Assembly (NCBI GenBank): GCA_946186275.1
Contig: CAMHMO010000006.1
Location: 1-64,000 of the forward strand
Source: an uncultured Verrucomicrobiota bacterium
GTDB taxonomy: Bacteria > Verrucomicrobiota > Verrucomicrobiia > Opitutales > UBA9783
DNA: 64,000 bases
Direction of reading: 5' to 3'
Each line of letters opens with the position of its first letter. The first letter of the stretch is position 1. Below the pieces are notes generated by a model. That model saw nothing but the letters and a program-made list of their open reading frames with translations. It was not told the DNA's origin and ran no database searches. The position numbers were made by a program, and so were the translations under genes. Positions 1 through 64,000 of the stretch are shown one piece after another.

Positions 1-120
1 GCTTTTATTGGACAACAAGTTGGGAAGGTTGTCAAGAGGAAGAGCGAAGATTTTTTCGGTGGTTTGAAGAATTCGACGGGGAAGAGGACGGGGGCGTTCA
101 AAGGGGGGGGGAATATGTGA
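1..120 (+). CDS. C-terminal end of an unidentified protein (partial)
   Basis: An open frame enters from the left edge and gives 39 residues before a TGA at 118-120. The tail is basic and glycine-rich (it contains GKVVKRKSEDFFGG and ends FKGGGNM). I do not recognise the family. It runs in the same direction as the ffh fragment that starts 57 bases later, so the two may have shared a transcript. A run of nine G (103-111) encodes the last glycines; slippage there would change only the extreme C terminus. It could also be a chance open frame. Confidence 0.4.
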   Translation, partial: AFIGQQVGKVVKRKSEDFFGGLKNSTGKRTGAFKGGGNM

Positions 121-177
121 TGCTCATCGCCTGATTTTAAGCTTCCGTCGGTCAAAAATCATATTTATCCTAAAACT

Positions 178-589
178 ATGTTCGAGGCACTGACGGATCG
201 TTTTTCGAAGATTTTTTCGGTTTTGTCGAAGAAGAAAAACCTGACGGAGGCAAACATCGGCGAGGCACTCGGGGACATTCGGCGTGCATTGCTGGCGTCG
301 GACGTGGCGTTTGAAGTTGTCGAAACGTTTATCAAGGACATTAAGCGCGAATGCGTCGGGAAAGAAGTCTTCAAAAACGTCCAACCGGGGCAGCAGGTGG
401 TCAAAATCGTGTACGATCGGTTGGCGGAAATTTTGGGCGACGAACGGAGTACTTTAAACGCGCAACGACCGTTAAACATTTTGTTAGTCGGGTTGCAGGG
501 GTCGGGAAAAACGACCACCGCGGCGAAATTGGCGCTGTATTTAAAGAAGAAAAACGAACACTCTGTATTGGCGGGGTGCGATATTTACT
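178..589 (+). pseudogene. ffh: Truncated signal recognition particle GTPase Ffh (N and start of G domain)
   Basis: About 137 residues match Ffh, the SRP GTPase that targets nascent membrane proteins. The N-domain helices are followed by the G1/P-loop GLQGSGKTTTAAKLA and the start of the next strand (GCDIY). Homology stops at about base 589, where a full-length protein (about 450 residues) would continue with RPAA, the other GTPase motifs and the RNA-binding M domain. The frame then runs on to a stop at 726 through sequence that is antisense to lpxA and not Ffh-like. As ffh is normally essential, an intact copy should exist elsewhere unless this junction is an assembly error. Confidence 0.85.
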
Positions 590-591
590 GC

Positions 592-1371
592 TCACGCAAG
601 TCCTCTTTCGGAATTTTCCTCAAAAAAAGCCTCAAAAACGTCCTTAATCTTCGGGTAACGCGAAAAATTCGGCAAGTTCCGAACCGCTTTCAATGCTTGA
701 GTGCGATTAAAGTGCGATTCGTATAGCAATTTGAAGCATTCCTTGATGAAGACACGCTCGTCTTCCGAAAACCCGTTGCGCATCATGCCGATGCGATTGT
801 AACTTTTCACAACCCCGGGAGCACCGGCGGCGATCATAAACGGCGGCAGGTCTTTTTTCAAAAAGCTGTGCCCGGCGAGCATTGCATACGCGCCGATACG
901 GCAAAATTGATGAATGGAGGAATTGCCGCCGATGTTGGCGTAATCGTCAATATGCACGTGCCCGCCCGTCGCCACCTGCGCGCTCATAATGATGTGATCG
1001 CCCAGCCGGCAATCGTGCCCGATGTGCGAATACGCCAGGATGTAATTGCAGTTCCCGATGACGGTTGCATCGCCGTCGGCGGTGGAGGTGTGCACCGAAA
1101 CATATTCGCGGAAGGTGTTTCCGTCGCCGATGTTCAGCCGGCAAATGCCGCCTTTATGTTTCAAGTCGTGTGTTTTGCCGCCGATAAAGGTGTAAGGATA
1201 AATGTGATTATCCCGACCGATGACGGTGTAGCCGTCGACCGTTGCGTGATGTTCGATAACGGTGTTTGCGCCGATGACCGCGTGCGCTCCGATGTAAGCG
1301 TAGGCACCGACGGCGACGCCTTCGTCCAACGAGGCACCCGGTTCGACAACGGCGGTCGGATGGATAGGCAT
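592..1371 (-). CDS. lpxA: UDP-N-acetylglucosamine O-acyltransferase LpxA
   Basis: This is the first enzyme of lipid A synthesis, moving a 3-hydroxyacyl chain from ACP to UDP-GlcNAc in the cytoplasm. The 259-residue protein is a left-handed beta helix built from hexapeptide repeats over its first 190 residues. It has the catalytic histidine in YSHIGHDC, the GGHVHIDDYANIGG turn and the helical C-terminal domain; the length fits the family. The ATG lies one base after the lpxC-fabZ stop, so the two are translationally coupled. Its stop is only two bases from the point where ffh homology ends on the other strand. The C terminus (ERGLA) ends about where the E. coli protein does (TRGLIR). Confidence 0.96.
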   Translation of the reverse strand: MPIHPTAVVEPGASLDEGVAVGAYAYIGAHAVIGANTVIEHHATVDGYTVIGRDNHIYPYTFIGGKTHDLKHKGGICRLNIGDGNTFREYVSVHTSTADGDATVIGNCNYILAYSHIGHDCRLGDHIIMSAQVATGGHVHIDDYANIGGNSSIHQFCRIGAYAMLAGHSFLKKDLPPFMIAAGAPGVVKSYNRIGMMRNGFSEDERVFIKECFKLLYESHFNRTQALKAVRNLPNFSRYPKIKDVFEAFFEENSERGLA

Positions 1372-1372
1372 A

Positions 1373-2671
1373 TCAGCGGTTTCCCATCATGAACATCAAT
1401 TCCGCGGAAGAGACGACTTTATCTTTCACAAAGCATTGCCCTTCGGCGTAACCGATGCGGTTGTTTTTGATTTTAAGCAATTTTACTTCAATGCGCAGTT
1501 GATCGCCCGGTTGCACGATTTGTCGAAATTTGACTTTGTCCGCGCTCATGAAAAATGCCTGCTTGCACCCTTCGCTTCCGCCCAAGCGACTTCCGAGCAA
1601 CAACCCCGCCGTTTGCGCCATGGCTTCGAGTTGCAACACGCCTGGGAAAACGGGATTTTCGGGGAAATGCCCCGTGAAACAGGGTTCGTTAACGGTGACG
1701 TTTTTAACGGCGACAATTGTGTCTTCACCCAACGTCAAAACGCGGTCGACCATGACGAACGGATAACGGTGCGGCAGGTGCTTCAAAATTTCATAAATAT
1801 CCAGAGCCGCCGAATTGTCGCACGCCGACAACGGCAACAACGATGGTTCTTCCTGCGTACGAACGGCTTTCGTAAGTGCGATATTGAGGGCGTGTCCCGT
1901 CTTAATGGCAATGATGTGCCCTTTGACGGCGTGTCCCAACAGCGCTAAATCGCCCAAAATATCGAGAATTTTGTGGCGCACAAACTCATCGGGGTATCGT
2001 AAAGGTTCGTTTGAAAGCAACCGATCGCCTTTGATGACGACGGCACAGTCGAGCGTACCGCCTTTGATTTTCCCGGCTTTTATGAGCGGTTCGATGTCTT
2101 CATAGGTGCAGAAAGTGCGCGCGGATGACAGTTCGCGTTCATAAATGTCTGCGTCAATGTCCAACGATAAATGTTGCGTGTGGGTTTTGCGGTCGTCGGT
2201 TGAGGTGCAGGTAATTTTTAAACCGTCGTACGGCAACATCATGATCGAACGATCGTCCCGAACAATGGAAATCGGTTCCGTAATTTCCCAACAAGCGGCT
2301 TCCGCCGATTGCGTTTCCAATCCGACCGACAGAAATGCTTCGATCCACGGTTTGGCGGAACCGTCCAGAATCGGGATTTCACAACCGTCGCATTCGATGC
2401 GCGCATTGGTGATCCCCAGGCCGTAGCAGGCACTCAGCAGGTGTTCGACGGTGTGAATTTTGACGCCGTCCTTGCTTAAAGATGTCGCGCGCACGCAATC
2501 GTCAACGTAATCGAGCGATGCGGGAATTTGAGCAACATTCCCGCCGTTTCGAACATAAAAAATAAGACCGTGATCTTCGGGCGCCGGCGAAACAACCACC
2601 GAAGCGGGAAGCCCCGTATGTAAACCGTTCCCGGAGAGTGTGACCGACTGCCGCAATGTTCTTTGTTTCAT
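1373..2671 (-). CDS. lpxC/fabZ: Bifunctional LpxC deacetylase / FabZ dehydratase fusion
   Basis: A single 432-residue protein joins two lipid enzymes. Residues 1 to about 280 are LpxC, the zinc UDP-3-O-acyl-GlcNAc deacetylase and committed step of lipid A. Zinc ligands are H77 (TVEHLL), H233 and D237 (HKILD), with H260 as the likely acid/base. Residues about 290-432 are FabZ, the 3-hydroxyacyl-ACP dehydratase, with catalytic H301 in HRYPF and E349 in LQLEAMAQ. Fusing them physically ties control over hydroxyacyl-ACP (needed by LpxA) to lipid A flux. The fusion is established in Bacteroidota and occurs in Verrucomicrobia-like bacteria. lpxA follows at once. Confidence 0.96.
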   Translation of the reverse strand: MKQRTLRQSVTLSGNGLHTGLPASVVVSPAPEDHGLIFYVRNGGNVAQIPASLDYVDDCVRATSLSKDGVKIHTVEHLLSACYGLGITNARIECDGCEIPILDGSAKPWIEAFLSVGLETQSAEAACWEITEPISIVRDDRSIMMLPYDGLKITCTSTDDRKTHTQHLSLDIDADIYERELSSARTFCTYEDIEPLIKAGKIKGGTLDCAVVIKGDRLLSNEPLRYPDEFVRHKILDILGDLALLGHAVKGHIIAIKTGHALNIALTKAVRTQEEPSLLPLSACDNSAALDIYEILKHLPHRYPFVMVDRVLTLGEDTIVAVKNVTVNEPCFTGHFPENPVFPGVLQLEAMAQTAGLLLGSRLGGSEGCKQAFFMSADKVKFRQIVQPGDQLRIEVKLLKIKNNRIGYAEGQCFVKDKVVSSAELMFMMGNR

Positions 2672-2784
2672 GAAAACAACCCATCTGCAGTCTGCGGATT
2701 TTCGGCGGTTATTTCAACCTTAAACACACTGCCGAAACCGTCACGATCCGCCGCAACGGTCCAACCTGACGCCGACGCGCATCC

Positions 2785-3138
2785 TTATCCCGGCGGCCAT
2801 TGGAGCGAACGCCCGCCGAGCACGTGGACATGCAGGTGCGGAACGGTTTCGCCGCCGTCCTTCCCGCAGTTAATCACCACCCGAAAACCGCTCTCGCGGA
2901 TACCCTTTAATTCCGCGACGATACCGGCAACCGTCAGCAAATGCCCGAGTAACGTTTCCTGCTCGACTTCCGCTTCCGACAGACGCGCAATCGGCGTTTT
3001 CGGAACCACAAGGCAGTGAACGGGTGCTTGCGGATTTGCATCGTGAAACGCCAGGCAATGTTCATCTTCGTACACGATTTTTGCCGGAATTTCGCGGTCG
3101 ATGATTTTTTGGAAAACGGTCTTCTCCATAAAGGTCAT
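2785..3138 (-). CDS. HIT-family nucleotide hydrolase (HinT-like)
   Basis: This 117-residue protein carries the histidine triad VPHLHVHVLGG near its C terminus, typical of HinT/PKCI-type purine phosphoramidate hydrolases, which cleave AMP from amine adducts. The N-terminal strand pattern (FQKIIDREIPAKIVYEDE, then FHDANPQAP and VVPK) is standard for the family and the length is normal. A second in-frame ATG three codons in (MEKTVF, 3129) is an equally good start. It lies upstream of lpxC-fabZ on the same strand with a gap of about 110 bases, so they may be co-transcribed. The cellular substrate cannot be read from the sequence. Confidence 0.93.
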   Translation of the reverse strand: MTFMEKTVFQKIIDREIPAKIVYEDEHCLAFHDANPQAPVHCLVVPKTPIARLSEAEVEQETLLGHLLTVAGIVAELKGIRESGFRVVINCGKDGGETVPHLHVHVLGGRSLQWPPG

Positions 3139-3257
3139 GTATCTTATTTTCTGTGAAAAACGGAGATTTTGGCAATCGGAAAGACGGAGATGGCGTGAGC
3201 AACAACGGCACGGTGAATTTCAGATACAGACACGTTGTCTCCGTGACGGGAACTCAT

Positions 3258-4007
3258 TTAACAGGGATATTGCGTTAAATCACAATGATAATTCTTCAGC
3301 GTTAAATCCAAAGTACGTTCCAAATCATTGGGCATGCGATGCGTTGACGGAAAATCCGATAACGGTTCGATAATACGATTTTCTTTGAGGGCATTGTCGT
3401 ACATTTCGAGCGATTGAACGAGCAATGAAATTTCATATTCGTAGACTTTGTATGCCATGGAGTGAAATGTGTCCGCTTCGGTCGGTTGCAGATGTATACG
3501 TGTGATATACAACCCCGTGTCGGTGATATATCCCTCTTCTCTTCTCTTCTCTTCGAACTCCCCCTTTAAGGTGTGTACCGTAACCCCGATTGGCAAATTT
3601 TTTAAAATACTCCATTTAAAAGCATCTAAACCCCTTGCGTACGGTGAATACCCCGGGTGTGCATTGATGAATGTGATTTTATGAAGTAAATCATTTGGGA
3701 TAAGTCCCGCACCTGCGATTAAAACAGGCGTTTCACCGATTTCGCCAATGTAGTCGGATAAATACTCGAGTGATGGTAGCGATACGCATCGGAAGTCTAA
3801 GTTTCGGCAAAGCGCTTGGGGGTCGATGGCGTGCAGGTCAGACGGACGATGTTGCAACAGAGGTCGGAACGTCTTTTTGTACGTCATGGGATGACAAAAC
3901 ACCGTAACGTTTCGATACCCTTTAGCTTTTAGCAGTGTTAATACATCGTATGTTTTTCGATGCGAACAATCGTAGGTTATGACGTAAACGGGAGAGGTAG
4001 CATTCAT
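3258..4007 (-). CDS. Formyltransferase-fold protein with an internal pentanucleotide repeat
   Basis: The 249-residue product resembles the hydrolase/transferase fold of methionyl-tRNA and GAR formyltransferases. It has the core NAHPGYSPYARGLDAFKW, matching the catalytic N-x-H region and RG(x)DA motif, then GVTVH and DTG. I place the start at 4007 (MNATSPVYVITYDCS), where homology begins; the frame stays open 36 codons further upstream. Between GVTVH and DTG, where relatives have about seven residues, this protein has sixteen, including EEKRREE encoded by a (GAAGA)4 repeat on the coding strand. Gain or loss of one unit would frameshift it. Relatives formylate amino sugars or tRNA; the substrate here is unknown. 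It diverges from xseB. Confidence 0.75.
   Translation of the reverse strand: MNATSPVYVITYDCSHRKTYDVLTLLKAKGYRNVTVFCHPMTYKKTFRPLLQHRPSDLHAIDPQALCRNLDFRCVSLPSLEYLSDYIGEIGETPVLIAGAGLIPNDLLHKITFINAHPGYSPYARGLDAFKWSILKNLPIGVTVHTLKGEFEEKRREEGYITDTGLYITRIHLQPTEADTFHSMAYKVYEYEISLLVQSLEMYDNALKENRIIEPLSDFPSTHRMPNDLERTLDLTLKNYHCDLTQYPC
3535..3554 (-). repeat. Pentanucleotide repeat (TCTTC)4 inside a coding region
   Basis: Four perfect TCTTC units (GAAGA on the coding strand) lie inside the formyltransferase-like gene. Five is not a multiple of three, so each unit gained or lost switches the frame. The present count leaves the gene open. Pentamer tracts of the same composition (CTCTT) switch Neisseria opa genes by slipped-strand mispairing. 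Confidence 0.9.
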
Positions 4008-4095
4008 ACGTTTTTTAAGGCAGTTGGGTGTGGATAAAGTTTTACGATTACTTTTGACTTTTCGGCATCCATCCACTTTCTTAAGAATAGCTTTT

Positions 4096-4341
4096 ATGCT
4101 CGATAAGAGAAGCAAAAAAGAACCTTCGTTCGAAGTTGCGATGCAACGCCTGGAAGCAATTGTTCACACATTGGAAGCGGGCGATATTCCGTTGGAACGG
4201 TTGGTGAAAACCTACGAGGAAGGGCTGGCGTATCAAAAAATTTGTCAATCGCATTTGGAACGTGCCGATTTATTGCTGAAACGATTGAATGATGACGGAA
4301 CAGTGACGGAAGTGTTGGTTCGCGGGAAAGACGAGGGGTAA
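4096..4341 (+). CDS. xseB: Exodeoxyribonuclease VII small subunit
   Basis: XseB binds the large subunit XseA to form exonuclease VII, which degrades single-stranded DNA to short oligonucleotides. The 81-residue protein has the diagnostic pattern FEVAMQRLEAIVHTLEAGDIPLERLVKTYEEGLAY followed by CQSHLERADLLL, two helices that form the coiled coil. I start at 4096 (MLDKRSKKEPSFEV) because the open frame further upstream has no family similarity. The large subunit is not in the window. It is divergent from the formyltransferase-like gene, with about 90 bases between the two starts. Confidence 0.92.
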   Translation: MLDKRSKKEPSFEVAMQRLEAIVHTLEAGDIPLERLVKTYEEGLAYQKICQSHLERADLLLKRLNDDGTVTEVLVRGKDEG

Positions 4342-4435
4342 TGTGCTACGGATTAAGGCTTATCGATGGGACAGATTTTTCGCGATAAAATGTTGCGTTT
4401 TATTTTTAATCGGAAGAAAATGGCTGTGAGATCAG

Positions 4436-5395
4436 GTGGATTTCAGTTTAACAGCCAAACAAGTCCTATCAGAAGAAGCCGAAAGCCTGCGTCGATTGTG
4501 CGAGCGTTTTGACGGTGGGGTCTTTTCGCGCGTTGCGGAATTGATTTTTAAACATAAAGGGAAGGTTGTTTTTTCGGGGATTGGGAAATCGGGTTATATT
4601 GCGCAGAAATTAAGTTCGACGTTCAACAGTACGGGGACGCGTGCGGTTTATTTACATCCGGCGGAGGCATTGCACGGCGATTTGGGAATTTATTCGCCCG
4701 GCGATCCGACGATTATGCTGTCGCGCAGCGGGAGTACACGGGAATTATTGGATTTGTTACTGTTTATTAAGCAATTTCAATCGCCCGTGATTGCGATGGT
4801 TGGAAATTTATCGTCGCCGCTGGCGGAAGCGGCGGATTATGTGTTGGATGCGTCGGTAGCAAAAGAGGCGGATCCGATGGGCTTTGTGCCGACATCCAGT
4901 ACGACGGTTGCATTGGTGTTGGGGGATGCGTTGGCGTGTGCGTTAATGCAAGCGCGTGGTTTTAAACATGAGGATTTTTTACGTTTTCACCCGGGCGGAC
5001 AGTTGGGAAAAAATCTCAGTCGTACCGTCGGTGACTGCGCGCGACCGTTGAAGCAAGTCGCTTGTTTAAAGCCCGAAAGTTCGTTGCGGGAGGTGGTAAT
5101 TGCCATGACGGAGAAACCGCTGGGTGCTGCATTTGTGATGGATGACGGTAGGCTTGTCGGTTTGATTTGCGAAGGAGATATTCGTCGGTCGTTACAATCG
5201 GAGAAATCTTTGGAACAATTAAGCGCGTCCGATATGATGACGTGCCAGCCGATTACCGTTTTTGAGGATATTAAATTGGAAGAAGTATTACAGTTGATGG
5301 AAGACCGACCGCATCCGCTGAATGTACTGCCGGTATTAAAGAAAGATGGGAGTTTGTACGGGCTGTTTCGGTTGCATGATGCGTATCGACGTTAG
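4436..5395 (+). CDS. kdsD: Arabinose-5-phosphate isomerase (SIS + CBS domains)
   Basis: KdsD/KpsF converts ribulose-5-phosphate to arabinose-5-phosphate, the first step to KDO of the LPS inner core. The 319 residues comprise an N-terminal SIS domain (FSGIGKSGYIAQKL, LSRSGSTREL, HPGGQLGKNL) and two C-terminal CBS domains from about residue 205 on (MTEKPLGAAFVMDD, MMTCQPITVFED). The start is GTG at 4436; a TGA lies three codons upstream in frame, which fixes the choice. It follows xseB on the same strand after about 95 bases. The lipid A genes nearby suit an LPS role rather than capsule-specific KpsF. Confidence 0.94.
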   Translation: MDFSLTAKQVLSEEAESLRRLCERFDGGVFSRVAELIFKHKGKVVFSGIGKSGYIAQKLSSTFNSTGTRAVYLHPAEALHGDLGIYSPGDPTIMLSRSGSTRELLDLLLFIKQFQSPVIAMVGNLSSPLAEAADYVLDASVAKEADPMGFVPTSSTTVALVLGDALACALMQARGFKHEDFLRFHPGGQLGKNLSRTVGDCARPLKQVACLKPESSLREVVIAMTEKPLGAAFVMDDGRLVGLICEGDIRRSLQSEKSLEQLSASDMMTCQPITVFEDIKLEEVLQLMEDRPHPLNVLPVLKKDGSLYGLFRLHDAYRR

Positions 5396-5470
5396 AGGTG
5401 CTTTGAAGTTTTGGGGTTGCTTTTTTGCAGGATGAAATGCGGAGGTGGTGCGTTGTGAATTTGGCGATAA

Positions 5471-5484
5471 GTTCGGAACCGAAC
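5471..5484. repeat. Short inverted repeat between convergent genes
   Basis: GTTCGG and CCGAAC form a perfect 6-bp inverted repeat around two A bases. It sits between the converging 3' ends of kdsD and rsmI, where a terminator is expected, but no T-run follows on either strand. Function is unproven. Confidence 0.3.
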
Positions 5485-5595
5485 GGGCGACAATAGCTTT
5501 GAGTTATTTGGTTTTGAGTACGATTGTTTTTCGGTTTTTTTGACCGTTCTCTTTTGTTTAAGGACGAGCTTTGGAAGGTTGAAAATGATTATCGG

Positions 5596-6309
5596 CTACT
5601 TCGGTGAAACAATCACCGTGTACTCGCCCTTTTCGGGCAGTCGGTCGTCGGTGAACTCCGACAGCGTTCCGCGGTAAAAACTTTCGTTCAGTTTCGTGAG
5701 TTCGCGGGCAATAAAAACCAAACGGTCGTGTTCGAAAATTTCCTTCAAAGTGGCGATAGTTTTTCGGATGCGGTAAGGTGACTCGTAGAAAATTATAGAA
5801 CCGTCGAAGTTTTTGTATGTTTCCCAAAGGCCTTTGCGGGCACCCGATTTAACAGGTAAAAAGCCTAAAAACACAAATGCATGTGTTGGGAAGCCCGAGA
5901 CGCTCAGTGCGGTCAGAGCGGCATTGGATCCCGGGAGCGGAATAACGGGGATTTGTTCGTCGCGACATTGTTTAACCAGGCGATATCCGGGATCGCTGAT
6001 CGTCGGTGTTCCGGCATCGCTGACCAGGGTAACGGAACGACCGTTTTTTAAGATGTCGATTAAATGTTGCGCGCTTTTAGCTTCGCCGGCGTCGCGATAG
6101 GTGAATAAGCGTTTCTTTTGAATACCTAAAGCCGCCAATAAGCGTTGGGTGATGCGCGGCGTTTCGCAGGCAATCACATCACAGGTTTCAAGGATACGAA
6201 TGGCGCGCAACGTGATATCGCCCAGGTTCCCGAGTGGCGTCGCAACCACATATAAAGTACCGGCTTGTGCTTTTTGTTCGCCACACAGTGCCATGGGATC
6301 GGTCAACAT
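5596..6309 (-). CDS. rsmI: 16S rRNA 2'-O-methyltransferase RsmI
   Basis: RsmI methylates the ribose of C1402 in the 16S rRNA decoding centre, using S-adenosylmethionine. The 237-residue protein has the tetrapyrrole-methylase fold with family signatures: LYVVATPLGNLGDITLRAI at the N terminus, ACETPR, the VSDAGTPTISDPG loop, PLPGSNAALTALSVSG and IIFYESPYR. The N terminus is about 15 residues longer than minimal homologues; the methionine at MALCGEQ is an alternative start. It converges on kdsD and is separated from tyrS by about 180 bases. Confidence 0.96.
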   Translation of the reverse strand: MLTDPMALCGEQKAQAGTLYVVATPLGNLGDITLRAIRILETCDVIACETPRITQRLLAALGIQKKRLFTYRDAGEAKSAQHLIDILKNGRSVTLVSDAGTPTISDPGYRLVKQCRDEQIPVIPLPGSNAALTALSVSGFPTHAFVFLGFLPVKSGARKGLWETYKNFDGSIIFYESPYRIRKTIATLKEIFEHDRLVFIARELTKLNESFYRGTLSEFTDDRLPEKGEYTVIVSPK

Positions 6310-6487
6310 ACTCTTATCGTGAGATTATTGAGAAAAATCGGCAACGATGAACGTTTAAGGGTGCACTCGGAAACAAACTAAGCTGACCTTCCCTGTTCCG
6401 ATCTTAAGGCTTCCTTTCCGCAAGGCGGTTCGAGCGGAGTCTTCAAAAATGCTTTATTGGGTTTCAAAAGTATTCCAGCCAAAGTCG

Positions 6488-7672
6488 CTATTCGGCGCGA
6501 ATACGGAAGAATAAACGTTTCCCGACGCGGATGACATTCGTTTGACTTAAATCCAAGGTCGCTTGCGGATCGGTCATGCGCTGTTCGTTAACTTCGATGC
6601 CGCCCTGTTCCGCGAGGCGTTTCAATTCCTTTTTACTTCCCGCGTATAAATTGGTTTCAACAATGACGTCAACGAGGGTTTTGCAGTTTGAAAACTGATG
6701 CGCCGAAAATTCCGGCAGGTCATCGGGGAGCTTTTTTTGCGAAAAAACCGTTTCAAAATGCTTTTCTTCTTCCAATGCGCAAGTTTCGCCGAAGAATTTT
6801 GTCAAAATCCGACGGGCGAGTTCCTTTTTCATTGCCATCGGATGTTGCCGTTTGCGGGCTTCGATTTGTTCCGATGTTTCCAAAAGCAAAAGTTTGAAAT
6901 AATCCCACATCACCGCATCGGGAACGGACATAATCTTTCCGTACATATCGGTTGCCGAATCGTTGAAGGCGATGTAATTGCCGAAGCTTTTGGACATTTT
7001 CTTTACGCCGTCCAATCCGACCAACAGCGGCATGCAGAGAATACCTTGTTCCGTTTGCCCGAAGATTTTTTGGAACTGTCGTCCCATGCACAGATTGAAA
7101 AGCTGATCCATGCCGCCGAGTTCGACGTCCGCTTCCAGTTTAATCGAGTCGTACGCCTGTAAAATCGGATAGAGAAATTCAATCAGCGCAATCGGCGTCT
7201 TATCGTGATAACGCTTTGTGAAATCGTCCCGTTCGAGCATTTGCGCTACCGTGACGTGACGCGTCAGAGAAAGTAAGTCGCCGAAGTTCATTTTGCCGAA
7301 CCATTCGCTGTTGCGGCGCGTTTCGGTTTTGTCGCGATCGAGGATTTTAAACGCCTGATCCAAATAAGTTTTGGAATTTTCCTCGATTTGTTCCTTCGTC
7401 AGCATCGGGCGAGTGGAGGAGCGACCGCTCGGATCGCCGATTTGCGTCGTGTAATCTCCGATGAGGAAAATAATATGGTGCCCCACATCCTGCAGTTGGC
7501 GCAGTTTATTGAAAACAACCCAGTGTCCGAACGTCAAATCGGGGCGTGTCGGATCGACGCCCAGTTTGATGCGTAATCGTTTGCCGTCGATCAATTTTTT
7601 TCGAATATCCGCTTCGCCGAGGACTTTTTCGGTATTTTGCGCAAAAATCGCCCATTGTTGCTCGACTTCCAT
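6488..7672 (-). CDS. tyrS: Tyrosyl-tRNA synthetase
   Basis: This class I synthetase charges tRNA-Tyr. The 394 residues hold the Rossmann catalytic core with a HIGH variant in LTFGHWVVFNKL, the tyrosine-pocket region EFLYPILQAYDS, the KMSKS loop (GVKKMSKSFGNYI), and a C-terminal S4-like RNA-binding segment (LAEQGGIEVNEQR). The W after H in the signature (GHW) is typical of the longer TyrS clade that has its S4 domain attached in this way. It sits between rsmI and the MFS cluster on the same strand. Confidence 0.96.
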   Translation of the reverse strand: MEVEQQWAIFAQNTEKVLGEADIRKKLIDGKRLRIKLGVDPTRPDLTFGHWVVFNKLRQLQDVGHHIIFLIGDYTTQIGDPSGRSSTRPMLTKEQIEENSKTYLDQAFKILDRDKTETRRNSEWFGKMNFGDLLSLTRHVTVAQMLERDDFTKRYHDKTPIALIEFLYPILQAYDSIKLEADVELGGMDQLFNLCMGRQFQKIFGQTEQGILCMPLLVGLDGVKKMSKSFGNYIAFNDSATDMYGKIMSVPDAVMWDYFKLLLLETSEQIEARKRQHPMAMKKELARRILTKFFGETCALEEEKHFETVFSQKKLPDDLPEFSAHQFSNCKTLVDVIVETNLYAGSKKELKRLAEQGGIEVNEQRMTDPQATLDLSQTNVIRVGKRLFFRIRAE

Positions 7673-7717
7673 AAGATTATTCTTCGGGAAACGACCGATT
7701 ATCGCAAGTACAATACT

Positions 7718-8977
7718 TTATGCCGCTTTGTTCGAGGTTTCTTTGCGTCCCATGAACAGTGCTATCGCAAAGCACACCGCCGTAAGGATCAGCATGAGCG
7801 TCAGAGCCGATTCGTAATCGTTTGTTTGATAAACGCGCAACCCGCTTGCGTCCAGTGTCTCCGACCAGTGTCTGTCTAACGCAAATCCAACCCACTTTTG
7901 AAGCATCGGCTCCCCGATCATCCCGACGGAATTGATCCAGCTCATCAACATGCCCGATATTTGCGGCGTAGACAGACGTGCACCGAGCGTGAAAGCCAGG
8001 GCATCCGCCGCACTGAATAACCCCATCGCAAACAGAACGATTTTCAGGGAAACGGGTGAAATGTGCGCTCCGTAGATAAGAAGGCAAAAAATGAGCACCA
8101 ATCCGCCGCAACACACCTGAACGCCGCGGATAATCTTCAAGCCGCTGCAAAAAAGGATCGGCAACAGCAATTCGCCGAGCACCATACCGGCGGTGATCAG
8201 TTGCGTATCATTGACCGCCTGCTGTTCATCCAAATGATACTTGGTCATTAAAAATCCGGGTCCCCACAAGTCTGCGAGGGTCATGGCGACAATGTTGGTG
8301 CCGATGACAAAAGCGGCGTAGACGTAGACCCTGTAATCCGTTGCAACCTGCCGCAACGCGTTCCAAAAGGGTAATTCCGGTTTTTTATCTGTTTCGCAAC
8401 AGGTTTTTTTCGGAAACAGAAACAACAGACAAAGCAGGAATATGACCGCGCCGAAAAGGTTCAGATCATTCGCCGCAATGCGCCAATCGTTGTGCTCCAG
8501 GCAAATTTTCTTCAATAACGGATTGCAAAATACGACAAGCACCGTGAACATTCCGGTAATGCCGATGAATAGACCGCAGGATTTTTCCGCAAAAGCATCC
8601 GCGACCAGTTTAAGAGCACTCATATATGCCGGAGCACCGCCGATACCGATTAAAACCCGTCCCCACAGGGCGTTTTCGTAGGAAGATGCGTGCGTGAACC
8701 AATACTGCCCAATGAGACACAGACCAAAGGAAGCAAGAACCGTTTGTCGAATACCGATGCGATCCAGCGCAATGCCAAACGGGATCTGCAGGCAACTGTA
8801 GACCAGCATGCACCAGACCCCGAAATCGGCAAACTGACCCGCATTGATGGAGAACGTCTGACGAATTTCGTTTGTGAAAACGCTCGGACAGCAACGCAAC
8901 AGATATTGGTATGCAAAAAACAGCGACAGCAGAAGCCAATCAAAATAAGCCCGTTTGGCGGTTTTTTGCACACTCAT
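7718..8977 (-). CDS. MFS transporter, copy 1 of 3
   Basis: This inner-membrane carrier of the major facilitator superfamily has 419 residues and about 12 predicted membrane segments. The loop motif GIALDRIGIRQTVL (GxxxDRxGxR) follows the second segment and PFGIALDR precedes it. I start at MSVQKTAKRAYFDW (8977), which lines up with copies 2 and 3; the frame extends 13 codons further. All three copies share the opening WLLLSLFFAYQYLLR-type segment and the GxRLSTPQxSGM stretch, so they arose by tandem duplication and then diverged. The substrate cannot be told; similar carriers in other bacteria move organic anions or sugar derivatives. Confidence 0.88.
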   Translation of the reverse strand: MSVQKTAKRAYFDWLLLSLFFAYQYLLRCCPSVFTNEIRQTFSINAGQFADFGVWCMLVYSCLQIPFGIALDRIGIRQTVLASFGLCLIGQYWFTHASSYENALWGRVLIGIGGAPAYMSALKLVADAFAEKSCGLFIGITGMFTVLVVFCNPLLKKICLEHNDWRIAANDLNLFGAVIFLLCLLFLFPKKTCCETDKKPELPFWNALRQVATDYRVYVYAAFVIGTNIVAMTLADLWGPGFLMTKYHLDEQQAVNDTQLITAGMVLGELLLPILFCSGLKIIRGVQVCCGGLVLIFCLLIYGAHISPVSLKIVLFAMGLFSAADALAFTLGARLSTPQISGMLMSWINSVGMIGEPMLQKWVGFALDRHWSETLDASGLRVYQTNDYESALTLMLILTAVCFAIALFMGRKETSNKAA

Positions 8978-9038
8978 CCACTTTCTATGTGGACAAAAAA
9001 CAAGCCCCTGCGTCAATGTAAATGCGGAAAAGGTGCTG

Positions 9039-10286
9039 TTAAACAGACGGTCTTTCCTCGAACCTCTTGCCGATAAAGAACGTCAGGAACAGACAAATGC
9101 AGGCGAGGATCGGAAGAATTTGCAGGGCGCGTTCGTAATCGACGGTGCGATACAGAGGCAGACCTTCGTTTGACAGCGCACCGTTCCAAGTGCGATGAAG
9201 CATCATGCCGATGTGTTTTTGCAAAATCGGCTCGCCGAACATGCCGACGGAATTGATGAAACTTGCGATCAGCCCGGACGTTTGCGGGGTTGATAAACGT
9301 GCGCCGAGTGCGAAAAAGAGCATATCAATCGCCGAAAAGATGCCGATTGAAAGCAAAAAAATGCACAAAAGGGCGGTCGAAACGGATGCGGAACCGTTGA
9401 CGACGGTGAAAAAAAGAACCGTCAAAACGGTGCAACCGATGCACGCGCCGCGCATGATATTTTTTGCAAACAGCATCGGGAGGAGGACGGAGCCGAGCAA
9501 CATGCCGCCATAAATCAGTTGCGTATGATTGACGGCTTGTTGGGACGATAAACCGAATTTGGTTGTCAGAAACCCGGGACCCCACAGATCTGCCAATGCC
9601 ACGGCGGCGGTATTGGTGCCGATGATGAGAAAACCGAAAAGGTAAATTCTATAATTTGTAAGTACGCCGAAAAACGGTTTCTTCGATGAAGTTTCCTTTG
9701 TGCAAAATGCCTTTTTACACGGGAATAAAAAAACAACGCACAGAAGGAAAACAACGGTTCCGAAGTAATTGAGGAGATTCGTGGATTGTTGCCAGGAACG
9801 GTCTCCGTTCAGACAAATGCTTTTCAGTAGCGGATTACCAGCGATAACCAGCGCGGAACCGATGGCGCGCGTGAGCCCGATGAAACATCCGGCGGAGGTG
9901 ATTGAAAATTCGTCGGCGATCAATTTAACGGCACTCATGTATGCCGGGACGCCGCCGATGCCTAAAAGCAAACGTCCCACGCGTGCCGTTTCGAAGGTTT
10001 GCGCGTGCGTGAAGGTGTAATTGCCCGCCAGACAAACGGCGAAGGAGATTAAAACGATGCGACGAATGCCGATGCGATCGAGCGCGATGCCGAAAGGTAT
10101 TTGCAGGCAACTGTAAGCGAGCATGCACCAGGCGCCGAAATCGGCAAATTGGGCGGCGTCGATGCAAAACGCGGTGCGAATTTCATCCGAGAACGTCCCG
10201 GCGCAACTGCGAGCCGCGTATTGATAACCGAAAAACAGCGCGAGCAGAAACCAGTTCACATAAGCCCGTCCGTTCATTGGTCGCAC
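9039..10286 (-). CDS. MFS transporter, copy 2 of 3
   Basis: This 415-residue paralogue of the flanking carriers has the same 12-helix layout. It keeps PFGIALDRIGIRRIVL after helix 2, GVPAYMSAVKLIADEF in the N-terminal half and LGARLSTPQTSGL in the C-terminal half. The most diverged parts are the N terminus and the cytoplasmic loop around CTKETSSKKP, suggesting different regulation or substrate choice. The ATG at 10277 (MNGRAYVNW) is a possible alternative start. Its stop lies about 60 bases before the start of copy 1, compatible with one transcript. Confidence 0.87.
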   Translation of the reverse strand: MRPMNGRAYVNWFLLALFFGYQYAARSCAGTFSDEIRTAFCIDAAQFADFGAWCMLAYSCLQIPFGIALDRIGIRRIVLISFAVCLAGNYTFTHAQTFETARVGRLLLGIGGVPAYMSAVKLIADEFSITSAGCFIGLTRAIGSALVIAGNPLLKSICLNGDRSWQQSTNLLNYFGTVVFLLCVVFLFPCKKAFCTKETSSKKPFFGVLTNYRIYLFGFLIIGTNTAAVALADLWGPGFLTTKFGLSSQQAVNHTQLIYGGMLLGSVLLPMLFAKNIMRGACIGCTVLTVLFFTVVNGSASVSTALLCIFLLSIGIFSAIDMLFFALGARLSTPQTSGLIASFINSVGMFGEPILQKHIGMMLHRTWNGALSNEGLPLYRTVDYERALQILPILACICLFLTFFIGKRFEERPSV

Positions 10287-10355
10287 GTCTCTAAGTCAAC
10301 GCCAAAAGGGGTGCCTTTTCAATGTTCTTTTGACCGCCTCCGTTTTTAAAAGCAC

Positions 10356-10379
10356 CCCGCCTGTGTCGGTGACGGCGGG
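10356..10379 (-). terminator. Weak candidate terminator between MFS copies 3 and 2
   Basis: CCCGCC and GGCGGG form a 6-bp GC stem with a 12-base loop. On the minus strand it is followed by a short U-rich stretch (GTGCTTTTAAAA). It would end transcription coming from copy 3. The T-tract is poor, so this is tentative. Confidence 0.35.
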
Positions 10380-10514
10380 TATTTCCGTCGGTACGATACG
10401 AGATTGCAAATGCGTTAAACGCAGACATTGTTCCCCGCTAAACATTTGCAACGAATGACGACCATTGAGGGAAAACGAATGCCTGCGAAAACTTTTTAAT
10501 CGGTAACCGATGAA

Positions 10515-11783
10515 CTAAGCGGTCTGTTTTTTATTGCGCATCAGACACGCGATAACGAAACACACACAAACAACTTTCAGCATGACGCTCATGGCGCATT
10601 CGTAGTCGAGTGCCTGGTAGATTCGCAAACCGCCTGCATCCGAAAGTCCGGACCAGTGTTTATCCAATGCGACGCCGATCCATTTTTGCAGAACGGGTTC
10701 GCCGAACATACTGACGGAATTGATCCAGCTGATGATCATGCCCGACGTTTGCGGTGTGGACAGCTTCGCGCCCAGGGTGCATGCCAGAATATCGGCACCG
10801 CCGAAGAACCCGACACAAAACAGCAACATTTGCAAAAGCACGCTCGAAAGCGTTTGCGGACCGAAGATAAAAATGGCAAAGATAATGCCCAGGCTTGCGC
10901 AACTGATGCGAATACCCCAAAGAACTTTTTTGCCCGAATTAAAGAAAGCCGGCAATCCGACGGAACCGAGTAACATGCCGATTTGGATCCACTGTACATA
11001 ATTGATGGCTTCCTGTTCTCCGAGATTATACTTGGCGTTGAGAAAACTTTTGCCCCACAAATCCGCCAGGGTTGCCGCCAGAATGTTGGTGCCGATAACA
11101 AAAGCGGCATAAATATAAACCTTATAATTGAGTGCGACGCTGAGAACGTTTTTCCAAAAATTGTTTTCCGGCAATGGATCTGGGGAGAGTGTTTTGTTTT
11201 TCGCGATTTTTTCGGGTTTTAACAGGAAAACGCAGGCGAGGAAAATCGCAATTCCGAAGATATTCAGATAAAACGCCGGAAAGCGCCAATCATCATTGTG
11301 CGCCAATCCGAGGGCTTTCAGACGTGGTTCGCAGAACGCCAGGAACAGATTGCCCAAGGCACCCGTAAGACCGATGAAAAGACCGCAGGATTTTTCCGAA
11401 AAAGAATCGGCAACCAGTTTCAGGGCACTCATAAAACCCGGAGTTGCACCGATGCCGAGCAACAATCGTCCGAACAATGCCGTTTCGAACGTTTGCGCGT
11501 GTATGAATGTGTATTGTCCGACGAGGCACAATGCAAACGCCGTCAATACGACGCGACGCACACCGATGCGATCCAGCAACATTCCGAAGGGAATCTGCAA
11601 CAGACTGTAGGCGAACATACAGTAGGCGCCGAGATCCGAATAGCGCGTGGCGTCCACGTGAAACGTGCCGCGGATTTCGCTCGTGAAAATGCCGGGATAT
11701 CCTCTCAGTAAATACTGATAGGCGAAGAATAACGATAAAAGAAGCCAGTTGATGTAGGCTTGTTTGGATGTTGTTTTGTTCAT
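10515..11783 (-). CDS. MFS transporter, copy 3 of 3
   Basis: This 422-residue member of the tandem family has LLLSLFFAYQYLLRGYPG at the N terminus, PFGMLLDRIGVRRVVL after helix 2, GATPGFMSALKLVADSF, and LGAKLSTPQTSGMIISW in the second half. It is closer to copy 1 than to copy 2 in several blocks (for example FIGLTG, AAFVIGTNI, VLQKWIGVALDKHWS). It is probably the first gene of the cluster on the minus strand. Its downstream gap of about 230 bases carries a weak hairpin, so the copies may not all be on one transcript. Substrate unknown. Confidence 0.87.
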   Translation of the reverse strand: MNKTTSKQAYINWLLLSLFFAYQYLLRGYPGIFTSEIRGTFHVDATRYSDLGAYCMFAYSLLQIPFGMLLDRIGVRRVVLTAFALCLVGQYTFIHAQTFETALFGRLLLGIGATPGFMSALKLVADSFSEKSCGLFIGLTGALGNLFLAFCEPRLKALGLAHNDDWRFPAFYLNIFGIAIFLACVFLLKPEKIAKNKTLSPDPLPENNFWKNVLSVALNYKVYIYAAFVIGTNILAATLADLWGKSFLNAKYNLGEQEAINYVQWIQIGMLLGSVGLPAFFNSGKKVLWGIRISCASLGIIFAIFIFGPQTLSSVLLQMLLFCVGFFGGADILACTLGAKLSTPQTSGMIISWINSVSMFGEPVLQKWIGVALDKHWSGLSDAGGLRIYQALDYECAMSVMLKVVCVCFVIACLMRNKKQTA

Positions 11784-12099
11784 GTTTTAATTTTTTAAGG
11801 TTTGATTTTTTGCAATCTCAACAAACACGGAACCGCCCGTATCTTTTAAAGATTACAACGAAAAGAAAGAAGAAAAGAGAGGAAAATTACGATCGATCGG
11901 CACGCCGACCGCGACGTTCGCACAGACGGACGTTACCGCCGAAAAAGAACGGCGAAACATAAATGCTCGAAGCATCGACAAACATCGCTCTTGAGATTAG
12001 ATGCGTGTCAGAATTCGTCAAGTTTTATTTTTGAGTTCTTTCGAGACCGCAGAAATCATACGACATTCCCGCATGCAAACGGACATGCCGATTGTTTAA
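11784..12099. other. Intergenic region without a supported gene
   Basis: These 316 bases lie between the argS stop and the start of MFS copy 3, both on the minus strand. Short frames exist on both strands, one of them rich in Lys/Arg codons, but none has a recognisable family, a good ribosome site or family-like composition. The promoter of the MFS cluster should lie at the left side, but I see no convincing consensus. Confidence 0.5.
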
Positions 12100-13857
12100 C
12101 TACATCTTTTCTAACGTCTCCAGTCCCAACAAATGCAGACCTTTCTCCAAAGTTGCCAACGTTGCCCGACACAGAAGCAGGCGCAGATTTTGAATGTCGG
12201 TATTGTCCGAAAGCACTTTATCGGCGTTGTAGAAGGTCGAGAATACACCCGCCAGTTCGTACAGATAACGGCACAGATGGTGCGGTTTCAGCTCCTGTAA
12301 GGCGAGCGCAAGGATTGACGGAAACGCCAGTAATTTATGGGCGAGTGCGCGTTCCGTTTCGGTCGAAAATTCTTCCAAACTCAAATTGTCTTTAATCTTC
12401 GTTGCATCGATGCCGGCTTTTCGGAAAATCGCGTGGATACGCGCAACGGCGTAGAGCAAATAGGGGGCGGTATTGCCTTCGAAGCGGATCATTTTATCGA
12501 ATTCGAAGCGGTAATTGCTCATGCGATCCTGCGACAAATCCGCGTATTTGACGGCACCCAATCCGATGACTTCTGCCACGTGCCGCTTTTCCTCGGGCGA
12601 TAAATCGGGGCTTTTGGCGGAAATTAAATCATAGGCGCGTGCAACCGCCTCATTGAGCAGCTGATGCAGTTGAATCGGCTTTCCTTCGCGGGTTTTAATC
12701 GCCTTTCCGTCCTGCCCCAGCACCATTCCGAAGGGGGCATGAAACAACATCGGAATCGGCTTTTTTTCGGCTTCGAACCACTTTTTGACGGTTAAAAACA
12801 ACTGTTCGAAGTGGTCACATTGGCGGGCATCCGTGACATACACCATGGCATCGGCTTTAAATTGTTCCGAACGATAGACAACGGTTGCCAAATCGGTGGA
12901 AGCGTAATTCGAGGCGCCGTCGGATTTTCGAATAATAAACGGCTGTTTGCAAAAACGCGGATGTTCCGGGTGAAAAACCACCAACGCACCTTGGTCGGTT
13001 CTCGCCAATCCGCATGCCTGCAATGCATCGTACACGGCTTCAACTTTGTCGCGATAGAACGATTCCCCGAGGACGTAATCGAACGTGACGCCCATGCGTT
13101 GATAGATTGCTTCAAAGCTTGCGTAGGAAATTTTGTTAATTTTCTCCCACAGCGCAAAATTTTCGGCATCTCCCTGTTGCAGTTTGACCAATTCTTTGCG
13201 AGCCGTTTCCAATGACTGCGGATCGTCCTTTATACGTTGAGAACCTGCTTGGTAGAGGGTTTCCAGCGTCTCGACGGCAACTTCGGGCGGTTCGTTAAAA
13301 TCATAACCCGTGCGCTTGATTTCTGCCAATAAAATGCCGAACTGCGTGCCCCAATCGCCGATGTGATTGTCGCGGATAACGTTTGCGCCGCCGAAGCGCA
13401 GAAACCGTTGCAGTGCTTCGCCGATGACCATCGATCGCAAATGTCCGACGTGCATGCGTTTGGCGGTGTTGGGCGACGAGTAATCGACGACGACCGTTTT
13501 GTCGGAAAAAATCGACCGAAAATGCCCTTCGTACTGTTCGGGTGCGTGAAAACACCGCAACCATCCGATCATCGCGCGATCGGTCAGTTTGAAATTCAAA
13601 AATCCCGCCCCCGCAACGGAAATGTCGAAATCTTCATTTTGCGCCGCAAACGCGTCGTACAATGTTTGTGCAACGCTTCTTGGATTTTGCTGCGCTTTTT
13701 TGCAATATGCCAAAACGCCGTTTGCCTGGAAATCCCCGAAACGCTCTTCGGCGGGGCGCAAATCGGGATCGAAGGTCTCGTCAAACAACGGCAATGCCGT
13801 CGCGATGTTTTTCAGGGTTTTTTGAAGATATAACGCAAGGGAGAACGGCAGGCTCAT
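12100..13857 (-). CDS. argS: Arginyl-tRNA synthetase
   Basis: This class I synthetase charges tRNA-Arg. The 585 residues show the N-terminal Add-1 domain (FGDFQANGVLAYCKK), the HIGH-type motif in RMHVGHLRSMVIGEAL, the FIIRKSDGASNYASTDLAT region of the catalytic core, AIKTREGKPI where the KMSK loop belongs, and a C-terminal DALR anticodon-binding domain (PYLLYAVARIHAIFRKAG to HLLGLETLEKM). The start at 13857 (MSLPFSLALYL) fits homologues; longer frames upstream add unrelated residues. Two tRNA-Arg genes lie near 44.3-44.6 kb. Confidence 0.95.
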   Translation of the reverse strand: MSLPFSLALYLQKTLKNIATALPLFDETFDPDLRPAEERFGDFQANGVLAYCKKAQQNPRSVAQTLYDAFAAQNEDFDISVAGAGFLNFKLTDRAMIGWLRCFHAPEQYEGHFRSIFSDKTVVVDYSSPNTAKRMHVGHLRSMVIGEALQRFLRFGGANVIRDNHIGDWGTQFGILLAEIKRTGYDFNEPPEVAVETLETLYQAGSQRIKDDPQSLETARKELVKLQQGDAENFALWEKINKISYASFEAIYQRMGVTFDYVLGESFYRDKVEAVYDALQACGLARTDQGALVVFHPEHPRFCKQPFIIRKSDGASNYASTDLATVVYRSEQFKADAMVYVTDARQCDHFEQLFLTVKKWFEAEKKPIPMLFHAPFGMVLGQDGKAIKTREGKPIQLHQLLNEAVARAYDLISAKSPDLSPEEKRHVAEVIGLGAVKYADLSQDRMSNYRFEFDKMIRFEGNTAPYLLYAVARIHAIFRKAGIDATKIKDNLSLEEFSTETERALAHKLLAFPSILALALQELKPHHLCRYLYELAGVFSTFYNADKVLSDNTDIQNLRLLLCRATLATLEKGLHLLGLETLEKM

Positions 13858-13997
13858 GTACTCATGAAAACAAACCTCAACCATTTTGGAAAGCAAAACC
13901 AGCGTACAATGATGTGCATTCACTGTGTTGAACAGAGGCGTTTAGAGGAAAAGCGATTGCTTTAAAGTGCAAAATTCGCAACACTGAGGCGTCGAGT

Positions 13998-16475
13998 ATG
14001 AGCAACGGTGCCGTCCGCGTCGCGTCCTATAGGTCGTTGCGCGGCTTTTGTTTGCTTTTGGCGGGACTTTTTATGCTGTTGGCATTGTGGGATTATCACC
14101 CTGAAATATCCCGCTTTTATCAATTTCCGCAAGCGGCGTTCGATAAAGGCAACCGCTTCGGTTCCGTCGGTGTTTATTTCTGTTTTTACGCCTGCCGTTG
14201 GCTGGGGGCGACGGTGTGGCTGTTGCCGATATATGCCCTGTGGGTTGGCGGTTTGTCGTTGTCGGGCTTTGCGGGGCATATTCGACGAAAGAATGTGATT
14301 TGTTTTTTGCTCGCATTCCCGTTCGGAGGCGCCTGGTTCGCATTTTTGCAATATCTGCGTTGGGTACAGCCGAATTACCGCTTTTATTCGGCGGGTAAAG
14401 GCGGGCTTGTCGGTTCTTGGCTGTTTGAAAACTGCCTTCGGGATACGTTCGGTTCCGTCGGTTGCGGGTTGTTGCTGACATCGGCGGTGTTTCTGCTCTT
14501 GGCATCGGCATTTGCAAACGCGGAAGATGTTTGGCGCGTATTTTTATATTTATTGCGTCGATTGTTAAAGTTTTTGACCCGTCTGAGCGTGAAGGTTGGT
14601 CTGAAAATTTTCAAAGGGCATCTGCCGAAGTTGCCGTTCGGTTTTGTAACACGTTGGTTTTTGAAGAAAATCGGTCGATTTTGTCTGAAAATTCGGCAAC
14701 GACAACCGAAAACGGCGGGTGAAGGTGCTTTAAATTCGGGAAAAACGATTGATTTGTCCGAAACGGGCGTGCCGCAGAATTTGGCGACAGCGTTTTATTC
14801 CAAAAAATTGGCACAGTCGGCGGAAAATTTGGAGGAGACGTCTTCGTCAGAGTCGCGAATAGAGAGCAAAGCGGCGCATGTTGAAGAGATACCGTTATCC
14901 CGTCGTGTGCAACCGAGGATGGATGTCTCGGATCCGAAGGCGGTTTCGGTTGATACGGTTTCAACGGCGGTGCGGTCGGATGAAAAGAGCGAAAAACCTG
15001 CAAAAATTCCCCTTTTGGCGAGCGAAACGGTTGAGCGTTCGACCAAAACCCTGCCGTCGCACAGCGGTTCGTATCAACTGCCTGGGTTGGATTTATTGAA
15101 GGATCCGCCGCCGATTTTGAACGACGGCAATACGGAAGATTATTACGAAACCGCGAATGATTTGGTGCAAAAGCTGGCGGAATTCGGCGTCGAGGTGAAG
15201 GTCGAAGCCATTCAGTCGGGTCCCGTGATTACGCGCTACGAAGTTACGCCCGCGCGCGGGGTGCGGGTTGAAAAAATCACTACCCTCGACAAGAATATCG
15301 CGTTGGGATTGAAGGCGTTGTCGGTGCGCATTCAGGCACCCGTGCCGGGGAAGGGGTGCGTCGGGATTGAGGTGCCGAACAAAAAACCATTGCCGGTATG
15401 TCTGCGCGAAATTCTGGCATCCAAAGCCTGGGAACAATCGGACGCGGAAATTCCGATTGTGCTCGGGAAGGAGGTCACGGGTAAGCCGATTGTGGCGGAT
15501 TTGACCAAGATGCCGCATTTGTTGATTGCCGGGTCGACCGGTTCGGGAAAAACCGTGTGCATCAACGCGATCATTGCCTCCCTGCTGTTTCGCGAAACGC
15601 CGAAAAACCTGCGTTTCATCATGGTGGATCCGAAGATTGTGGAGATGAAAATTTACAATGACCTGCCGCACATGCTGATCCCGGTCGTCACCGATCCGAA
15701 ACGCGTCCCGGGAGCTTTAAAATGGTTGATCGGCGAGATGGAACGGCGCTATCAGCTGTTTGCCCGTTATGGTGCGCGCAATATCGCGACGTTTAACGGA
15801 AAAATTTCAAAAGCTTCACCGTCGGAATTAACAAACGGCGATGCGGAACATCTGCCGTACATTGTGTGCATTATCGACGAATTGGCGGATTTGATGATGG
15901 TTGCTCCGGGGGACATCGAAACCTGCATCGCGCGTTTAGCACAACTGGCGCGTGCGGCGGGTATTCATCTGATTATTGCGACACAGCGCCCTTCCGTGAA
16001 TGTCATTACGGGCATCATTAAAGCAAATCTTCCGAGCCGCATTGCCTTCAAAGTTGCTTCCAAAGTGGACAGCCGGACGATTTTGGATATGGGCGGCGCC
16101 GACAGCCTCATCGGCAAAGGCGACATGTTATTTATTCCGCCGGGAGCGTCGCAACTGATCCGCGCCCAGGGTGCGTGGGTATCGGATGACGAGATTACAA
16201 ATCTTGTGGAATTTTTAAAGCGCAACGGTGCGCCGGAATTTGCCGAGGACGTTCAGCAGCGGATTGAAGCGGAAACCGACGACGAAACGAATGACGCGAT
16301 TCCGTCGGTAAATGACGAAGATGCTTTACTTCCGCAGGCGTTGGAGATTTTAAAAACCGCCGATCGCGTTTCAACCTCCCTGTTGCAACGTCGCCTGAAA
16401 ATCGGTTACAACCGCGCCGCCAGAATGATGGATGAATTTGAAAAACGGGGTTTAGTGAAGAACGGGGAAGGGTAG
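13998..16475 (+). CDS. ftsK: DNA translocase FtsK/SpoIIIE
   Basis: FtsK is a septal, hexameric, ATP-driven pump that moves chromosome ends into daughter cells. The 825 residues start with about four membrane segments (roughly residues 10-185) and a low-complexity charged linker (about 230-370). The motor follows, with Walker A STGSGKTVC near residue 515 and Walker B IIDELADLMM near 625. A winged-helix gamma domain that reads polar DNA sequences covers about 775-825 (TSLLQRRLKIGYNRAARMMDEFEKRG). The short linker makes it more SpoIIIE-like than E. coli FtsK. It is monocistronic here and diverges from argS. Confidence 0.96.
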   Translation: MSNGAVRVASYRSLRGFCLLLAGLFMLLALWDYHPEISRFYQFPQAAFDKGNRFGSVGVYFCFYACRWLGATVWLLPIYALWVGGLSLSGFAGHIRRKNVICFLLAFPFGGAWFAFLQYLRWVQPNYRFYSAGKGGLVGSWLFENCLRDTFGSVGCGLLLTSAVFLLLASAFANAEDVWRVFLYLLRRLLKFLTRLSVKVGLKIFKGHLPKLPFGFVTRWFLKKIGRFCLKIRQRQPKTAGEGALNSGKTIDLSETGVPQNLATAFYSKKLAQSAENLEETSSSESRIESKAAHVEEIPLSRRVQPRMDVSDPKAVSVDTVSTAVRSDEKSEKPAKIPLLASETVERSTKTLPSHSGSYQLPGLDLLKDPPPILNDGNTEDYYETANDLVQKLAEFGVEVKVEAIQSGPVITRYEVTPARGVRVEKITTLDKNIALGLKALSVRIQAPVPGKGCVGIEVPNKKPLPVCLREILASKAWEQSDAEIPIVLGKEVTGKPIVADLTKMPHLLIAGSTGSGKTVCINAIIASLLFRETPKNLRFIMVDPKIVEMKIYNDLPHMLIPVVTDPKRVPGALKWLIGEMERRYQLFARYGARNIATFNGKISKASPSELTNGDAEHLPYIVCIIDELADLMMVAPGDIETCIARLAQLARAAGIHLIIATQRPSVNVITGIIKANLPSRIAFKVASKVDSRTILDMGGADSLIGKGDMLFIPPGASQLIRAQGAWVSDDEITNLVEFLKRNGAPEFAEDVQQRIEAETDDETNDAIPSVNDEDALLPQALEILKTADRVSTSLLQRRLKIGYNRAARMMDEFEKRGLVKNGEG

Positions 16476-16578
16476 GCGGGTGCCGTCCACGGTTATGTTG
16501 TTTTAAACTTTTCTTCCGAAACGTCCGAATGACTGCTCGGTGTAGATAATGCGTCTTCAACTTCTACAGCCGAAAACG

Positions 16579-17496
16579 CTATTTCTTTGTTTCGGAAGTT
16601 TGTTGATCCTCTTTGAACCAATCGAGCTTTGCCAATTCCTGCCCGAGCCAGTTTGAAAACAACTCCGCACCTTCCGCATTCAAATGGGACGCATCCCAAC
16701 AATGTTCTTCGATTTGCTCGAGCAACGGTGATGGCGGACGTTCAATCCAAACGAAACCTTCATCGAGAACGGCTTGCTTAATTTTATTCCAATCGACACC
16801 GCTGAGTTCATCCTCCAATTCATCCATTTCGCGGTACGAAACCATCCGATAGGCGACGACTTTGATGTTGTTTTTCTTACACCATTTCAGGTTTTGAACG
16901 AAATGTTGGAAATCGGAGGTGCGAAAGGGCGCTTTTTGAAGATTACTACGATAACTTTTTAGCGTGTTTAAAATTGCATTTTCATCTTTCGAACGTTTTT
17001 CTTCCATATATCCGAACGGAGTGTGAGGTATGATGGATTGGTCTACAAAAAGGTTAGTTTTTTGAGACAAAATGCTTCGCAAAGCAAATAAAACGGGATT
17101 TAATTCTTTTATGTAAAAAAAATGTTCATTTTTCATATTCACCAAATCGAGGTACGTGCAACCGAATACCAGAATACGTTTTCCGTTCCGTTTGAGCCTC
17201 TTTTTAGCTTCTCTCAGTAACTGTCTGTTGATTCTTCCGCTGGAAAACCCAAAATTATAAAAGCTCATGTTTGGAATGTACTTTTGTAATATTTCCGGAG
17301 AGACACCTTTATATGTTCTGGAATCTCCCATCAATAAAATATCATATCGCGGTTTTCCGTAACGCTTTTCAATCCAAAAAAGCTTTCGTTCGGGAAGATG
17401 TTGCTTCTTCTGTAGTGGAGGAAAATGTGAAACCGCTACCAATCCTATTGCGATGAACAAGGTTACAGATGTTCTGCTTTCCTTAAACAAATTCAT
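16579..17496 (-). CDS. SGNH/AlgJ-like acetyltransferase partner of the MBOAT protein
   Basis: The 305-residue protein has an N-terminal membrane anchor (SVTLFIAIGLVAVSHF) and then an SGNH-hydrolase-like domain facing the periplasm. The GDS block with the nucleophile serine is ILLMGDSRTYKG near residue 55-60, and the C-terminal Asp/His pair is WDASHLNAEGAELF near residue 272. Such proteins complete polysaccharide O-acetylation by taking acetyl from an MBOAT channel protein (as AlgJ/AlgX with AlgI). The MBOAT gene ends one base upstream of this start, so the two are coupled. The acceptor is most likely the polysaccharide made by the genes upstream; that is inference. Confidence 0.82.
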   Translation of the reverse strand: MNLFKESRTSVTLFIAIGLVAVSHFPPLQKKQHLPERKLFWIEKRYGKPRYDILLMGDSRTYKGVSPEILQKYIPNMSFYNFGFSSGRINRQLLREAKKRLKRNGKRILVFGCTYLDLVNMKNEHFFYIKELNPVLFALRSILSQKTNLFVDQSIIPHTPFGYMEEKRSKDENAILNTLKSYRSNLQKAPFRTSDFQHFVQNLKWCKKNNIKVVAYRMVSYREMDELEDELSGVDWNKIKQAVLDEGFVWIERPPSPLLEQIEEHCWDASHLNAEGAELFSNWLGQELAKLDWFKEDQQTSETKK

Positions 17497-17497
17497 A

Positions 17498-19009
17498 TCA
17501 GAACTGAAAATAAACGAACTGTTTCCCGGGTCCTCTCAGAAAGACACAAAGGAACAGAAAAATCCCCATAAATATCGCTTGTGCAAGAGGCGAAATTTTC
17601 AGCTTTTCAACGAGATTGAGATTTCTTTTTCGGCAGAATAACCAAAAAGCTTCCGCCAAAAACAAACATCCGCAAACGAAGAGAGTGAAATATATTCGTT
17701 TCGTGGACATATCAACACCGATAAAGCCCCATCTGAAAAATTCTCCGAACGGGGTGCCGCCGGTGAAGTCCAGCGAGAACATTGCTTTTAACACATCCAA
17801 TGCCTGCGATAAGTCTTCGGAACAAAAGAAAACCCAGGCGACGAGAATTTGCACACTCGTTAGAAACCAGGCGAGTATTATTCCGAAAGAGCCTTTCTTT
17901 TTGAGTGTCGTACAAACTCCAAACAGACGTTCAATACTCGAAAACAGTGCATGACACAATCCCCAACAGACAAATGTCCATGCGGCACCGTGCCATAAAC
18001 CGGATAGTCCTAAGGTAATCCATAGGTTGCGATACGTACGCCACGTGCCGTTTCGACTGCCGCCGAGCGGGATATAGACGTAATCGCGAAACCAGGACGA
18101 AAGCGATATGTGCCATCGCGACCAGAATTCACGTATGTCGGTGGAAAAATAGGGTGTGTTGAAATTCTTCATCAAATGCAATCCCATCCAGCGCGCCAGC
18201 CCTCGGGCAATATCCGTGTAGCCGGAAAAGTCGCAGTAAATCTGAAATGAAAAGTCGCAGTAAATCTGAAATGCAAATCCAAAAATAATAACCCACCACC
18301 AAAGGGAAGAACTGTTCATAATAGGGGAACCGAAAGCACTATCCACTATATAAGCCAAATTGTCGGCTATGGCCATTTTCTTGAAATAACCCCAAATGAT
18401 AAGGCACAATGCCCGAAAACGTTCTTCTTCCGTTAAAGACTTTGGCGTTTGAGTGATTTGCGGCAGAAGATTGGGAGCACGCTCAATCGGTCCGGCAACC
18501 AGTTGCGGAAACAGGGTTAAATAAGTAAAGAAATGCAGGATATTCTTTGTCGGTTTGAGCTCGCCTTTGTAGACATCAATCGTATAGGACATCGATTGGA
18601 AGGTGTAAAAACTGATGCCGATCGGGAGGACGAGAAAAAAATCCGGCAGATTAACGATCAAATCGGCTTCCGTATAACCGAGAAAATGCAGAAAGTTGTT
18701 GATATTTTCAACGATAAACTCCGAATACTTGAACGTTCCGAGCATTCCGAGATTTGTGAGCATCGAAAGCGTCAGCCAAAGCTTTTTTCGACGTTTGGAG
18801 GAGCTTCTTCCAATCAACAACGCGGCGGTAAAATCAACTACACTGCTGAGGATAAGAACAAATAAATAGTACCAATTCCACCATCCGTAGAAAAACAGCG
18901 ATGCCGCAAGAATATAACAACAACGGATTGTTGTGTGATTTTTAACGAACGACCACAGCGCAAAAAAACACGCAATGAACAGAACAAAGACCAGAGAGTT
19001 AAAGATCAC
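17498..19009 (-). CDS. MBOAT O-acyltransferase (AlgI/PatA-like) with an 8-residue internal duplication
   Basis: This multi-pass membrane protein of 503 residues moves acetyl groups across the inner membrane for polysaccharide O-acetylation. It has the family motifs YTDIARGLARWMG, FWSRWHISLSSWFRDYVYIPLGG and GLWHGAAWTFVCWG with the catalytic histidine. Just before YTDIARG, the conserved block FQIYCDFS occurs twice in a row, encoded by a perfect 24-bp tandem duplication; homologues have it once. The frame is kept, but the extra eight residues sit in the conserved core and may disturb function. The start is GTG (19009) with GGGAGGG upstream. The SGNH partner follows after one base. Confidence 0.92.
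   Translation of the reverse strand: MIFNSLVFVLFIACFFALWSFVKNHTTIRCCYILAASLFFYGWWNWYYLFVLILSSVVDFTAALLIGRSSSKRRKKLWLTLSMLTNLGMLGTFKYSEFIVENINNFLHFLGYTEADLIVNLPDFFLVLPIGISFYTFQSMSYTIDVYKGELKPTKNILHFFTYLTLFPQLVAGPIERAPNLLPQITQTPKSLTEEERFRALCLIIWGYFKKMAIADNLAYIVDSAFGSPIMNSSSLWWWVIIFGFAFQIYCDFSFQIYCDFSGYTDIARGLARWMGLHLMKNFNTPYFSTDIREFWSRWHISLSSWFRDYVYIPLGGSRNGTWRTYRNLWITLGLSGLWHGAAWTFVCWGLCHALFSSIERLFGVCTTLKKKGSFGIILAWFLTSVQILVAWVFFCSEDLSQALDVLKAMFSLDFTGGTPFGEFFRWGFIGVDMSTKRIYFTLFVCGCLFLAEAFWLFCRKRNLNLVEKLKISPLAQAIFMGIFLFLCVFLRGPGKQFVYFQF
18225..18272 (-). repeat. Perfect 24-bp tandem duplication within the MBOAT gene
   Basis: Two identical 24-bp units (18225-18248 and 18249-18272) each encode FQIYCDFS. 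There are no differences between the copies, so the event is recent or under active exchange. Deletion of one copy would restore the usual family sequence. Confidence 0.95.
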
Positions 19010-19050
19010 GCCTTGAGCCCTCCCAAACTTAAGGCAAGAAAGGAATCAGC

Positions 19051-19141
19051 TCTCTCATGGAAGACTCTTTACGACCTTTTTAAAGCTGCTTTAACAGTTT
19101 GAGTTTCCTTGTCGGATGTAAAGTATTTTTTCGAAAAAATT
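19051..19141 (-). promoter_or_regulatory. Leader element A upstream of the MBOAT operon
   Basis: This block resembles leader element B (30317-30410) over about 90 bases. On the minus strand both run CTTTACATCCGA, then an inner hairpin, GTAAAG that can pair with the first CTTTAC, and CATGAGAGAG. Here the inner hairpin is TTAAAG-CAG-CTTTAA (19080-19094) and the outer arms are 19067-19072 and 19118-19123. It lies between asnB and the GTG of the MBOAT gene. A structured 5' leader or regulator target is likely; the exact role is unknown. Confidence 0.55.
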
Positions 19142-19197
19142 CAGCACTTGTATCAAATGTATCCCGTTATATGGTGGAAACCACATACGCTTTTTTA

Positions 19198-21108
19198 TTA
19201 CACCGAAATGCGAAACAATTCCATCCATCGTATCAGGCTGATATACCGCCAAATAATATCGCTTCGCCAACCGTCTGTGCGGTTCCTATCGGCAATCTTC
19301 TTCCAGTGCGCCCGTACAACTCCCGAGCGAACTCCCGGCAATTTATCCAAAACTTTACTGCTCAATATATGTGTTACAAAGGAAGCGTTCGCCAAAAGCC
19401 AACGCGATTCCGTCGGTGCATAGCCGATTTTATCCTTACGCCAGGCAATTTCTTTCGGAACCCAATCTTCAATGGCTTTTCTCAGAATAAACTTCTGCCA
19501 TCCGTCGTTTGAAATCAAATACTCCTCCGGTAATGTGTGTGCAAATTGCACCAACGGGTCCCATAGAAACGGAACACGATTTTCAATCGAAAACGCCATG
19601 GCGTTTTTGTCGTCGCTCCGCAATAAGTGCGGGATACTGGTGATTTTAAGTTTTTCATCAATGGCTTTGCGCAAGGAACATGGTTTCGATGGGTAAAGCA
19701 AAAGGTGTTCCTTCAATATGCGTGGTTCAAAACCACAGTAACTTCCACGCTGATACAGTCGTCGGAGAGTTGCTCGAAACATCGGAAGACGTTCAAGCAT
19801 TCCATCAACCAAAAAACCGATTAATTGAATTTTATCAGCGGAATTTCTAAACAAACCCCAAACCTGTCTCCACGAGCGCGATATAAATGCTTCACCAATG
19901 GCACTGGGCAAATAGGATGCATATCCCGTGAATACCTCATCTCCCCCTTGTCCATTAAGACTGACAGTAAAGCCTCGTTTCTTCTGATCTTCAAATACTT
20001 TATAACTGGCGTAATTGGAGGCACTGCCGAAGAGTTCTTCCTGCTGAAGAATATAACGGTCAAAATCTTTTTCTAAATCGGTCGGCTGAATTTTTACTTT
20101 CATCAACCGAATGCCGCAATGTTTGGCAACGCACTCGGCGTAACCGGATTCATCGATTTTCGGATCGTCGGCCTGATAAGTGAATGCCGTGAGATTGGAG
20201 TGATATCGGGATGCAATAGCAGTGATGCCGGACGAATCAATGCCGCCCGATAAGTTGCAACAAACGGGCACGTCGCTTGCCAAATGTTTTTCGACACTTT
20301 CTTCCAACAAACGGCGCACCGTTTGCGCGCAGGTGTTAAAATCAGAACATTTTTCGATCTTTGAGGTTTCCCATCGAAAGTATTCATGCATTTCGCACGA
20401 CAGATGATTATCCCTTATTTGCAGGGTTATTACATGTCCCGGTTTACACCGAACGATATCCTCCAGAACGGTTGTCGGATCGTAACCGATGTTCCCCAAC
20501 ACAAGATAGTTGATGCATTGTTTTATGTTTGGTTTCCGACTGCATTCCGGTAACTCCAACAGACAGTCAATGCGTGAAGAAAACGCGAAAAAATCGGTTG
20601 TTTTAAAAACATACAACGGTTTAATTCCATAGGGATCCCGTGCCAAAATACACTTGTTTTCAACGCGATCAAAAAACGCAAACGAAAACATCCCTTCAAG
20701 TTCTTGCAAATTTTCAATTCCACTGTGAATTAAGTACTGCAACAACACTTCCGTATCGCAATCCGTTTGAAATGTGACGCCTTGCTGCTCCAATATCTGG
20801 CGAAGTGTTTTGTAATTGTAAATCTCACCGTTAAAAATAATTACATACCGACCGTCACAGCTTTGCATCGGCTGATTGGAATGTGTATCCAAATCCAAAA
20901 TCGACAAACGCTTGTGCATAAAAAACACATCCCATGCTTCTTCGTAAGGTACTTGCGATTGCAGAAAAGTTTTTTGGGTTTCCCTGTGATACCCGTAAAA
21001 GCCCGTTGCATTCGGGCCTCTGAGGTGCATTAAAGAGGAAATTTTATCGGCAAACGCCTGTGTAACTTTGTAAGGCTTTGCGCTCAAAATCCCGAATATT
21101 CCGCACAT
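19198..21108 (-). CDS. asnB: Asparagine synthetase (glutamine-hydrolysing) family amidotransferase
   Basis: The 636-residue protein starts MCGIFGIL; after removal of Met, Cys2 is the glutaminase nucleophile, which fixes the start at 21108. The N-terminal Ntn domain (RLSILDLDTHSNQPM, IIFNGEIYNYKTLR) releases ammonia. The C-terminal synthetase domain has the PP-loop SGGIDSSGITAIASRY near residue 240 and LNGQGGDEVFTGY. Within polysaccharide clusters such enzymes often amidate sugar acids, here plausibly the carboxyl of a ManNAc3NAcA-type residue. Ordinary asparagine synthesis cannot be excluded. It follows the glycosyltransferase gene by 16 bases. Confidence 0.92.
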   Translation of the reverse strand: MCGIFGILSAKPYKVTQAFADKISSLMHLRGPNATGFYGYHRETQKTFLQSQVPYEEAWDVFFMHKRLSILDLDTHSNQPMQSCDGRYVIIFNGEIYNYKTLRQILEQQGVTFQTDCDTEVLLQYLIHSGIENLQELEGMFSFAFFDRVENKCILARDPYGIKPLYVFKTTDFFAFSSRIDCLLELPECSRKPNIKQCINYLVLGNIGYDPTTVLEDIVRCKPGHVITLQIRDNHLSCEMHEYFRWETSKIEKCSDFNTCAQTVRRLLEESVEKHLASDVPVCCNLSGGIDSSGITAIASRYHSNLTAFTYQADDPKIDESGYAECVAKHCGIRLMKVKIQPTDLEKDFDRYILQQEELFGSASNYASYKVFEDQKKRGFTVSLNGQGGDEVFTGYASYLPSAIGEAFISRSWRQVWGLFRNSADKIQLIGFLVDGMLERLPMFRATLRRLYQRGSYCGFEPRILKEHLLLYPSKPCSLRKAIDEKLKITSIPHLLRSDDKNAMAFSIENRVPFLWDPLVQFAHTLPEEYLISNDGWQKFILRKAIEDWVPKEIAWRKDKIGYAPTESRWLLANASFVTHILSSKVLDKLPGVRSGVVRAHWKKIADRNRTDGWRSDIIWRYISLIRWMELFRISV

Positions 21109-21124
21109 ATATAACTTTTTAGAA

Positions 21125-22249
21125 TTATTTTTTGGATTTTTTCGATTGAGACACCTCTTCAAGAAATTTTAAAAAACCATCCGCTTCCGATTCAAAATTA
21201 TATTTTGTTTCAAACGCTTTCCGACCGTTCATCCCCATCGTCCTGGCGACCTCCTTGTTTTCATACAGGTAATCGATGGCATCGGCGATTGCTTGCGGAT
21301 CGGCGTCAACGACCAAACCGAGCGGGTGACCGTTGTTATTCATAAAGTTTTTGAACCACATGCTGTTCGTTGCCTCAAGAATGATACCGGGAAGACCATT
21401 GGCCATATATTCTTGTAACTTATTCGAGGAAGCCGAACTATTACCAAAATAATTTGCGTGGGCAACAAAGCCGGCAAAACACTCTTTATGCAGTAATTTT
21501 ATTTGTTGCCAACAAACATTCTCCTTGAAGTCTGTTTTTTGGAAACCAGACGTATTAATAACTGAATTTAAACCAGTTGAAGAAAGATTTCTTAAACGTA
21601 GGATCAATTTGATATCGTTTCTACACAGTGTTAACGCACGAACCAAGTTTAAAATAACGGGATAAAACGTTCCTGTAAATAAGATACAATGCCTGTGTTT
21701 AAAATCAGGCATTTGAACGGATTTGAAATCTTTTAACATGGCATAATTATGTAAGAGATGGATATTTTTCGCATGAACTTTCTTAAGAAAATCCACAATG
21801 CCTTCCGTGGCCGCAATATTTCCATCCATGTGTGGAATTGAAAAGCGCGCGAGGCACTTGAAAAAGAAAATAAGCACTACCCTTAGCATAAAAGGGAAGC
21901 TTTCCGCACCCTTGTCGTAGTACTCGTGACAATCAAAAACAATACATTTGTTCCTTCTTTTGAGTAATAAGGCAATCAATAATAACTCACAGTCATGCAA
22001 CACATAAATATCGGCATCAATGGCTTTTGCCTTTCGATATACCCTAAATGGAGCAGAAATCGCCCTCAGGAGTTTCGATTTGTATTTTTTTATACCGTGA
22101 ATATGAACATTGTCTTTTAACTCATAACCTTTCCCATCGCAGGTGACGTAGTGCACTTCGTAACGCTGTGTCTCAGCAAAACACTCTTTCCGAAAAATTC
22201 GTGCATCATCCCTAGGATGTATTGTTGCCAGATTGCAAATTTTCTTCAT
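21125..22249 (-). CDS. Glycosyltransferase (GT-B, family 4/1-like)
   Basis: This is a cytoplasmic GT-B transferase of 374 residues that should add a sugar to the lipid-linked polysaccharide repeat. The N-terminal half has ADIYVLHDCELLLIALLLKRR and FDCHEYYDKGAESFPF. The C-terminal donor-binding part has FTGTFYPVILNLVRAL, NKLQEYMANGLPGIILEATNS and the end DAIDYLYENKEVARTMGMNGRKAF. Codon use is visibly more AT-rich than in the flanking housekeeping genes, usual for surface-polysaccharide loci. Donor and acceptor cannot be read from the sequence. Confidence 0.85.
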   Translation of the reverse strand: MKKICNLATIHPRDDARIFRKECFAETQRYEVHYVTCDGKGYELKDNVHIHGIKKYKSKLLRAISAPFRVYRKAKAIDADIYVLHDCELLLIALLLKRRNKCIVFDCHEYYDKGAESFPFMLRVVLIFFFKCLARFSIPHMDGNIAATEGIVDFLKKVHAKNIHLLHNYAMLKDFKSVQMPDFKHRHCILFTGTFYPVILNLVRALTLCRNDIKLILRLRNLSSTGLNSVINTSGFQKTDFKENVCWQQIKLLHKECFAGFVAHANYFGNSSASSNKLQEYMANGLPGIILEATNSMWFKNFMNNNGHPLGLVVDADPQAIADAIDYLYENKEVARTMGMNGRKAFETKYNFESEADGFLKFLEEVSQSKKSKK

Positions 22250-22258
22250 GCCTTTCGC

Positions 22259-22933
22259 CTAAAATCTTTCTCCGTTTGTATTAAATAAAAAATCAACGAC
22301 CGACAATCCGCCGATAAAATTACCGTGCAGTTGAGGATAGGGTTGTATTTTAAAATCACTGTATATCAACTGAACACCGTTTTGAGTAAAATCCTCTTCT
22401 TTTTGATATTTTTTGGCACCGTTGCCGGAAATATAAATATCACCGTCTAATTTTTTTACGAGATCGATGATACGTGCTTCCTTCTGTTGGGTACTGTTTA
22501 AATTCGAAGCAAGTACTATTTGACACTTAATATTCAAACTCTTTGCACAATATTTTATAAGTTTAATATTCAATTCATACAAATATTCAAAGTGCATTTG
22601 AAAAATATGCTTTACGTTGTCAAAATGCATCTGAAAATAGGGAGCTTTCGAATAACACCCCTGTAGGGTTTTTAGAAATTTTTTGCAAAAAAAAGGATAA
22701 TTTTCGGAAAACAAAACTTCGTTAATAAGGGTATTTTGCGTGTCTTTTTTCTTTGGAAGCACAATCTGAAGTTTTTGGCCATCCGTATTTTTGATGTTCA
22801 TTTGTGTAAAATAAGAGCCACTGTTTGATACCAAAACATCATCCAGTATCACAAACACATCGCACTGCTTCATTTTGTAAAAATATCCGAGCCACGGGAG
22901 AAAGTTTGGTTGATGAATAGCGATTTTCTTCAT
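22259..22933 (-). CDS. WbqC-like protein
   Basis: The 224-residue protein begins MKKIAIHQPNFLPWLGYFYKM and has CDVFVILDDVLVSN and MNIKNTDGQKLQIVLPKK, the hallmarks of the WbqC family. These proteins are found in O-antigen clusters next to sugar-modifying genes, and their biochemical role is not settled. The start at 22933 overlaps the stop of the GNAT gene by four bases, showing translational coupling. It is strongly AT-rich with many Lys and Asn codons. Its neighbours (PIG-L deacetylase, GNAT) suggest a shared sugar modification. Confidence 0.85.
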   Translation of the reverse strand: MKKIAIHQPNFLPWLGYFYKMKQCDVFVILDDVLVSNSGSYFTQMNIKNTDGQKLQIVLPKKKDTQNTLINEVLFSENYPFFCKKFLKTLQGCYSKAPYFQMHFDNVKHIFQMHFEYLYELNIKLIKYCAKSLNIKCQIVLASNLNSTQQKEARIIDLVKKLDGDIYISGNGAKKYQKEEDFTQNGVQLIYSDFKIQPYPQLHGNFIGGLSVVDFLFNTNGERF

Positions 22934-23343
22934 AATTTTAGTATCAAAGTCCAAAAACAAAGTCCCGATGCGTAACCATACATTGTGTTATGAAGTTGAA
23001 ATCCAAGTTTCTCATAGAAGCCTCTTGCCGCAATATAACTTGTTTTGACACTGAGAAATTTTGCCTCATCTTGCTGCGCCACCGAAATTGCATGTTTAAC
23101 TAAAGCAGTACCGATACCCTTATGGCGCATTTCTTTTTGTACAAAAAATTCAACTATGTGAAAGTTTCCCCACGAAAGGCGTGCTCTTAAGCTTCCGATG
23201 TAATCCGGATTTTCGACCACAAAGGTATATTGCTTAATCGTATTCCGAGCGTGAAAAATTTCCATACCCAACCTGGCAAATTCTTCTGCAACAAATTGCG
23301 TCTGTTTTGTTGTTAACGGTTTTTGTTGAATATCAAATTCCAT
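22930..23343 (-). CDS. GNAT-family N-acetyltransferase
   Basis: The 137-residue protein has the GNAT acetyl-CoA binding loop in EMRHKGIGTALVKHAISVAQ (R/Q-x-x-G-x-G/A form) and the C-terminal ARGFYEKLGFQLH motif. It lies directly after the PIG-L deacetylase gene and overlaps the WbqC-like gene, so it may acetylate an amino sugar or a precursor in the polysaccharide pathway. GNAT substrates vary too widely to say more. Confidence 0.88.
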   Translation of the reverse strand: MEFDIQQKPLTTKQTQFVAEEFARLGMEIFHARNTIKQYTFVVENPDYIGSLRARLSWGNFHIVEFFVQKEMRHKGIGTALVKHAISVAQQDEAKFLSVKTSYIAARGFYEKLGFQLHNTMYGYASGLCFWTLILKL

Positions 23344-23976
23344 TTAAAGTACTCCTCGAAAACGAATACATTGATACCCAGCCGCATAGAGTTTCCCTAT
23401 TTTAATGCCGATTGTCGTAAATGACGCCCTTATAAAATCTTCCTGCATGTACCGTTTGTGTTTTTGTGTTTTAAAACAGGCGCAAAACGCGATTATTTTT
23501 TCTACCATGATTTCATCAAGTTCGAAAAAAACATTATTTTTTTCATAAAACGTGTTCCACGGATAAGTCCAACCGAAAATGGTTGCACTGTTCTTGAAAC
23601 AGCGAAGCACCTCATTATGCACCACCTGATGATCCTGATGTACATCCGACGAGTTAGGGGCTAAAACAATATCCGGGCTGAAATCCGTTCGAACTTTTAT
23701 AAGTTCCTCCAGAATCGCTTGTCGATGTTCCGAAAAACGGCGTACCGGAAATTGGAATGTGCGAATATTTTTTGAAGGCACCCCAATGCTGAAAAGAGCT
23801 GCTTGTTCTTCTTGGGCGATTGTATATTTTTGATAACCCAACGATTGCGCTGTTTCTTCGCAGAGAGAAAAACTAAGAATTTTTAGCTCAACATTTCCTC
23901 TTCTTTGAAGATAAAAATAAAGCGGCAATCCTGCCATTTCATCGTCGCAATGAGGCGCTAACAAGAGTAACTTCAT
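23344..23976 (-). CDS. PIG-L/LmbE-type N-deacetylase
   Basis: This 210-residue zinc-dependent deacetylase has the opening LLLAPHCDDEMAGLPLYF (metal ligands in HxDD) and SSDVHQDHQVVHNEVLRCF (third histidine ligand). Family members remove acetyl groups from GlcNAc-type sugars on lipids, small thiols or antibiotics. Here it is placed between a glycosyltransferase (overlap of four bases) and a GNAT (gap of none), so deacetylation followed by another acylation of a sugar is a reasonable reading. The metal-binding residues look intact. Confidence 0.88.
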   Translation of the reverse strand: MKLLLLAPHCDDEMAGLPLYFYLQRRGNVELKILSFSLCEETAQSLGYQKYTIAQEEQAALFSIGVPSKNIRTFQFPVRRFSEHRQAILEELIKVRTDFSPDIVLAPNSSDVHQDHQVVHNEVLRCFKNSATIFGWTYPWNTFYEKNNVFFELDEIMVEKIIAFCACFKTQKHKRYMQEDFIRASFTTIGIKIGKLYAAGYQCIRFRGVL

Positions 23977-25232
23977 CTACAAAATCCTTTCACAAATTGA
24001 GCATACTCGGCATAAACTTTCTCAGGATTTGCATGCTCTTTAAAAAATAACCGAGATTGCTTCGCCATAGCACGACGCAAATTACCATCATCCCGCAGCA
24101 ATAAGAGCAATTTTTGTAATTGTTGTAAATCATTTCCGTGCCAATTGAGTCCGATACCATGTTGTTCGACAATAGTGCCTAATTCGCCCGGCATTCCGTT
24201 AAGCAACGGGAGCCCGCACATAAAATGGAAAAAAGCTTTATTGGGAATCGTCGGGGTTACTTTGGTAAATTGAACCAAGCTTTCATTTGAACTGAATACA
24301 GTACCGCAATGACAATGTTTTGCCAAAAAATAAGCCTCCTCATGCGACAAATAACCAGTTAGAAAAACATTGGATAAAAACGCAGTTTCTTCTCGAATCT
24401 TGTCGCCATAGTCGCCGTCACCGCAAAGAACAAAATCAACGGCTTCATTTTGCATTCGACGTGCAAGTTCTACCAAAAGCGATGGTTGGAAGTTGATGCC
24501 CCATTTGCTGATGTACAAAACTCTGAAGGTTTTTCGTGCAAGCATAGGTGCATATTTTTTTGAAAAAACGTCCGTTTGATGTTTTGTCAAAAAAATATCT
24601 TTAACCGTACTTAAGTAAAATATTTTTGTCGGTTTCTGCTGACGCCGTATTTTTTTTAATCCCCAATGCAACATATCTTGCGACATCGAAATGATTGCGG
24701 AAGAGTCTTTCAAAGTCCTTTTGAGTAAATATTGGTCTGGTTTTATAGCTAATTTTACCAGGCGCTGTAACCACTTGTTTTTAACAGCATAAGGAAACGC
24801 ATTTGGCCATGGGTCTCTTAAATCAAACAAAAAAGGAATACGTCTCTTTTTTGCAAATTGGCAGGCGGCATATGAAGCAACAACATTTTGGTTGGAGCAA
24901 ACGATTGTACCGATAGAATCGATATTTTCCAAAACGGACAACATCTGTTTGGCACAAACCCAGTCGTGTAGATAGCGTTTAACGGAAATATTACGCTTAT
25001 AACCAATACCAGGAACGTGGATGATTTTAAAATGCTCATTGACCCACTGGACGGAGCTCCCATGCAAATTTTGCTTTTTACTATGCGAAAAACCACTCTT
25101 GATCCATGTAACATCGCAGTCGTTTTCGGAGAGTGCTTTTCCGAGAAAGACTGTGCGTCTAGGTATATACCCTCCGCCAGGCTCAGGCGTCTCGTCGTAA
25201 AAAGCAATGAGAAGAACCTTTTTACGCATCAA
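23973..25232 (-). CDS. Glycosyltransferase family 4
   Basis: This 419-residue GT-B glycosyltransferase has the N-terminal glycine-rich acceptor region (ETPEPGGGYIPRRTVFLGKALSE), PFLFDLRDPWPNAFPYAVKN in the middle, and FVLCGDGDYGDKIRE and LTGYLSHEEAYFLAKHC in the donor half. It resembles WbuB-type transferases of L-FucNAc or related residues in O-antigen assembly. It overlaps the wbpI stop by about ten bases and the PIG-L gene by four. Donor identity is uncertain. Confidence 0.87.
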   Translation of the reverse strand: MMRKKVLLIAFYDETPEPGGGYIPRRTVFLGKALSENDCDVTWIKSGFSHSKKQNLHGSSVQWVNEHFKIIHVPGIGYKRNISVKRYLHDWVCAKQMLSVLENIDSIGTIVCSNQNVVASYAACQFAKKRRIPFLFDLRDPWPNAFPYAVKNKWLQRLVKLAIKPDQYLLKRTLKDSSAIISMSQDMLHWGLKKIRRQQKPTKIFYLSTVKDIFLTKHQTDVFSKKYAPMLARKTFRVLYISKWGINFQPSLLVELARRMQNEAVDFVLCGDGDYGDKIREETAFLSNVFLTGYLSHEEAYFLAKHCHCGTVFSSNESLVQFTKVTPTIPNKAFFHFMCGLPLLNGMPGELGTIVEQHGIGLNWHGNDLQQLQKLLLLLRDDGNLRRAMAKQSRLFFKEHANPEKVYAEYAQFVKGFCR

Positions 25233-26307
25233 TCGTTTGTTTTAAAAGTGAAACAATTTTCCGCGCCGCGTGTCCGTCGCCGAACGGATTTTCACCGATA
25301 ACGGGACTGTATGTTCTGGAAGAATCGAAAGTTGCATCCGAAAGATTACATCTCGTTTGCCAACCGCATGCCGCGATTTGTGGCCAGCAATCTTCAAAAT
25401 AAAAAAAGTAGCTGTATTTGTTGGCAAAAAATGCCTCCCGTTGAAGACCTCCTGAATCAGTCACAACGAAGCAACAATCATTCACGAGAGCCAACGTATC
25501 TAAATATGCCAAAGGTGGCAACAGTAGAACGTTGGTTCCATTAAGATCGTTCAGTAAATGATGCTTCCGAAAACTCTTTTCCGTTCTCGGGTGTATCGGA
25601 AAAACAATCGGCATCCCGATACTCTTAATAAGACGAATCAAATTTTGACAACCTTCTTCCGAATCAATATTTTCCGCTCGATGAAACGTCATGAGAACGT
25701 AATGTTCGGGGGATAAATGATGATCCGAAAGAACGGTTGATTTTCGAGAGGCGAGTAACGAAAACTGTCGGAATGTATCCAACATGGTATCGCCCGTTAA
25801 ATACACATTCTGCACGATTCCCTCTTTTTTTAAATTTTCTATTTCATTTTGTGTACAGCAACAATGAAGAGTCGTTATACGCGAAACGAGTGTACGGTTA
25901 ATTTCTTCCGAAGGAACTTCCGTAACGCGATGTTGGCGCGCCAGACGACAACCGGCTTCAACGTGAACAACGGGGATGTGTAATTTGGCGGTGGCTAACG
26001 CACCTGCCAAAGTGGAATTCGTATCGCCGTAGACGATGACAAAATCAGGTTTTTCCTTTGAAAGAACCTCATCGAGTCTTATTAGAATTTCACCGGTTAC
26101 GGTATTCTGTGTTTTATGATGAAGTGAAAAATGAAACTTGGGGATGGGAAGAGGCAAATCTTTAAAAAAAACATCGCTCATATCGGCATCGTAGTGTTGC
26201 CCCGTATGAATAAGAACTTCCTCGATTCCTTGTGCCTTTAATTCCTGAGCAACAACGACCTCTTTCATAAATTGAGGTCGATTCCCGACAATGGTACAGA
26301 CTTTCAT
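25222..26307 (-). CDS. wbpI: UDP-GlcNAc(3NAcA) 2-epimerase, WbpI/WecB family
   Basis: This 361-residue non-hydrolysing 2-epimerase starts at 26307 (MKVCTIVGNRPQFMKEV). Motifs are IHTGQHYDADMSDVFF, the YGDTNSTLAGALAA-like block, HVEAGCRL, and TDSGGLQREAFF with the catalytic residues. On its own it could be WecB making UDP-ManNAc. Its position after wbpA, wbpB, wbpD and wbpE argues for the last step to UDP-ManNAc3NAcA as in P. aeruginosa WbpI. It begins eight bases downstream of the wbpE stop. Confidence 0.92.
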   Translation of the reverse strand: MKVCTIVGNRPQFMKEVVVAQELKAQGIEEVLIHTGQHYDADMSDVFFKDLPLPIPKFHFSLHHKTQNTVTGEILIRLDEVLSKEKPDFVIVYGDTNSTLAGALATAKLHIPVVHVEAGCRLARQHRVTEVPSEEINRTLVSRITTLHCCCTQNEIENLKKEGIVQNVYLTGDTMLDTFRQFSLLASRKSTVLSDHHLSPEHYVLMTFHRAENIDSEEGCQNLIRLIKSIGMPIVFPIHPRTEKSFRKHHLLNDLNGTNVLLLPPLAYLDTLALVNDCCFVVTDSGGLQREAFFANKYSYFFYFEDCWPQIAACGWQTRCNLSDATFDSSRTYSPVIGENPFGDGHAARKIVSLLKQTIDA

Positions 26308-26315
26308 TCGTAACT

Positions 26316-27449
26316 TTACATCAACAATTCCGACATCCCGCAAACTTCACCAACCTCTTCTTCCGTCAAATACGGCGACATGGGCAGGCTGAAAACGGTT
26401 TGAGATACCTGTTCGCAAACAGACATATTGCTTACATGCGGAAAGTGCTTGTATGCCGTTTGCAAATGAAGCGGTTTCGGATAATAGATAACCGTTGGGA
26501 TGCCACGACTGCCGAATGCTTCCATTACCTGCTTCCGAGCCGACGGATCGGTTGTCCTTAAAGTGTACTGCGCCCAAACGCACGTATCATTTGTCGGGTG
26601 GAGCGGTGCTTGAAAGCGCGATTGGAATGCCTTTGTATAACGTTCGGCAATCTTGTTACGAAGGATAATTTCCTTCGGAAACAATTTCAATTTTTCAATT
26701 AAAACAGCGGCTTGCAATGTGTCCAGGCGGCTATTTTGTCCGATGCGAACATTATCGTATTTTTCGGTTCCTTTGCCGTGTTCACGCAGGCTCCGAATAA
26801 GCGCATCCGCTTCGTCGTCGTTGGTGAAAACGGCTCCGCCGTCGCCGTAGCAACCGAGCGGTTTTGCCGGAAAAAAGCTGGTGGTTGCGATGGCGCAATC
26901 GTGACAAGAGCAAACCATATAATCGTTATGGGTACAGCCGAACCCCTGCGCACAATCGGACATGACCCATAAGTTGTTTTCTTTTGCAACTTCGTTAACA
27001 GCGGTATAGTCGGCAGCCAACCCGAATAAATCGACTGCGATGATGCCGGCTGCTTTTAAAGATTGTTTTTGCGCTTCAAAAACAGCTTCCTTCAGGCTTT
27101 TAATGCTCAAATTGTAGGTTTTGTTATCGATATCGACAAAAAACGGAATGCCGCCGCAGAGCACAACCGCCTCTGCTGTTGCCGCAAAAGTTAAGCTCGG
27201 AACAAAAACGACATCATCTTTTTGCAGATGCATCGCTTGCAGAGCCAGAACTAAAGCATCGGTTCCGTTCCCGCAGGTAATGGCGTGCTTGACGTTTGCA
27301 AAACGTTGCAGTTGATTTTCAAATTCGATCACCTCCGGACCGTGGATGTACTGACCGTGGTCCAAAACCGCACGAATGGTATTATCAAAAGCCTCCCTGT
27401 GCAGTTGATATTGACGTCTCAGATTAATGAACGACATTTTCATAGGCAC
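26316..27449 (-). CDS. wbpE: PLP-dependent sugar aminotransferase, DegT/WbpE family
   Basis: The 377-residue enzyme of the DegT/DnrJ/EryC1 group transfers the amino group of glutamate to a 3-keto UDP-sugar acid. Visible motifs are [45 protein letters not shown], and [20 protein letters not shown] with the lysine that binds PLP, then [12 protein letters not shown]. In the WbpB/WbpE pathway it makes UDP-GlcNAc3NA. Its first codons overlap the wbpD stop by ten bases; MSFINLRRQ, four codons in, is an alternative start. Confidence 0.93.
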
Positions 27450-28003
27450 TTTTCAAGTCGATGACTGTTTAGTTGATATCGTAACCCGCAACGGGCGCAT
27501 TTCAAACTTTTAGGTAACTTTTCACCGTACGCGCAACGCCAACCGATTTGTCGTGCGGGATTACCGACAACGCAGGCATAAGGCGGTACGTCTTTTGTGA
27601 CGACGGCTCCTGCTCCGATAAAACAATATTCCCCCAGCGTTACACCGCAAATGATCGTTGCGTTTGCGCCGATAGTTACGCCTTTCTTGACCAAAGTTTT
27701 GAGAAATTCATTTTTTCGTTCGACCGCCGCTCGCGGATTATAAACATTCGTAAAAACACAACTCGGACCGCAAAAAACATCATCTTCCAGTTGAATACCG
27801 TTATAGACGGAAACGTTGTTTTGGATTTTACACCGATTGCCGATACGCACGTTTCGGTCGATGAATACGTTTTGCCCGATGTTGCAATTTTCTCCGATGA
27901 CGGCACCCGGCATAACGTGACAGAAATGCCAAATCTTCGCACCTGCGCCGATGGTACATCCTGCATCAATGCAGGAACTTTCGTGAACAAAATAATCACT
28001 CAT
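27440..28003 (-). CDS. wbpD: Left-handed beta-helix N-acetyltransferase, WbpD/WlbB-like
   Basis: The 187-residue hexapeptide-repeat acetyltransferase starts at 28003 ([15 protein letters not shown]), eight bases inside the end of wbpB. Repeats run through [32 protein letters not shown] and [32 protein letters not shown]. In the pathway it acetylates the new 3-amino group using acetyl-CoA. The C-terminal tail carries three cysteines in [13 protein letters not shown] and EKCL, possibly a small metal site. The order of wbpD before wbpE differs from nothing essential in the pathway. Confidence 0.92.
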
Positions 28004-28955
28004 GATCCAAACTTTCCTGTGCCAGCTGCAACATGTGAAGAACAGCCAGTCCTTCGTCAATGTTTGTTCGCGGTTGTTGACGAGTCCGCATGCAATCGAT
28101 GAAATGCTGGCACTCGGCCTTTAACGGCTCGGTCGAAGGTAAAGGAATGTCTTCGGGATCCGTCTTTTCAGTGACAACCGATTGCCCGTCTCGCGCATAG
28201 ATGTGACGATAAAGCTGCAACTTTTGTTCGGGCGGCAACATATCGTCGAATACCAGCATACCTTCGGTACCTCCGATAACCATCTTGTGTTCTTTGAAGG
28301 GATGAACCCAGGAGGTGCAAATCTCTACACAAATACCCGAAGCGTAAGCAATATGGATGTCTACGTGATCGGCGATCTTATCTCCAAAGTAACACTGTCC
28401 ATGTGCGGTTATTGAGGCAATGTCGGATTGCACGAGACTATGAACGACGGAAAAATCATGCGGTGCAAAACTCCACAGAACATTTTCGTTTGATCGAACT
28501 TTTCCAAGACTGAACCGATGTGAACGAATATATTTCAGATTGCCAATGGCACCGTCAGCCAGAAGATGTTTAATGGCTTCGATCGCCGGATGATACTGCA
28601 AAAGATGCCCCACAAGCAGTATCTGTGAAGTCTTTTGTAATGTTTCCTTTATGTTCAGCCCTTCCGCTTCTGTTAATGCCAGCGGTTTTTCGACAAAAAC
28701 ATCCTTCTTTGCTTCCAATGCTTCGATGCACAATTTGGCATGCAACGAAACCGGAACGGCTAAGACAACTCCCTGTATGGAAGTTTCCTTTAAAATGTCT
28801 TCCCAAGATCTTGCAGGTATATGATATTTTTCCGAAAAAGTTTTTGCGACTGCTTCAATCGGATCACAAACCGCCGCCAAGGCTCCGAGTTCATGAAAAT
28901 TACGAACCAGATTTTTACCCCAATAACCACACCCGATAACCGCAATGTTTTCCAT
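27996..28955 (-). CDS. wbpB: UDP-GlcNAcA 3-dehydrogenase, Gfo/Idh/MocA family (WbpB-like)
   Basis: The 319-residue NAD-dependent oxidoreductase has the Rossmann motif [15 protein letters not shown] at the N terminus, then [15 protein letters not shown] with the conserved EKP, and the alpha/beta substrate domain from about residue 125. WbpB oxidises C3 of UDP-GlcNAcA to the keto sugar aminated by WbpE; the NADH made is recycled with 2-ketoglutarate in the known enzymes. It sits three bases after wbpA and overlaps wbpD, which supports the assignment over other Gfo/Idh functions. Confidence 0.9.
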
Positions 28956-28958
28956 GTT

Positions 28959-30239
28959 TTATGCCTCGTAAACTTTGCATCTCGGGTGGTAATCGATCAT
29001 GGCATTCCGCGTATCCACGATGCACTGTGCATGTTCCGCAATCATTCCATAGGACAAATTTTTGTGTTTCGTTAAAATAATACAAACATCGTATTCTGTG
29101 ATGGTATCGGGAGACAAAGAGATTCTCTTTTTGCCTTTTAAAAAAGGATAATCACGAAGAACGGGAATCTCGGGTATGTAAGGATCGCTGTAATCCACGC
29201 AAGCACCAAGCCTTTGCAATCGCTCCATAATCGGAAATGCGGGCGACTCCCGTAAGTCACCGACGTCGGCTTTATAGGTAATCCCGATAATAAGAATATT
29301 CGCCCTTTTTGTTGATTTACATTGTTCGTTTAATGCCTGAACGACCTTCTCAACCACATAGGCATGCACGCGGAAGTTAATTTCTCCCGCCAGTTCAATG
29401 AAGCGCGTATGAATTCCGTATTCTTTGGCTTTCCAGGTTAAATAAAACGGATCCACTGGAATACAATGCCCTCCTATCCCGGGACCCGGATAAAACGGAG
29501 TAAAGCCGTAGGGTTTGGTTTTGGCCGCCTCGATGACTTCCCAAACATCAACGCCCATACGATCGCAAATAATTTTCATCTCGTTAACGGCAGAGATATT
29601 GACGGCGCGAAACGTGTTTTCCCAAATTTTAACCATTTCGGCCGTTGAACAGGAAGAGACGGGTATCACTGTCTTAACGATTTGTGAATATAATTCGATC
29701 ATCTTTTCGGCGCATGCTTCCGTTACGCCGCTGACGATCTTCGGGACATTATCAAAATTCGACTGCGGATTTCCGGGATCTTCGCGTTCCGGTGAATATC
29801 CGAGATAAAAACCAACTCCGACCTTCCCGAAAGCCTTTTCGAGAAGCGGTTGCAGTACTTCAACGGTCGTTCCAGGATAGGTCGTGGATTCCAACACGAC
29901 CAGCACACCCTTGGAAGCGTGATCCGTAATCGCCTTGACACCCGACGAAACAAACGATAAATCGGGTGTATGTTGCTTGGTGAGCGGTGTCGGAAGGCAA
30001 ATCATAATTGCCTCCGCTTCTTTTAACACGGACGGATCGGACGAAAGTTTCAGCTGTCCCTTTTTGATGGCTTTCCGAAAAACGGAAGCATCGAATCCCG
30101 TTATCCCGCTGATGCCCTTCGATAAATCGGTAATTAAATGTTCGTTGATATCAAACCCGATACCCTTAAGCCCTTTCTCGAGACAACGCTTTAATAAAGG
30201 TTGCCCGACATAACCGAGCCCTAAAACTGCTACCTTCAT
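28959..30239 (-). CDS. wbpA: UDP-GlcNAc 6-dehydrogenase (WbpA-like nucleotide-sugar dehydrogenase)
   Basis: The 426-residue enzyme oxidises C6 of UDP-GlcNAc twice with NAD to give UDP-GlcNAcA. It begins MKVAVLGLGYVGQPLLKRC (30239). It has LESTTYPGTTVEVL, SPEREDPGN, the catalytic cysteine in PGIGGHCIPVDPFYLTWKAKEYG, and GITYKADVGDLRESPAF. It is the first gene of the five-gene ManNAc3NAcA set and follows leader element B. Relatives acting on UDP-ManNAc (WecC) share these motifs, so substrate is set by context. Confidence 0.93.
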   Translation of the reverse strand: MKVAVLGLGYVGQPLLKRCLEKGLKGIGFDINEHLITDLSKGISGITGFDASVFRKAIKKGQLKLSSDPSVLKEAEAIMICLPTPLTKQHTPDLSFVSSGVKAITDHASKGVLVVLESTTYPGTTVEVLQPLLEKAFGKVGVGFYLGYSPEREDPGNPQSNFDNVPKIVSGVTEACAEKMIELYSQIVKTVIPVSSCSTAEMVKIWENTFRAVNISAVNEMKIICDRMGVDVWEVIEAAKTKPYGFTPFYPGPGIGGHCIPVDPFYLTWKAKEYGIHTRFIELAGEINFRVHAYVVEKVVQALNEQCKSTKRANILIIGITYKADVGDLRESPAFPIMERLQRLGACVDYSDPYIPEIPVLRDYPFLKGKKRISLSPDTITEYDVCIILTKHKNLSYGMIAEHAQCIVDTRNAMIDYHPRCKVYEA

Positions 30240-30305
30240 GCCTTTAGTTTTCCTGCAGTTGGCTCCGACCAAAATTGCCAACCTTCACGCGATTTGAGCA
30301 GGAAC

Positions 30306-30322
30306 CTCTCTCTCTCTCTCTC
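30306..30322 (-). repeat. Dinucleotide repeat (CT)8.5 in the wbp leader
   Basis: There are eight full CT units plus a C (GA on the transcribed-as-minus strand). The matching place in leader element A has only (CT)3C, so the tract has expanded here. It lies between the hairpin block and wbpA, about 70 bases before its start. Length change by slippage could alter leader spacing, a leader reading frame or ribosome access. Confidence 0.9.
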
Positions 30323-30410
30323 ATGAAGGACGCTTTACAGCTTTTCGCAAAAGCTACCCTGATGTTTCGAGTTTTTTTATCGGATGTAAAGTGTTTTTTT
30401 GTGGAAAATT
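30317..30410 (-). promoter_or_regulatory. Leader element B upstream of the wbp operon
   Basis: This is the second copy of the leader described for 19051-19141. Conserved parts on the minus strand are CTTTACATCCGA (30384-30391 side), the outer pair CTTTAC/GTAAAG (30333-30338 with 30386-30391) and CATGAGAGAG. The inner hairpin here is AGCTTTT-GCG-AAAAGCT (30339-30355). Its sequence differs from the one in A while the stem is kept, which hints at an RNA structure. It occupies the gap between the lgt stop and wbpA. Confidence 0.55.
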
Positions 30411-30456
30411 TAAAAATTTCGGTATGTTAAAAAGGAACTTTTGCTTGAGAATTACT

Positions 30457-31272
30457 TCATCCAAACACACAACCTCCTTGCGGATATTTTTTAACATAAA
30501 AACAACAACCGGCACCGATAAGGACCATGAAAATCGAATAAAATTGTCCGCGCGAAAAACAATCGATAAGTTTCGCGTCCGGTTCGCGGAAAATCTCAAG
30601 AATATATCGGATGAGACCATAGTAAATCAGAAAGCGGCTTGCCAACAGTCCCGGACGTGTTTTCAAGCGGGTATTTTTACGAATGAAATGCAGGCTCAAA
30701 AGGAATAAAAGTAAACCTTCGCCGCCGGCTTCGTATAATTGGGATGGATGGCGCGGCAGGGGACTGTTCGGGAAAATGACCGCCCAAGGAACATCGGTGA
30801 CGGTTCCGTAAAGTTCGCCGTTGATAAAGTTCGCACAGCGACCGAGAAAAATCCCAAAGGTTCCGAGCGGGACGGTCAGATCGGCAAGTGAAAAAACAGA
30901 GTAACGGTAACGACGACCGAACAGCAAAAGTGCCAAAAAAATGCCGATTAACCCGCCGTGGCTCGCCATTCCGCCTTCCCAGACGGCGAAAATTTCAAGC
31001 GGTCGAGCCAGGTAATAGTCGAATTTATAGAATAATGCGTACCCCAACCGACCGCCGAGCAACATCCCGCAAAAAATGGCGAAAAGAAAATTTTGTTGTT
31101 GTGTGCCATTGAGTTTCAGCCTTCCGCGTGTGTGTTCATGTTTGAGGAACCAAGCGGCGAAGACGAAAGCCGACAAATAAGCAACTCCGTACCAACGAAT
31201 ACCCTGTATCGACCACGAAGGCGGGAATTTGACAAGAAACGGATCGAGGTTGTGAACCCAATAACCGAACAT
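30457..31272 (-). CDS. lgt: Prolipoprotein diacylglyceryl transferase Lgt
   Basis: Lgt transfers diacylglycerol to the lipobox cysteine of prolipoproteins in the inner membrane. The 271 residues form about seven membrane segments. Signatures are IRWYGVAYLSAF, GMLLGGRLGYALFYK, WEGGMASHGGLIG, LGRCANFINGELYG and PRHPSQLYEAGGEG. Its length matches the family. It precedes the polysaccharide operon on the same strand. Two candidate small lipoproteins near 60 kb would be substrates. Confidence 0.96.
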   Translation of the reverse strand: MFGYWVHNLDPFLVKFPPSWSIQGIRWYGVAYLSAFVFAAWFLKHEHTRGRLKLNGTQQQNFLFAIFCGMLLGGRLGYALFYKFDYYLARPLEIFAVWEGGMASHGGLIGIFLALLLFGRRYRYSVFSLADLTVPLGTFGIFLGRCANFINGELYGTVTDVPWAVIFPNSPLPRHPSQLYEAGGEGLLLFLLSLHFIRKNTRLKTRPGLLASRFLIYYGLIRYILEIFREPDAKLIDCFSRGQFYSIFMVLIGAGCCFYVKKYPQGGCVFG

Positions 31273-31288
31273 ATCGTTCGTTCAGTTT

Positions 31289-31648
31289 TTACTCTTTTGC
31301 CTTCTCCGAATAACCGTCTTCCTGGCGTTGGAAATTGACCGCGTTTTTCTTCATATACGTGTCGAACAGATCGTCGGCGCTCATCCCGAGGGTTTGAGCC
31401 AGGCAAATGACAAAATGAAGAATATCAATCAGTTCGACCTTGGCGTGTTCAAGATCCGATTTTTGATAATGCGCCCACCATTTCCACGGAACGCAATCAA
31501 CAAGCTCCGAAACTTCCTGCTGTAACGCACGCGTGAACTTTAAGAGCCATTCTTCGGGAGCGTTTTGTAAAATTTTTTGTGCATCCGCACCGAGAATACG
31601 CACATTGAGCTGTTCCTGTTTCTCAAAAAGTGCATCCAGTTTATCCAT
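31289..31648 (-). CDS. Dimeric-type dUTPase (all-alpha NTP pyrophosphatase)
   Basis: The 119-residue all-alpha protein has the metal-binding pattern of the dUTPase_2 group: QQEVSELVDCVPWKWW, then VELIDILHFVICLAQTLG, and the C-terminal YMKKNAVNFQRQEDGY. Such enzymes hydrolyse dUTP to dUMP, keeping uracil out of DNA and feeding thymidylate synthesis. It is shorter than most Campylobacter-type enzymes but has all the Glu/Asp ligands. It lies 16 bases upstream of lgt and just downstream of tRNA-Lys. Confidence 0.85.
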   Translation of the reverse strand: MDKLDALFEKQEQLNVRILGADAQKILQNAPEEWLLKFTRALQQEVSELVDCVPWKWWAHYQKSDLEHAKVELIDILHFVICLAQTLGMSADDLFDTYMKKNAVNFQRQEDGYSEKAKE

Positions 31649-31661
31649 AAACGCCCGAAAT

Positions 31662-31736
31662 TGGTACCACGGCAGGGATTCGAACCCTGAACCAATGGCT
31701 TAAAAGGCCACTGCTCTACCGTTGAGCTACCGAGGC
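31662..31736 (-). tRNA. tRNA-Lys (UUU)
   Basis: Clover-leaf on the minus strand with encoded CCA. The anticodon loop CTTTTAA gives UUU. The TTCGAAT T-loop and its CAGGG/CCCTG stem are perfect. The acceptor stem has a U-U mismatch at the fourth pair and a G-U first pair. Confidence 0.93.
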
Positions 31737-31989
31737 ACATCCGATACATCTTCCATTCAAATCTTTTTAATACCGCCGTCAAGTTTTTTGCGTTAAGTTT
31801 TTTTGTTTTTTTGACGGGAGAAGTTGGGAGAGTGGAATAGCTGTCTAATCCTGCTTATTTTGGCAGTTTCGTGAAAATTTGCAAATTCATTGCCGACGGC
31901 TTCTTCTTTTTGATACCGAGTGATACTTTTGCGTGAGGTGTGTCGGCAGGTTGATTGACGCAAACGGTCGGGTTTGCTGGTATAAGGCA

Positions 31990-32721
31990 ATGCGGTGGAA
32001 GTGTACCGTTGCCTACGACGGAACCGAATTTTGCGGGTGGCAGAGCCAGGTCAATCATAATGCGGTGCAGGATGTGATTGAGGCGCGGTTGTTTGAGATT
32101 TTTAAGCGTTTTGTTCGTATCCACGGGAGCGGGCGAACCGATGCCAGCGTGCATGCGCGCGGGCAGGTGTTTCATTTCGATGCGGATTGGAAGCATGCTC
32201 CCGAGGCGTTGTTGCGCGCTTTGAACCGCAATTTGCCGCCTGCCGTTCGCATTATGCGCGTCGAAGCGGTTGATGATACGTTTCATGCGCGTTTTTCGGC
32301 ACATCAAAAGCGTTATCATTATTACTTCCAACCGTATCCCGCGGATCCGTTTGAAGCGCGCTATGTGTGGTCGGTTCCGTGTCCGAAGCTCGATATGCAT
32401 CTTTTGGAAGCGGCGGCGCGGTGTTTTGAGGGAACGCACGATTTTCGCGGTTTTGCCGGGAAGGTGTTGCCGTGTGAAAATACCGTCAAAACACTGACAT
32501 CGGCGGGTATTTTTAAGGAAAACGACCGCTTTGTTTTATCGCTGACGGGTTCCGGATACCTTTACCGCATGGTTCGGAAAATCATGGGTGCGTTGGTGAT
32601 GGTTGGTATCGGGAAAATTGATATTTACTTCATCGAGCGGCGGTTGCGATTGGAAAATTTAGACTATCCGATCATGACTGCGCCCGCGTGCGGATTGTTT
32701 TTGGAGGAAGTTCTTTATTAA
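31990..32721 (+). CDS. truA: tRNA pseudouridine(38-40) synthase TruA
   Basis: TruA makes pseudouridine at positions 38-40 of many tRNA anticodon arms. The 243-residue protein starts at 31990 (MRWKCTVAYDGTEFCGWQSQ), the family's usual N terminus. The catalytic Asp is in GSGRTDASVHARGQVFHF near residue 55; LLRALNRNLPPAVRI, FHARFSAHQKRYHYYF and GSGYLYRMVRKIMGALVMVG follow. It is flanked by tRNA-Lys and an intergenic stretch, and is probably transcribed alone. Confidence 0.96.
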   Translation: MRWKCTVAYDGTEFCGWQSQVNHNAVQDVIEARLFEIFKRFVRIHGSGRTDASVHARGQVFHFDADWKHAPEALLRALNRNLPPAVRIMRVEAVDDTFHARFSAHQKRYHYYFQPYPADPFEARYVWSVPCPKLDMHLLEAAARCFEGTHDFRGFAGKVLPCENTVKTLTSAGIFKENDRFVLSLTGSGYLYRMVRKIMGALVMVGIGKIDIYFIERRLRLENLDYPIMTAPACGLFLEEVLY

Positions 32722-32972
32722 AGGGCGTTGGATTGACTGTTTGTAAAACCCAGGAAAAAACATAACGGAGCCGTGGCGAATTTCGTTCGGAAATAAAAAA
32801 AGCCGTTACGTACATGGGTTGTTTGAAAGCGGGTGCCCGTTCAATCGTTAAGGGTGTTTCGGAGCATACGTACGCAATATACTTTGTTTTTTACGTGAAA
32901 CACCGCGTGTCCCGAAGAAAACACCGCTTTTCCGGAAAATAATTTCTATTCAGGGCGAGCTTCGTGCGAAAA

Positions 32973-34661
32973 TCAGACTTTAAAGATTGAACCAAAGCTT
33001 TTTCCGAGCAACACCGATGCGCCGATGATGGTGACCGCAAGGAAGGTCATTGCCCAAACGCCCAGAGCGCAGGACAGGAACGTACCGCTCCCGAGGAAGT
33101 TCATCAATTCGTAAATTGCCTTTGTGACGGGATAAAAGGCTCTTTTCTGCGCCAAAACCAACGAGTCGGAAACTTCCAGCATGGCTTGGGAGAAGACGAG
33201 AATGGCACCCGCAATCAAATTGGCGGCGATCAGCGGAACCGTAATGCGGCAGGCGGCTTTCATCGCCGTACAACCGAGACTTTGCGCCGCTTCTTCGTAA
33301 GTGACGGAAATTTGTTGCAGCCCGGCGACGCTCGAACGTACCATCAGCGGAACTTTGCGAACGGCGTAGGCGATAATCAACAACAGCGTCGGATTTTTGG
33401 TCGGATTGAGGAAGGAGAAAACGCATCCGTCCTGCGTCATGGCGAGCAATCCGAATGCCACCACCAGGCTCGGTACCGCCAATGGCATCATGGCACAGGT
33501 GTCGAGCCATTGTCGACCAACCCACTTGGTGCGTACGACCGCAAACGCGACGCCGATCCCGAGCAGAATACTGATGACGGTCGCTCCCGAAGCGTAAATG
33601 AGATTATTTTGAATGGACGGGATTGTGATGGAATCGCCGAGTGCCGCCAGATAATTGGCTTTTGTGAAGGCAACCGGAAAAATCGTTTGGTACCAATCGG
33701 CGGCAAACGAGAACAGGACAACCGCCGCATGCGGTGCCAGTGCCAATCCCGTGACGAGCATGAAAATCAGCATGCAGGCGCACGATTGGAAAACATTCAA
33801 ACGGCGACACGTGCGACCGTGGGAAGCTTTGGCGAGCATGGCGTAACCGTTTTTCCCGAAATACCGCTTCCCGAGCAGGTAGAATGTTGCCGAGAGAACG
33901 AATAAAACACCGACAAGCGCGTACGGGAACGGACTGCTGCCGATTTCCCGCAGTCCGTGGTAAATTTGCACCGACAAAACACGATTGAAGTTGAACATCA
34001 GCGGGACGCCGAGCTCCGTAAAAGACCAGATAAATACGATGGTGCATCCGGCAAACACGCCCGGGCGGATGAGCGGAAACGTGACGGCGCGAAACTTTCG
34101 AAAACCTCGACAGCCGAGATTTTCCGCTACTTCCGATAACGTCGGGTCTAAATTCGCCAGCGCGGCAACGATATTGAGATACAGAATGGGATATAAACTG
34201 AGGGCATTAACGATCATGATGCTGAGCAACGGTGCCGCCCCGACCCAATCGATGGGTCGCGTCAGCCAACTGAGGCGCATGAGCAACGTATTCAGCGCTC
34301 CGTAAGTGCCCAGTAACTGCAAAAATCCGTTTACGCCGACGAACGGCGGCAAAATAAGCGGCAACAGCACCGCGGCGGCAAACGCTTTCTTGCCGAAAAA
34401 TTCGTATTTGTTATAGAGGCAGGCGAGCGGAACGGCGAGGCAAAGGCTGAGGACGGTGGAGCCGATACCGATTTTTAAAGCATTGATGATGCCTTCAATG
34501 TAGACGGGATTTTGGAAGACAACAGCAACGTAACGAAGCGTAAAGCGATTTTGTTCGTCAAAAAAACCGCCTTGGATGACCTTCCAAATCGGCCAAATAA
34601 AAAAACACCCGAAGAACAGAAACGAAGCCGTGTAGACGAAGACCGCGAAACGCCTTGACAT
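32973..34661 (-). CDS. ABC transporter permease, two fused permease domains (iron/thiamine type)
   Basis: The 562-residue inner-membrane protein has about 12 membrane segments arranged as two permease domains, each with an EAA-type loop that contacts the ATPase: EVAENLGCRGFRKFRAVTFPL near 175-195 and EEAAQSLGCTAMKAACRITVPL near 455-475. This fused layout is typical of ferric iron (SfuB/FbpB/FutB) and thiamine (ThiP) importers. Neither an ATPase nor a binding protein lies next to it, so partners must be encoded elsewhere. About 250 bases without a gene separate it from truA. Confidence 0.87.
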   Translation of the reverse strand: MSRRFAVFVYTASFLFFGCFFIWPIWKVIQGGFFDEQNRFTLRYVAVVFQNPVYIEGIINALKIGIGSTVLSLCLAVPLACLYNKYEFFGKKAFAAAVLLPLILPPFVGVNGFLQLLGTYGALNTLLMRLSWLTRPIDWVGAAPLLSIMIVNALSLYPILYLNIVAALANLDPTLSEVAENLGCRGFRKFRAVTFPLIRPGVFAGCTIVFIWSFTELGVPLMFNFNRVLSVQIYHGLREIGSSPFPYALVGVLFVLSATFYLLGKRYFGKNGYAMLAKASHGRTCRRLNVFQSCACMLIFMLVTGLALAPHAAVVLFSFAADWYQTIFPVAFTKANYLAALGDSITIPSIQNNLIYASGATVISILLGIGVAFAVVRTKWVGRQWLDTCAMMPLAVPSLVVAFGLLAMTQDGCVFSFLNPTKNPTLLLIIAYAVRKVPLMVRSSVAGLQQISVTYEEAAQSLGCTAMKAACRITVPLIAANLIAGAILVFSQAMLEVSDSLVLAQKRAFYPVTKAIYELMNFLGSGTFLSCALGVWAMTFLAVTIIGASVLLGKSFGSIFKV

Positions 34662-34747
34662 AAACGTCTACTCTTAGTAGACAGAAATTTTTATCGTTTG
34701 TCCATCTCTTTTTTATAAAATCCCGTCTGCGGTGATTTTTAACCGCA

Positions 34748-35131
34748 TCAGTCGTACAAAAAGATCGGTTCGAACGTCTGCTTGCCGCCGGGGGATAAAA
34801 CGAAATTTTCGCCTTCCGACCATTTGGAGTCGTTGATGAGAACCTTAAATTCAATCGGTTGTTTCCCGGATGCGTGAAAGCACCACGCTTGTTCCTTTTC
34901 ATCGAACGTCAACGCTAACCCTTTATCCCAACTGAGGTTTTTCGCGCCTTCGCCACGAATAAACAGCGTGTTGCCGAATCCAATGTCGCACTTCATGACG
35001 GCAAGCGCAGACTTACGGGCACACGCCTTCCGTGTTTTCGGTTTCGCTTCGCAAGTGCACTTCCCTTGGCATCCGCAGGATTTTTTGGATTTCTCCAGTT
35101 TCTTTTGAACAGCTTTGAGTTTTGTTTCCAT
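34748..35131 (-). CDS. Small protein: Cys-rich basic N terminus plus CBM48/isoamylase-N-like domain
   Basis: The 127 residues divide in two. The first 40 are Lys-rich and hold a cysteine cluster CGCQGKCTC that could bind metal. The rest resembles the early-set domain found at the N terminus of glycogen branching/debranching enzymes: NTLFIRGEGAKNLSWDKG, WCFHASGKQPIEFKVLIND and the closing GENFVLSPGGKQTFEPIF. No catalytic domain follows. It may bind glycogen or another glucan; function is unproven. A good sigma70-like promoter precedes it, so it is transcribed on its own. Confidence 0.75.
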   Translation of the reverse strand: METKLKAVQKKLEKSKKSCGCQGKCTCEAKPKTRKACARKSALAVMKCDIGFGNTLFIRGEGAKNLSWDKGLALTFDEKEQAWCFHASGKQPIEFKVLINDSKWSEGENFVLSPGGKQTFEPIFLYD

Positions 35132-35151
35132 GACAGGTTCTGAGCAGTTTT

Positions 35152-35180
35152 ATTATAAAGGAAATTAGTGTAGGGTGCAA
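35152..35180 (-). promoter_or_regulatory. Sigma70-type promoter for the CBM48-like gene
   Basis: On the minus strand TTGCAC (35175-35180) and TATAAT (35152-35157) are 17 bases apart. The predicted transcript starts about 15 bases before the ATG at 35131, so the leader is short. Confidence 0.65.
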
Positions 35181-35327
35181 GAGGGGGAAGAAGGCGGGAG
35201 AGAGGATGGCTTTTTTGGGGGGCTTTAAAAAAATCAACAGCTTCGGTTTTGATAAGACACGGGATGGTGCCGCTTGTTCATGAAGCAAATTTTCTTCAAA
35301 TGTTTTTCATCTGCACCGCTAATCCGT

Positions 35328-38300
35328 TTAAAACAAATCAAACAACTTCTTAACGGGCTTCTCCAACAGATTTTGCAATAAATCATCCGACGGTTGTGAT
35401 GTCGGTTCGTTTCCATCTGACGTCGGTGTCCGCGGTTGCGAGAGCAGTTCCGTCAGAGCAAGATAATTCGGTTTCCCGAGGGTTCCGTCAACGGTGCAAC
35501 GGGGGCCTTCGGCGTATCCGTTTGTATCCGTTTTTTGCGGGTTAAAGGAGAAATAATTTAAAAATTCGCTGTTTTTCGGTGCACGGAATTGGAGATCGCA
35601 GGTGAACGGTTGTTGCTTCCAGTCGATGAACGGACGTGTTTCCGCGGAGCCTTTGAGTTCAATGGCAAGATCGGAATTGCGTACATTTGCCGCAAACGAG
35701 ACGGGTTGCGATTTTGTGCGGTCGATATTCAGTTCCAGGTTCGAAAACGGAATCGATCGGGCATAGGATGAGAGAAAGCCGACGGCACCCGCTTTCGGAA
35801 GAATTTTTCCCGTGAAAGCTCCGAATATCGTTGCGGCACCCGAAACAACCTGCCCCGTATTGGACAGCTTGGGTTGGAAAAGTCCTTCGGTTGCTCGAAC
35901 GTCCAAATGCCCGTTCAGTGTTTGCAGATCGGACGGCTTCCCGGAAAGTTGCAACAAGCAGGAACCGTTTCCTCTCAGTTGCCCGTAGGGTGTGAGAGGG
36001 TATTGAAACATTTCCGGAAGTTTCCAAAGTGTTTCGAGGTCGATGTTTTTGAGCGACAGATTGCAGGATAAATCGTTGGTCGGCAGTGCAAAAGTGCCGT
36101 TCCCTTCCAAAGAACCTTGGCAAAAAGCACCTTTCGAAAGCTCCAGGTTAATGCGTTCGGGGTTGTATTCAAAGCGTCCGAGGAGATTTCGTATTTCCAA
36201 ATCCGCAACGGATTGAAATTCAAAGTCGCAGGTGCTTTGAAAGGGATGAGTTTCACTTTTTTGGTTCGGAGGATGGATGAGGGAAACGGGTTTCGTATCA
36301 GTAGCCGACGAGGCGGTTTTTTTCGGGAGCGATGCGATCAACTTTTGAATGCCGACGCCCATGCCGATTAGATCCTGAAGAAAAACCTGTCGGCTTACCA
36401 CATGACCGCTGAGATGATTTTGCGCGTCCAAACGCTGTTGAAACGAAAGATCGTTCACGTGATTGTTGTATTTCAATTCCAGATCGCCGTCCAATGCATG
36501 CAGGGCATCGGGTTGCAGAGCGTAATTCGCCTGCAGATCTACCGAGAGCGGTAAATCGGCGCAGGAAGCATCAAGGGAGGAACGAACGTTTTTTTGAGTA
36601 TCATCCCACTGCCAATTGCCGGCGATCGTTCCGGAAAGGTTCGGGTACGGAAGTGCGAACGGTTGCAGGCTCAGGGCGTCAAGAGAAAGGTCGTACTGTC
36701 CTTCCGTTGCCGTAAGTTGCGCCTCTTTTCCTCGACATTGAAGCTGAGTTTTTAAAAGCGGATCGGGTTGTTTCGGCGCGTACGCCTGCAAGGTTTTTAC
36801 GTCCAAACGCCAACCGTCCTTGAAGTGAAAACTTGCGAAAATTTCGCCTGAAAAGATGCGCGAAAGATCAACATAAGGATTTCCTTTGAAGGACGCTTTT
36901 ACGTCCGTCAGGATTTCGTTCGCCTTCGAACGCCACAACAGTGCGCCTTGTTGAGCCGACAGGGTGCCTTCAAGAGATAAGGTTCCTTCAAGATCAACAT
37001 CCGGATACCGAACGATATCCAACGGAAGTTGTTGAATACGGATGTCGGCGAAGGGTTGCGCGTTTTCGGAAATAAACGCGTCATTTTCAATCGTGAGAGG
37101 CTGTTGAAATTGAACCGATGCCCATGTTTGTTCGGTTGCGGCGGAACCAACGTCGGTTTGAAAATCCCGTATCGTCCAGGTATCGATGCCTTTTTTGTGT
37201 TCTTTTCCGATTTGGCAAGTCGCATTGACATTCAGTTCCGGGTGCAATTTCCATTGAAACGGAGCCAAATTAAGACTGTTTTTGGCTAAACGGTAATTGA
37301 AATTGAGCGTTCCTTCGGAGGAAAAATGTGCTTCGTCGGTTTTGGATTGATACGTGCCTTTCGAGAAAACGGTGAGAAAAGGTACGCGTTGCGCATCCGT
37401 GACGGTAACGTCGCCCTTATATTGGACATCGGAGCCGTCGCGATTGACGACGCAATGCCCTTGTAGTTTCCCCTGAACGTCCGTTACGATCGGCGTTTCG
37501 CCTTTTTGAAGACTTTTGAGTTCCAAAACGATCGGTTCGGGCGTATCGAGGCGAAATTGTTTCTCTTTTTCGTTCCAGGCAACGGAAATCTGACCGCCGT
37601 TCAGGCTGCTTTGCAGGCGATATCCGTACGTTTGGAGGTAAGGGTTGAAAATTTCGAGCGGTACCTCGTAACACACAACGGTCAATAACTGCGCATTTTC
37701 TCCGGAAGCGTATCGGAATCCGCTCTTAAAATCGTACGTCAGCGGTTGCAGGGAATGCGCCGTGAAAAACGTACGTTCGGTGCCTTTCTCCTTCAGCTGA
37801 AGATTATATTGTTTGAGGTCGATCCGCTGTGCGTCGCTCTCCGCTTCCAGTTGCGCTTTCAGGCTCAGCGTCGGCAACGTTGCTTCTGCCTGTGTATCGA
37901 AATCTTTCGCCCAAACGCTCACATGCAGGCGATGGTTCCAGCGTCGTGTCTTGCGATGCAGGCCGAAGGTTCCTTCCGAGAGTACCGACAAGGTCGGAAT
38001 GCCCGGGATTTCGAACAGTTGCGGCAGGGTATGGTCGAAGAGGATCTGTGCCTTAAAATCGACTTCATGATCGGCGGTTTTGAGCGTTTCGCCCGAGAGC
38101 GTTACCTCATTTGCCTGCCCGCAACGCAATACCAGCTGAAGGCGTTCCTTCGGATACGGTTGCGCCCGAAGCACGCTTCCGTCGTACGTTAAGACGGGAA
38201 TTTCCTTTGCGCCGTTTTTAAGATTCAGTTTTCCGTTCAGCGAGAGAGCGCCGAACGTTCCTTTTGCGTTGGTTTGAACTTTCAACGTGCCTTCCGTTCG

Positions 38301-38876
38301 AACGTTTAGAAAGGCTCGTTGAAACGGTGTTTCGGCGGAAAGTTCGTATTTCAACGTTCCCGTTGCGTTTGGTGCCAATCCGCGGATATAAATTTTCAGT
38401 CGTTGCAGATTGCAATTCAGCAGGTGTCCGCCAATTTCCAAATCCGCCTTGTCGATGTGTAATTTAACGGGCAACTGCAACGGTTGCAGGAAACTGAAAG
38501 TGCCCGATGCGTCTTTCGAAAGACCGATGCCCGCCGTTTGAACCGTTGAAGCGGTCGGGATTTGTTGCAGGTCGACCGACAGTTGCAGTTGCAGATTCTC
38601 GATAAACAGCGTGCGTTTAAAGAGCAACTGCCACGGCTTCCAACTTAACTTTAAATTGCTTAATGTGAACGCCTCGTTTTTGTTTTTCAGCAGGATGCGC
38701 TCGACGGTGATGCTCGAAGCGCCGCCGCGGAACCCGTCAAATTGAACCGTTTGGAAGCGACTTTTAAGTGCGGTTTTCAGGCAAAACTCCTGTACAAAGC
38801 TGCTGCGTGTCACGAGCAACACCAACATCAAAAGCCCGACGGTTGCGAATAACAGGTACTTACAGAAACGCCACAC
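35328..38876 (-). CDS. AsmA/TamB-like envelope protein (YdbH type)
   Basis: This very large protein (1182 residues) has one N-terminal membrane anchor (YLLFATVGLLMLVLLV) and a long periplasmic part rich in beta strands. AsmA/TamB-type features include VERILLKNKNEAFTLSNLKLSWKPWQLL near the start and the C-terminal LRGNGSCLLQLSGKPSDLQTLNGHLD and GQVVSGAATIFGAFTG blocks. Proteins of this group form bridges that carry phospholipids to the outer membrane. The start is GTG at 38876 with AGGA nine bases upstream and a strong promoter just before. The assignment to the YdbH rather than TamB branch is tentative. Confidence 0.8.
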   Translation of the reverse strand: MWRFCKYLLFATVGLLMLVLLVTRSSFVQEFCLKTALKSRFQTVQFDGFRGGASSITVERILLKNKNEAFTLSNLKLSWKPWQLLFKRTLFIENLQLQLSVDLQQIPTASTVQTAGIGLSKDASGTFSFLQPLQLPVKLHIDKADLEIGGHLLNCNLQRLKIYIRGLAPNATGTLKYELSAETPFQRAFLNVRTEGTLKVQTNAKGTFGALSLNGKLNLKNGAKEIPVLTYDGSVLRAQPYPKERLQLVLRCGQANEVTLSGETLKTADHEVDFKAQILFDHTLPQLFEIPGIPTLSVLSEGTFGLHRKTRRWNHRLHVSVWAKDFDTQAEATLPTLSLKAQLEAESDAQRIDLKQYNLQLKEKGTERTFFTAHSLQPLTYDFKSGFRYASGENAQLLTVVCYEVPLEIFNPYLQTYGYRLQSSLNGGQISVAWNEKEKQFRLDTPEPIVLELKSLQKGETPIVTDVQGKLQGHCVVNRDGSDVQYKGDVTVTDAQRVPFLTVFSKGTYQSKTDEAHFSSEGTLNFNYRLAKNSLNLAPFQWKLHPELNVNATCQIGKEHKKGIDTWTIRDFQTDVGSAATEQTWASVQFQQPLTIENDAFISENAQPFADIRIQQLPLDIVRYPDVDLEGTLSLEGTLSAQQGALLWRSKANEILTDVKASFKGNPYVDLSRIFSGEIFASFHFKDGWRLDVKTLQAYAPKQPDPLLKTQLQCRGKEAQLTATEGQYDLSLDALSLQPFALPYPNLSGTIAGNWQWDDTQKNVRSSLDASCADLPLSVDLQANYALQPDALHALDGDLELKYNNHVNDLSFQQRLDAQNHLSGHVVSRQVFLQDLIGMGVGIQKLIASLPKKTASSATDTKPVSLIHPPNQKSETHPFQSTCDFEFQSVADLEIRNLLGRFEYNPERINLELSKGAFCQGSLEGNGTFALPTNDLSCNLSLKNIDLETLWKLPEMFQYPLTPYGQLRGNGSCLLQLSGKPSDLQTLNGHLDVRATEGLFQPKLSNTGQVVSGAATIFGAFTGKILPKAGAVGFLSSYARSIPFSNLELNIDRTKSQPVSFAANVRNSDLAIELKGSAETRPFIDWKQQPFTCDLQFRAPKNSEFLNYFSFNPQKTDTNGYAEGPRCTVDGTLGKPNYLALTELLSQPRTPTSDGNEPTSQPSDDLLQNLLEKPVKKLFDLF

Positions 38877-38896
38877 GTTTTTCCTTGTTCACTTCT

Positions 38897-38925
38897 ATGT
38901 TAAAAACGGCGACGATGCTTGTCAA
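38897..38925 (-). promoter_or_regulatory. Sigma70-type promoter for the AsmA-like gene
   Basis: On the minus strand a perfect TTGACA (38920-38925) is 17 bases from TAACAT (38897-38902). The start codon at 38876 is about 20 bases further on, with an AGGA ribosome site between. Confidence 0.75.
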
Positions 38926-38942
38926 TCCATCGGCATCGGCAC

Positions 38943-38972
38943 AAAAAAACGAAGCGCCTTTGCGGCGCCTCG
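38943..38972 (-). terminator. Rho-independent terminator upstream of the AsmA-like promoter
   Basis: A 9-bp stem (CGAAGCGCC with GGCGCCTCG, one G-U pair) closes a five-base loop and is followed on the minus strand by seven T. It stops minus-strand transcription just before the AsmA-like promoter. No minus-strand gene precedes it for more than 2 kb, so what RNA it ends is unclear. Confidence 0.7.
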
Positions 38973-39224
38973 AAAAAACAGAATAGAAAGAAAATCGAAC
39001 AAAAACCTGTTCAATAGCGTAAGACCGATGTCCTTAAAAGTCGTTCAAATTTTTTTGGAAAATTTTCTCGCATTTTGAGGTTGCTTTTTATTTATGGAAA
39101 AGGGGGATGCGTTTTGCCGGAGATTGCGGCAGAGAAATAATTGTCATGATTTTTTTGTTCAAACAGGGAGTGGTCAAAATTGAAGCATTCGATGAGGTTT
39201 TTGAAGAACGACGGATGATTTTTT

Positions 39225-40055
39225 ATGCCTGATGCCGTGCCGTTGCCGCTTTTGTTCCTCGGGTTGTTCGTCTTCGGAAGCGTTTTGGTCGGAACGTGTT
39301 TATGGGGGCGGGAAAGTACTCCGAGAGAAGTCGATGTGCTTTTTCACGTGAAACCGTTGGTAATGCGTTGGTACGGCGTCGTGCTTTGCGGCGGTGCGTT
39401 TTTTGTCATCCCGTTTTTGCTTCGGTTGACGGGACTATTGCGACGGATAAACGGCAATGACATCGAACGTTCTTTTTATGCGAGTTTTGCGGTCGAATGT
39501 GTGTTGGTGCTGTTCTTTGTGGCGATAACGGCGGTTTCGGAGAAAGTACGCGACGGGCTGTTTGAAGGCGATTTTTCGGTACAATTGTGCATGCGCGAAT
39601 TTTTAAAAACTTTACCCTTGGTGTTGGCAACGGGGCTTTTGTGGGTGCCGATTTTAAAATTTCTGCGTTTCTGCGGGCTCCCGATTGAAGTCGAAATGCA
39701 ACCGCTGATGCAACTGCTGTTAAAGGGACAGGCGAGCGTGCCGAGCCTTGTTGCAATCGGATGCAGTGCGGTGATTTTGGCGCCGATTTGCGAAGAAATT
39801 TTCTTTCGCGGCATTTTATTGCGTTTTTTTTGTTCCTTTCTCTCGGTGCCAAAAAGTTTGTGGTTGAGCAGTTTTATTTTTGCCGCCATGCACGGCAGTT
39901 GGGCGGCGTTTTTGCCGATTGCCACCGTCGGTTATCGGTTGGGGCGAAGTTATGCCGAAAGCCGAAATTTGGCGGTTAATATAGCAATCCATGGTCTTTT
40001 TAACGCCTTCAATTTCATAATGGCGGTCACATACGCACATTGTTATGCCGCTTGA
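39225..40055 (+). CDS. CPBP-family intramembrane metalloprotease
   Basis: The 276-residue membrane protein has about seven predicted helices. It carries the three CPBP (CAAX protease/bacteriocin-processing) motifs: EEIFFRGILLRFF (EExxxR), FAAMHG (FxxxH), and IAIHGLFNAFNF (HxxxN). Such proteins are glutamate intramembrane proteases; in bacteria they serve in peptide maturation or bacteriocin self-immunity. The tsaE start overlaps its end by 11 bases, so it is the first gene of a three-gene operon with tsaE and ogt. Confidence 0.88.
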   Translation: MPDAVPLPLLFLGLFVFGSVLVGTCLWGRESTPREVDVLFHVKPLVMRWYGVVLCGGAFFVIPFLLRLTGLLRRINGNDIERSFYASFAVECVLVLFFVAITAVSEKVRDGLFEGDFSVQLCMREFLKTLPLVLATGLLWVPILKFLRFCGLPIEVEMQPLMQLLLKGQASVPSLVAIGCSAVILAPICEEIFFRGILLRFFCSFLSVPKSLWLSSFIFAAMHGSWAAFLPIATVGYRLGRSYAESRNLAVNIAIHGLFNAFNFIMAVTYAHCYAA

Positions 40056-40497
40056 TTGGGAAATTCCGCGGGAGGACGAACTTATAACTGTTGCGCGGGC
40101 GGTTGCGGAGTGGTGTCCCGAGAGCTGTTTTTTGGCACTGCACGGCGATTTGGGCGTCGGGAAAACAACGTTTGTGAAGTATTTGGCACGTATGTGGGGA
40201 ATTGAAGACGTGCGAAGTCCTTCGTTTGATGTTTTACATGTGCATCACGGTGCCCGAACATTGATCCACATGGATGCGTATCGGTTGAAGAATGGTCGCA
40301 CGGAGGATTTTAATTTGGATGATTTGTGTCGACCGCCGTTTTGCTGTGCCGTCGAATGGCCGGAGTGCGTGAAAGATTTAAGTTTCAATCTTCATTTGTT
40401 TTTTGAAATTCAATCCAACGGTTCGCGCCGCATTCGATTAACGGAAGGAGATGCATGGATGCCATCGGATACCTGCAATCACCGATCGGTCGAATAG
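40045..40497 (+). CDS. tsaE: tRNA threonylcarbamoyladenosine biosynthesis ATPase TsaE
   Basis: TsaE is the ATPase that resets the TsaB-TsaD complex in making t6A at position 37 of ANN-reading tRNAs. The 150-residue protein has the Walker A loop HGDLGVGKTTFVKYLA near residue 35, SPSFDVLHVH, HMDAYRLKN and AVEWPE. The length is typical. It overlaps the CPBP gene upstream and the ogt gene downstream (by 43 bases), so its C-terminal residues double as the ogt start region. Confidence 0.93.
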   Translation: MPLDWEIPREDELITVARAVAEWCPESCFLALHGDLGVGKTTFVKYLARMWGIEDVRSPSFDVLHVHHGARTLIHMDAYRLKNGRTEDFNLDDLCRPPFCCAVEWPECVKDLSFNLHLFFEIQSNGSRRIRLTEGDAWMPSDTCNHRSVE

Positions 40498-40934
40498 GGT
40501 TTGTTCTCAACGAAGATCGGCAGTTGGTGCGCATCGACCTGAATGTTTCGCTGCTGTTAAATTGCGAAAATCCTGCATTGTTTAAGGATATTTTCGATCA
40601 ATTTTCGGAGTATTTTGCAGGTACGCGCAAAAATTTTACGTTGCCGCTGTGTTTGAATGGCAGTCCGTTCGAAATGCGCGTTTGGGCAGTTTTATTGCAA
40701 ATTCCGTACGGTGAAACGTGTTCCTACGGAGAAATTGCCGCCGTTTGTGGTAATCGAAAAGCCGCGCGTGCCGTCGGGCAGGCTGTCCATCGCAATCCGC
40801 TTCCGATTGTTGTGCCCTGTCATCGCGTTGTCGGTGCATCGAATTTGGGCGGTTATGCAGGCGGGCTGACCGTAAAACGCTTCCTGTTGCGGTTGGAAGG
40901 GGCTCATAAGGGAAAAGAAGGACTTTTTCGGTGA
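40455..40934 (+). CDS. ogt: Methylated-DNA-protein cysteine methyltransferase
   Basis: This suicidal repair protein takes alkyl groups from O6-methylguanine onto a cysteine. The 159 residues include the active site IVVPCHRVVGASNLGGYAGG near residue 120 and the DNA-binding segment FEMRVWAVLLQIPYGETCSYGEIAAVCGN. It lacks the Ada regulatory domain, so it is Ogt-like. The start at 40455 lies inside tsaE, with the sequence AGGAG before it. It ends the CPBP-tsaE-ogt operon. Confidence 0.95.
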   Translation: MDAIGYLQSPIGRIGFVLNEDRQLVRIDLNVSLLLNCENPALFKDIFDQFSEYFAGTRKNFTLPLCLNGSPFEMRVWAVLLQIPYGETCSYGEIAAVCGNRKAARAVGQAVHRNPLPIVVPCHRVVGASNLGGYAGGLTVKRFLLRLEGAHKGKEGLFR

Positions 40935-41001
40935 AAAGTTTCAAAAGAGGCAACAGAAACAAAACAGGATAGAGTACTTTGACGACTAAATAACCTCCGT
41001 T

Positions 41002-41063
41002 AAAAATGCCCTAGCGACATTTTTCCTTATTTTGCGGTATTGCTGTGCAAAAAAACATACCGC
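41002..41063. terminator. Two hairpins after ogt, possible terminator region
   Basis: AAAAATG and CATTTTT (41002-41024) form a 7-bp stem whose right arm ends in a T-run, as expected for a terminator of ogt in either direction. A second perfect inverted repeat, GCGGTAT and ATACCGC (41034-41063), follows with a 16-base loop. The gap to cysS (about 270 bases) holds nothing else I can support. Confidence 0.45.
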
Positions 41064-41206
41064 AGGCGGTTGCAATAGGGGAACAAAATGCCCGCGATTA
41101 AAGGATTTTTTTTAAATGGATGCGCACCTGACTACATCTTTTACCCATTCGGTGTGCTCTTTACAGCAGGCAACCAAATGCACTACAGGTGGTCGGCGGC
41201 ATTATT

Positions 41207-42664
41207 TTAAATATCCGCAGGCATTTTCCCTTTTAATGGTTCGAGTACGTAATCGTCTTTCCGATCCAGGATGTTCCAGCCGTTTTCCGTGAGAATCTGA
41301 CGCAGGCGGTCGGCTTCCTGAAATTGCCGCGCCTGTTTTGCCGCCCAACGTTGTTCCGCCAGGGCTCGGATGTCGTTTGGAATTTCGACTGTCGGCATAT
41401 CCGTATCGAGTTCCTCATATTCAATGCCGAGCGCGTATAAAGCGGCGCACCATTCGCCGAGAAGCGATCCTGTTTGAACCTTCGACGGCGACGGGTTTTG
41501 ATGCATGAATGTGAACAAACAACCGAGAGCTTTTGGAACGTTTAAATCATCCAATAAAGCTTCGAAAAAGTCGCCGAGGAAGGTACGTTTTTCGGGCAAA
41601 ACAGTATTCTCTGTGCGTTTTTCGAAGGTTTCCTCATTGATGCCCGATTGGGATAACAGTGCATGGGTGTAAATGTTAATCTTTCGCAAAGCACTTTGGG
41701 CGGAACGCATCAAATCGAAGGTAAAATTGAGCGTTTGTCGGTAATGACCCGATAACAGGGCGTATCGAACCGACGACGGACTGTAACCGCGTGCCTGCAA
41801 ATCATCCAAAGTCAGCAAATTACCGAGGCTTTTGGACATTTTTTGCCCCTCGACCTGCAGATGAGCGATGTGTAGCCATTGACGGACAAAAGGTGCGCCG
41901 TACGCCGCTTCCGATTGGGCGATTTCGTTTTCGTGGTGAGGAAAGCACAAATCGACGCCCCCCGTGTGCAGATCGACCGTTTGCCCAAGGTATAAATGCG
42001 ACATGGCACTGCACTCGATGTGCCATCCGGGACGACCGCGTCCCCATGGGCTTTCCCAAAAAACATCTCCGTCGGTCGGCTTGTACGCCTTCCAGAGAAC
42101 GAAATCCGCCACCTGCTCCCGATCGTATTCGTCGGCATCGTTGGAGCGTCCGGCGCTGTTGAGTGCCTGCGTCTGTAAAACACGATTATCCAGGTGCGAC
42201 AATCGACCGTAGTTTTCAAAAGAGGCGATGCGAAAATAAACCGAACCGTCGCGCACGTAGGCATGCCCTTTATTGATTAACGTTTGAATAAGTTCCTGTT
42301 GGGCTTCAATGGTTTCGGTTGCGCGCGGTTCCGCCGTCGGCGGAAGAAGATTTAAGCGTTTGCAATCGTTATGAAACTTCTCAATCCACGGCTTAACGTA
42401 ATCCGACAGCGTTTGTTGTTGCGCAATCGAATTGCGGATGGTTTTATCATCCACATCGGTGATATTGCGGATATATTGAAAGGAGATTTGAAGCAGTTTC
42501 AACAGCCGAACAACGGTATCTTGCACCACGTAAGTGCGAAAGTTACCGATGTGCGCCGGACCGTAGACGGTCGGTCCGCAACAATAAATTCCGAAGGCTT
42601 TCCCCTTTTCGCCCCGAACCGTTTCTTTGGTACGGGTCTGAGTATTAAACAGTCGGAACTTCAT
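41207..42664 (-). CDS. cysS: Cysteinyl-tRNA synthetase
   Basis: This class I synthetase of 485 residues charges tRNA-Cys. It has the zinc-binding start YCCGPTVYGPAHIGNFRTYVVQD (HIGN motif), GWHIECSAMSHLYLG, HHENEIAQSEAAYG with further zinc ligands, and the KMSKS loop GQKMSKSLGNLLTLDD, followed by a helical DALR-like C-terminal part. The length is normal. It ends a minus-strand stretch after the PFK-like gene, with a 200-base gap between. Confidence 0.96.
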   Translation of the reverse strand: MKFRLFNTQTRTKETVRGEKGKAFGIYCCGPTVYGPAHIGNFRTYVVQDTVVRLLKLLQISFQYIRNITDVDDKTIRNSIAQQQTLSDYVKPWIEKFHNDCKRLNLLPPTAEPRATETIEAQQELIQTLINKGHAYVRDGSVYFRIASFENYGRLSHLDNRVLQTQALNSAGRSNDADEYDREQVADFVLWKAYKPTDGDVFWESPWGRGRPGWHIECSAMSHLYLGQTVDLHTGGVDLCFPHHENEIAQSEAAYGAPFVRQWLHIAHLQVEGQKMSKSLGNLLTLDDLQARGYSPSSVRYALLSGHYRQTLNFTFDLMRSAQSALRKINIYTHALLSQSGINEETFEKRTENTVLPEKRTFLGDFFEALLDDLNVPKALGCLFTFMHQNPSPSKVQTGSLLGEWCAALYALGIEYEELDTDMPTVEIPNDIRALAEQRWAAKQARQFQEADRLRQILTENGWNILDRKDDYVLEPLKGKMPADI

Positions 42665-42865
42665 GCAAACGCCTTCGAAAAGGAGCGTAATCTCTCAACA
42701 GGGGTGTTCGCAAGAGAAAACTACTCTGTTTTCTTTTACTTCTTTGGTTCCCCGCAACAAGCACTAATAACTGTCACGAGTACACTTTACGGCGCAACAG
42801 ATCCCATCTAACCCTTCCGCTCGTTCGCCGAAAACCGCTAAAATTTTGTTTCGACGGAAATCTTC

Positions 42866-44047
42866 CTACCACTGAAACAGCTGCGGAAGACCTTTTTCGA
42901 AGGTATTCACAACCTCGCCCTGAATGATGGGCAGGGCGTACTTCAGCATGGAATACTGAAGCGTCATGGTATCGGCGGAAATCCAATCGCTCGGGAAGAA
43001 TTTGATGCCGGTAATTTCTTTTAACGGCACAAGGGTCGGGTCGCAGGAAGCGGCTTTGTTGTCGTTACGAACCAGAATGACCGCCTTTTCGCTTTCGCCT
43101 TTCACAAGGGCTTGCACCGCCGCGCAACCGCAGGCGACGGCTTCCGTTTGATCCTGTTTGGAGAGGAAGTGCGACATCGGTTGCAAGTGCAAATTGTATG
43201 AGGCAAGGCACGTTGGAATGTTCAGTTCGGATTGGATGAGCTGCTCCAACCAGGCGCCGACGGAGTTGAGCCCGCCGATATCCAGCGCATTACCTTCTTC
43301 GTTGATGATCTGCGAATGTGTGACGACCAAAATCGATCCGCGACGTTGTAATTTGTTGCGAAGAATGTTCAAAAAACGCTCGGCATTGAACGGTTGCTCC
43401 GGCAGACAAACAATGTACGGAAGGTCATTGGCGTCAATGCTCTTCTCGGTCGTTGCGGATAACAAAGCGGCTCCGGCGACGATCCAACTGCTGGCGTTTT
43501 CGACTTCGCAAACACCGATGGGGATCGCTTCGTCCCGCAATAGACGTTCAAAGGACGTCAACAGCGCATTCAGACATTTGCCACTGCTGCCGTAGCCCAA
43601 TCCGTGATCCGTCACCGGAAGTTCGTTGTCGTTGGATTGCGGAATAACCGTGCCGCGAAGTTCGTATCCCTCCGCTTTCGCCGCCTGCAACAGCCGCTGC
43701 GTGTATTCGATTGATTTCGCATCGCCGATGACCGCAAGCAATTTTACATTGTGTTGCGACAGAATACCGATGATTTCCTTAAAAGTTTCGTCGGTCGGCT
43801 GAAAATCGTACGTTTCGTGCCCGAGCGCGCTGCCGGCGGTCGAAAGGAGCAACTGCGCCTTTTTCTGCGAAAGTGCCGCCAAATCAATGAAGTTTTGCGA
43901 TAAAATACCTTCAAACCCGTTGCAGACACCGTAGACTTCCTCAATCGCTTCATGATTGAGTGCCTCGGAAAGAACTCCGTACAAAGCGGAATTGCCGACG
44001 GCACCCGAAATACCGCTCTGCAAAATAAGTAAGTTGCAAGACTCCAT
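42866..44047 (-). CDS. Phosphofructokinase homologue with a degraded active site
   Basis: The 393-residue protein is plainly of the PPi-dependent phosphofructokinase fold: LQSGISGAVGNSALYGVL, VCNGFEGIL, STAGSALGHETY, PVTDHGLGYGSS and the end YALPIIQGEV. Key catalytic positions are changed. The GGxDS loop reads IGDAKS, PKTIDND reads PQSNDNE, MGRNAGW is replaced by VENASSW, and the QR(S) position reads QP. Phosphoryl transfer is therefore doubtful; it may be a regulatory or otherwise repurposed paralogue. I start at 44047 (MESCNLLILQSG), with GAGAG just upstream. A repeated 12-mer lies 50-90 bases before the start. Confidence 0.8.
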   Translation of the reverse strand: MESCNLLILQSGISGAVGNSALYGVLSEALNHEAIEEVYGVCNGFEGILSQNFIDLAALSQKKAQLLLSTAGSALGHETYDFQPTDETFKEIIGILSQHNVKLLAVIGDAKSIEYTQRLLQAAKAEGYELRGTVIPQSNDNELPVTDHGLGYGSSGKCLNALLTSFERLLRDEAIPIGVCEVENASSWIVAGAALLSATTEKSIDANDLPYIVCLPEQPFNAERFLNILRNKLQRRGSILVVTHSQIINEEGNALDIGGLNSVGAWLEQLIQSELNIPTCLASYNLHLQPMSHFLSKQDQTEAVACGCAAVQALVKGESEKAVILVRNDNKAASCDPTLVPLKEITGIKFFPSDWISADTMTLQYSMLKYALPIIQGEVVNTFEKGLPQLFQW

Positions 44048-44099
44048 GACTCTCTCATGGTGGAGGCGTTTGGGCGGCGTTTCAATCCAAAAGTGAAAG

Positions 44100-44134
44100 T
44101 TTACGGTAAATGTTGAAAAATTTTTACGGTAAAT
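44100..44134 (-). promoter_or_regulatory. Tandem operator-like repeats upstream of the PFK-like gene
   Basis: The 12-mer TTTACGGTAAAT occurs twice, at 44100-44111 and 44123-44134, 23 bases apart start to start, about two helical turns. Each copy is nearly palindromic (TTTAC-GTAAA around one base). This arrangement suits two dimers of a transcription factor on one DNA face. The regulator is unknown. Confidence 0.55.
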
Positions 44135-44234
44135 TGCGCTGTTTTGGGAAAAATAAAGGAATTTTTTGCCAAAAAACAACGAAAACGGAACCCCCAGGGC
44201 TCTTCTAAAATGCCGTTTGTCGCATTTTCAATCG

Positions 44235-44311
44235 TGGCGCACCTTAAGGGACTCGAACCCCCAACCCTCTGTTCCGAAGACAGATGCTCTGTCCGATTGA
44301 GCTAAAGGTGC
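44235..44311 (-). tRNA. tRNA-Arg (UCG)
   Basis: Full clover-leaf on the minus strand with encoded CCA. The GCACCTT/AAGGTGC acceptor stem is perfect. The anticodon loop CTTCGGA gives UCG, reading CGA/CGG codons. Confidence 0.95.
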
Positions 44312-44559
44312 ATTTTTGAAAATATCAACATCCGCAAGGCTCATCTGGAAACGTTCGGTATCAATCCGCAACAGTTATTTTTGTGCGCATCCGCAAGCCC
44401 GCCAAACCCGACTCTTCCATCGTTTCGCCATTGTGCCCTGCCTTTGTACTCAAAAACATACCACCTCTGTCCTCTTGGCAACACCCTTATGCAAAAAACC
44501 TCACTCGACACACCAACAGTTGCGATGCGAACCGCACCCTGCCATCGCAAGCGTTTTCG

Positions 44560-44636
44560 TGGCGCGCCTTGAGGGAGTCGAACCCCCAACCTTCTGATCC
44601 GTAGTCAGATGCTCTATCCAATTGAGCTAAAGGCGC
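44560..44636 (-). tRNA. tRNA-Arg (ACG)
   Basis: Full clover-leaf on the minus strand with encoded CCA. The acceptor GCGCCTT/AAGGCGC is perfect. Loop CTACGGA gives ACG, whose A34 is expected to be changed to inosine by TadA. An inverted repeat (44520-44527 with 44543-44550) lies just past its 3' end. The 250 bases between the two tRNA-Arg genes hold no gene I can support. Confidence 0.95.
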
Positions 44637-44677
44637 ATCGGACATTCCCAGTGAGAGAGGAAGAAAGGAGGTTGTCA

Positions 44678-44749
44678 ATGCGAATTCGGTCGGTACGGGA
44701 AGCGTTTTTGCGAGGGGGAGGCTGTCGTATTATACATTCGGATAATTAA
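44678..44749 (+). CDS. Possible 23-residue mini-ORF before the Fis-type HTH
   Basis: ATG at 44678 has an excellent ribosome site (AAAGGAGG, six bases away) and gives 23 residues ending in TAA at 44747-44749. It resembles no family. It ends four bases before the GTG of the Fis-type HTH, so it may couple translation of that gene. Alternatively it is the original start of the gene, separated from the HTH by a frameshift. Confidence 0.4.
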   Translation: MRIRSVREAFLRGGGCRIIHSDN

Positions 44750-44753
44750 CGGA

Positions 44754-44903
44754 GTGAGTGCTGCAACAAGTCCCGAAAACGAAAAGGCGCAACTCACGGC
44801 GGCACTCGCCAAAACCCGCGGCAATCGTTCCGAGGCGGCGCGCCTGCTCAATATGCCGCGGCGCACCTTCTACCGAAAACTCGAAAAGTTCGGGTTGTTG
44901 TAA
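44754..44903 (+). CDS. Solitary Fis-type helix-turn-helix domain (49 residues)
   Basis: From a GTG at 44754 the frame encodes 49 residues matching the C-terminal DNA-binding domain of NtrC-type sigma54 activators and Fis: KAQLTAALAKTRGNRSEAAR, then LLNMPRRTFYRKLEKFGLL. No receiver or AAA+ ATPase domain precedes it, and the open frame reaches only about 100 bases further upstream. It is either a remnant of an NtrC-family regulator or a true stand-alone Fis-like DNA-binding protein. The start is uncertain because GGAG abuts the GTG; ribosomes may arrive from the mini-ORF just upstream. Confidence 0.65.
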   Translation: MSAATSPENEKAQLTAALAKTRGNRSEAARLLNMPRRTFYRKLEKFGLL

Positions 44904-45031
44904 CGAGAGCAACTTTGATTGCAATTGAGAAGGTATTGCCCTACGGAGCTATGGTCATTTCTGCAAAACGATTCTCTCGTTTGCACATTCCGGCGATTGG
45001 AACAAAAGGGAGGTAGTAAATTGTTTTTTGC

Positions 45032-46586
45032 TTGACATATATTTTTATGTTTCATAAAAATTTTTTGACTATGAATACCATACATAAACTGCTTAGAATA
45101 ACTGGTTCGATCGGCTTGTGGTGTGTCTGTCTGACAGCGGAAGCGGAGCCGAAAACCATGACGTTGGAGGAAGTTAAGGCGTTTTTGAAGAAACAAAAAG
45201 AGGAAACTTCAGAACGGTTTCAACGGATCGAAAGGGAAATCAAAGAAATTAATGCGATAGGTGCTTCGGAGGGAAAATGTATTCGGCGTGTTGATAATGT
45301 TTACGAAGAAAACAAAAAAGGCGGTGTTTTGAAGGTTACATACAATTATGACGGCACTCCGTGCGAAATCGTAACGCTTGGCGATATCGGCGAAACGCTT
45401 TTTCGAAAGTTTGACCCGATGGCGGTTGTGCGCTTTGATTACATGAAAGAACGTTTTTTTGCTTTTTCGGCGGATCAGGACGGTTTTTCAAAAGAACTTA
45501 CGATTGAAACCTTGAAAGAGCGCGGTTTAACGGAGACGGAATTCGGATTGCTGGGAAGTGCTTCCGTGCGTGAGGTTACTTTCGATTCGATTTTGTCGAG
45601 CGGTCTCTTTGATGAAACACTTCGTGAAAAAGGCAGACAATGGCGTTCAGACAAGGAAAAACTCGAAGAGGCGATTGACGCGTACATAAAGGAGATTGTG
45701 GTTTTGGAATATCATCCCGTACGCCATGTGTATCATCCGGAGCACGGTTTTGCATGGTACTATGATGAGAAAACACAAAAAAATACCATGAAACTCCAAA
45801 AATCCTCGGCGGTAAAAGCGGGATCGGTTAGTTATTTCATTTGCGGAACATCAGAATCAGAAGCATTGAAAGAAAAGCGAAATCGTCTTAAAAAGGCTTT
45901 AAAGAGCATGCTGGAATACAAAAACGGTAAAGAGAAGATAATTTTGTTGTTGCTGTTGGATGAAATGAAACCGTCCGAATACCGCTTGGAATGGGTTGAT
46001 CGGGGGGGATTGGAATCAGGGCATGTATCAACATACCGTAAACAGAATTATGTTGGATTTGAAATCGGATAAAGTCTTCAAATATTTGTCGCATGAAATC
46101 GGACATTGCCTGCAATTTCATCTGGGAGTATATCCGACCTTCGGAGATTACCGAGACGATTTTGCCAAAAAATTGTTGTTATTGAACTGCGAATGTGAAG
46201 AGAATGACGGTCGCACCTTTTCGCTCCCGCAATCGTTACGCAATTTATTTAAAAAGTTCCATTTTAATGAGAGTGCCAATGTGCCCGGAGTACTTATGAA
46301 AAAGGATTTATTTGCATATTGGCAATTAACTTCACGTTGGGGTTCTTCCGCAGAAATTTCGAATATATTGGGCATCTGTTTTAATCCGGAACGAAACACC
46401 ATTTATGTACATGCTTTATCGGATATCCGTGAGCAACATCCCATTCGCTACGGACATGCATCCAAGGGTTGTGCGTACGACAATTACATACAAAAAGGGC
46501 ACGGATTTGAAAAAACGGATGATTGGAATGCCTTTGAGAAAATCGTTTCGAAAGCCGCCGAAAAAAACCCGATATCGGCATTTTGA
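45032..46586 (+). pseudogene. Secreted HExxH protein split by a frameshift at a G7 run
   Basis: Two frames abut at 46002-46008. The first (to 46072) starts with a signal-like segment (LLRITGSIGLWCVCLTAEAE) and a charged, helical region of about 300 residues. The second (to 46586) carries SHEIGHCLQFHLG, a zinc-metalloprotease HExxH motif, and about 170 further residues. Removing one G from the seven-G run joins them into one protein of about 500 residues. I do not recognise the family. Start candidates are TTG 45032 and ATG 45071; TTGACA at 45032-45037 overlaps the first. Phase variation, recent inactivation or a sequencing error are all possible. Confidence 0.65.
46002..46008 (+). repeat. Homopolymer G7 at the frameshift point
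   Basis: Seven consecutive G occur exactly where the two frames of the HExxH gene must be joined; six G would give one continuous reading frame. Confidence 0.9.
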
Positions 46587-47487
46587 AACTTTTGTGTAAA
46601 TTGCACAACACCCCTTTTTACGAAGTGATAAATATGTTTGATGCAAAAACGGATGAGGAAATGGTTAAAATGGAATCCTGCTGTAAGTTTTTGCCTGCGG
46701 ATAAGTAGCATCAACAAAGCAATAAGGACGAAAGGGCGGGTATATTTTTGCCTGCTTTTCTTATGTTGTGCAGTAAAAACAGCGATATGCTCCGATGCAA
46801 TACGTTGCGTGCAAGGGTGTTTCGGTCTGTAAAACGGCTGGCATAAGGGTACCGCAAAAGCTTACGAAAACACGCTTCTTAAAATCCTTCATCTCTGCGG
46901 AACTTTTTTAAAGATGAAGGTGAACTACTTGCTGCGATGTTATGCAAGCAACCGATGCACGACGCGTGCTTTCCCGTTCGACAAATACCTGAAGAGGGTG
47001 GGCGGACGTCCGATGAAAAATTATGCCTCGTGCATAATAAGTGGGTTAACATGGCAAGACGCTTATTGTCCCGTCGCGCGGGCTTAACAAGAGACATCTT
47101 GCTCCCGAAATCCCTTCATCTTCGTTTGTTAGGATAATTTTATGATCGATAAGATCCGTCCGCTTCACACCCAACTCGATTGTACACAAAAAGAGGTCGT
47201 CGCGACAACTTAAAAGCACTGCTCAAACAACACTATTCCTGCCCGAAGCGATCATCCTTCCTAAAAAAGTCTGCTTTGCCGGAAAAAATCGACGAAGGAA
47301 AACCAAGCCGATCTGTTATCGCCCGAGATTTCGGTTTAATGAGACGAAATATCCAAAAAAAGGGAAACGCCGAAACACCCTTTAAATGCCTCGATATCCT
47401 TATCTTCTCAAAACAACTTGACCGCTTTTATACCGGAGCAGGGAGCTTCATTTATCGCCACCCTTCCTCCCGAACTGTCCAACCTGT
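46587..47487. other. 900 bases without a recognisable gene
   Basis: Several short frames occur on the plus strand (for example around 46638-46832 and 46937-47137), but none has a family match I know or a convincing start. A 9-bp inverted repeat, CCTTCATCT with AGATGAAGG (46886-46920), could be a hairpin, and a third CCTTCATCT stands at about 47113. I looked for tmRNA, SRP RNA and RNase P core signatures and found none. It may be decayed coding sequence or hold an unknown RNA. Confidence 0.5.
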
Positions 47488-48345
47488 CTACTTTGCAGGA
47501 ACGGCAGGCACCTCAGAAGTCTTCTTGGCCGTCGAAGCGGGTTTCGAAACCTCCTTGTCCGCATCCGCAGACTTCATCGGTTTCACAACCTTCACGACCT
47601 CCACATCAAACACCAACGTCGAACCTGCCGGAATCCCGGGAATATCATATTCGCCGTATCCCAAATTGTCGGGAATGTACAATGTCGCTTTCCCGCCTTC
47701 ACCCAACAGTTGCAAACCTTCCTTAATGCCGGAGATAACACCGTTCAACGGGAATGCAACCGTCTTCTCTTTCGATTCGTCAAAAACCTTTCCGTCAATC
47801 AGGCTTCCCTTGTAATAAATCTCAACGGAATCCTCCTCATTCGCTTTTACGCCGTTGCCTGCCTTTGTAATCTCATAAACCAAACCGGAAGCCGATTTCT
47901 TTAAATTCTTATTAGCTTCCATGGTTTTTTTGATGAATTCTTCGCCCTTTTTACGATTCTCCGCCGCAATCACTTTTACTTCCGCCATCCGTTTTTTCTC
48001 ACTCTCCGCCGAACGATCTTTCAAAAATTTCTGCATCGGTTCCATGATATCGCCTAATTTCGTCGGTGCCTCTTTCCCTTCCAACGCCAGACGCGCGCCT
48101 TCCATGTAGACCGACTGCTCATCGACACTCAAATCGAGGCTTCGAATGCCGCTTTGCATGGTATTCATCCAACCCAGGACTTTGAAATAAATTTTACTGT
48201 CGGCAGCGGTCTCTTTCTTCGACGCCGTTTCTTTGGCGACAGGAGCCGCGCTATCCGACGTTTGTTTTTCCGCCGGTGCTCCGAAAAGTGACGTCGCAAA
48301 ACAGCCGATACCGTAAAAAACAGAAAACTTCTTAAGAACTTCCAT
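47488..48345 (-). CDS. FKBP-type peptidyl-prolyl isomerase, secreted (FkpA/Mip-like)
   Basis: The 285-residue protein starts at 48345 (MEVLKKFSVFYGIGCFATSLFGAPA, a signal peptide). A Thr/Ala-rich linker and a helical dimerisation domain follow (DLSVDEQSVYMEGARLALEGKE to NLKKSASGLVYEIT). The FKBP fold comes last: VEIYYKGSLIDGKVFDESKEK, PLNGVISGIKEGLQLLGEGGKATLYIP, GYGEYDIPGIPAGSTLVFDVEVV. It folds proteins in the periplasm; in pathogens the Mip type assists infection. A 35-residue Pro/Ala/Lys tail follows the catalytic domain. serS lies upstream after 53 bases. Confidence 0.93.
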   Translation of the reverse strand: MEVLKKFSVFYGIGCFATSLFGAPAEKQTSDSAAPVAKETASKKETAADSKIYFKVLGWMNTMQSGIRSLDLSVDEQSVYMEGARLALEGKEAPTKLGDIMEPMQKFLKDRSAESEKKRMAEVKVIAAENRKKGEEFIKKTMEANKNLKKSASGLVYEITKAGNGVKANEEDSVEIYYKGSLIDGKVFDESKEKTVAFPLNGVISGIKEGLQLLGEGGKATLYIPDNLGYGEYDIPGIPAGSTLVFDVEVVKVVKPMKSADADKEVSKPASTAKKTSEVPAVPAK

Positions 48346-48398
48346 GCTTACACCTTTGTTTTCAGGAAAAAACTGCCTGAAAATCCCGTCAAGGTTTT

Positions 48399-49661
48399 TT
48401 ATAATTGAATTTCCTCTTCCGAAAGCCAATTCCTCAACACCGACGGTATCCGAATGCGACCGTCACCGAGATGATTGTTTTCCAAAAGCGCTGCCAAAAC
48501 GCGCGGAACCGCCAGCCCCGAACCGTTGAGCGTGTGAACAAATCTTAAGGCTCCTGCGTGCGTTCGGTAACGAATGTTTGCGCGACGTGCCTGAAAATCC
48601 GTAAAACAACTGCAACTGGAAACCTCCAGCCACCGTTTTTGCCCTGCCGCCCATACCTCCAAATCGTATTGTTTGGCGTGCGGAAATCCCAAATCGCCGG
48701 TGCAAATTTCCAAAACGCGATAGGGCAATTCCAGCGCCTGCAACAAACCCTCCGCGTCCTTGCGCAACGCTTCCAGAGCTTCGAAACTTTTATTCGGATG
48801 CACCCACTGTACCAGCTCGACTTTGTCGAATTGATGCAGGCGGTTGAGGCCGCGGACATCCTTGCCCCAACTGCCGGCTTCGCGTCGGAAACACGCCGAA
48901 TAGGCGCAGTATTTCTTCGGCAAATCCGCTTCGTCGAAAATTTCGTCGCGGAAGAAATTCGTCACCGGCACTTCCGCCGTCGGGATGCAATAAAAACCGT
49001 CGCCCGTGCCGTACATTTGCCCTTCCTTATCCGGCAACTGTCCCGTCGCCGTCGCGCTCGTCGCATTGACCAACAGCGGCGGCAACAATTCCGTATAGCC
49101 GTTTTCGCGTGCCGATTGGAGAAAAAACGCGATCAGCGCGCGCACCAAACGTGCCACGGAACCGACATAAAACGGAAATCCCGCGCCCGTTACTTTGTTC
49201 CCGCGCGCAAAATCCAATCCGTGCTCGAAATTCGGCAGTTCGTAATGCGGACAGGCGTGCGAAAAATCCTCGTTTTGCGGATGTCGTTGATAAAGTTCTT
49301 TATTTTCCCGGGACGTTTTCCCGATCGGCACCGACGCATCCGGGAGGTTCGGAACCGTCAGCCATAACGCCTGAAACTTCTCTTCCTCCGCCTTAAAAGC
49401 GGCTTCCAGACGTTTCGTTTCCTCCGAAAGAACTTTCAAATTTCGAACGGTTTCTTTAAACGCTTCCGAAGTTTTATCCAAAGACGCGAGAGCTTTGCTT
49501 TCGGTTTGCTGACGCGCCCGCGCCGCCTCAAACGCCTTTAAAGCTTCCAGGCGTTTAGCATCCGACGTACGAACGGCATCGCAATCACACGCAAAGTGCT
49601 TGGTCGCCAATTTTGCTTTTACTTCCTCAAAGTGTTCCCGAAAAAAATGAATATCCAACAT
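48399..49661 (-). CDS. serS: Seryl-tRNA synthetase
   Basis: This class II synthetase of 420 residues charges tRNA-Ser (and tRNA-Sec). An N-terminal antiparallel coiled coil binds the tRNA long arm (about residues 30-100, KAFEAARARQQTESKALASL). The catalytic domain has motif 2 in FRREAGSWGKDVRGLNRLHQFDKVE and motif 3 in NGSGLAVPRVLAALLENN, with the serine-site TAEVPVTNFFRDEIF. The length is usual. tRNA-Leu lies about 130 bases upstream, and a tRNA-Ser is at 54.7 kb. Confidence 0.97.
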   Translation of the reverse strand: MLDIHFFREHFEEVKAKLATKHFACDCDAVRTSDAKRLEALKAFEAARARQQTESKALASLDKTSEAFKETVRNLKVLSEETKRLEAAFKAEEEKFQALWLTVPNLPDASVPIGKTSRENKELYQRHPQNEDFSHACPHYELPNFEHGLDFARGNKVTGAGFPFYVGSVARLVRALIAFFLQSARENGYTELLPPLLVNATSATATGQLPDKEGQMYGTGDGFYCIPTAEVPVTNFFRDEIFDEADLPKKYCAYSACFRREAGSWGKDVRGLNRLHQFDKVELVQWVHPNKSFEALEALRKDAEGLLQALELPYRVLEICTGDLGFPHAKQYDLEVWAAGQKRWLEVSSCSCFTDFQARRANIRYRTHAGALRFVHTLNGSGLAVPRVLAALLENNHLGDGRIRIPSVLRNWLSEEEIQL

Positions 49662-49793
49662 AAAACAGGTGCAAAAATCAGAATAAACGCGAAAGTTTCC
49701 GTTTTAACCAAATACTTTGAGTAGATAGTGAAGATCTACCATTGATCGAAAAAACACCCGCATTCACCAACTGCCATCCTTAAAAACCGACCC

Positions 49794-49878
49794 TGGTGCT
49801 CAAGACGGGACTCGAACCCGTAAGCCTTGCGGCACATGCACCTCAAACATGCGTGTCTACCAATTCCACCACCTGAGC
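49794..49878 (-). tRNA. tRNA-Leu (GAG)
   Basis: Class II tRNA on the minus strand with a long variable arm and encoded CCA. The anticodon loop TTGAGGT gives GAG (CUC/CUU codons). The GCTCAGG/CTTGAGC acceptor has one G-U pair. Confidence 0.94.
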
Positions 49879-50178
49879 ACTCTATCAAAATTTACCATGG
49901 GATATGCGCTTTATGCAATTCAAAAATTTTTTGAAAAAGTTGCAATTCGATGGCTTGCTTGAAAAATATACATAAAGCACCTCTACGATAATCATAGGAA
50001 CGCCCGTCGCGTACAAGTGGTACGTGTGTGTATATGCATTATTGTACACACGAAAAGGCACTTCCTGCTTGCTTTCCCATAACTATCGCATTTAACGGAA
50101 AACTTTTCAGAAAATCAAACATCAAACCGAAGCACAATCTATCTGTTTCGATAAAAACCGCCCGCCTGTGTCATTCCC
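49879..50178. other. Intergenic gap between tRNA-Leu and tRNA-Thr
   Basis: These 300 bases contain no supportable gene. A loose inverted repeat (CGTGTGT and ACACACG) lies near 50025-50060. The stretch is more AT-rich than its surroundings. Confidence 0.5.
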
Positions 50179-50253
50179 TGGAGCCGGCTGTCAGACTTGA
50201 ACTGACGACCGTCCGCTTACAAGGCGGGTGCTCTGCCGCTGAGCTAAGCCGGC
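50179..50253 (-). tRNA. tRNA-Thr (UGU)
   Basis: Minus-strand clover-leaf with encoded CCA. The anticodon loop CTTGTAA gives UGU. The GCCGGCT/AGCCGGC acceptor is perfect. One C-A mismatch closes the anticodon stem. It follows tRNA-Lys by one base, so the two are processed from one transcript. Confidence 0.93.
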
Positions 50254-50254
50254 C

Positions 50255-50330
<76 letters not shown>

Positions 50331-50468
50331 TTAAACAAGGTTATTTTGAACGTGCTTTCGCAAAAATCAAGCGAAAAAATGAGGTTACCTCTGCCGACAA
50401 AAACTTCAAAACGGCATTTTTTTTAAAAAACCGCTTGATCTTTTAAAATCTTTCCGCTCATCATAGAG

Positions 50469-52676
50469 ATGAGCCTGGGGCTCGACGCAAAAAAACATAT
50501 GAACGGACTGTTTTGGCTGGCACCGATTGCGGGAATAACAGCGCTGTGGTTTGCGGCGCGTTTTTACAAAGAAATGTTGCGCGAAAGCGAAGGCAACGAA
50601 ACGATGCGTTCCATTGCCGGGTATGTGCGCGAAGGTGCCATGGCGTATCTAAAGCAACAATATAAGGTGGTGTTTCGGTTGTTCGTCGGGTTGGCAATTT
50701 TTTTGGCGATTTTGGCGTACGGCTTTAAATTACAGAACGAATGGGTGCCGTTTGCGTTTTTGACGAGCGGATTTTTCTCGGGACTTGCGGGATTTTTCGG
50801 AATGAAGACCGCGACGTCGGCATCCGCGCGTACCGCCGAAGCGGCGCGGCATTCGCTCAACAAGGGGCTTACGGTGGCGTTTCGCAGCGGTGCCGTCATG
50901 GGTTTGACGGTGGTCGGTTTGGCGTTGCTGGATTATTCTTTCTGGTTTTTGGTGCTTAAAAACTGCGTACGTGCCGCTTCGGAAGCGGAACGCGTGCTGT
51001 TGTTGACGACGACGATGGTGACATTCGGCATCGGCGCTTCCGTGAATGCCCTTTTGGCGCGCGTCGGTGGCGGGATTTTCACCAAAGCCGCGGATGTCGG
51101 TGCGGATTTGGTCGGTAAAGTGGAAGCCAATATTCCGGAGGACGATCCGCGCAATCCGGCAACCATTGCCGATAACGTCGGCGATAACGTCGGCGACGTG
51201 GCGGGAATGGGAGCGGATTTGTATGAATCTTATTACGGTTCGATTATTGCGGCGGCTTCGTTGGGAGCGATTGCCTTTTCCAAGCAGCCCGACCTGCAGT
51301 GGAACGCTGTTTTGGCACCGGCGCTGATCGGTGCGTTGGGTATCTTTCTGTCGTTGGTCGGTATTTTTAACGTCAAAGTCGGTTCGGTTGAAACGGGGAA
51401 GGCGATTTTGAAGGCACTCGACCACGGTATTCATGTGGCGGCAATCGGCTTGGTGGTGCTGTCGTACTTTTTGCTTCAGTGGCTCGGGCTGGGTGCGCAC
51501 ATATGGGGTGCCTTGGTGGCGGGACTGGTGACGGGAATTGTCATCGGGAAGGGTTGCGAGTATTATACCTCCGCCGAATATAAACCGACGCGTTTGATTT
51601 CCGGGAAAGCCGAGAGCGGAGCCGGACCGGTTATCATCGGCGGCTTGGGTGTCGGGATGTCATCGACGATGATTCCCGTGTTTGCGGTGGTCATCGGCAT
51701 GTCGCTGGCGTTCGGTTTTGCGTCGCAGTTCCAAGTGTCTGCGTTCAATGAAGGATTGTACGGTATCGGATTGGCGGCGGTCGGCATGCTGTCGACGTTG
51801 GGTATTACGCTGGCGACCGATGCTTACGGACCGATTGCGGATAATGCCGGCGGTAATGCCGAAATGAGCGGATTGCCGAAGGAAGTTCGTCAGCGTACCG
51901 ATGCGTTGGATGCCATCGGGAATACAACCGCGGCAACGGGTAAGGGTTTTGCCATCGGTTCCGCTGCGTTGACGGCACTGGCACTGATCGCTTCCTATGT
52001 TCAGGAATTAAAGTGCGGTTTGGAACGCATCGGGAAGGATGTGATTACCGTCAACGGTGAATTGGTGAAAACAAGCGATGTTTCGCTGGTTCAGCTGATG
52101 CATTTTTTTGAAGTTCATTTGCTCAATCCGAAGGTTCTGATGGGAATGTTTATCGGTTCGATGCTGGCGTTTGTGTTCTGCGGTATTACCATGAATGCGG
52201 TCGGTCGTGCGGCGTCGAAAATGGTCGATGAGGTTCGTCGGCAATTCCGCGAGATCAAAGGTATTTTGACGGGTGAAGCGAAGCCGGATTATTCGCGTTG
52301 CGTGCGTATTTCGACCGAATCGGCGCAGAAAGAGATGATTCTCCCGGCATTGATGTGCATTATCTTCCCGTTCGTCGTCGGTGCCTGTCTGGGCGTTGCC
52401 GGGGTTATCGGAATGTTGGCGGGAACGTTGGCGAGTGGCTTTGTATTAGCGATTTTTATGGCGAATGCCGGCGGGGCCTGGGATAATGCCAAGAAGTACA
52501 TCGAGGAAGGTCATTTCGGCGGTAAGGGTTCCGAAGCGCATAAAGCGGCGGTCATTGGCGATACGGTAGGCGATCCGTTCAAAGATACATCCGGACCGGC
52601 ATTGAATATCCTCTTAAAACTGATGACGATTGCTTCAATTATCGGCGCGGGTCTGACGCTGGTGTGTCAGTTTTAG
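50469..52676 (+). CDS. hppA: Membrane-bound pyrophosphatase, K+-dependent type
   Basis: This ion-pumping pyrophosphatase of 735 residues has about 16 membrane helices and uses cytoplasmic PPi to drive H+ or Na+ export. Signatures are DVGADLVGKVEANIPEDDPRNPATIADNVGDNVGD near 207-240 and the C-terminal DTVGDPFKDTSGPALN. The sequence GNTTAATGKG (near 485) has alanine where K+-independent enzymes have lysine, so potassium activation is expected. H+ versus Na+ specificity I cannot settle. ATG at 50469 or 50502 (MNGLFWLAPIAG) could be the start. It is transcribed alone. Confidence 0.96.
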   Translation: MSLGLDAKKHMNGLFWLAPIAGITALWFAARFYKEMLRESEGNETMRSIAGYVREGAMAYLKQQYKVVFRLFVGLAIFLAILAYGFKLQNEWVPFAFLTSGFFSGLAGFFGMKTATSASARTAEAARHSLNKGLTVAFRSGAVMGLTVVGLALLDYSFWFLVLKNCVRAASEAERVLLLTTTMVTFGIGASVNALLARVGGGIFTKAADVGADLVGKVEANIPEDDPRNPATIADNVGDNVGDVAGMGADLYESYYGSIIAAASLGAIAFSKQPDLQWNAVLAPALIGALGIFLSLVGIFNVKVGSVETGKAILKALDHGIHVAAIGLVVLSYFLLQWLGLGAHIWGALVAGLVTGIVIGKGCEYYTSAEYKPTRLISGKAESGAGPVIIGGLGVGMSSTMIPVFAVVIGMSLAFGFASQFQVSAFNEGLYGIGLAAVGMLSTLGITLATDAYGPIADNAGGNAEMSGLPKEVRQRTDALDAIGNTTAATGKGFAIGSAALTALALIASYVQELKCGLERIGKDVITVNGELVKTSDVSLVQLMHFFEVHLLNPKVLMGMFIGSMLAFVFCGITMNAVGRAASKMVDEVRRQFREIKGILTGEAKPDYSRCVRISTESAQKEMILPALMCIIFPFVVGACLGVAGVIGMLAGTLASGFVLAIFMANAGGAWDNAKKYIEEGHFGGKGSEAHKAAVIGDTVGDPFKDTSGPALNILLKLMTIASIIGAGLTLVCQF

Positions 52677-53075
52677 CGGTTGCATTCGTTCGGTTGGTGC
52701 GAGAATAAGGTGCGGGGATTGCGTTGTTACACGCGAGGGTGGGTCGATAAAATGGACTTATGAACGGTCGGGCTGTCGATATTTTTGCGAAATGTTACGG
52801 AGGCGTGTCGTTGCAGTCGATGATGTAGGCTGTGCCTCTGGTAAAATCTGCGATTGAAAACAAACTGAAATTACCGTTGCGTGGCAAAATTTCGTTAACG
52901 ACGTTGCATTTGACAAATTTGAATCACAAATTTGTCCGAAATTTTGTCTTTGGGAATAAAAATTGCGATAAGTACGATGTTTTTTCTGAAATAACGTAAA
53001 ATTTTTCAAAAAGGACGCATAAAAGATATTTTTTACTTGACAGATTGCTTTTACTCCAAAAATGGTGAGATCACC
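52677..53075. other. Intergenic region between hppA and trpB
   Basis: About 400 bases without a gene. The right half is AT-rich and should hold the trpB promoter. The main feature is a perfect inverted repeat described separately. No Trp-rich leader peptide or T-box was seen. Confidence 0.5.
52912..52936. promoter_or_regulatory. Perfect 10-bp inverted repeat, possible operator before trpB
   Basis: GACAAATTTG and CAAATTTGTC are separated by five bases (AATCA), forming a 25-bp palindrome-like site about 140 bases upstream of trpB. Symmetry and spacing suit a dimeric repressor. It could instead be a hairpin after hppA, but no T-run follows. It does not match the E. coli TrpR operator. Confidence 0.5.
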
Positions 53076-54278
53076 ATGGAGCCTTTAGATACACCCGATA
53101 AAGACGGTTTTTACGGAAATTTTGGCGGTGCGTTTGTGCCGGACGTTTTAAAGGCGGAATTTGAAAAGATTACGGCGGCGTTTTTGAAATATAAGGATGA
53201 TGCCGAATTTAATGCAGAATTGAACGACCTTTATGCGCATTATGTCGGTCGCCCGAGCCCCGTTTATTTCGCCGAAAATCTTTCCCGCAAACACGGGACG
53301 GACATTTATCTGAAGCGCGAGGATCTCAATCATACGGGCGCGCATAAAATCAATCACTGCCTCGGCGAGGCGTTGTTGGCAAAGCGGATGGGTAAGAAGA
53401 AAATCATCGCCGAAACGGGTGCTGGACAGCACGGCGTTGCGCTTGCCACGGCAGCGGCATTGGTTGGGCTCGAATGCGATATTTACATGGGTGCGGTCGA
53501 TGTCGCCAAAGAGAAGCCGAACGTCGATCGCATGCAACTTTTGGGGGCGAAGGTGATTTCGGTTACGAGCGGCACTCGAACCCTGAAAGATGCCGTCGAT
53601 GCCGCGTTTGAGGTTTATGTTAAAACGTACTCCGACGTGTTGTACGCCATCGGTTCCGTGGTCGGGCCGCATCCGTTTCCGATGCTGGTCGAATACTTCC
53701 AGTCGATCGTCGGAAAGGAGGCGCGCGTGCAATTTAAAGAATTGACGGGCAACTTACCTGAATGCGTAGTTGCTTGTGTCGGCGGCGGTTCCAATGCTTT
53801 GGGAATTTTTAACGGTTTTCTCCACGATCCATCCGTAAAATTGTTCGGTGTGGAACCGCTCGGAAAAGGCAAGGAACTTGGTTCTCATGCCGCCAGCATC
53901 ACGTACGGTAAGGAAGGGATTTTGCACGGTTTCAAAAATCTCGTGTTGCAGGACGAACACGGAAAGGTTGCCGACGCCTACTCGATTGCCAGCGGATTGG
54001 ATTATCCAGGTGTCGGTCCTAAACACTGTTATCTGAAAACCGTTGGGCGCGTTTGTTACGATACCGTTTCGGACGAAGAAGCTTTGGATGCATTTTACGA
54101 ACTTTCGCGAACGGAAGGCATTATTCCGGCGTTGGAAAGCGCGCATGCGGTTGCCTACGCCGTACGTTTGGCAAAAGAGAAAAAATTCCCCAACATTCTT
54201 GTTAATCTTTCGGGACGCGGCGATAAGGACATCGAGTATGTGCTTGGTTTAAAAAGAAACGGCACGACTTCAAAGTAA
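53076..54278 (+). CDS. trpB: Tryptophan synthase beta chain
   Basis: TrpB joins indole with serine to make tryptophan, using PLP. The 400-residue protein starts at 53076 ([22 protein letters not shown]). It has the PLP lysine in [39 protein letters not shown], the PLP-phosphate loop [12 protein letters not shown], and [12 protein letters not shown] at the end. It is the TrpB1 type that normally pairs with TrpA through a tunnel, yet trpA and the other trp genes are not nearby. Indole salvage or a partner elsewhere are both possible. Confidence 0.96.
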
Positions 54279-54704
54279 AAATACAGATGGAATAAGGACT
54301 TTGGATCGTTTTTGTATTTTTTCTTTTTTGCTCGTCGACGGTTGATGTACTTTCTGTGGTTTTCGATACCTTTCAGTGCAATGTGCTCCGTTATACCAGA
54401 GCTTCGGAATTTATAGGTCGGCGGTGTGTTTCTTGGAAAGTAATCCTTGTACGAAGGGTGGAGTTTGTGTGCCCGAGGCAGTTTTGTTTTGAAGCGTAAA
54501 AAACAGGACAAAAATTTGCAGTTTCGGAAATTTTCTTTATCCCGACGGGGATTGTGCGCCGTTTTAAAATTCAATCAAGCACCGTTTTTCCCATTGAGCT
54601 TCTTCAACTTTTTTGCAAAACACGTTTTTTAACGGAACGGCAAATCGTATTTCCGTGTTTTAAACTTGAAAACACCTCTTGTTTTTCGCACATTAAAGAC
54701 GCTC
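54279..54704. other. Gap between trpB and tRNA-Ser
   Basis: These 426 bases contain no gene I can support. A longer open frame on the minus strand (about 54155-54574) runs into trpB and is very rich in Lys/Arg without any family pattern, so I take it as chance. Confidence 0.5.
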
Positions 54705-54794
<90 letters not shown>

Positions 54795-54959
54795 GAAAAG
54801 GCTAAATTTTATAGAATTTTCTATTGTTTTGGCGGGTGTTGGTTTTGTGCCTATGCTACCGTTTCGTTTTAAACGTTTGTAGGTTCGTGGAAGGTTGCAA
54901 GCAATTTTTCAAGAGCTTACGGTTGTAGTATTGATGTTCCGTTTTTTATCTTTGTACAG
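54795..54959 (+). ncRNA. Candidate structured leader/ncRNA of the reverse transcriptase
   Basis: The 165 bases between tRNA-Ser and the reverse transcriptase hold several potential hairpins. ATAGAA/TTCTAT lies near 54810. A stem CTAC-CGTTT with AAACG-GTAG carries a three-base bulge near 54857-54884, and AAGC/GCTT lies further on. The T-rich end leads into the ATG without a Shine-Dalgarno site. Several defence reverse transcriptases copy an RNA encoded beside them. Whether this is such an RNA is unproven. Confidence 0.3.
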
Positions 54960-56483
54960 ATGAACAAAACTGTTCTGGACTTAAACGCATCGGAGATGCG
55001 AGAATTTTTTCTTCAAAGTGATCGCTATTGTACCGTCAAACTGCCAGAGTATTTTTGTTTTACGAATTTACTTAAAAATTTATACGGACATATTAAGAAA
55101 AAAAATGAAAGCAGTATAGTACAAGATTGTAAAAAAGCCGGGAATTTCGAACGCATTAACTATGAAATAATGGTCGATAAGGGTAGTGGACTTGATTGGC
55201 GAAAATTACAACTCATACACCCTTTTTTATATGTTTCCCTGGTTCGTATCTTGGAAATACATTGGAACGAATTACAAGAAAGATTTGCTTATTTTAAGCA
55301 GGATAATATACTCTGTGCGAGCATTCCGATTGTACCCGACAGTCGCCGTAGCTATATCAAAGAAACGGTGTTAAATTGGGGTGAAAAAGTCGTACATGTT
55401 TCGTTATCGTTTTTGTTGGAATATTCTTGTTTAGCTTGTACCGATATAACCAACTGTTACAACTCCGTTTATACTCACTCTGTTGAATGGGCGTTGCTTG
55501 GAAAAGAATTTTCAAAACAGGAGGTGCTTGGGAAAACGAACAAAAATCAAAAGGGAAAAAAAGAAAATGTCGGGAAGGTAATTGATACTCTTCTGAGATA
55601 TATGCACTACAATCAAACAAACGGAATTCTGCAAGGATCCGTTTTAATGGATTTTATCGCCGAATTTGTTTTAGGATATACCGATACGAAATTAACCGAA
55701 GCAGTCGAGAAAATAAAAGTAAGTAACTACAAAATCATAAGGTATCGGGATGATTACAGAATCTTTACAAAAAATTCCGATGATGGTAACGAAATCTTAA
55801 AGTTGTTGTCCGAAGTTTTAAGCGAATTCGGTTTTACATTGAACGCTCAGAAAACCTCTGTAAAGGAGGATCTTGTGAACGGTGCATTTAAGGAAGACAA
55901 GTTGGAGTTTATTCTTGCACCCCTCAGGACATCAACAGGTTTGGAGCAACTCATACGGATTTATAATTTCGGGAAAAAGTTCCCGAATTCCGGGCAAATT
56001 GTAAAATTACTTTCAAAATACAGATATACGCTTGATAAGTGGTTATCAAAGAGAAAAATTTCCAATACTCAAATTACGGAACTTATTGCTATTGTGACGA
56101 ATATCGCGGATAAAAACCCGAGAACACTCCCCCTTTGCATGAATATCATCAGTTTTTTAACGGATCAATATTCTTTCGATCAACAAAAGAAAGATATAAT
56201 CGAGAAAGTTAAAAATAAATTATCGGGCGGAACAAGGCGCGAATTGTTGGAAATTTGGATGCAACGTTTAACACTCAAATTTGAATATGAACAGTCGTTT
56301 TCCTCTAAATTGTGTCAATTAATCAATAGAAATAATGACACAGGCGGATTGTTCGATATTTCTTGGCTTTCGAATGAAATTCGGGATATATTTCGTGAAA
56401 CTCCCGTTATCGATCGCAATATTACGGAAAAAATGCCTCCTGTGATTGGTAAAAACGAAACAGACGATTTCAATGAATACTAG
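54960..56483 (+). CDS. Reverse transcriptase, defence-associated (DRT/UG)-like
   Basis: The 507-residue protein has the catalytic core of a reverse transcriptase: motif A TDITNCYNSVYTHSVEW with Asp near 162, the motif B region NGILQGSVLMDFIAEFVLGY near 220-238, and motif C YRDDY near 262-266, where retrons and group II introns usually have YxDD. The last 190 residues are helical with no known nuclease or maturase domain. No integrase, intron ends or diversity-generating repeats are seen. That fits the Unknown Group/DRT enzymes that protect from phage. The gene is AT-rich compared with its surroundings and sits between two tRNA genes, suggesting transfer. The exact DRT class I cannot assign. 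Confidence 0.85.
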   Translation: MNKTVLDLNASEMREFFLQSDRYCTVKLPEYFCFTNLLKNLYGHIKKKNESSIVQDCKKAGNFERINYEIMVDKGSGLDWRKLQLIHPFLYVSLVRILEIHWNELQERFAYFKQDNILCASIPIVPDSRRSYIKETVLNWGEKVVHVSLSFLLEYSCLACTDITNCYNSVYTHSVEWALLGKEFSKQEVLGKTNKNQKGKKENVGKVIDTLLRYMHYNQTNGILQGSVLMDFIAEFVLGYTDTKLTEAVEKIKVSNYKIIRYRDDYRIFTKNSDDGNEILKLLSEVLSEFGFTLNAQKTSVKEDLVNGAFKEDKLEFILAPLRTSTGLEQLIRIYNFGKKFPNSGQIVKLLSKYRYTLDKWLSKRKISNTQITELIAIVTNIADKNPRTLPLCMNIISFLTDQYSFDQQKKDIIEKVKNKLSGGTRRELLEIWMQRLTLKFEYEQSFSSKLCQLINRNNDTGGLFDISWLSNEIRDIFRETPVIDRNITEKMPPVIGKNETDDFNEY

Positions 56484-56649
56484 CACCATGAAAGCTTCTA
56501 CCGATGCTCTTCGGGTCTTTCCCCGATGAGAGAAGAAATTCTTTAATTTTTTGAAAACGTTTAACGAATTTATCTATTCTAATGGTTCTTTACAAAAATA
56601 AAGGGAGTTAAGGTACAAAATAAAAACGTTCTTATGCTTCTGCCCCTCC

Positions 56650-56726
56650 TGGTCGGGATGGCCGGATTCGAACCGGCGACACCCAAGTCCCGAACCTGGT
56701 GCTCTGCCAGACTGAGCTACATCCCG
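56650..56726 (-). tRNA. tRNA-Pro (CGG)
   Basis: Minus-strand clover-leaf with encoded CCA. The acceptor CGGGATG/CATCCCG is perfect, with the unusual C1 start typical of tRNA-Pro. The loop TTCGGGA gives CGG. It faces the 3' end of the reverse transcriptase gene. Confidence 0.94.
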
Positions 56727-56754
56727 ATATCCTTATTGAGGAAAAAAACACTTC

Positions 56755-57324
56755 TCACTTCAAGCTTTTTAACGAAAAAATGTAACACAGCGCGGCGGCG
56801 GCGGCATCGGATTCATCGGGCGGGAGCACTTGCGGCAAATGCAACAGCTGCGCCGCCATACGGGCAACCTGGATTTTGGTGGCTTGTCCCAGCCCCGTGA
56901 CGGCTTTTTTGATGCGCAAAGGCGCGAATTCCGAAACAGGCAAACCTTGCAACGCGACCGCCGCCAGACAGGCACCGCGCGCGGACCCCAGAATGTGTGC
57001 CGTGCGGAAATTTTGGACATACACGGTCTGTTCGACGGCAACCGCGTGAATTTCGTGTTCCTCCAAAAGCCGTCGGGTGGTCGAAAAAATTTCTCCCAAA
57101 CATTCGGTGAAGGAGCGGCGCGCCGTCAGTTTGAGCGTCAGCGATGTCACATAATTGACGGTGCGTGCATCGGCTTCCAAAACGGCGAACCCGGAGCCGC
57201 GCAAACTCGGGTCGATGCCGAGCACTTTGCCGCAAAAGTCCGAACTTTGAACCGCAAGGGTTTTCTTTTCGGGACGCGACCGCTTCGTCAGGGCGTTCGT
57301 CCACAGCGCGCGTCGGTTGTTCAT
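56755..57324 (-). CDS. ruvC: Holliday junction resolvase RuvC
   Basis: RuvC cuts four-way junctions left by RuvAB during recombination. The 189-residue protein has the four acidic catalytic positions in place: Asp in GIDPSLRGSGFAVLE, Glu in AVEQTVYVQNFRTAHILG, and the Asp pair in PDESDAAAAALCY. GLGQATKIQVARMAAQLL is the usual DNA-contact region. The start at 57324 shares bases with the stop of the LysM gene (TAATG), so the two are coupled. An N-terminal extension of about 30 residues before the GIDPS strand is longer than usual. ruvA and ruvB are not in the window. Confidence 0.94.
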   Translation of the reverse strand: MNNRRALWTNALTKRSRPEKKTLAVQSSDFCGKVLGIDPSLRGSGFAVLEADARTVNYVTSLTLKLTARRSFTECLGEIFSTTRRLLEEHEIHAVAVEQTVYVQNFRTAHILGSARGACLAAVALQGLPVSEFAPLRIKKAVTGLGQATKIQVARMAAQLLHLPQVLPPDESDAAAAALCYIFSLKSLK

Positions 57325-58049
57325 TATTTGGTCGTGTTTAACGCGGGGATGCGCAACTTCATGCCGATTTTTAAACTGTTCGCCGACGGCAGAATGTCGC
57401 GATTTGCCTCGTAAATCAGTTTCCACTTCACCGCCGAACCGTACATTTTTAGGCTGATTTTCGAAAGCGAATCCTCGTATTGAACAACATAGGTGCGTTC
57501 GCGGGATGCTTCCGACGGCGTTGTTGGCGAAATGACGGTGTTCTTTATGGCTTCCTTCGCCGGTGCGTACGACAGGCGCGTTTGTGCCAGTTGTGCCTTT
57601 AAACGCGCATTTTCTTCCCGCATCTGCTTCAAAACTTCCGTCAGACGGATGTATTCGGGCGTTTCGGCGGTACGATTGCCCAACGGCAACGTGCGTGCAA
57701 ACTCTTTTTTCGCCGTTTCAATGAGTTGCATCGCAATTTTCGAACGCACACCGTCCGTCGTTTGGGACAGATAACGTTGAAAATGATAAATCGCACCGAT
57801 CGGATCGCTTTTAACGGACAACTGACCGAGTTGGAAATGCGTTTCGGGACAGGGGGCTTTTCTCTTTTCGACGAGACGATTGAGCAATTGAAAGGCTTCG
57901 TCGGTACGATCCGTTCGCAAACATCGCTGTGCTTCCGCGAACAGCGGCTCTTCGACTTCCGAAGGCTCCCGAAGAGGATGATTTTGTCGGAAAAGAAACA
58001 ACAAACACAAAGCACCCGCCGCAATCCAAAGCCACCGATGCTTCCGCAT
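57324..58049 (-). CDS. Membrane-anchored LysM protein
   Basis: The 241-residue protein has an N-terminal membrane anchor (WLWIAAGALCLLFLF). A helical segment with TPR-like spacing follows (CLRTDRTDEAFQLLNRLVEKR and DPIGAIYHFQRYLSQ), then a short coiled coil (RLTEVLKQMREENARLKAQLAQ). A C-terminal LysM domain ends it (YVVQYEDSLSKISLKMYGSAVKWKLIYEANRD). LysM binds peptidoglycan, so it probably sits in the periplasm attached to the inner membrane. It may coordinate cell-wall or division proteins, but nothing specific can be said. It is coupled to ruvC. Confidence 0.85.
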   Translation of the reverse strand: MRKHRWLWIAAGALCLLFLFRQNHPLREPSEVEEPLFAEAQRCLRTDRTDEAFQLLNRLVEKRKAPCPETHFQLGQLSVKSDPIGAIYHFQRYLSQTTDGVRSKIAMQLIETAKKEFARTLPLGNRTAETPEYIRLTEVLKQMREENARLKAQLAQTRLSYAPAKEAIKNTVISPTTPSEASRERTYVVQYEDSLSKISLKMYGSAVKWKLIYEANRDILPSANSLKIGMKLRIPALNTTK

Positions 58050-58208
58050 GTTTTTATTATTGCATGTCCGCCAACCGAAGCAAGAGGAAAGCCGTTTTGC
58101 GACGCGTGCGAGACGGTACGGGGCATATTCAATCGTCGGGAGAAAAATACAGCCGAACGTGACGAATATAAAATTGTATTTTCCGCATTTTTCGAATAAA
58201 TTCGGGGC

Positions 58209-59006
58209 GTGAGTCGTTTAGCGAAAGCACTGTTTCACCTTCGAAATCTCAATAAGCCGCGCATTTCGTATCTGGAGACGCATTTGTGCGATCACTGTAA
58301 TTTAAACTGTAAAAGTTGTACGCACTTTTGCCCGTTGGTGACCGAGCCGACATTCACGGATTTGGAGCAATATATGCAGGATATACGGACGCTTTCGAAG
58401 AAATTGGCGATACGTACCATCCGTCTGATGGGCGGCGAACCGTTGTTGCACCCGAAGGTCAACGATTTCATGCGCGTCACGCGCGAAGCGTATCCGCATT
58501 CGAGAATTTTTATCGTCACCAACGGTTTGTTGTTGCTGAAAATGTCGAATGATTTTTGGGAAACGTTGCGTCAATGTCATATTCGCATTCATTGGAGCAA
58601 ATACCCGCCGTTGAAAGATAAATTTGCGGAGATTGAACAACGCATCAAAGATGCACATATCCCGTATTACGATGGCGATGCAAGTGTTTTCTTAAATTTT
58701 TCGGCGTTCGGTTCGGATGAAAGCACGGATCCGCAGGAAGCGTTCAAAGCCTGTCACGACGGTTGCACAAATTTGTACCGCGGAAAACTCTATACCTGCC
58801 CTGCCTGTTACGTGTTTCGCGCGAACAACTACTTCCATGCCAATCATGAAGTTCCCGAAGGTTGGGATATTTACCAATACAGCGGGAAGGAACTGCAAAG
58901 TTTTCTCAATAAACCGATTCCGTTTTGTCGCTATTGTCATTACGTAGTGCATCCGAAATCGTTTCCCTGGGAAGTCTCCAAGCGGAAGGCGGAGGAGTGG
59001 ATGTAG
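58209..59006 (+). CDS. Radical SAM protein with C-terminal cysteine cluster
   Basis: The 265-residue enzyme holds the radical SAM cluster motif in CNLNCKSC (CxxxCxxC) near residue 31-38. The MGGEPLLHP motif for SAM binding lies near 78, and ADVF-like and VTNGLLL strands of the partial TIM barrel follow. Further cysteines near the C terminus (CHDGCTNLYRGKLYTCPACY and CRYCHY) suggest an auxiliary Fe-S site of the SPASM/twitch kind. The substrate is unknown; similar proteins modify peptides or surface sugars. The start is GTG at 58209. No substrate peptide gene is evident beside it; it stands alone between ruvC-LysM and xthA. Confidence 0.87.
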   Translation: MSRLAKALFHLRNLNKPRISYLETHLCDHCNLNCKSCTHFCPLVTEPTFTDLEQYMQDIRTLSKKLAIRTIRLMGGEPLLHPKVNDFMRVTREAYPHSRIFIVTNGLLLLKMSNDFWETLRQCHIRIHWSKYPPLKDKFAEIEQRIKDAHIPYYDGDASVFLNFSAFGSDESTDPQEAFKACHDGCTNLYRGKLYTCPACYVFRANNYFHANHEVPEGWDIYQYSGKELQSFLNKPIPFCRYCHYVVHPKSFPWEVSKRKAEEWM

Positions 59007-59095
59007 GAAGGGCAAAAATATAAATGTTTGCCATCAAATTCGAATCTGTCCCTCGCGATTTTCGGCGTACTCCAAGTGAAAGTTTTTATAAGCGT

Positions 59096-59872
59096 CTAAA
59101 AGCAATCTGCCTCCATCTCAACTTTCACGGGTGCATGGTCGGAGCCGAGTATGTCGGATAAAATTTTGCAGTCTTTAATCGATGGTAACAATTCTCTTGA
59201 GGCGAGGAAGTAATCAATTCTCCATCCGATGTTGCGTTCCCGCGCCCGCATGCGATACGACCACCAGGTGTATTGATTTGGCGTTTGCGGGTAAAAGTAT
59301 CTGAATACATCGACAAGCCCCGCATGGAGGTGTTCCGCGAACGACTGTCGTTCTTCATCGGTAAAGCCGGCACTGAAATGATTGGCATCGGGATAGGACA
59401 AATCGATCGGTTGATGCGCGACATTCAAATCGCCGCACCAAAGGATGGGCTTGGTCGTTTGCAGTTTTTTAACCAGCGAGCGAACGGTTGTGTCCCATAC
59501 TTTTATGCGATAAGGAAGCCGCCGCAGGTCGCCTTGGGAATTCGGGACGTAGGTGTTGATTAGAAAGAATTTCTTAAATTCCGCAACCAAAATGCGCCCC
59601 TCCGGATGTTCCGCATCCGCATCGAGGCAACGCACCGAAAGCGGTTCGATGTCTGAAAAAATCGCCGTCCCCGCGTATCCTTTTTTAGCGGTGCTGTGAT
59701 TGAAATATATATATTTAAAGCCTTCGATTTGCGGGCAGGTTTCGGCATCGACACGCGTCTCCTGCAGACAAAGAATGTTCGGTTTTTGTTGCGCCGTGAA
59801 TGCGTAAAAGTTTTTTCGCAAAATCGAACGCAGACCATTTACGTTCCACGTCACAATCCTGACGGGTTCCAT
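59096..59872 (-). CDS. xthA: Exodeoxyribonuclease III (AP endonuclease)
   Basis: This base-excision repair enzyme of 258 residues starts at 59872 (MEPVRIVTWNVNGLRSILRK). Motifs are ILCLQETRVD with the metal-binding Glu, YVPNSQGDLRRLPYRIKVWD with the catalytic Tyr, WCGDLNVAHQPIDLSYPD with Asp and Asn, WWSYRMRARERNIGWRIDYF, and SDHAPVKVEME with the Asp-His pair. It cuts DNA 5' of abasic sites. Its start overlaps the stop of a small lipoprotein gene, placing it last in a pgi operon. Confidence 0.96.
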   Translation of the reverse strand: MEPVRIVTWNVNGLRSILRKNFYAFTAQQKPNILCLQETRVDAETCPQIEGFKYIYFNHSTAKKGYAGTAIFSDIEPLSVRCLDADAEHPEGRILVAEFKKFFLINTYVPNSQGDLRRLPYRIKVWDTTVRSLVKKLQTTKPILWCGDLNVAHQPIDLSYPDANHFSAGFTDEERQSFAEHLHAGLVDVFRYFYPQTPNQYTWWSYRMRARERNIGWRIDYFLASRELLPSIKDCKILSDILGSDHAPVKVEMEADCF

Positions 59873-60123
59873 CAATAACTGATGCCGGGCGCGAGCGGCA
59901 TCTCTGTTTCCCAATCGGCGGGACGTCCCCACGGAAGTTCCGAATCGTCCAGTTCGCGGGTGTGAGATTTTTTTTTGTCCTTCGCGCGATGCATCTTTTC
60001 CGCTTCCGCAAGTTGCATCGCCGAACGACGGTCGACCTTTGAAGGGGCTGTCTGACCACAACCGCCGCCGATGAGCAGGGAAACGAGAAGAAAATGCCGC
60101 AAAAATTTACCAATGAAAACCAT
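59872..60123 (-). CDS. Small lipoprotein, 83 residues
   Basis: The protein starts at 60123 (MVFIGKFLRHFLLVSLLIGGGCG). It has a signal peptide with the lipobox LIGGGC, so Cys22 should be lipidated by Lgt. The remaining 60 residues are charged and have no known domain (MQLAEAEKMHRAKDKKKSH, then SELPWGRPADWETE). The stop shares bases with the xthA start, and the start shares bases with the stop of another lipoprotein-like gene. The family is not recognised. Confidence 0.7.
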   Translation of the reverse strand: MVFIGKFLRHFLLVSLLIGGGCGQTAPSKVDRRSAMQLAEAEKMHRAKDKKKSHTRELDDSELPWGRPADWETEMPLAPGISY

Positions 60124-60257
60124 TACAAATCCACGCCCGCATGAACCGCCACATACGGTCGTCCGTTTGAACAACGATGGGAACGCGTCGAAGAACCGCA
60201 ACCGCTCAAAGAGAGCAACGCAAAAAGCACAAACAGCCGAGCCGCCGCAATAAGCAC
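60123..60257 (-). CDS. Very small lipoprotein, 44 residues
   Basis: From a GTG at 60257, six bases after the pgi stop, the frame gives 44 residues ending at 60123 with TAATG overlap to the next lipoprotein gene. The signal peptide RLFVLFALLSLSGC ends in a lipobox (LSGC, Cys20). The short mature part ends in RPYVAVHAGVDL, a phrase that resembles the start of an M23 peptidase domain (HxGxD), though no domain follows. GTG usage and size make it easy to miss in automatic annotation. It may be a true mini-lipoprotein or the head of a lost longer gene. Confidence 0.6.
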   Translation of the reverse strand: MLIAAARLFVLFALLSLSGCGSSTRSHRCSNGRPYVAVHAGVDL

Positions 60258-60263
60258 CTGCAA

Positions 60264-61820
60264 TCAGGATAGTCCGTAGGTGCTTTGCGTCAAGTCCGAA
60301 GCGGGATGTCGAATAATGCGTTCGTTGGCGGCAAGATATTCCAGAAGTTTGAAAACATCTTCCGCATTTGGAATTTTCAGAATGTCTGCCAATGTTTCGA
60401 CCGAAAAAGTTTCCGACCGATGTTCCGACAAATACGCAAGCAGGTTTTTTTGCAGTTCCAAATAACGTTTGGCGGCTTTTTTCCCCGCTTCCACGCCCGG
60501 CTGATGGTAAGCGTTGATGTGAATAAAGCTCGCGTAAAACCCGACGGCACGTTCGAACAGTGACACTAACGCACCGAGCGACCGTTCATCCAATTGTTTC
60601 AGCGTAATCGTGATCGACGGTCGTTGCACATCCGACAACGCCGCACGCGTTCCGAGGAAAAAACCTTCGAGGAAATCGCCGCTCGTCAGTCCCGGCTCAA
60701 CCTCCACCGATGGGGGTCGGCTCGACTTTTGCACCTCGATAAACGTTACGAACGCATCCTCCAAACCGTCGCGCAGCTGCTGAACATAGGCGTGTTGATC
60801 GGTGGAACCTTTGTTGCCGTACACCGTGAGCCCCTGATGCACAACATTGCCGTCGAGATCGAGTTTTTTCCCGAGCGATTCCATGACGAGCTGTTGCAGG
60901 TATTTCGGGAACAAAACAAGTGCATCCCTGTACGGCAAAACAACCATGTTGCGTTTGCCGCGACCGCCCGTGCAGGCATACCACGACAGAGCTAACATCA
61001 GCGCGGGATTGCGCAAAACATTCGTTTCGCGCGTAAATGTATCCATTTCGGCGGCACCTTCCAAGAGGCTTCCCGTTGAAATTCCCTGCAACGCCGCCGG
61101 CAACAGCCCGACGTTGGAGAAAAGACTGGTGCGCCCGCCGATCCAATCCCACATGGGAAATCGCGCCAGCCATTGCTCTTCACATGCCAACCGATCCAAA
61201 GCACTGCCTTTGCAGGTAACGGCAACCGCCCGCGGTGCAAACGGCAGATTTTTTTTGTGAAAAACGTCACGTACCTCCGCCAAACCATTTCGCGGTTCCG
61301 GCGTGCTCCCGGATTTGGACGTTACCATCACCAGCGTTTGCGCCAATTCCGGCTCCAAGCGCCGCAAAACGCGTCCGATGCCATCCGGATCGGTGTTATC
61401 GATAAAGAACGGTTGTAATCCGTTGCGTTCCGCCCCGAAGGCGTCGCTCAGTAATTGCGGTCCGAGTGCCGAACCGCCGATGCCGATACACAGCAGATTT
61501 TTGAAGATTTTCCCGTCTTTGGCGTTTAAAACATGTTCGACAAAATCTTTCCGCTTTTGCTCGTTTTCCCGCAGTTCATCACGAATATCTCCGCTCGGCG
61601 CCGATGCGTGATTTCGTAACCAATAGTGCCCGACCATCCGTTGCTCATCGGGGTTGGCGATGCTACCCGCTTCCAGCGCGGACATATCTTGTAATGCTTG
61701 AGCGATCTTCGGTTGCATCTCTTCGAAAAACGAAGGTGTAAATGGGATTTTGCTCGTATCTAAAGAGACGTCGAGAGGAGGCAAATGGAGGAAGTGGTGG
61801 TGGAAGGAGGAGGGGGACAT
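60264..61820 (-). CDS. pgi: Glucose-6-phosphate isomerase
   Basis: Pgi interconverts glucose-6-phosphate and fructose-6-phosphate. The 518 residues show two SIS-type subdomains, with LLCIGIGGSALGPQLLSDAF and VMVTSKSGSTPEPRNGLAE in the first. The active-site region is FPMWDWIGGRTSLFSNVGLLP, and HINAYHQPGVEAGKKAAKRY lies near the C terminus with the catalytic His. The last 80 residues include a helical extension (ETLADILKIPNAEDVFKLLEYLAANER) beyond the usual end. It leads an operon with two lipoproteins and xthA. A His/Pro-rich start could mean a later ATG. Confidence 0.95.
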   Translation of the reverse strand: MSPSSFHHHFLHLPPLDVSLDTSKIPFTPSFFEEMQPKIAQALQDMSALEAGSIANPDEQRMVGHYWLRNHASAPSGDIRDELRENEQKRKDFVEHVLNAKDGKIFKNLLCIGIGGSALGPQLLSDAFGAERNGLQPFFIDNTDPDGIGRVLRRLEPELAQTLVMVTSKSGSTPEPRNGLAEVRDVFHKKNLPFAPRAVAVTCKGSALDRLACEEQWLARFPMWDWIGGRTSLFSNVGLLPAALQGISTGSLLEGAAEMDTFTRETNVLRNPALMLALSWYACTGGRGKRNMVVLPYRDALVLFPKYLQQLVMESLGKKLDLDGNVVHQGLTVYGNKGSTDQHAYVQQLRDGLEDAFVTFIEVQKSSRPPSVEVEPGLTSGDFLEGFFLGTRAALSDVQRPSITITLKQLDERSLGALVSLFERAVGFYASFIHINAYHQPGVEAGKKAAKRYLELQKNLLAYLSEHRSETFSVETLADILKIPNAEDVFKLLEYLAANERIIRHPASDLTQSTYGLS

Positions 61821-62200
61821 AGAGGGTTAGGAGATTGATGTGTGCGGGTGAAATGAGTGATGCGATAAGTACATACGGCATTATTACTATAACATAAAAA
61901 AACCTGCTTTTGTGTTTTTTTGTTTGGCTTGGTATGCGCATGATATGCGCGTTTCGCTCAGGAAAGTTTTTAAGCAGTGAAAAAAATCAACGTTTCTTTC
62001 GCACATTTTTTGATCAAATTTCTTTCGGCACGCGATATATACGTTTCTAAAGACCAACATGGTTTATAATATTAATTAGGTATCCAAGCTTCTGCTTCAT
62101 GAAATAATTTCCGAAAAAAGCGTAAAAACAAAGCGGTCTTATTCGCCAACTCCACTTTTCCCCCTTGACTTTCCCCTCCATTCCCCCATCGTAGTCCTGT
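61821..62200. other. Divergent gap between pgi and thrS
   Basis: 380 bases that must hold both promoters. A TATAAT-like stretch lies near 62060-62066 on the plus strand without a good -35. A purine-rich run precedes pgi. No gene or known leader RNA was recognised. Confidence 0.5.
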
Positions 62201-64000
62201 ATGTCATCCGTTGCATCGCACCACTCTTCCGCCTCGACCGCATCCGCTGATTTACGGCGCTTGCGGCATTCGGCGGCACACGTATTGGCGGCGGCGGTAT
62301 TGCGGCTGTTCCCGGAGGCAAAATACGACATCGGACCGGCGATTGAAAACGGTTTCTATTATGATTTTGGTTTACCGCAAACGCTGACGTCGAAGGATCT
62401 GGAGGCGATTGAAGCGGAAATGAAGCGCATCATTGGAGAAGATGTGCCGTTTGAACGCTTGGAAGTGTCGCGCGAAGAAGCACGGAAGCAACTGGAAGCT
62501 CTGCATCAGCCGTATAAATTGGAACGTTTGGCGGATATCCCCAAAGGGGAGGTTGTTTCGCTGTATAAAAGCGGCGACTTTTTGGATTTGTGCCGCGGTC
62601 CGCACATCGAACGTACCGGGTGCATCAAAGCGTTCAAGTTGCTGTCGATTGCCGGCTGTTATTACCGCGGGAATGAGCACAACCAACAACTGCAACGCAT
62701 TTACGGAACCGCTTTCTTTTCACAAGCGGAACTTGAAGAGTATTTGCAACGTTTGGAGCAGGCAAAGGCACGCGATCACCGCAGGCTCGGGGAACGGTTG
62801 AATTTGTTCATTATTGATGATTGCGTCGGGCAGGGGTTGGTTTTGTGGACGCCGAAGGGCACGATTTTGCGCAAACAGCTGCAGGTGTTTCTGGAGGAGG
62901 AACTCACCAAACAGGATTACGTGCAGGTGACAACACCGCACATCGGGAAACTGGATTTATTCAAAACCTCCGGGCACTATCCCTATTACAAGGAATCGCA
63001 GTTTGCGCCGATTTGGGAGCGCAATGCGTGGAACGAAGCGTTGAAAATGTCGCATTCCTGCGAAGAATTGCGGCAGCGTTTGGAGGAGAAAGTCGATGTT
63101 GACGGCTTCCTGTTGAAGCCGATGAACTGCCCGATGCACGTGCGTTTGTACGCATCGCAACCGCGCTCGTACCGCGATTTGCCGATTCGCATGGCGGAAT
63201 TCGGGACGGTGTACCGATGGGAACAGTCGGGGGAACTGAGCGGCTTGACACGCGTGCGCGGTTTTACGCAGGATGATGCGCACATTTTCTGCCGTGAAGA
63301 CCAGCTGGAGGCGGAACTGTCCGGTTGTCTGAAGCTCATTAATACTATTTTTACGACGCTCGGCATGAGCGATTACCGCGTGCGAATTTCGTTGCGCGAC
63401 CCGAAATCCGACAAATACATCGGCGATGATGCGCTGTGGAAAAAAGCCGAAGCGGGATTACGGAAGGCGGCGCAACAATTGTCGCAACCGGCAACGGAAG
63501 CAATCGGCGAAGCGGCGTTTTACGGTCCGAAGCTGGATTTTATCGTGCGCGACGTCATCGGGCGCGAATGGCAGCTCGGAACCATTCAAATTGATTACAA
63601 TCTGCCACACCGCTTTAACATTCACTACGTCGGTTCCGACAATCAACCGCACGTACCGATTATGATTCACCGCGCACCGTTCGGTTCGATGGAACGTTTC
63701 TGCGGTCTGCTGATTGAGCATTTCGGCGGCGATTTCCCGCTTTGGCTGGCGCCGGAACAGGTACGTATTTTGCCGATTAAGGATGATTTAATTCCTTACG
63801 CGGACGAAATTCATGCCTGTCTCAAAACGGCGCACATCCGCTGTTCCGTTGACGACCGCTCGGAAACGCTGAATGCGAAAATCCGCGCGGCGGAAAGTGA
63901 CAAGGTTCCCTATAGCTTTGTCGTCGGCGCGAAAGAACAAGAGACGCATTCCGTTTCGGTGCGCTCCCGTTGCCAACCGCACAACAACGGCACGCATACG
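62201..64000 (+). CDS. thrS: Threonyl-tRNA synthetase (partial, lacks the TGS domain)
   Basis: This class II synthetase continues past the right edge (600 codons visible). The start at 62201 is fixed by an in-frame stop three codons upstream; no Shine-Dalgarno site is clear. It begins with the editing domain (RHSAAHVLAAAVLRLFP, HxxxH; CRGPHI completes its zinc-like site), so the usual N-terminal TGS domain of about 60 residues is missing. The catalytic domain has MNCPMHVRLY (zinc Cys), motif 2 around TRVRGFTQDDAHIF (zinc His), and HRAPFGSMERF. The anticodon-binding domain starts near 63740. Editing residues look intact. Confidence 0.95.
   Translation, partial: MSSVASHHSSASTASADLRRLRHSAAHVLAAAVLRLFPEAKYDIGPAIENGFYYDFGLPQTLTSKDLEAIEAEMKRIIGEDVPFERLEVSREEARKQLEALHQPYKLERLADIPKGEVVSLYKSGDFLDLCRGPHIERTGCIKAFKLLSIAGCYYRGNEHNQQLQRIYGTAFFSQAELEEYLQRLEQAKARDHRRLGERLNLFIIDDCVGQGLVLWTPKGTILRKQLQVFLEEELTKQDYVQVTTPHIGKLDLFKTSGHYPYYKESQFAPIWERNAWNEALKMSHSCEELRQRLEEKVDVDGFLLKPMNCPMHVRLYASQPRSYRDLPIRMAEFGTVYRWEQSGELSGLTRVRGFTQDDAHIFCREDQLEAELSGCLKLINTIFTTLGMSDYRVRISLRDPKSDKYIGDDALWKKAEAGLRKAAQQLSQPATEAIGEAAFYGPKLDFIVRDVIGREWQLGTIQIDYNLPHRFNIHYVGSDNQPHVPIMIHRAPFGSMERFCGLLIEHFGGDFPLWLAPEQVRILPIKDDLIPYADEIHACLKTAHIRCSVDDRSETLNAKIRAAESDKVPYSFVVGAKEQETHSVSVRSRCQPHNNGTHT

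Follow-up and report, generated by a model that had tools for sequence, protein, structure and literature searches.

A lone, divergent Abi-P2 family reverse transcriptase gene between tRNA-Ser and tRNA-Pro in an uncultured Verrucomicrobiota bacterium

The window analysed here, a stretch of 64,000 nucleotides (nt) from an uncultured Verrucomicrobiota bacterium (contig CAMHMO010000006.1), contains a gene that is real but ordinary; its product belongs, as a divergent member, to the known antiphage reverse transcriptase (RT) family Abi-P2. Our reading, to which we assign a probability of about 0.9, is that this divergent Abi-P2 polymerase is the lone cargo of a small tRNA hotspot and aborts phage infection by template-free, Tyr31-primed synthesis of single-stranded DNA. 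The family, the fold, the intact active site with its primer residue, the single-gene setting and the variable occupancy of the site were obtained directly. Features of the locus are collected in Table 1.

Table 1 Features of the Abi-P2 locus (window positions)
Feature	Position	Strand	Remarks
tRNA-Ser (GGA)	54705..54794	+	Left hotspot border; ARAGORN and Rfam; conserved in G005 and G006
5′ flank, probable promoter/leader	54795..54959	+	Modest hairpin at ~54877–54922; partner-RNA evidence none
Abi-P2 family RT gene	54960..56483	+	507 aa, ATG start; PADLOC AbiP2 profile, 7r08 by sequence and fold
Tyr31 codon	55050..55052	+	Aligns with priming Tyr61 of P2-EC30 Abi-P2; Tyr in 111/111 sequences
Catalytic Asp162 codon (motif A, TDITNC)	55443..55445	+	Invariant in 111 sequences
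Catalytic Asp264-Asp265 codons (motif C, RYRDDYRI)	55749..55754	+	Invariant in 111 sequences
3′ flank	56484..56649	+	Folds like shuffled sequence, z ~0
tRNA-Pro (CGG)	56650..56726	-	Right hotspot border; ARAGORN and Rfam; conserved in G005 and G006

The RT gene has a single plausible start, as no in-frame ATG, GTG or TTG occurs in the 29 open codons 5′ of position 54960. Its product, in which an RVT_1 domain is detected (E 1.6e-9), is composed of an RT core (approximately residues 1–320) and a C-terminal all-helical domain (approximately residues 327–491). It is the sole such gene in the 1.02-Mb assembly and is surrounded by housekeeping genes, namely trpB (PALP domain), ruvC and a gene for a LysM protein, and its GC content is 35.5% versus 47.5% for the window, 49.9% for trpB and 56.2% for ruvC. 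The two tRNA genes are convergent, with both 3′ ends pointing towards the RT gene. All the elements of the lone intact RT between tRNA-Ser and tRNA-Pro described in the first-pass annotation (the reading frame, both tRNAs and motifs A, B and C) were recovered. Within codons 9–17 of the gene (window 54986–55010), a hairpin and T-run resemble a terminator; such sites are about as frequent in the scan as in shuffled sequences. The window contains a second AT-rich stretch (16579–26343), with several genes at 33–40% GC, among them surface-polysaccharide genes encoding a WbqC-like protein, glycosyltransferases, asparagine synthase, a PIG-L deacetylase and UDP-GlcNAc 2-epimerase.

By profile and predicted fold, the class of the RT is settled as Abi-P2. 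The PADLOC AbiP2 profile covers residues 2–506 with 522.6 bits (E 2.6e-157), close to the 536.8 and 530.4 bits that the same profile gives for the experimentally studied P2-EC30 and P2-EC58 proteins, and the next families are RT_UG14 (164 bits), Drt6 (151) and Drt4 (139); comparison with UG/DRT profiles had been the check proposed in the first-pass annotation. The best solved structure by sequence is 7r08, the Abi-P2 of P2-EC30 (E 9.7e-79). An AlphaFold2 monomer model, built from a 62-sequence alignment (pLDDT 92.1, pTM 0.92), has the same structure as its first fold match (TM 0.84/0.88, rmsd 2.7 Å over 522 columns), followed by UG15, DRT4, DRT6, AbiK and AbiA, all at TM ≤0.61, and, still lower in query-normalized TM, by DRT2, DRT9, retron, DGR and group II RTs. 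The Abi-P2 bilobal fold, made up of RT fingers and palm and a C-terminal helical domain that replaces the thumb, is present in the model.

Besides the invariant catalytic aspartates and the tyrosine aligned with the primer, the window RT has a motif B reading QTNGI. Position 16, equivalent to Tyr46 of the P2-EC30 protein, is Phe in the window protein; of the 111 sequences, 70 have Phe there and 37 have Tyr. In P2-EC30 Abi-P2, priming needs Tyr61 and not Tyr46, and the Y46F variant is active (PMC9508834). Judged from the alignment, the residues needed for protein-primed, template-free synthesis are present in the window protein, and we infer the activity itself.

Purified Abi-P2 synthesizes DNA without a template, and the P2-EC30 protein is primed on itself via Tyr61, works independently of a template and is encoded by a gene that protects against T5 (PMC9508834). 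According to a recent preprint, class 1 DRTs in general synthesize without a template and class 2 DRTs use a non-coding RNA (ncRNA) (PMC13174585). By analogy with the studied homologue, oligomer formation, untemplated synthesis and phage defence are most likely properties of the window protein as well. It would assemble as a trimer or dimer of trimers and make single-stranded DNA without a nucleic-acid template, each chain starting on the protein's own Tyr31 and the product being protein-linked; upon infection, this untemplated synthesis would abort the phage infection.

The site between the two tRNA genes varies among congeneric genomes. In G006 (L028:1507-1746), the same two tRNAs lie 240 bp apart and the RT is absent, homology to the window ending at the 3′ end of tRNA-Ser and returning just before tRNA-Pro. 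In G005 (L027:3197-5399), the interval measures 2203 bp at 38% GC and carries a type II restriction-modification pair, whose restriction enzyme matches PADLOC REase_II (1.6e-105) and whose D12-class adenine methyltransferase matches MTase_II (1.7e-143). No match to the RT was detected in the eight remaining genomes of the family. With its AT-rich sequence and a site that is elsewhere empty or filled with other defence cargo, the RT gene looks transferred, in agreement with what the first-pass annotation had proposed. Compared with one another, the intervals of the window, G005 and G006, including 54795..54959, have no meaningful sequence in common, which suggests either that flanks arrive together with each cargo or that the spacer drifts rapidly.

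Judged from these three genomes of one genus, the tRNA-Ser to tRNA-Pro slot has the appearance of a small hotspot for defence genes, a compact site where the single defence system differs between genomes of ~1 Mb. No integrase was seen adjoining the RT gene. Integration linked to the tRNAs was considered and set aside: a simple scan found no direct repeats of at least 9 nt between the slot borders, and the sole 11-nt inverted match between them is the T-arm common to both tRNAs. The slot cargo may plausibly be exchanged by homologous recombination in the conserved flanks. The trpB gene beside the hotspot in G005 (L027:5858-6437) is frame-shifted and truncated after approximately residue 194; within the family, trpB was detected in this genus only.

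Searching with an alignment gave 409 relatives in bacterial genomes, of which 80 were kept, and 32 in viral contigs; relatives also occur on P2-like phages and plasmids. A single-sequence scan for close relatives of the window protein found none in the genome or viral contigs. In the tree, where it occupies a long branch of its own, the window protein shares no more than 41% identity with any row; we class it as a divergent Abi-P2 protein and not as a new family, and because of this low identity its product or target range may differ from those of studied Abi-P2 proteins. It adds a deep branch to the small set of characterized template-free polymerases and helps in asking which residues are truly needed.

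A tRNA neighbourhood as a habit of the whole family was rejected, since a tRNA lies within ~4 kb on either side in just 5 of 60 homologue loci. Other settings were encountered: at L160:1529-9988, in genome G088 of the same taxonomic order, Abi-P2 has hsdS on one side and hsdR on the other within a type I restriction-modification operon, and in L003 it lies directly 3′ of hsdS. In five Bacteroidota homologues (L069, L091, L048, L061 and L093), strongly folding repeats follow right downstream of Abi-P2, with TAAC...GTTA ends in several of them and, in L069, repetition along the contig. These repeats resemble integron attC sites, so in these bacteria Abi-P2 may move as a gene cassette; no attC-like repeats occur in the window.

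That the RT gene goes unexpressed or is decaying, a passenger without present function, is a very improbable reading. A small reduced genome would suit it, as would the absence 5′ of the gene of both a Shine-Dalgarno motif and a sigma-70-like promoter; against it, the full-length frame is open, the catalytic and priming residues are all kept, the genes of the window in general do without Shine-Dalgarno motifs, and promoter scans are uninformative for organisms with other promoters. Among 42 mechanically picked ORFs of the window, taking the first ATG of each, a Shine-Dalgarno motif of at least 4 nt precedes 15 (36%, chance 31%) and one of at least 5 nt precedes 5 (12%, chance 8%). The missing ribosome site noted in the first-pass annotation is indeed absent at 54960, but says nothing special about this gene, because the genes of the window show no excess of such motifs. 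The scan for sigma-70-like promoters 5′ of the RT gene found none, and a promoter-like TAnnTTTG motif just before the ATG (54947–54954) was discarded, its frequency in the window being no higher than chance.

The 165 nt of non-coding space 5′ of the RT gene and a hairpin within it (~54877–54922; z ~−2.0 to −2.5 versus shuffles) could suggest that the RT uses RNA made from the sequence 5′ (or 3′) of its gene as template or scaffold, like DRT2, DRT9 and DRT10. Of the several hairpins that the first-pass annotation had seen in this flank, one is notable, but folding this strong is reached by approximately 3–5% of 150-nt tiles drawn at random from the window. The genome holds no second copy of 54795..54959. 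Across the window, only tRNA families reach the Rfam gathering score, and a lenient Rfam search of the flank returned, besides the tRNAs, just two sub-threshold matches, both of which overlap tRNA-Ser. Abi-P2 works without a template (PMC9508834), and the fold of the window protein is unlike those of DRT2 and DRT9 (TM ~0.3).

Conservation of flanks was compared across the family using the 300-nt flanks of Abi-P2 homologue pairs binned by protein identity, with pairs of viral contigs left out. Between proteins 60–90% identical, at least 100 nt are common upstream in 3 of 166 pairs and downstream in 4 of 165, and no pair at 90–97% identity shares at least 100 nt of flank. High-identity non-viral pairs mostly have some 25–57 nt next to the start codon in common upstream, which fits a promoter or leader. 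DRT2, which has an established neighbouring ncRNA (PMC12039810), served as the control, its set being small, partly viral and built from an alignment after two single-sequence DRT2 scans had given no matches. All 10 of its pairs at 60–90% identity share at least 100 nt upstream; downstream, none of 9 pairs at 60–80% identity shares any, and below 60% identity the control, too, yields nothing. The test is thus powerful between close homologues only, and there it detects such an RNA.

The proposal in the first-pass annotation that the flank is a template RNA, to be sought by aligning homologous loci, is not supported by this comparison, in which the flanks of close Abi-P2 homologues proved unconserved by the very test that recovers the DRT2 ncRNA; the result is a controlled negative for a conserved flanking RNA in Abi-P2. 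Moreover, 38 of 106 Abi-P2 loci carry, upstream on the same strand, an ORF of 120 aa or more (hsdS in L003 and L005) that overlaps the start or stops within 100 nt of it, leaving less than 100 nt for an upstream RNA. A partner RNA from the flank is, on this evidence, highly improbable.

Folding upstream of the gene at 111 Abi-P2 loci is weak, averaging z −0.44 with 13% below −2, versus −0.24 and 5% for an internal coding control. Downstream, z falls below −2 in 31% of homologues; the Bacteroidota cases inspected resemble integron attC sites and are therefore not taken as a sign of partner RNA. An exception to the Abi-P2 rule is seen in two Legionella loci (L055 and L058, proteins 60% identical), where ~170 nt located ~30–200 nt before Abi-P2 are common at 76% identity and fold very strongly (z −6.0 and −4.3).

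A narrower version holds that a lineage-specific leader RNA, comprising the 54877–54922 hairpin and acquired by this Abi-P2 branch alone, regulates or templates synthesis. With no relative above 41% protein identity found for a comparison of flanks, this version keeps a very small probability. The housekeeping neighbours and the unconserved flanks of the family instead suggest that Abi-P2 acts as a single gene without partner RNA or protein, an argument that is indirect for the window's own flank.

The reading of the window RT as a retron, group II intron, DGR or CRISPR-associated RT has next to no probability and is already refuted by sequence and fold: the RT core alone is held in common (group_II_RT_mat 45 bits, retron_St85 25 bits), the scores fall far short of the curated cut-offs (TIGR04416, 45 bits versus 300; NF038233, 25 bits versus 235), fold matches to retron, group II and DGR proteins are much weaker than the match to Abi-P2, Rfam scans find no intron RNA or retron RNA, and partner genes are absent near the RT gene. 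The DRT/UG-type antiphage identity that the first-pass annotation had preferred to these classes is borne out by the AbiP2 profile and by the sequence and fold matches.

Among known systems, the template-free Abi-P2 polymerase proposed here is closest to the Abi-P2 of P2-EC30 (orf570 of an E. coli prophage, PDB 7r08), with full-length homology and a shared bilobal fold. The catalytic Asp triad, the position of the priming Tyr, the single-gene organization and a mobile or variable location are common to both. The window protein is, however, only ~36% identical to it and has a shorter N-terminus (507 versus 546 aa in total), and its gene occupies a chromosomal tRNA-Ser/tRNA-Pro slot, whereas that of P2-EC30 resides in a P2-like prophage. 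The class 1 Abi RTs of Lactococcus, AbiK and AbiA, likewise combine an RT core with a C-terminal helical domain, but match at TM ~0.5, 12–19% identity and a far lower profile score; AbiK is known for protein-primed, template-free synthesis. DRT4, DRT6, UG14 and UG15 are the nearest other UG/DRT families by profile or fold, at 139–164 bits compared with 523 bits for AbiP2 and at TM 0.57–0.61 for DRT4, DRT6 and UG15. DRT2 and DRT9 are antiphage systems with an RT core like that of Abi-P2, but they work with an adjacent ncRNA, and their folds match the model at TM ~0.3.
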